Assembly (NCBI GenBank): GCA_016193065.1
Contig: JACPSX010000240.1
Span: 1-11,414 of the forward strand
Direction: 5' to 3'
Length of the DNA stretch: 11,414 nucleotides
Source: Candidatus Tectimicrobiota bacterium
Lineage (GTDB): Bacteria; JACPSX01
Numbering within the stretch: position 1 is the first letter of the stretch; every line of letters begins with the position of its first letter. A program made the position numbers and the translations under genes. This document shows positions 1 through 11,414 of the stretch, piece after piece. The notes under the pieces are model-generated. The model did not search any database. It was not told the DNA's origin and worked only from the letters and a program-made list of their open reading frames with translations.

Positions 1-396
1 ATGCGGATGCATCCCTCGGGCAACTTGATCGTGGAGGGCCGGGTGAAGGATCTCATCAACCGGGGAGGCGAGAAGATCAGCGCCGAGGAGGTCGAAAACC
101 TGATCCTGAGCCACCCCTGGGTGAAAAACGTCGCCTGCGTGGCCATCCCGGACCCGATCCTCGGCGCGCGGATGTGTGCGTGTGTCATGTTGGAGCCGGA
201 CAAAAGCCTGACGCTGGAGGAGATGTCGAATTTTCTGTTGCAACGGGGCATCGCCAAGTTCAAGTTGCCGGAGCGCCTGGAGGTCTTCGCAGAGCTACCC
301 CTGGTTCCCGGATTTAACAAGGTGTCGAAGCGGGATTTGCGTGATCTGGTGAATCAAAAGCTCCAAGCTGAGCAACAGGCCGCTGGCGGCAAATAG
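1..396 (+). CDS. Aryl/acyl adenylate-forming ligase (AMP-dependent CoA ligase), C-terminal part only
   Basis: This is the 3' end of a gene that begins before the window; the ATG at base 1 is internal, not the start. The 131 visible residues are the small C-terminal domain of the ANL superfamily (acyl-CoA synthetases, EntE/DhbE aryl-AMP ligases). The hinge/A8 motif GRVKDLINRGGEKISAEEVE starts at about residue 13 and is very close to that of 2,3-dihydroxybenzoate-AMP ligases and salicylate-type ligases. The segment FKLPERLEVF and the A10 region FNKVSKRDLR follow. K107 is the expected catalytic lysine; the residue before it is Asn where Gly is usual. The family adenylates a carboxylic acid with ATP and then transfers it to CoA or a carrier thiol. 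The substrate-specifying N-terminal domain is missing, so the acid cannot be named. A liv-type importer starts 120 nt downstream, which suggests activation of an imported aromatic or fatty acid. Confidence 0.88.
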   Translation: MRMHPSGNLIVEGRVKDLINRGGEKISAEEVENLILSHPWVKNVACVAIPDPILGARMCACVMLEPDKSLTLEEMSNFLLQRGIAKFKLPERLEVFAELPLVPGFNKVSKRDLRDLVNQKLQAEQQAAGGK

Positions 397-516
397 ATAC
401 TCCGCCAGGATCTGGAGGGAGCTATCCCCGTTTCCCTGACACGTTCTTAGGGTGTAGTGGGCGCCAGAGGACGGGGAGAGAATACACAATCATTACCCAC
501 GGAAGGAGGCCGCACC

Positions 517-1755
517 ATGCGTTCGTTCATCGCGACAGCGCTACGCTCGGGGATCCGGTCGGCGGTTTTCACCCTGTTCGTCGCCGGATTGATTCTGGTC
601 AGCGGTGTGGCGGTTGCCCAAGAGGCCAAGCCGTTTAAGATCGGAGTTCTGGCGCCGCTGACGGGCCCGCAGACTCAACTCGGCCAGAACCTCGTCGCCG
701 GGGTTCGCTTTTTCTTCCAGCAGCGCCCTGCTATCGCCGGGCGTTCGGTCCAGCTTGTGGTGGAGGACACCGTTTCCCAGCCGGGACAAGGATTATCCAA
801 GGCCCGAAAGCTCCTGGATCTCGATCGGGTGGACATCGTGATGGGAATTGTAAACAGTGCCGTCCTGGACGCGGTGCAGGGCATGATCCTGGGACGGCGT
901 GTGCCGCTCATCGTGACGAACGCCGGCTCCGACGGCTTTACGAAGGGCAGCGTGAACCGCTATGCCTTCCGCGTCTCCCACACCAACTCCCAGAACAACC
1001 TCGCGTTAGGGTGGTACGCCTACGAAAAGCTCGGGTACCGGAGGGCCGCCGTCCTCACCTATGACTTCATCGCGGGGGTCGAGCACGCGGGCGGCTTCAA
1101 GAAGACCTTCACGGAGATGGGCGGCACCATCACGCAGGAAGTGAAGGCGCCCCTGGGCACGAGTGATTTCGGCCCTTATATTTCTCAGATCCGAACGGGT
1201 GAGATCGATGTCCTCTACGTCTTCCTGGCCGGGGCCGACGCGATCCGCTTCATGCAACAGGCGGACAGCTTCGGGTTGAAGAATCGCACCAAGATCATCG
1301 GACCCGGTTTTGTTGCCGATGATCTGATCCTGGCGGCCCAACGGGATGCCGCGGTGGGTGTGGTGACGGCGATCCAGTATGTGAACACCATCGATACTCC
1401 GGAGAACCGGGAGTTCACCGCTGCCTATCGCAAGGCCACCGGCCAGGAGGCAAACCTCTACGCGGAAGATGCCTATACCGCGTGCGAAGCCGTGGCGAAA
1501 GCTCTGGAAGAAGTCCGCGGGGATACAAGTGACATATCCCGCTTCGTGAACGCCCTCGAAAGCGTCAAGTTCACCTCACCGCGCGGGCCGTTCCGCTTCG
1601 ATAAGAATCACCAGGCTGTCTTCACGGTCTACGTCGCGCGGGTCACGAAGATCGGGACTCAATACCGGAACACGATCATCGACCAGATTCCGGATGTGGG
1701 TCAGGACTGGTCGCCTGCCTCTCGCCCGCAACCCTCCCGTCCACAGGGTCGATAG
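517..1755 (+). CDS. ABC transporter substrate-binding protein, branched-chain amino acid (HAAT) family
   Basis: This 412-residue exported protein captures the ligand for the importer encoded downstream. The ATG at 517 is preferred because GGAAGGAGG (501-509) lies 7 nt upstream and the protein then begins with a classic signal peptide: Arg at 2, 10 and 14, a hydrophobic core at about 15-31, and a likely cleavage site AVA|Q after residue 34. An in-frame ATG at 457 would add 20 polar residues ahead of the signal. The mature protein is a type I periplasmic-binding fold (Peripla_BP_6): KIGVLAPLTGPQTQLGQN at its start, VEDTVSQPGQGLSKARKL, and SDFGPYISQI in the second lobe. There is no lipobox cysteine, so it is probably a soluble periplasmic protein. 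In this family the ligand is often an aromatic acid, amide or fatty acid rather than leucine; the upstream ligase favours a carboxylic acid, but this is inference. The C-terminus ends in a short Pro/Arg/Ser-rich tail. Confidence 0.93.
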   Translation: MRSFIATALRSGIRSAVFTLFVAGLILVSGVAVAQEAKPFKIGVLAPLTGPQTQLGQNLVAGVRFFFQQRPAIAGRSVQLVVEDTVSQPGQGLSKARKLLDLDRVDIVMGIVNSAVLDAVQGMILGRRVPLIVTNAGSDGFTKGSVNRYAFRVSHTNSQNNLALGWYAYEKLGYRRAAVLTYDFIAGVEHAGGFKKTFTEMGGTITQEVKAPLGTSDFGPYISQIRTGEIDVLYVFLAGADAIRFMQQADSFGLKNRTKIIGPGFVADDLILAAQRDAAVGVVTAIQYVNTIDTPENREFTAAYRKATGQEANLYAEDAYTACEAVAKALEEVRGDTSDISRFVNALESVKFTSPRGPFRFDKNHQAVFTVYVARVTKIGTQYRNTIIDQIPDVGQDWSPASRPQPSRPQGR

Positions 1756-1761
1756 GCGCAG

Positions 1762-2643
1762 ATGGGAGGAGGAGCGGCTTCCCAGCTCGTTGCACAGATT
1801 CTCAACGGCCTCTCCTTCGGCATGCTCCTCTTCCTGGTGTCGAGCGGCCTGACGGTCATCTTCGGGTTGATGCGGGTGCTGAGCCTTGTCCATGGATCGC
1901 TCTATCTGTTCGGCGGCTACCTGGCCTTCACGGTGCAGCGCGCCACCGGGAAATTCCACCTGGCGTTGATCGTCGCCGTGCTGGGCTGCAGCCTGCTCGC
2001 CTGGGTCATCGAGCGTCTCTTGCATCGCCAGCTCTACGTGGGGCTGCAACTGAACCAGGTGCTGCTCACCATGGGGCTGGCGTTTGTCATCGGCGATTTC
2101 GTCCTCTGGTATTGGGGAGGAAACCCCCAGACCGTGACCCCTCCTGAGATCCTGCGGGGCTCTCTATCCCTGGGCTTTGGGATCGTCTATCCGCGGTATC
2201 GTCTGCTGATCATCGGGATCGGGCTGGCAATTGCCGCCTTGTTTCATCTGGTCTGGGATCGCACCCGCCTGGGGGCCATTCTGCGGGCCGGTGTGGACGA
2301 CGCGGAGATGCTGCGCGGTCTGGGGGTGCGAATCGGCATCGTGTTCACTGCGGTCTTTGCCGGCGGAGGCGCTCTGGCCGCCTTCGCGGGGACGCTGGGC
2401 GGGCCGTTTCTGGGGGTCTATCCCGGGCTGGATTTCGAGGTGATCCTGCTCTCCGTTGTGATCGTGGTCGTGGGAGGGGTGGGAAGCCTGACGGGTGCGT
2501 TTCTAGGGAGCATCGTGATCGGGCTGCTGGACGCCTTCAGCAAGGCGTACTTCCCCGTCTTCTCTTACTTTGCCATGTTTGGACCCATGATCCTCATCCT
2601 GGCCTTCAAACCCACCGGACTATTTGGGGCGGATCGGACGTGA
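1762..2643 (+). CDS. livH: Branched-chain amino acid-type ABC transporter permease, LivH family
   Basis: This 293-residue integral membrane protein is one of the two channel subunits of the importer. It shows the LivH pattern: the opening LVAQILNGLSFGMLLFLVSS, then GLTVIFGLMRVLSLVHGSLY, followed by multiple hydrophobic segments (about eight). The cytoplasmic coupling region around GAILRAGVDDAEMLRGLGV is the part expected to touch the ATPase. The closing VVVGGVGSLTGAFLGSIVIG is also typical of the family. It starts 6 nt after the stop of the substrate-binding-protein gene, with only a weak AGGCG-like ribosome site, so translational coupling is likely. Its TGA overlaps the GTG of livM by 4 nt. 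The name reflects the family, not proven leucine transport. Confidence 0.93.
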   Translation: MGGGAASQLVAQILNGLSFGMLLFLVSSGLTVIFGLMRVLSLVHGSLYLFGGYLAFTVQRATGKFHLALIVAVLGCSLLAWVIERLLHRQLYVGLQLNQVLLTMGLAFVIGDFVLWYWGGNPQTVTPPEILRGSLSLGFGIVYPRYRLLIIGIGLAIAALFHLVWDRTRLGAILRAGVDDAEMLRGLGVRIGIVFTAVFAGGGALAAFAGTLGGPFLGVYPGLDFEVILLSVVIVVVGGVGSLTGAFLGSIVIGLLDAFSKAYFPVFSYFAMFGPMILILAFKPTGLFGADRT

Positions 2644-3584
2644 GCCGCCGTTATTGGATCCCCGCAGTCGGTCTCGGGCTGCTCTTCTTGTCGGCTGTCC
2701 CTACTCTCTTGCCTCGGTACGCGATCGATCTCATTGCCCAGGGGATGATTTTTGCCATCGTGGGGATGGGCCTCGACATCCTGGTCGGGTACCTCGGATT
2801 GCCGTCGCTCGGTCATGCGGCCTTCTTCGGTCTGGCTTCTTACGGACTCGCGATACCCGTGACCCGGTTAGGGTGGGCGCCGTGGGCGGGTGCCGGCGTT
2901 GGGCTCCTGACGGCGGCGGTCGCGGCTGCCCTGTTCGGCTTGCTTGCCGTCCGCTGCCGCGGGGTTTATTTCTTGGTATCTACCCTGGCCTTCGGCCAGG
3001 TACTCTGGGGGGGCGCCGTCAAGTGGACTTCCGTTTCTGGAGGATACAACGGGATCCCGGGCATCCCTCGCCCGTCTCTTTTCGGCTGGAGCCTCTGGGA
3101 GCCAGACGCGTTTTATTATTTCGTTTATGCTGTGTTTGTCGTGGTCGCGGCCATGCTTGTCCTCTTCGTCCTGTCGCCCGTCGGTAAGATCCTGACGGGG
3201 ATCCGAGAAAGCGAATCCCGGATGCGGGTTCTCGGCTACCGCAACCAGCTTTACCGCTATATGGCCTTTTCTCTATCCGCATTCGTCACGGGGATCGCCG
3301 GGATTTTGATGGCATACTTCAACACCTTCGTCGGACCCGACAGCCTCCACTGGAGTCTGTCCGCCCAAACGCTGCTCATGGTGATCCTGGGAGGGGCGGG
3401 AACTTTGCTCGGTCCTGCTGGAGCGGGCATTCTGCTCGTGGTGGCCCAGAACCTCATCAGCAACGTTACGGAGCGTTGGACCATGGTGTTGGGACTTCTC
3501 TATGTCGCGACCATGTTGTTCGCGCCGAGGGGGGTGCTTGTACTGCTCCGAGGGCTGCTGGCCCAGCGCCGGCCGTCCAGTTGA
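2640..3584 (+). CDS. livM: Branched-chain amino acid-type ABC transporter permease, LivM family
   Basis: This 314-residue polytopic protein is the second channel subunit. The GTG start overlaps the livH stop (GTGA) and has GGGGCGGA about 8 nt upstream, so livH and livM are translationally coupled. Family features are DLIAQGMIFAIVGMGLDILV followed by GYLGLPSLGHAAFFGLASYG, the periplasmic stretch WTSVSGGYNGIPGIPRP, the ATPase-coupling loop GKILTGIRESESRMRVLGY, and VILGGAGTLLGPAGAGILLV near the end. About eight to nine hydrophobic segments are visible and the length is normal for LivM. With LivH it should form the heterodimeric membrane pathway for the cargo delivered by the substrate-binding protein. 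Confidence 0.93.
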   Translation: MSRRYWIPAVGLGLLFLSAVPTLLPRYAIDLIAQGMIFAIVGMGLDILVGYLGLPSLGHAAFFGLASYGLAIPVTRLGWAPWAGAGVGLLTAAVAAALFGLLAVRCRGVYFLVSTLAFGQVLWGGAVKWTSVSGGYNGIPGIPRPSLFGWSLWEPDAFYYFVYAVFVVVAAMLVLFVLSPVGKILTGIRESESRMRVLGYRNQLYRYMAFSLSAFVTGIAGILMAYFNTFVGPDSLHWSLSAQTLLMVILGGAGTLLGPAGAGILLVVAQNLISNVTERWTMVLGLLYVATMLFAPRGVLVLLRGLLAQRRPSS

Positions 3585-3621
3585 GCAGGATGCCCGCTCA
3601 TCAACGCCGATCGGGGGAAGC

Positions 3622-4362
3622 ATGACCGCGCTGTCCGTCGAGCAGATCTCCTGCCATTACGGCGGGCTGAAGGCTTTGGATAGCGTTTCGTTCAGCGTGG
3701 CTGAAGGCGCGAGACATGTCATCCTCGGGCCCAATGGCGCCGGCAAGACAACGCTCTTCGACGTCATCACCGGTGAGAAGTCCCCGTCGTCGGGACGAAT
3801 CATGCTGTTCGGCCGCGATGTGACAGGGCTCAGGTCGGACCGGCGGGCCTGGCTTGGCCTGGCACGGACCTTTCAGATCACCAACTTGTTTTGGGACCTG
3901 ACGGTCGAGGAGAACGTCCTGCTGGCCTGTCTCGCACAAGAACAATCACGTCGGGTCTTCTATCGCCCGGCAGGCTCCTTCCCTGATCTGGTGGCAAAGA
4001 CTCGATCTTTACTCGAGGAGTTTGGCCTGGGGAAGCTGGCGAAGGTGAAGGTTCGTTCCACTTCTTATGGCGAGCAGCGACAACTGGAGATCGTGATCGC
4101 CCTGGCTACGCAGGCCAGGCTGATACTCCTGGATGAACCCACCGCCGGTCTTTCCGGGGAAGCAACGAAACTTGTGACCCGTCTGACCGGGAATCTTCCC
4201 GCTACGATCACGGTGCTGCTGGTGGAGCACGACTTGGATGTTGCTTTCCAGGTGAGCCAGACGGCGACCGTGCTTCATCAGGGGAAGCTGATCGCGCACG
4301 GACCCATCGAGGAAGTGCGCGCGAACCCAACGGTGCGGCAGATCTACCTGGGGAGAAGATAG
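3622..4362 (+). CDS. livG: Branched-chain amino acid-type ABC transporter ATP-binding protein, LivG family
   Basis: This 246-residue ATPase powers the importer at the inner face of the membrane. The ATG at 3622 is chosen because GGGGGAAG ends 1-2 nt upstream and the sequence then starts like other LivG proteins (LSVEQISCHYGGLKALDSVS). An upstream in-frame start at 3502 would add 40 residues that overlap livM in another frame. Visible motifs are Walker A GPNGAGKTT, the Q-loop in LARTFQITNLF, a LivG-type signature TSYGEQRQLEI in place of LSGGQ, Walker B LILLDEP, the D-loop, and the switch histidine in LLVEHDLDVAF. The C-terminus QIYLGRR matches the family ending. It pairs with LivF to form the nucleotide-binding heterodimer. 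Confidence 0.94.
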   Translation: MTALSVEQISCHYGGLKALDSVSFSVAEGARHVILGPNGAGKTTLFDVITGEKSPSSGRIMLFGRDVTGLRSDRRAWLGLARTFQITNLFWDLTVEENVLLACLAQEQSRRVFYRPAGSFPDLVAKTRSLLEEFGLGKLAKVKVRSTSYGEQRQLEIVIALATQARLILLDEPTAGLSGEATKLVTRLTGNLPATITVLLVEHDLDVAFQVSQTATVLHQGKLIAHGPIEEVRANPTVRQIYLGRR

Positions 4363-4386
4363 GCGGGCTGCGGAGGGTACAGAGTA

Positions 4387-5094
4387 ATGGCAGCCGTTCA
4401 GTTGGTCCTTCAAGCGCAGGATGTCCATACGTACTACGGTCATAGCCATGTCCTGCAGGGCGTTTCCCTCCAAATTCTCGAAGGTCAGATCGTCGCATTA
4501 CTCGGGCGTAATGGGGTCGGCAAAACCACGTTTGTCCGGTCTGTTATCGGATTTACCCCGCCCTTGCGCGGCCGGATTTCGCTCTTCGGGCGGGATGTCA
4601 CCCGGTTGTCCCCCGAGCGGCGAGCCCGCCTGGGCCTGGGGCTCATTCCGCAGGGACGGCGAGTTTTTCGAAGCCTTACCGTAGAGGAGAACATCGAGGT
4701 CGCAGCACGAGGCGAGGGGGGCACTTCCCTGCAGGATCTCATGGAGATTTTCCCAAACCTGAATGAACGGCTCCGCGTGAGGGCGGGAAAGTTGAGTGGC
4801 GGAGAGCAGCAGATGGTCGCTATTGCACGGGGCTTGCGGACCACGCCGCGCTTGCTTCTCATGGATGAGCCTTCCGAAGGCCTCGCACCCTTGTTGGTCC
4901 AGAAGCTGACGGAGCTGATCCGCCAGATCCGGGCCGACGGCGTCTCCATCCTTTTGGTTGAGCAAAACCTTCCGTTGGCCCTGGAGGTGGCCGATTTCGT
5001 CTACATTATGGAGCGAGGACGCGTGGTGTATCAGGGGCTTCCGGAACAACTGGCCAGGGACCTGCAGGCGCAATCGGCGTTCCTGGGAATCTAA
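4387..5094 (+). CDS. livF: Branched-chain amino acid-type ABC transporter ATP-binding protein, LivF family
   Basis: This 235-residue ATPase is the second nucleotide-binding subunit of the importer. It starts 24 nt after livG, with GGAGGG at about 4371-4376 as ribosome site. Motifs in order: Walker A GRNGVGKTT (residues about 40-48), Q-loop region LGLIPQGRRVFRSLTVEENI, a canonical signature LSGGEQQMVAIARGL, Walker B LLLMDEPSEGLAP, and the switch region LLVEQNLPLAL. The usual switch histidine is Gln in this last motif, which is normal for LivF. The C-terminal AFLGI matches the LivF ending and indicates a complete protein. It is the last gene of the importer operon. Confidence 0.94.
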   Translation: MAAVQLVLQAQDVHTYYGHSHVLQGVSLQILEGQIVALLGRNGVGKTTFVRSVIGFTPPLRGRISLFGRDVTRLSPERRARLGLGLIPQGRRVFRSLTVEENIEVAARGEGGTSLQDLMEIFPNLNERLRVRAGKLSGGEQQMVAIARGLRTTPRLLLMDEPSEGLAPLLVQKLTELIRQIRADGVSILLVEQNLPLALEVADFVYIMERGRVVYQGLPEQLARDLQAQSAFLGI

Positions 5095-5174
5095 CAGGCT
5101 TACTGAGAAGGCGGGGTTTCGCCCCGAGGTTCGCGCCAAGATCCTCAAAGAAAATGCGCGAAGGGGGAGAAATC

Positions 5175-5291
5175 GTGAAGATGCAGAGTAAAGGTCGTTG
5201 GCCGGAGTCCCGCTCCCAAATGGTCAGAATGAATCCCAAAGCACCATATCGACCCTGCTGTTCGCAATACCTCTGTTTTTCCTCAATTTAG
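5175..5291 (+). CDS. Possible small ORF, 38 codons, unknown function
   Basis: A GTG at 5175 (with an in-frame ATG two codons later at 5181) is preceded by AAGGGGGAG with 5-nt spacing, which is a better initiation context than several of the real genes here. The predicted peptide has a basic N-terminal half (MKMQSKGRWP) and a cysteine-bearing C-terminus (RPCCSQYLCFSSI). I do not recognise it. It could be a genuine small protein or leader peptide, the remnant of a gene lost by deletion after livF, or chance. Its codons are less GC-rich in third position than those of neighbouring genes, which argues against a long-established coding sequence. Confidence 0.25.
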   Translation: MKMQSKGRWPESRSQMVRMNPKAPYRPCCSQYLCFSSI

Positions 5292-5314
5292 AGCATGCGA
5301 CCTATGAAAATGAT
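5287..5314 (+). promoter_or_regulatory. Weak sigma70-like promoter candidate upstream of the PAS-nfn cluster
   Basis: TTTAGA (5287-5292) and AATGAT (5309-5314) are separated by 16 nt. Each hexamer matches four of six consensus positions (TTGACA, TATAAT). The pair lies in the AT-rich part of the only large spacer in the window, about 100 nt before the PAS gene, where a promoter for the second operon is expected. The match is weak and overlaps the end of the possible small ORF. Confidence 0.2.
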
Positions 5315-5414
5315 ATGCCTGTCTTATTCCACCTTCGCCCGAATCCCCGTAAATTTTAACGCATAAGAGGGGGAGCTCCAGAGCTAGGGATCGAGCAGCA
5401 GAAGGATCGCACAC

Positions 5415-5882
5415 GTGACCCGGGGGCAAGAGAGCGGTGATATGCAAGGACCAGATCGGGAGAATTTCCTAGAAAGCATTCTTCGCATCGGGCAGGAAGA
5501 ACGCCAGGGGGTCTTTGCCGTAGACCGCAAGGACCGCATCGTCCTGTGTAATGCGATGGCTGCCACCCTCATCGGTGCCAAGCCGGAGGATGTGATCGGC
5601 AAGCACTGCTACGAGGTGTTTCTCGGGCAGGACCGATTTCATAATCTCTTCTGTTATGCCCACTGCCGGCTGTGGGCCCTGGTTCGGGAGGGCTACCCAG
5701 TCCACCCATTCCTTTTTGTCCTCAAGCGGCCGGACGGCCGGATGGTATGGACCAAGACGCGGATCTTCATGGCCTCTGCCCGGGAGGGGGATGAGCAGCT
5801 CATGGTTCATATCCTGCGGGTTATCCCTTACCCCGCCCGGGCCGGGCGGCGCAAGGGCCCTCTACTCGCAAGACCTAAATAA
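5415..5882 (+). CDS. Small stand-alone PAS-domain protein with cysteine motif
   Basis: This 155-residue soluble protein consists of essentially one PAS domain (about residues 25-135) and no visible output domain. PAS features are GVFAVDRKDRIVLCNAMAAT, then LIGAKPEDVIGKHCYEVFLG, and FVLKRPDGRMVWTKTRI. Between the halves sits C65-x14-C80-x3-C84 (HCYEVFLG ... FCYAHC), a pattern I associate with a PAS subfamily seen in one-component regulators and two-component sensors, where the cysteines may bind a metal or sense redox state. The start is uncertain. GTG 5415 has AGAAGGAT 9 nt upstream; ATG 5442 would remove nine residues without touching the domain. nfnA begins 19 nt downstream, so the two are probably co-transcribed and this protein may sense or modulate that redox system. 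It has no DNA-binding helix-turn-helix and no kinase domain, so it would have to act through a partner. Confidence 0.8.
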   Translation: MTRGQESGDMQGPDRENFLESILRIGQEERQGVFAVDRKDRIVLCNAMAATLIGAKPEDVIGKHCYEVFLGQDRFHNLFCYAHCRLWALVREGYPVHPFLFVLKRPDGRMVWTKTRIFMASAREGDEQLMVHILRVIPYPARAGRRKGPLLARPK

Positions 5883-5901
5883 TTAAGGAAGGCGACTGTC
5901 T

Positions 5902-6768
5902 ATGTTCCCAATACGTTCTCGTAAGGAGATTGCGCCAAAAACGGTCCTCCTGCACGTGGAGGCTCCCCTGGTGGCCAGGAAAGTCGAGCCCGGTCAGTTT
6001 GTTATCGTGCGTGTCAATGAAGAAGGGGAGAGGATTCCCCTGTCGATCTCCGGTTGGGATCGCCGGGCGGGTACGATTCGCTTGGTGGTCCAGGGGGTGG
6101 GACGGACCAGCTACGAGATTCTGGATCTCCAGGAAGGCCAGGGGTTTCAGGATGTGGTGGGCCCTTTGGGGAAACCAACGGAAATCAAGTTTTACGGTAC
6201 CTGCGTCCTCATCGGTGGAGGATACGGGGGCGGGGCCATCATCCCTATGGCTGAGCGCTTGAAAGAGTTGGGCAACACGGTCATCGGAATCTTGGGAGCC
6301 CGCTCCTCCGAGCTTCTGATCATGGCGGAGGAGCTGAGCCAGGCTTGCCATCAGTTGCACATTTCCACCAACGACGGCAGCCGCGGGGTCAAGGGAATGG
6401 TCACGGACGTCCTCTCGGAGCTTCTGAAGTCCCAGGCTGTGAACTACGTGGTGGGGGTGGGCCCGATTCCCATGATGGCCGCCATTGCCGAGATGACCCG
6501 GCCCTTTCGAATTCGAACCCACGTAAGCTTGAATGCCCTGATGATGGACGGCATCGGGATGTGCGGAGCTTGCCGGGTTACTGTGGGGGGGAAAAGTTAC
6601 TTTGCCTGCGTGGATGGTCCCGAGTTCGACGGCCATCAGGTCGATTTTGACGAGATTGCCCAGCGCCTCACGATCTATCGTGAGGAGGAGAAGATCGCCG
6701 CGGACCTCTACCTGCAGAGAAAGGAAACCGCGTGTCGAAGCCTAAGCTCAGTAACAAAGAGCGCATGA
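5902..6768 (+). CDS. nfnA: NADH-dependent reduced ferredoxin:NADP+ oxidoreductase subunit A (NfnA/SudB-like)
   Basis: This 288-residue cytoplasmic flavoprotein of the ferredoxin-NADP reductase superfamily is the small subunit of NfnAB. It has an N-terminal FAD-binding beta barrel (EPGQFVIVRV, then ERIPLSISGWD with the R-x-x-S flavin motif), a dinucleotide-binding domain beginning LIGGGYGGGAIIPMAERLKE, and a C-terminal [2Fe-2S] site with D216, C221, C224 and C236 in MMDGIGMCGACRV ... FACVDGPEF. In Thermotoga NfnA the cluster is held by three Cys and one Asp; D216 is placed to play that role. NfnAB uses flavin-based electron bifurcation to interconvert NADPH with NADH and reduced ferredoxin. 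The ribosome site GGAAGG (5887-5892) lies 9 nt before the ATG. The last 37 nt overlap nfnB. The alternative names sulfide dehydrogenase subunit beta or FNR-alpha refer to the same family. The glycine loop GGGYGGGA lacks the usual later Ala-Pro. Confidence 0.9.
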   Translation: MFPIRSRKEIAPKTVLLHVEAPLVARKVEPGQFVIVRVNEEGERIPLSISGWDRRAGTIRLVVQGVGRTSYEILDLQEGQGFQDVVGPLGKPTEIKFYGTCVLIGGGYGGGAIIPMAERLKELGNTVIGILGARSSELLIMAEELSQACHQLHISTNDGSRGVKGMVTDVLSELLKSQAVNYVVGVGPIPMMAAIAEMTRPFRIRTHVSLNALMMDGIGMCGACRVTVGGKSYFACVDGPEFDGHQVDFDEIAQRLTIYREEEKIAADLYLQRKETACRSLSSVTKSA

Positions 6769-8222
6769 AAATTCCCCGGCAGCCGATGCCGGAGAGAGAC
6801 CCCGCGGAGAGGGCGCGCACGTTTGAAGAGGTTCCCCTGGGTTTTTCCGAAGAAACCGCGGTTCTGGAAGCCAGCCGCTGCATTCATTGTCCCCACAACG
6901 ACTGCGTGGAAGGCTGTCCGGTGGGAATCGATATCCCCGCTTTTCTCCGTCTCATTGAAGAAGGTGACTTTCTAGGCGCGGCTCAAAAAATCCGGGAAAA
7001 AAACGTGCTCCCCGCGATTTGCGGCCGGGTCTGTCCCCAGGAGCAGCAGTGCGAGAAAGCCTGCATATTGGCTCTAACTAAGAAGCCAAGCCCCGTGTCC
7101 ATCGGGAGGCTGGAGCGGTTTGTGGCCGATTACGAGCGGCGCTCGGGAAAAATAGAGGTCCCCGAGGTCCCCCCGCCCACGGGATTCCGGGTCGCCGTGG
7201 TCGGATCGGGCCCGGCGGGTCTCACGGCGGCCAGCGAGCTGGCCCGCTTGGGTCACAAGGTGACGATCTTCGAGGCCCTTCACCGGCCCGGGGGGGTGCT
7301 GTTTTACGGCATTCCCCGGTTTCGTCTCCCCGGGGAGGTGATCTCGGCCGAAATTGAGAGTCTCAAGAAGATGGGCGTTGAGATCGTGTGCGATGCGGTG
7401 GTGGGGAAGTTTGCCACGATTTCCGAATTGTTTGACCTGGGATATGATGCGGTCATGATCGGCACCGGGGCGGGACTCCCCTGGTTTCTGGGGATTCCAG
7501 GTGAAAATCTGCTCGGAGTCTTCTCGGCCAATGAATTTCTCACCCGGGTAAACCTGATGCGGGCGGATCGCTTCCCCAACTCCATCACCCCGGTGCGGGT
7601 AGGCAAGCGAGTAGCCGTCATTGGAGCCGGCGATACGGCCATGGATGCGGCCCGCACGGCTCTGAGGCTGCGGCCGGAGAGCGTGACCATTTACTACCGG
7701 CGCTCCCGGGCCGAGGCTCCCTGCCGGGTGGAAGAGCTCGCTCACGCGGAGGCCGAGGGAGTCAAGTTCGAGTTTCTCACGAACCCCTTGCGCTTTATCG
7801 GGGACGAGGATTATCGGTTGGTGGCTATCGAGTGCCAGCGCATGGAGCTCGGCGAGCCCGACAAGTCAGGCCGGCGGCGCCCCGTCCCCACCCCTGACTC
7901 GAATTTTACGGTGCCCATCGATTCGGCCATCTTTGCCTTGGGCTTCGGGGTGAACCCACTGATTCGCCAGAGTGCCCCTGAACTGGAAGTCGACGATCGC
8001 GGAGTCTTGAAGATTGATCCCGAGAAGGGGATGACCTCTATGCTGGGAGTTTTTGCCGCTGGCGACATCGTCACCGGTGGGGCCACGGTCATCCTGGCCA
8101 TGGGCCAGGCGAAGAAGGCGGCGGCCGGAATTCACCGCTATTTGATGGAGAAAAAATTAGAGGGTTCCCCTCTGGAAGCAGGCGCCTCACAGGTCTCGGG
8201 CGCTTCGGAAAACAGGGGCTAA
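6732..8222 (+). CDS. nfnB: NADH-dependent reduced ferredoxin:NADP+ oxidoreductase subunit B (NfnB/GltD-like)
   Basis: This 496-residue iron-sulfur flavoprotein is homologous to the glutamate synthase small subunit and is the large, bifurcating-FAD subunit of NfnAB. The N-terminal iron-sulfur region has C50-x2-C53-x4-C58-x3-C62 and C97-x3-C101-x5-C107-x3-C111. E104, within CPQEQQC, sits where Nfn-type proteins are reported to use a Glu cluster ligand. The FAD motif GSGPAG starts at residue 158, followed by HRPGGVLFYGIPRFRLP; the NADPH motif GAGDTAMD is at 298-305; the C-terminal FAD motif is GVFAAGDIVTGGATVILAMG. Start choice: GTG 6732 keeps the conserved leader KLSNKERMKIPRQPMPERDP and has GAAAGGA upstream; ATG 6765, overlapping the nfnA stop as ATGA, would lose 11 residues. 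No glutamate synthase large subunit is adjacent and NfnA is, so NfnB is a better call than GltD. The C-terminal 20-odd residues form a low-complexity tail. Confidence 0.91.
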   Translation: MSKPKLSNKERMKIPRQPMPERDPAERARTFEEVPLGFSEETAVLEASRCIHCPHNDCVEGCPVGIDIPAFLRLIEEGDFLGAAQKIREKNVLPAICGRVCPQEQQCEKACILALTKKPSPVSIGRLERFVADYERRSGKIEVPEVPPPTGFRVAVVGSGPAGLTAASELARLGHKVTIFEALHRPGGVLFYGIPRFRLPGEVISAEIESLKKMGVEIVCDAVVGKFATISELFDLGYDAVMIGTGAGLPWFLGIPGENLLGVFSANEFLTRVNLMRADRFPNSITPVRVGKRVAVIGAGDTAMDAARTALRLRPESVTIYYRRSRAEAPCRVEELAHAEAEGVKFEFLTNPLRFIGDEDYRLVAIECQRMELGEPDKSGRRRPVPTPDSNFTVPIDSAIFALGFGVNPLIRQSAPELEVDDRGVLKIDPEKGMTSMLGVFAAGDIVTGGATVILAMGQAKKAAAGIHRYLMEKKLEGSPLEAGASQVSGASENRG

Positions 8223-8264
8223 AGCACGACGAAACGGATCCGGAGAGACCTGGAGGTCTGGGCG

Positions 8265-8576
8265 ATGCTCAAGGACACGGAAGGGGCGAAATACATCCGG
8301 ATCACTTGCCACTCCCACCTGCACGATTTGATTGTCCAAATCCTGGATAATTTCGGTGAGAGCGAATATACGACGTGCTCCCGGGTCTGCGGCACCGATG
8401 CCGACGGCAGGCACTTCGGCACGGCTGTGTGGCCCGGCAACGAGGAGGTTTTTTCGATCCTGGTGTCTGGCGCATTGGCCCGTCCTCTGTTCGACAAGCT
8501 GGTGGAATTCAAGAAAAGCGACCCGGCCTATGCCAACATGAGGATTGCCGTGATTCCTGTGGAACGATGTGGTTGA
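8265..8576 (+). CDS. Small PII-like (PG0541-type, ferredoxin-fold) protein, Cys/His-rich
   Basis: This 103-residue cytoplasmic protein resembles small PII-like proteins with an alpha-beta ferredoxin fold, such as PG0541-type transporter-associated proteins. Shared elements are a first beta strand plus helix (IRITCHSHLHDLIVQILDNFG), the T-loop-like segment YTTCSRVCGTDADGRHFGT followed by AVWPGNEEVF, and a closing strand MRIAVIPVE. The family call comes from remembered motif shape, so the exact subfamily is uncertain. Unusual for its size are C15, H16, H18 and H20 together, C38-x3-C42 in the loop, H50 and C102, which could form a metal or redox site. It has a clear ribosome site, GGAGGT (8252-8257), 7 nt before the ATG, starts 42 nt after nfnB, and ends 19 nt before the radical SAM gene, so it belongs to the same operon. 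A regulatory or sensory role is plausible. Confidence 0.65.
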   Translation: MLKDTEGAKYIRITCHSHLHDLIVQILDNFGESEYTTCSRVCGTDADGRHFGTAVWPGNEEVFSILVSGALARPLFDKLVEFKKSDPAYANMRIAVIPVERCG

Positions 8577-8595
8577 TGTAGGGACGAAGTAACCG

Positions 8596-9684
8596 ATGCA
8601 CTCTCCTCCCTTAAAACTCGTCTTCTGGGAAAGCACAGTGGGCTGCAATCTGGAATGCCGGCACTGCCGGCGGCTGGAGGTCAGCAAGACCCTGGCTCGC
8701 AGCGATCTGACCACCCAGGAGGCCTTCGCGTTCGTTGAATCCCTGTCCGAGATGGGGCGCCCCATCCTGGTCCTGAGCGGGGGCGAGCCCCTGTTCCGTC
8801 CCGACATTTTCGAAATTGCCCGCTATGGGGGGCGACGGGGGATTCCCGTGGCTCTGGCCACGAACGGAACCCTCGTGGACCGGCAAACCGCAGGCCAGGT
8901 GCGGGCCGCGGGGATTCGCCGAGTTTCCGTGAGCCTGGACGGGGCGGACGCCGAAACCCACGACCGTTTTCGGGGGATTCCGGGGTCCTTCGATGCGGCG
9001 CTAAGAGGGATTCAGGAGCTACGCGGGGAAGGAATCAGCGTACAGATCAACAGCACCGTGGCCCGCCACAACGTGGAGCAGAGGGAGGACCTGTACCGTC
9101 TCTGCGTGGGTTTGGGGGCCGATGCCCTGCACATTTTCATGCTGGTGCCGGTGGGCTGCGGCGTGGAAATTGCCGATGACCAGATGCTCTCCCCGGAGAA
9201 GTACGAGGAGGTTCTCCTGTGGCTCTACCGGAAGAGCCGGGAGAAGGTTCTGCACACGCGGGCCACTTGCGCCCCTCATTATTTCCGCATCCTCAGGGAG
9301 CAGGCCCGGGAAGAAGGGCGCCGCCTTGATCTGCCGCGCCAGGGCATGGAAGCCATGACGAAAGGGTGCCTGGCGGGCTCCGGAGTCTGCTTTGTCTCCC
9401 ACAAGGGGGAGGTCTTCCCCTGCGGCTATCTGCCGGTGACGGCGGGCAATATCCGGACCCAGCGCCTGCGGGAGATCTGGGAGCATTCCGCGGTGTTTGA
9501 CCGGTTGCGCCACCCGGAGCTCTTGCAGGGGAAGTGCGGTTTGTGCGAGTATATCAAAGTCTGTATGGGGTGCCGGGCGCGGGCCTTCTCAGAGACCGGA
9601 GACTACATGGCGGAAGAGCCCTACTGCATCTACACGCCGAAGGTCCAGAGAGAGACGGACTTGTCCTCTTTGCCGGAGTATTGA
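8596..9684 (+). CDS. Radical SAM/SPASM protein of the AhbC/NirJ heme-modifying type
   Basis: This 362-residue cytoplasmic enzyme has the radical SAM cluster motif C17-x3-C21-x2-C24 (VGCNLECRHCRR), the SAM-binding GGEP motif (VLSGGEPLFRPDIFEIA), and strand motifs ALATNGTLV and VSLDGADAETHDRFRGIPGS. The C-terminal SPASM-type region has cysteines at 258, 265, 276, 314, 317, 323, 326 and 344 (GCLAGSGVCF, PCGYL, CGLCEYIKVCMGCRARAF, EEPYC) for auxiliary iron-sulfur binding. Long segments such as LGADALHIFMLVPVGCGVEI, TCAPHYFRI and YMAEEPYC match AhbC (12,18-didecarboxysiroheme deacetylase of the siroheme-dependent heme pathway) and NirJ (heme d1 synthesis) as I remember them. A tetrapyrrole substrate is therefore likelier than a peptide. 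No other ahb or nir gene is in the window, so the exact reaction is open. NfnAB could feed it electrons through ferredoxin, but this is inference. Confidence 0.85.
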   Translation: MHSPPLKLVFWESTVGCNLECRHCRRLEVSKTLARSDLTTQEAFAFVESLSEMGRPILVLSGGEPLFRPDIFEIARYGGRRGIPVALATNGTLVDRQTAGQVRAAGIRRVSVSLDGADAETHDRFRGIPGSFDAALRGIQELRGEGISVQINSTVARHNVEQREDLYRLCVGLGADALHIFMLVPVGCGVEIADDQMLSPEKYEEVLLWLYRKSREKVLHTRATCAPHYFRILREQAREEGRRLDLPRQGMEAMTKGCLAGSGVCFVSHKGEVFPCGYLPVTAGNIRTQRLREIWEHSAVFDRLRHPELLQGKCGLCEYIKVCMGCRARAFSETGDYMAEEPYCIYTPKVQRETDLSSLPEY

Positions 9685-9692
9685 GAAGGTTG

Positions 9693-9726
9693 GGTCTCGA
9701 AAGGAGGTGAAAGAGAACCGGAGACC
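9693..9726 (+). promoter_or_regulatory. Hairpin displaying an orphan strong Shine-Dalgarno sequence
   Basis: GGTCTC (9693-9698) and its exact complement GAGACC (9721-9726) enclose a 22-nt loop that contains AAAGGAGGTGA (9700-9710), a near-perfect anti-16S match. No sensible ORF follows: the GTG inside the motif gives a seven-residue peptide, and TTG 9727 is too far away and gives nine. The element sits in the 100-nt leader between the radical SAM gene and the exported heme-protein gene, which has its own AGGAG site. It could stabilise or regulate the transcript, or be fortuitous. Confidence 0.3.
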
Positions 9727-9784
9727 TTGAGCAAACGGGGTCGGGAGGGGAACTGACCTTAATGCTGAAAAGGAGAACGGGGGC

Positions 9785-10816
9785 ATGAAAAAGCGGTTTG
9801 TACTTTTTGCCGTCTTGTTGGTCTTTGCGGCCCTCTCGATGTGGAAGGTGGGAGGGTACGCCCAGGACTCAGGTGTCCTGACCGCCAAGAAAGTTGCCAA
9901 AGGGCCGGTGCTGGACGGAAAAGTGGATGCGCTCTGGAACCAGGCCAAGGCGATCAAGATTCCTGTGTCCGCGGGTGCCAATTTCCCTCCGAATGGCAGC
10001 ACCACAGTGACCTTGAAGGCTGTTTACACGGACACGGATGTTTACTTCCTGGCCCAATGGGGCGACAAGACCCGCAGCTACCAGCGCTCCCCCTGGAAGA
10101 AGCAGGCCGATGGCTCCTGGGCGAAGCTTAAGGACCCCAACGACAAGGGGGGGGACAACAACAAGGTCTACGAAGATAAGTTGTCCGTGATCTGGAACGT
10201 CAGCGCCCCGGCGTTTGAATCCGCGGGGTGCATGGCCGCCTGCCACGCCGGGGAGGCCGGGAAGCCTTACGGGAACATGTACACGGCGAATCCGGGGGAG
10301 CTGGGAGACATGTGGCACTGGAAGGCGGTGCGCACGAACCCCGTGGGGCAGATCGATGATCAGTACCTGGATAACACTCCATACGACAAGGACAAGTCCC
10401 CGAATGCCGGGAGAAAGACCGACCCCAAGACGGGGGGCGGATACGTCGATAACCAGACCGACGACAAGAAGATGCCCAAATTCGCTGCCAAGGGGAACAA
10501 GCCCGCTCCTCCGTACTGGATTCTGGACAAGGACAAGGAGCCCTTTGACGACTCCAAGTACAAGGCGGGGAATGAAGTCGCCGGGATCATGGTCGCTCCA
10601 TTTGAGGGCGATCGTGGGGACATCAGCGCCAGGGCTTCCTGGAGCAAAGGGGTGTGGACTCTGGAGATCTCCCGCAAGCTGAAGACCGGCAGCAAGTATG
10701 ACGTCCAGTTTGATGACCTGAGCAAGCAGTATGCGTTTGGCGTGGCCGCGTTCGATAACGCTTCGGTCCGCCATGCCTTTGCCGGCGGTCCGAGCAAACT
10801 GGCCTTCGGCAAGTAA
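9785..10816 (+). CDS. Exported ethylbenzene dehydrogenase-related (EB_dh) heme-binding protein
   Basis: This 343-residue secreted protein has an N-terminal signal (MKKRFVLFAVLLVFAALSMW, hydrophobic core about 5-19) and likely cleavage near GYA|QD at residue 26. The body resembles the EB_dh domain, the gamma-subunit type of DMSO-reductase-family enzymes that binds heme b: VAKGPVLDGKVDALWNQAKA, AVYTDTDVYFLAQWGDKTRS, then MWHWKAVRTNPVGQIDDQYL at about 176-195, and WTLEISRKL near the end. The only two cysteines of the whole protein are C149 and C153 in GCMAACHAGEAG, giving CX3CH, a spacing one residue longer than the standard c-type heme site, so covalent heme is possible. The ribosome site is AGGAG (9771-9775). 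No molybdopterin catalytic subunit or iron-sulfur beta subunit is present, so it probably acts as an independent periplasmic electron carrier or heme protein. The middle (about 200-265) is lysine/aspartate-rich and low in complexity. Confidence 0.82.
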   Translation: MKKRFVLFAVLLVFAALSMWKVGGYAQDSGVLTAKKVAKGPVLDGKVDALWNQAKAIKIPVSAGANFPPNGSTTVTLKAVYTDTDVYFLAQWGDKTRSYQRSPWKKQADGSWAKLKDPNDKGGDNNKVYEDKLSVIWNVSAPAFESAGCMAACHAGEAGKPYGNMYTANPGELGDMWHWKAVRTNPVGQIDDQYLDNTPYDKDKSPNAGRKTDPKTGGGYVDNQTDDKKMPKFAAKGNKPAPPYWILDKDKEPFDDSKYKAGNEVAGIMVAPFEGDRGDISARASWSKGVWTLEISRKLKTGSKYDVQFDDLSKQYAFGVAAFDNASVRHAFAGGPSKLAFGK

Positions 10817-10966
10817 TTTCCCGGGCCGGCCCCCTGGACTGCCGGATTGTTTGCGGAGTGGAGAACAGAGAATTCGCGGCAAGCAATTGAGCGCAAACTC
10901 GTCGGTTGTCCGGGGGGCTATGCCCGGTGAAGTCGATCCTCATGCTCCTCCTGCGGCCTTGACCTT

Positions 10967-11414
10967 ATGAGCAGCCTGATCCTGCGCAAGCTAGTCCTGG
11001 CCTTTTTGCTGGTCGTCCTCCCGGAAGCTCTCATCCTGGGTGGGGTGAGCTTTTACGCCCAAAGGGAGCTCGTCAACATTGCCCGCCAGCTTGAGGAAAT
11101 CAGCCGCTCCCTGGAAGCCACCCGCGCTTTGAATCTCTCCTTGGCCGAGCTCTCGGATCCGATCAATAGCTACCTTCTCCAGGCGGACCCGGGGGCCGAG
11201 GTCCACTTTGCCCTTCTCATGCAGGGCGTACAAAACCAGTTGCAAAGCTGTGGTACGGCCCTTTGCCACGAGGCCAGCAAACGGCCCGGGGAGATGGTCA
11301 ACGTCATCTCTCCCGACATTGCCCGGGTGAAGAAATTGGCCGATGAACTTTTTTCTCTGTCCGATCCCCTGCGCAGTCCCGATGGGATCGAAATTATGAC
11401 GCGGATTATGCGCG
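10967..11414 (+). CDS. Membrane sensor protein (histidine kinase or chemoreceptor type), N-terminal fragment with CX4CH motif
   Basis: Only the first 149 codons are in the window; the gene runs off the end. The ATG at 10967 is the first possible start after the in-frame TGA at 10928, and no strong ribosome site precedes it. Residues about 8-30 (LVLAFLLVVLPEALILGGVSF) form one transmembrane segment, followed by a helical extracytoplasmic stretch (RELVNIARQLEEISRSLEAT, LSDPINSYLL) as in four-helix sensor domains of histidine kinases and methyl-accepting proteins. C95 and C100-H101 in QSCGTALCHEAS form CX4CH, the only cysteines seen, which could attach a c-type heme or another cofactor on the periplasmic side. 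Catalytic or signalling domains (HAMP, kinase, MCP) lie beyond the window, so the class is inferred from topology. It follows the exported heme protein by 150 nt and may sense its redox state or the same ligand. Confidence 0.6.
   Translation, partial: MSSLILRKLVLAFLLVVLPEALILGGVSFYAQRELVNIARQLEEISRSLEATRALNLSLAELSDPINSYLLQADPGAEVHFALLMQGVQNQLQSCGTALCHEASKRPGEMVNVISPDIARVKKLADELFSLSDPLRSPDGIEIMTRIMR

Follow-up and report, generated by a model that had tools for sequence, protein, structure and literature searches.

Gene content and layout of the locus

The stretch of DNA analysed here (the window) is the complete 11,414-bp contig C138 of a 2.9 Mb draft genome consisting of 294 contigs and 86% complete. 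A preliminary description of the window had reported seven co-directional genes, the first five of them 42 nt or less apart or overlapping. Both statements were confirmed, including the coordinates: all seven genes lie on the + strand (Table 1), and the intergenic gaps are, in order, 19, -37, 42, 19, 100, and 150 nt. Upstream of the PAS gene, the + strand carries the last part of an acyl-CoA ligase-like gene and then a branched-chain amino-acid-type ABC transporter set, names that were read from the sequences without a family search.

Table 1. Positions of the seven genes in the window, with the basis of each assignment
Predicted product	Position	Strand	Basis or remark
PAS protein, single domain, 155 aa	5415..5882	+	Pfam PAS_9 1.1e-10; Cys 45, 65, 80, 84
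NfnA-type FAD/[2Fe-2S] small subunit, NADH-dependent ferredoxin:NADP oxidoreductase	5902..6768	+	PDB 5jca_S, NF004862
NfnB-type FAD/2x[4Fe-4S] large subunit	6732..8222	+	PDB 4ylf_B, 5jca_L; TIGR01316
PII-like protein, PG0541 family, CX3C at 38-42	8265..8576	+	NF045581; fold search of model
Radical SAM/SPASM enzyme of the AhbD type, probably a heme b synthase (coproheme decarboxylase)	8596..9684	+	TIGR04545, cysteines, tree
Putative periplasmic heme protein of the EB_dh family, exported, with CX3CH	9785..10816	+	Pfam EB_dh 5.1e-44
Membrane-anchored sensor, N-terminal part, CX4CH at 95-101	10967..11414	+	Cut at contig end 11414

A search for terminators on the + strand detected none between the genes, including 9685-9784 and 10817-10966, and the genes may therefore be co-transcribed. 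The EB_dh and sensor genes perhaps form transcription units of their own. There is no evidence for a separate start at 9685 or 10817, the terminator search there being empty. Neither Rfam families nor tRNA genes were found in the window. Mis-binning of the contig is unlikely: tetranucleotide usage of the window correlated with that of the hemH-carrying contig at r 0.91, as against 0.58-0.73 for stretches of other genomes, and with that of a second contig of its own genome at r 0.88.

The NfnAB pair

The adjacent NfnA-type and NfnB-type subunits both match solved NfnI structures over their full length. The small subunit matched PDB 5jca_S (NfnI subunit beta) with an E-value of 2e-81 and NF004862 with 366 bits; the large subunit matched 4ylf_B (1.3e-158), 5jca_L (3.5e-149), and TIGR01316 (593 bits, cut-off 472). 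The pair thus resembles the NfnAB of PDB 5jca and 4ylf in its two subunits, its gene order, and the strength and length of the matches; it differs in that a PII-like gene and ahbD follow immediately downstream, and its electron bifurcation is a prediction. The most likely activity of NfnAB is the interconversion of NADPH, NADH, and reduced ferredoxin.

The radical SAM enzyme is most likely of the AhbD type

The radical SAM protein had been described as AhbC-like. NCBIfam searches did not bear this out: the best model was TIGR04545 (AhbD), covered over its whole length with 467 bits (curated cut-off 500), as compared with 184 bits for TIGR04546 (AhbC; cut-off 650), 196 bits for NirJ, and 339 bits for TIGR04053. 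Homologues paired with ahbC at three loci also scored below 500 bits on TIGR04545 (L003, 491; L004, 481; L210, 446), and one other homologue scored 586. The radical SAM motif CX3CX2C is present (C17, C21, C24), and the eight SPASM cysteines are complete (C225, C258, C276, C314, C317, C323, C326, C344). Their spacings of 32, 17, 37, 2, 5, 2, and 17 residues match the full AhbD motif, CX20-33CX17CX36-37CX2CX5CX2CX17-35C (PMC10452713). In its full-length model match, its CX3CX2C motif, and its SPASM cysteines with their spacing, the protein is like Methanosarcina barkeri AhbD (PMC10452713). It is unlike known AhbD in scoring below 500 bits, in belonging to a genome with no detected AhbA/B/C, and in having NfnAB and a PII-like gene as neighbours.

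The closest sequences are homologues from anammox planctomycetes, with identity up to 69%. In an AhbD tree of 88 rows, the protein fell within a 38-row clade (support 100/98) that contains 12 ahbC-linked sequences together with the anammox planctomycete group; its own branch is long (0.53). Because the clade includes ahbC-linked members, which belong to the siroheme route, loss or transfer must be assumed.

The genome has a ferrochelatase and no detected siroheme branch, and for this reason we considered whether the protein has shifted from coproheme to another substrate, such as a d1-like heme or a peptide. A shift of this kind would be in keeping with the score below the AhbD cut-off, the long branch, and the missing AhbC partner. 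It is improbable, however, in view of the retention of every SPASM and radical SAM cysteine and the high identity with the AhbD-type proteins of anammox planctomycetes; in addition, no short peptide gene or nir genes were noticed nearby in the window. The enzyme is most likely an AhbD-type terminal heme synthase that works independently of oxygen, with ordinary heme b as its predicted product.

Heme biosynthesis genes in the source genome

Contig C83 of the same genome carries three consecutive heme genes, namely a hemD-hemE fusion, hemH, and hemY, each of which scored over a cut-off (HemE part of the HemDE fusion, 397 bits; HemH, 210; HemY, 322). Searches of the 86% complete genome revealed no match to AhbA/B (AsnC_trans_reg2 domain), no AhbC over the cut-off, and no ChdC, HemF, or true HemN, the single HemN-like gene being HemW. 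With neither AhbA/B nor AhbC found, the siroheme route was rejected for this genome; at 86% completeness and in 294 contigs, absences of this kind may be gaps. Taken together, the presence of hemDE-hemH-hemY and the failure to find the other enzymes indicate that AhbD probably closes the coproporphyrin pathway, which is the simplest reading of the heme gene set.

AhbD has already been described as a coproporphyrin-route enzyme in some organisms (PMC7242693, PMC10548856). The present genome is like those cases in that HemE, HemH, and HemY are clustered and AhbD is the sole candidate for the end enzyme; it differs in that ahbD lies on a different contig from hemDE-hemH-hemY, and the CgoX/CpfC specificity is putative. 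Among the 80 nearest ahbD loci, 26 had ahbC within 5 kb and 21 others had hemH, hemY, or chdC nearby; none had both. In Chloroflexota, chdC, hemH, and hemY adjoin close AhbD homologues, and one Anaerolineae locus (L092) has the order chdC-hemH-ahbD-hemA-hemC-(hemD)-hemB, with hemD assigned by position.

PII-like and PAS proteins

The PII-like protein scored 53.5 bits on NF045581 (PG0541 family; cut-off 45). Its single-sequence structure model was of modest quality (mean pLDDT 61), and a fold search with this model gave PII-like proteins, e.g. CPII and SbtB, as all 50 of the 50 matches listed. The score over the curated cut-off and the predicted fold place it with the PG0541 family of transporter-associated PII-like proteins. 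Unlike 28 of 30 relatives, however, the gene does not adjoin an RND transporter, and none was seen in the window. A search of the genome contigs with the PII-like protein as query revealed no relative, and no homologue of the PAS protein was found at E 0.01 in any of the compared loci. Both proteins probably act as regulators in the cytoplasm.

The EB_dh protein and the sensor

The exported protein matched the Pfam EB_dh domain with 151.5 bits (cut-off 33.3). It has a signal peptide-like N-terminus and a CX3CH motif at residues 149-154; its predicted structure is of low confidence (pLDDT 37). The EB_dh domain and signal peptide-like N-terminus are shared with EB_dh heme proteins such as the ethylbenzene dehydrogenase gamma subunit and NxrC. 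Unlike these, the window protein carries CX3CH, which suggests covalent heme; no molybdenum enzyme genes were noticed in the window. The motif is kept in the EB_dh homologues of four compared loci (L137, L138, L037, L039). At L137, the homologue is followed by genes for a cytochrome bd-type subunit and c-type cytochromes, and AhbD is absent. At another locus (L264), the start of nfnA lies near the end of a gene that encodes an EB_dh domain but no CXnCH motif. The N-terminal part of the sensor had no match in Pfam or NCBIfam, and no sensor homologue was found at E 0.01 in any of the compared loci. Both the EB_dh protein and the CX4CH sensor probably consume heme in the periplasm or at the membrane.

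According to the preliminary description, the genes might encode a route for periplasmic electron transfer or signalling that had not been described before and that relied on a specially modified heme. The gene combination is indeed unusual, with an exported CX3CH-bearing EB_dh protein and a CX4CH sensor beside a tetrapyrrole radical SAM enzyme. Such a route is nevertheless very improbable. The enzyme falls among the AhbD heme b synthases, which are known to form ordinary heme b, so that there is no longer a reason to invoke a specially modified heme. Searches of the genome revealed no alternative final step for heme b, and the enzyme would supply the last step missing from the coproporphyrin cluster. 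The occurrence of an EB_dh homologue beside cytochrome genes with AhbD absent (L137) also argues against it.

Conservation of the neighbourhood

We compared the locus with the 80 nearest AhbD loci and with the 80 loci having the most similar nfnA, in genomes that share only the domain with the source genome. None of the 80 AhbD loci had NfnA, PII, PAS, or EB_dh genes within 10 kb, and none of the 80 nfnAB loci had a PII gene or the PAS gene of the window. The PII-like, Nfn, heme enzyme, and EB_dh genes as a unit were not repeated in these 80 + 80 related loci. The absence of the seven-gene set from both groups of loci speaks against the conserved undescribed module that had been proposed; the neighbourhood was found not to be conserved outside this lineage. 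The redox/heme theme of that proposal, i.e., NfnAB, a tetrapyrrole radical SAM enzyme, and an exported heme-type protein, was supported.

These results are what would be expected if housekeeping and respiratory genes simply lay side by side by chance, with NfnAB, AhbD, and EB_dh functionally unlinked. The wide distribution of NfnA (291 of 386 genomes) and the missing RND transporter partner of the PG0541 gene are also in keeping with a chance neighbourhood. However, the first five genes are tightly spaced, and nfnAB adjoins radical SAM genes in four other families, two of them with ahb genes. A chance neighbourhood is therefore somewhat unlikely in our judgement, and a functional connection between nfnAB and the radical SAM gene is considered below.

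Recurrence of nfnAB beside radical SAM genes

With radical SAM genes detected by motif position, 7 of the 76 other nfnAB pairs were followed within 2 kb, on the same strand, by a radical SAM gene (bioB, ahbC, ahbD, or moaA); these 7 pairs come from 4 families. The order nfnA-nfnB-ahbC-ahbD occurs in one genome (G266) and nfnA-nfnB-rex-polyprenyl synthase-ahbC-ahbA/B in another (G206). In the two closest nfnAB pairs (62%; G036 and G182), bioB starts 28 nt after the pair. Three genomes of one family have a moaA or moaA-like radical SAM gene within 1.5 kb of nfnAB, one of the three having been checked against NCBIfam. Location of nfnAB beside radical SAM enzymes is the sole neighbour link that recurs in unrelated bacteria.

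The remaining flanks contained 4 same-strand radical SAM genes in 655 kb, so that ~0.87 would be expected in the 2-kb downstream stretches; for four independent events, the Poisson P was ~0.012, in a post hoc test on loci ranked by nfnA similarity. Because of this ranking, the post hoc nature of the test, and the use of a motif detector, the recurrence serves as a lead only. Since none of the 80 nearest AhbD loci has NfnA in its 10-kb surroundings, the link between Nfn and AhbD is sporadic.

Two studies of AhbD mostly used dithionite as the reductant, and one of them reports that turnover was very slow when a ferredoxin/reductase system was used (PMC10452713, PMC11306076); the natural reductant of AhbD therefore looks unsettled. 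In a literature search for NfnAB tied to heme synthesis or radical SAM enzymes, none of the 12 papers listed mentions NfnAB. The recurrence of nfnAB beside radical SAM genes suggests that NfnAB may supply low-potential electrons to AhbD. In a broader form of this proposal, NfnAB would be a dedicated electron supply for the radical SAM enzymes of cofactor biosynthesis (AhbD in this genome and BioB, AhbC, and MoaA in other lineages), with the PII-like protein setting its activity according to nucleotide state. We regard the broader form as doubtful and rather unlikely.

Proposed function of the cluster

We infer substrate, electron path, and regulation from the observed family assignments, motifs, gene order, heme gene set, and nfnAB-radical SAM recurrence. 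Iron-coproporphyrin III would be made by UroD (HemE), HemY/CgoX, and HemH/CpfC, whose genes lie elsewhere in the genome. From this intermediate, AhbD would form heme b by two oxidative decarboxylations, using SAM and a low-potential electron. NfnAB would keep ferredoxin reduced and could plausibly provide the electron needed to initiate the radical SAM reaction. Expression or activity may be tuned by the PII-like and PAS proteins, and the EB_dh protein and sensor may use the heme outside the cytoplasm. On balance, we favour, with reasonable though far from full confidence, the view that the cluster is a neighbourhood for the anaerobic making and use of heme rather than a new dedicated system, with AhbD as the terminal heme synthase and NfnAB as a plausible electron source.

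These findings would extend the coproporphyrin-plus-AhbD route to another lineage. If the electron-supply reading of NfnAB is true, it names a physiological reductant for AhbD. AhbD is the sole visible last step of heme synthesis in this genome and is encoded two genes from nfnAB; the genome thus offers a direct way of asking whether radical SAM enzymes receive their electrons from NfnAB.

Genes around nfnAB and heme-pathway genes in related loci

The genes upstream of the PAS gene were named from ORFs read by eye. In genome G372, a gene for an apparently exported EB_dh-domain protein that carries no CXnCH motif lies immediately 5′ of nfnA.

Radical SAM genes were also found near nfnAB elsewhere. 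In G182 and G036, the genomes whose NfnAB is nearest to that of the window, bioB starts 28 nt past nfnB. Two further loci (L223 and L247) have a radical SAM motif gene of ~550 codons about 0.9 kb downstream of nfnB, on the strand opposite to nfnAB. The window's own genome also encodes a radical SAM/SPASM protein of the TIGR04053 family, which scored 482 bits against TIGR04053 (cut-off 395); its gene adjoins DUF2249/DUF1858 and COX1-like genes.

On contig C83 of the same genome, the HemD-HemE fusion gene is followed by hemH and hemY. chdC, hemH and ahbD adjoin one another in Anaerolineae loci, where chdC encodes a Rieske domain at its C-terminal end. Such loci hold oxygen-dependent and oxygen-independent coproheme decarboxylases in one place.

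Features in the window and in comparison loci
Feature	Location	Source	Details
Acyl-CoA ligase end and branched-chain amino-acid-type ABC transporter set	1-5094	Window	Same strand as the seven genes from PAS to sensor
HemD-HemE fusion	L143 5820-7739	C83, window's genome	Single 639-aa protein
TIGR04053 family radical SAM/SPASM protein	L047 8241-9401	C149, window's genome	
EB_dh-domain protein	L264 2236-3732	G372	499 aa, EB_dh at C-terminal end
bioB	L206 6011-7003	G182	
bioB	L205 3152-4144	G036	
chdC, hemH, ahbD	L092 7647-11110	Anaerolineae
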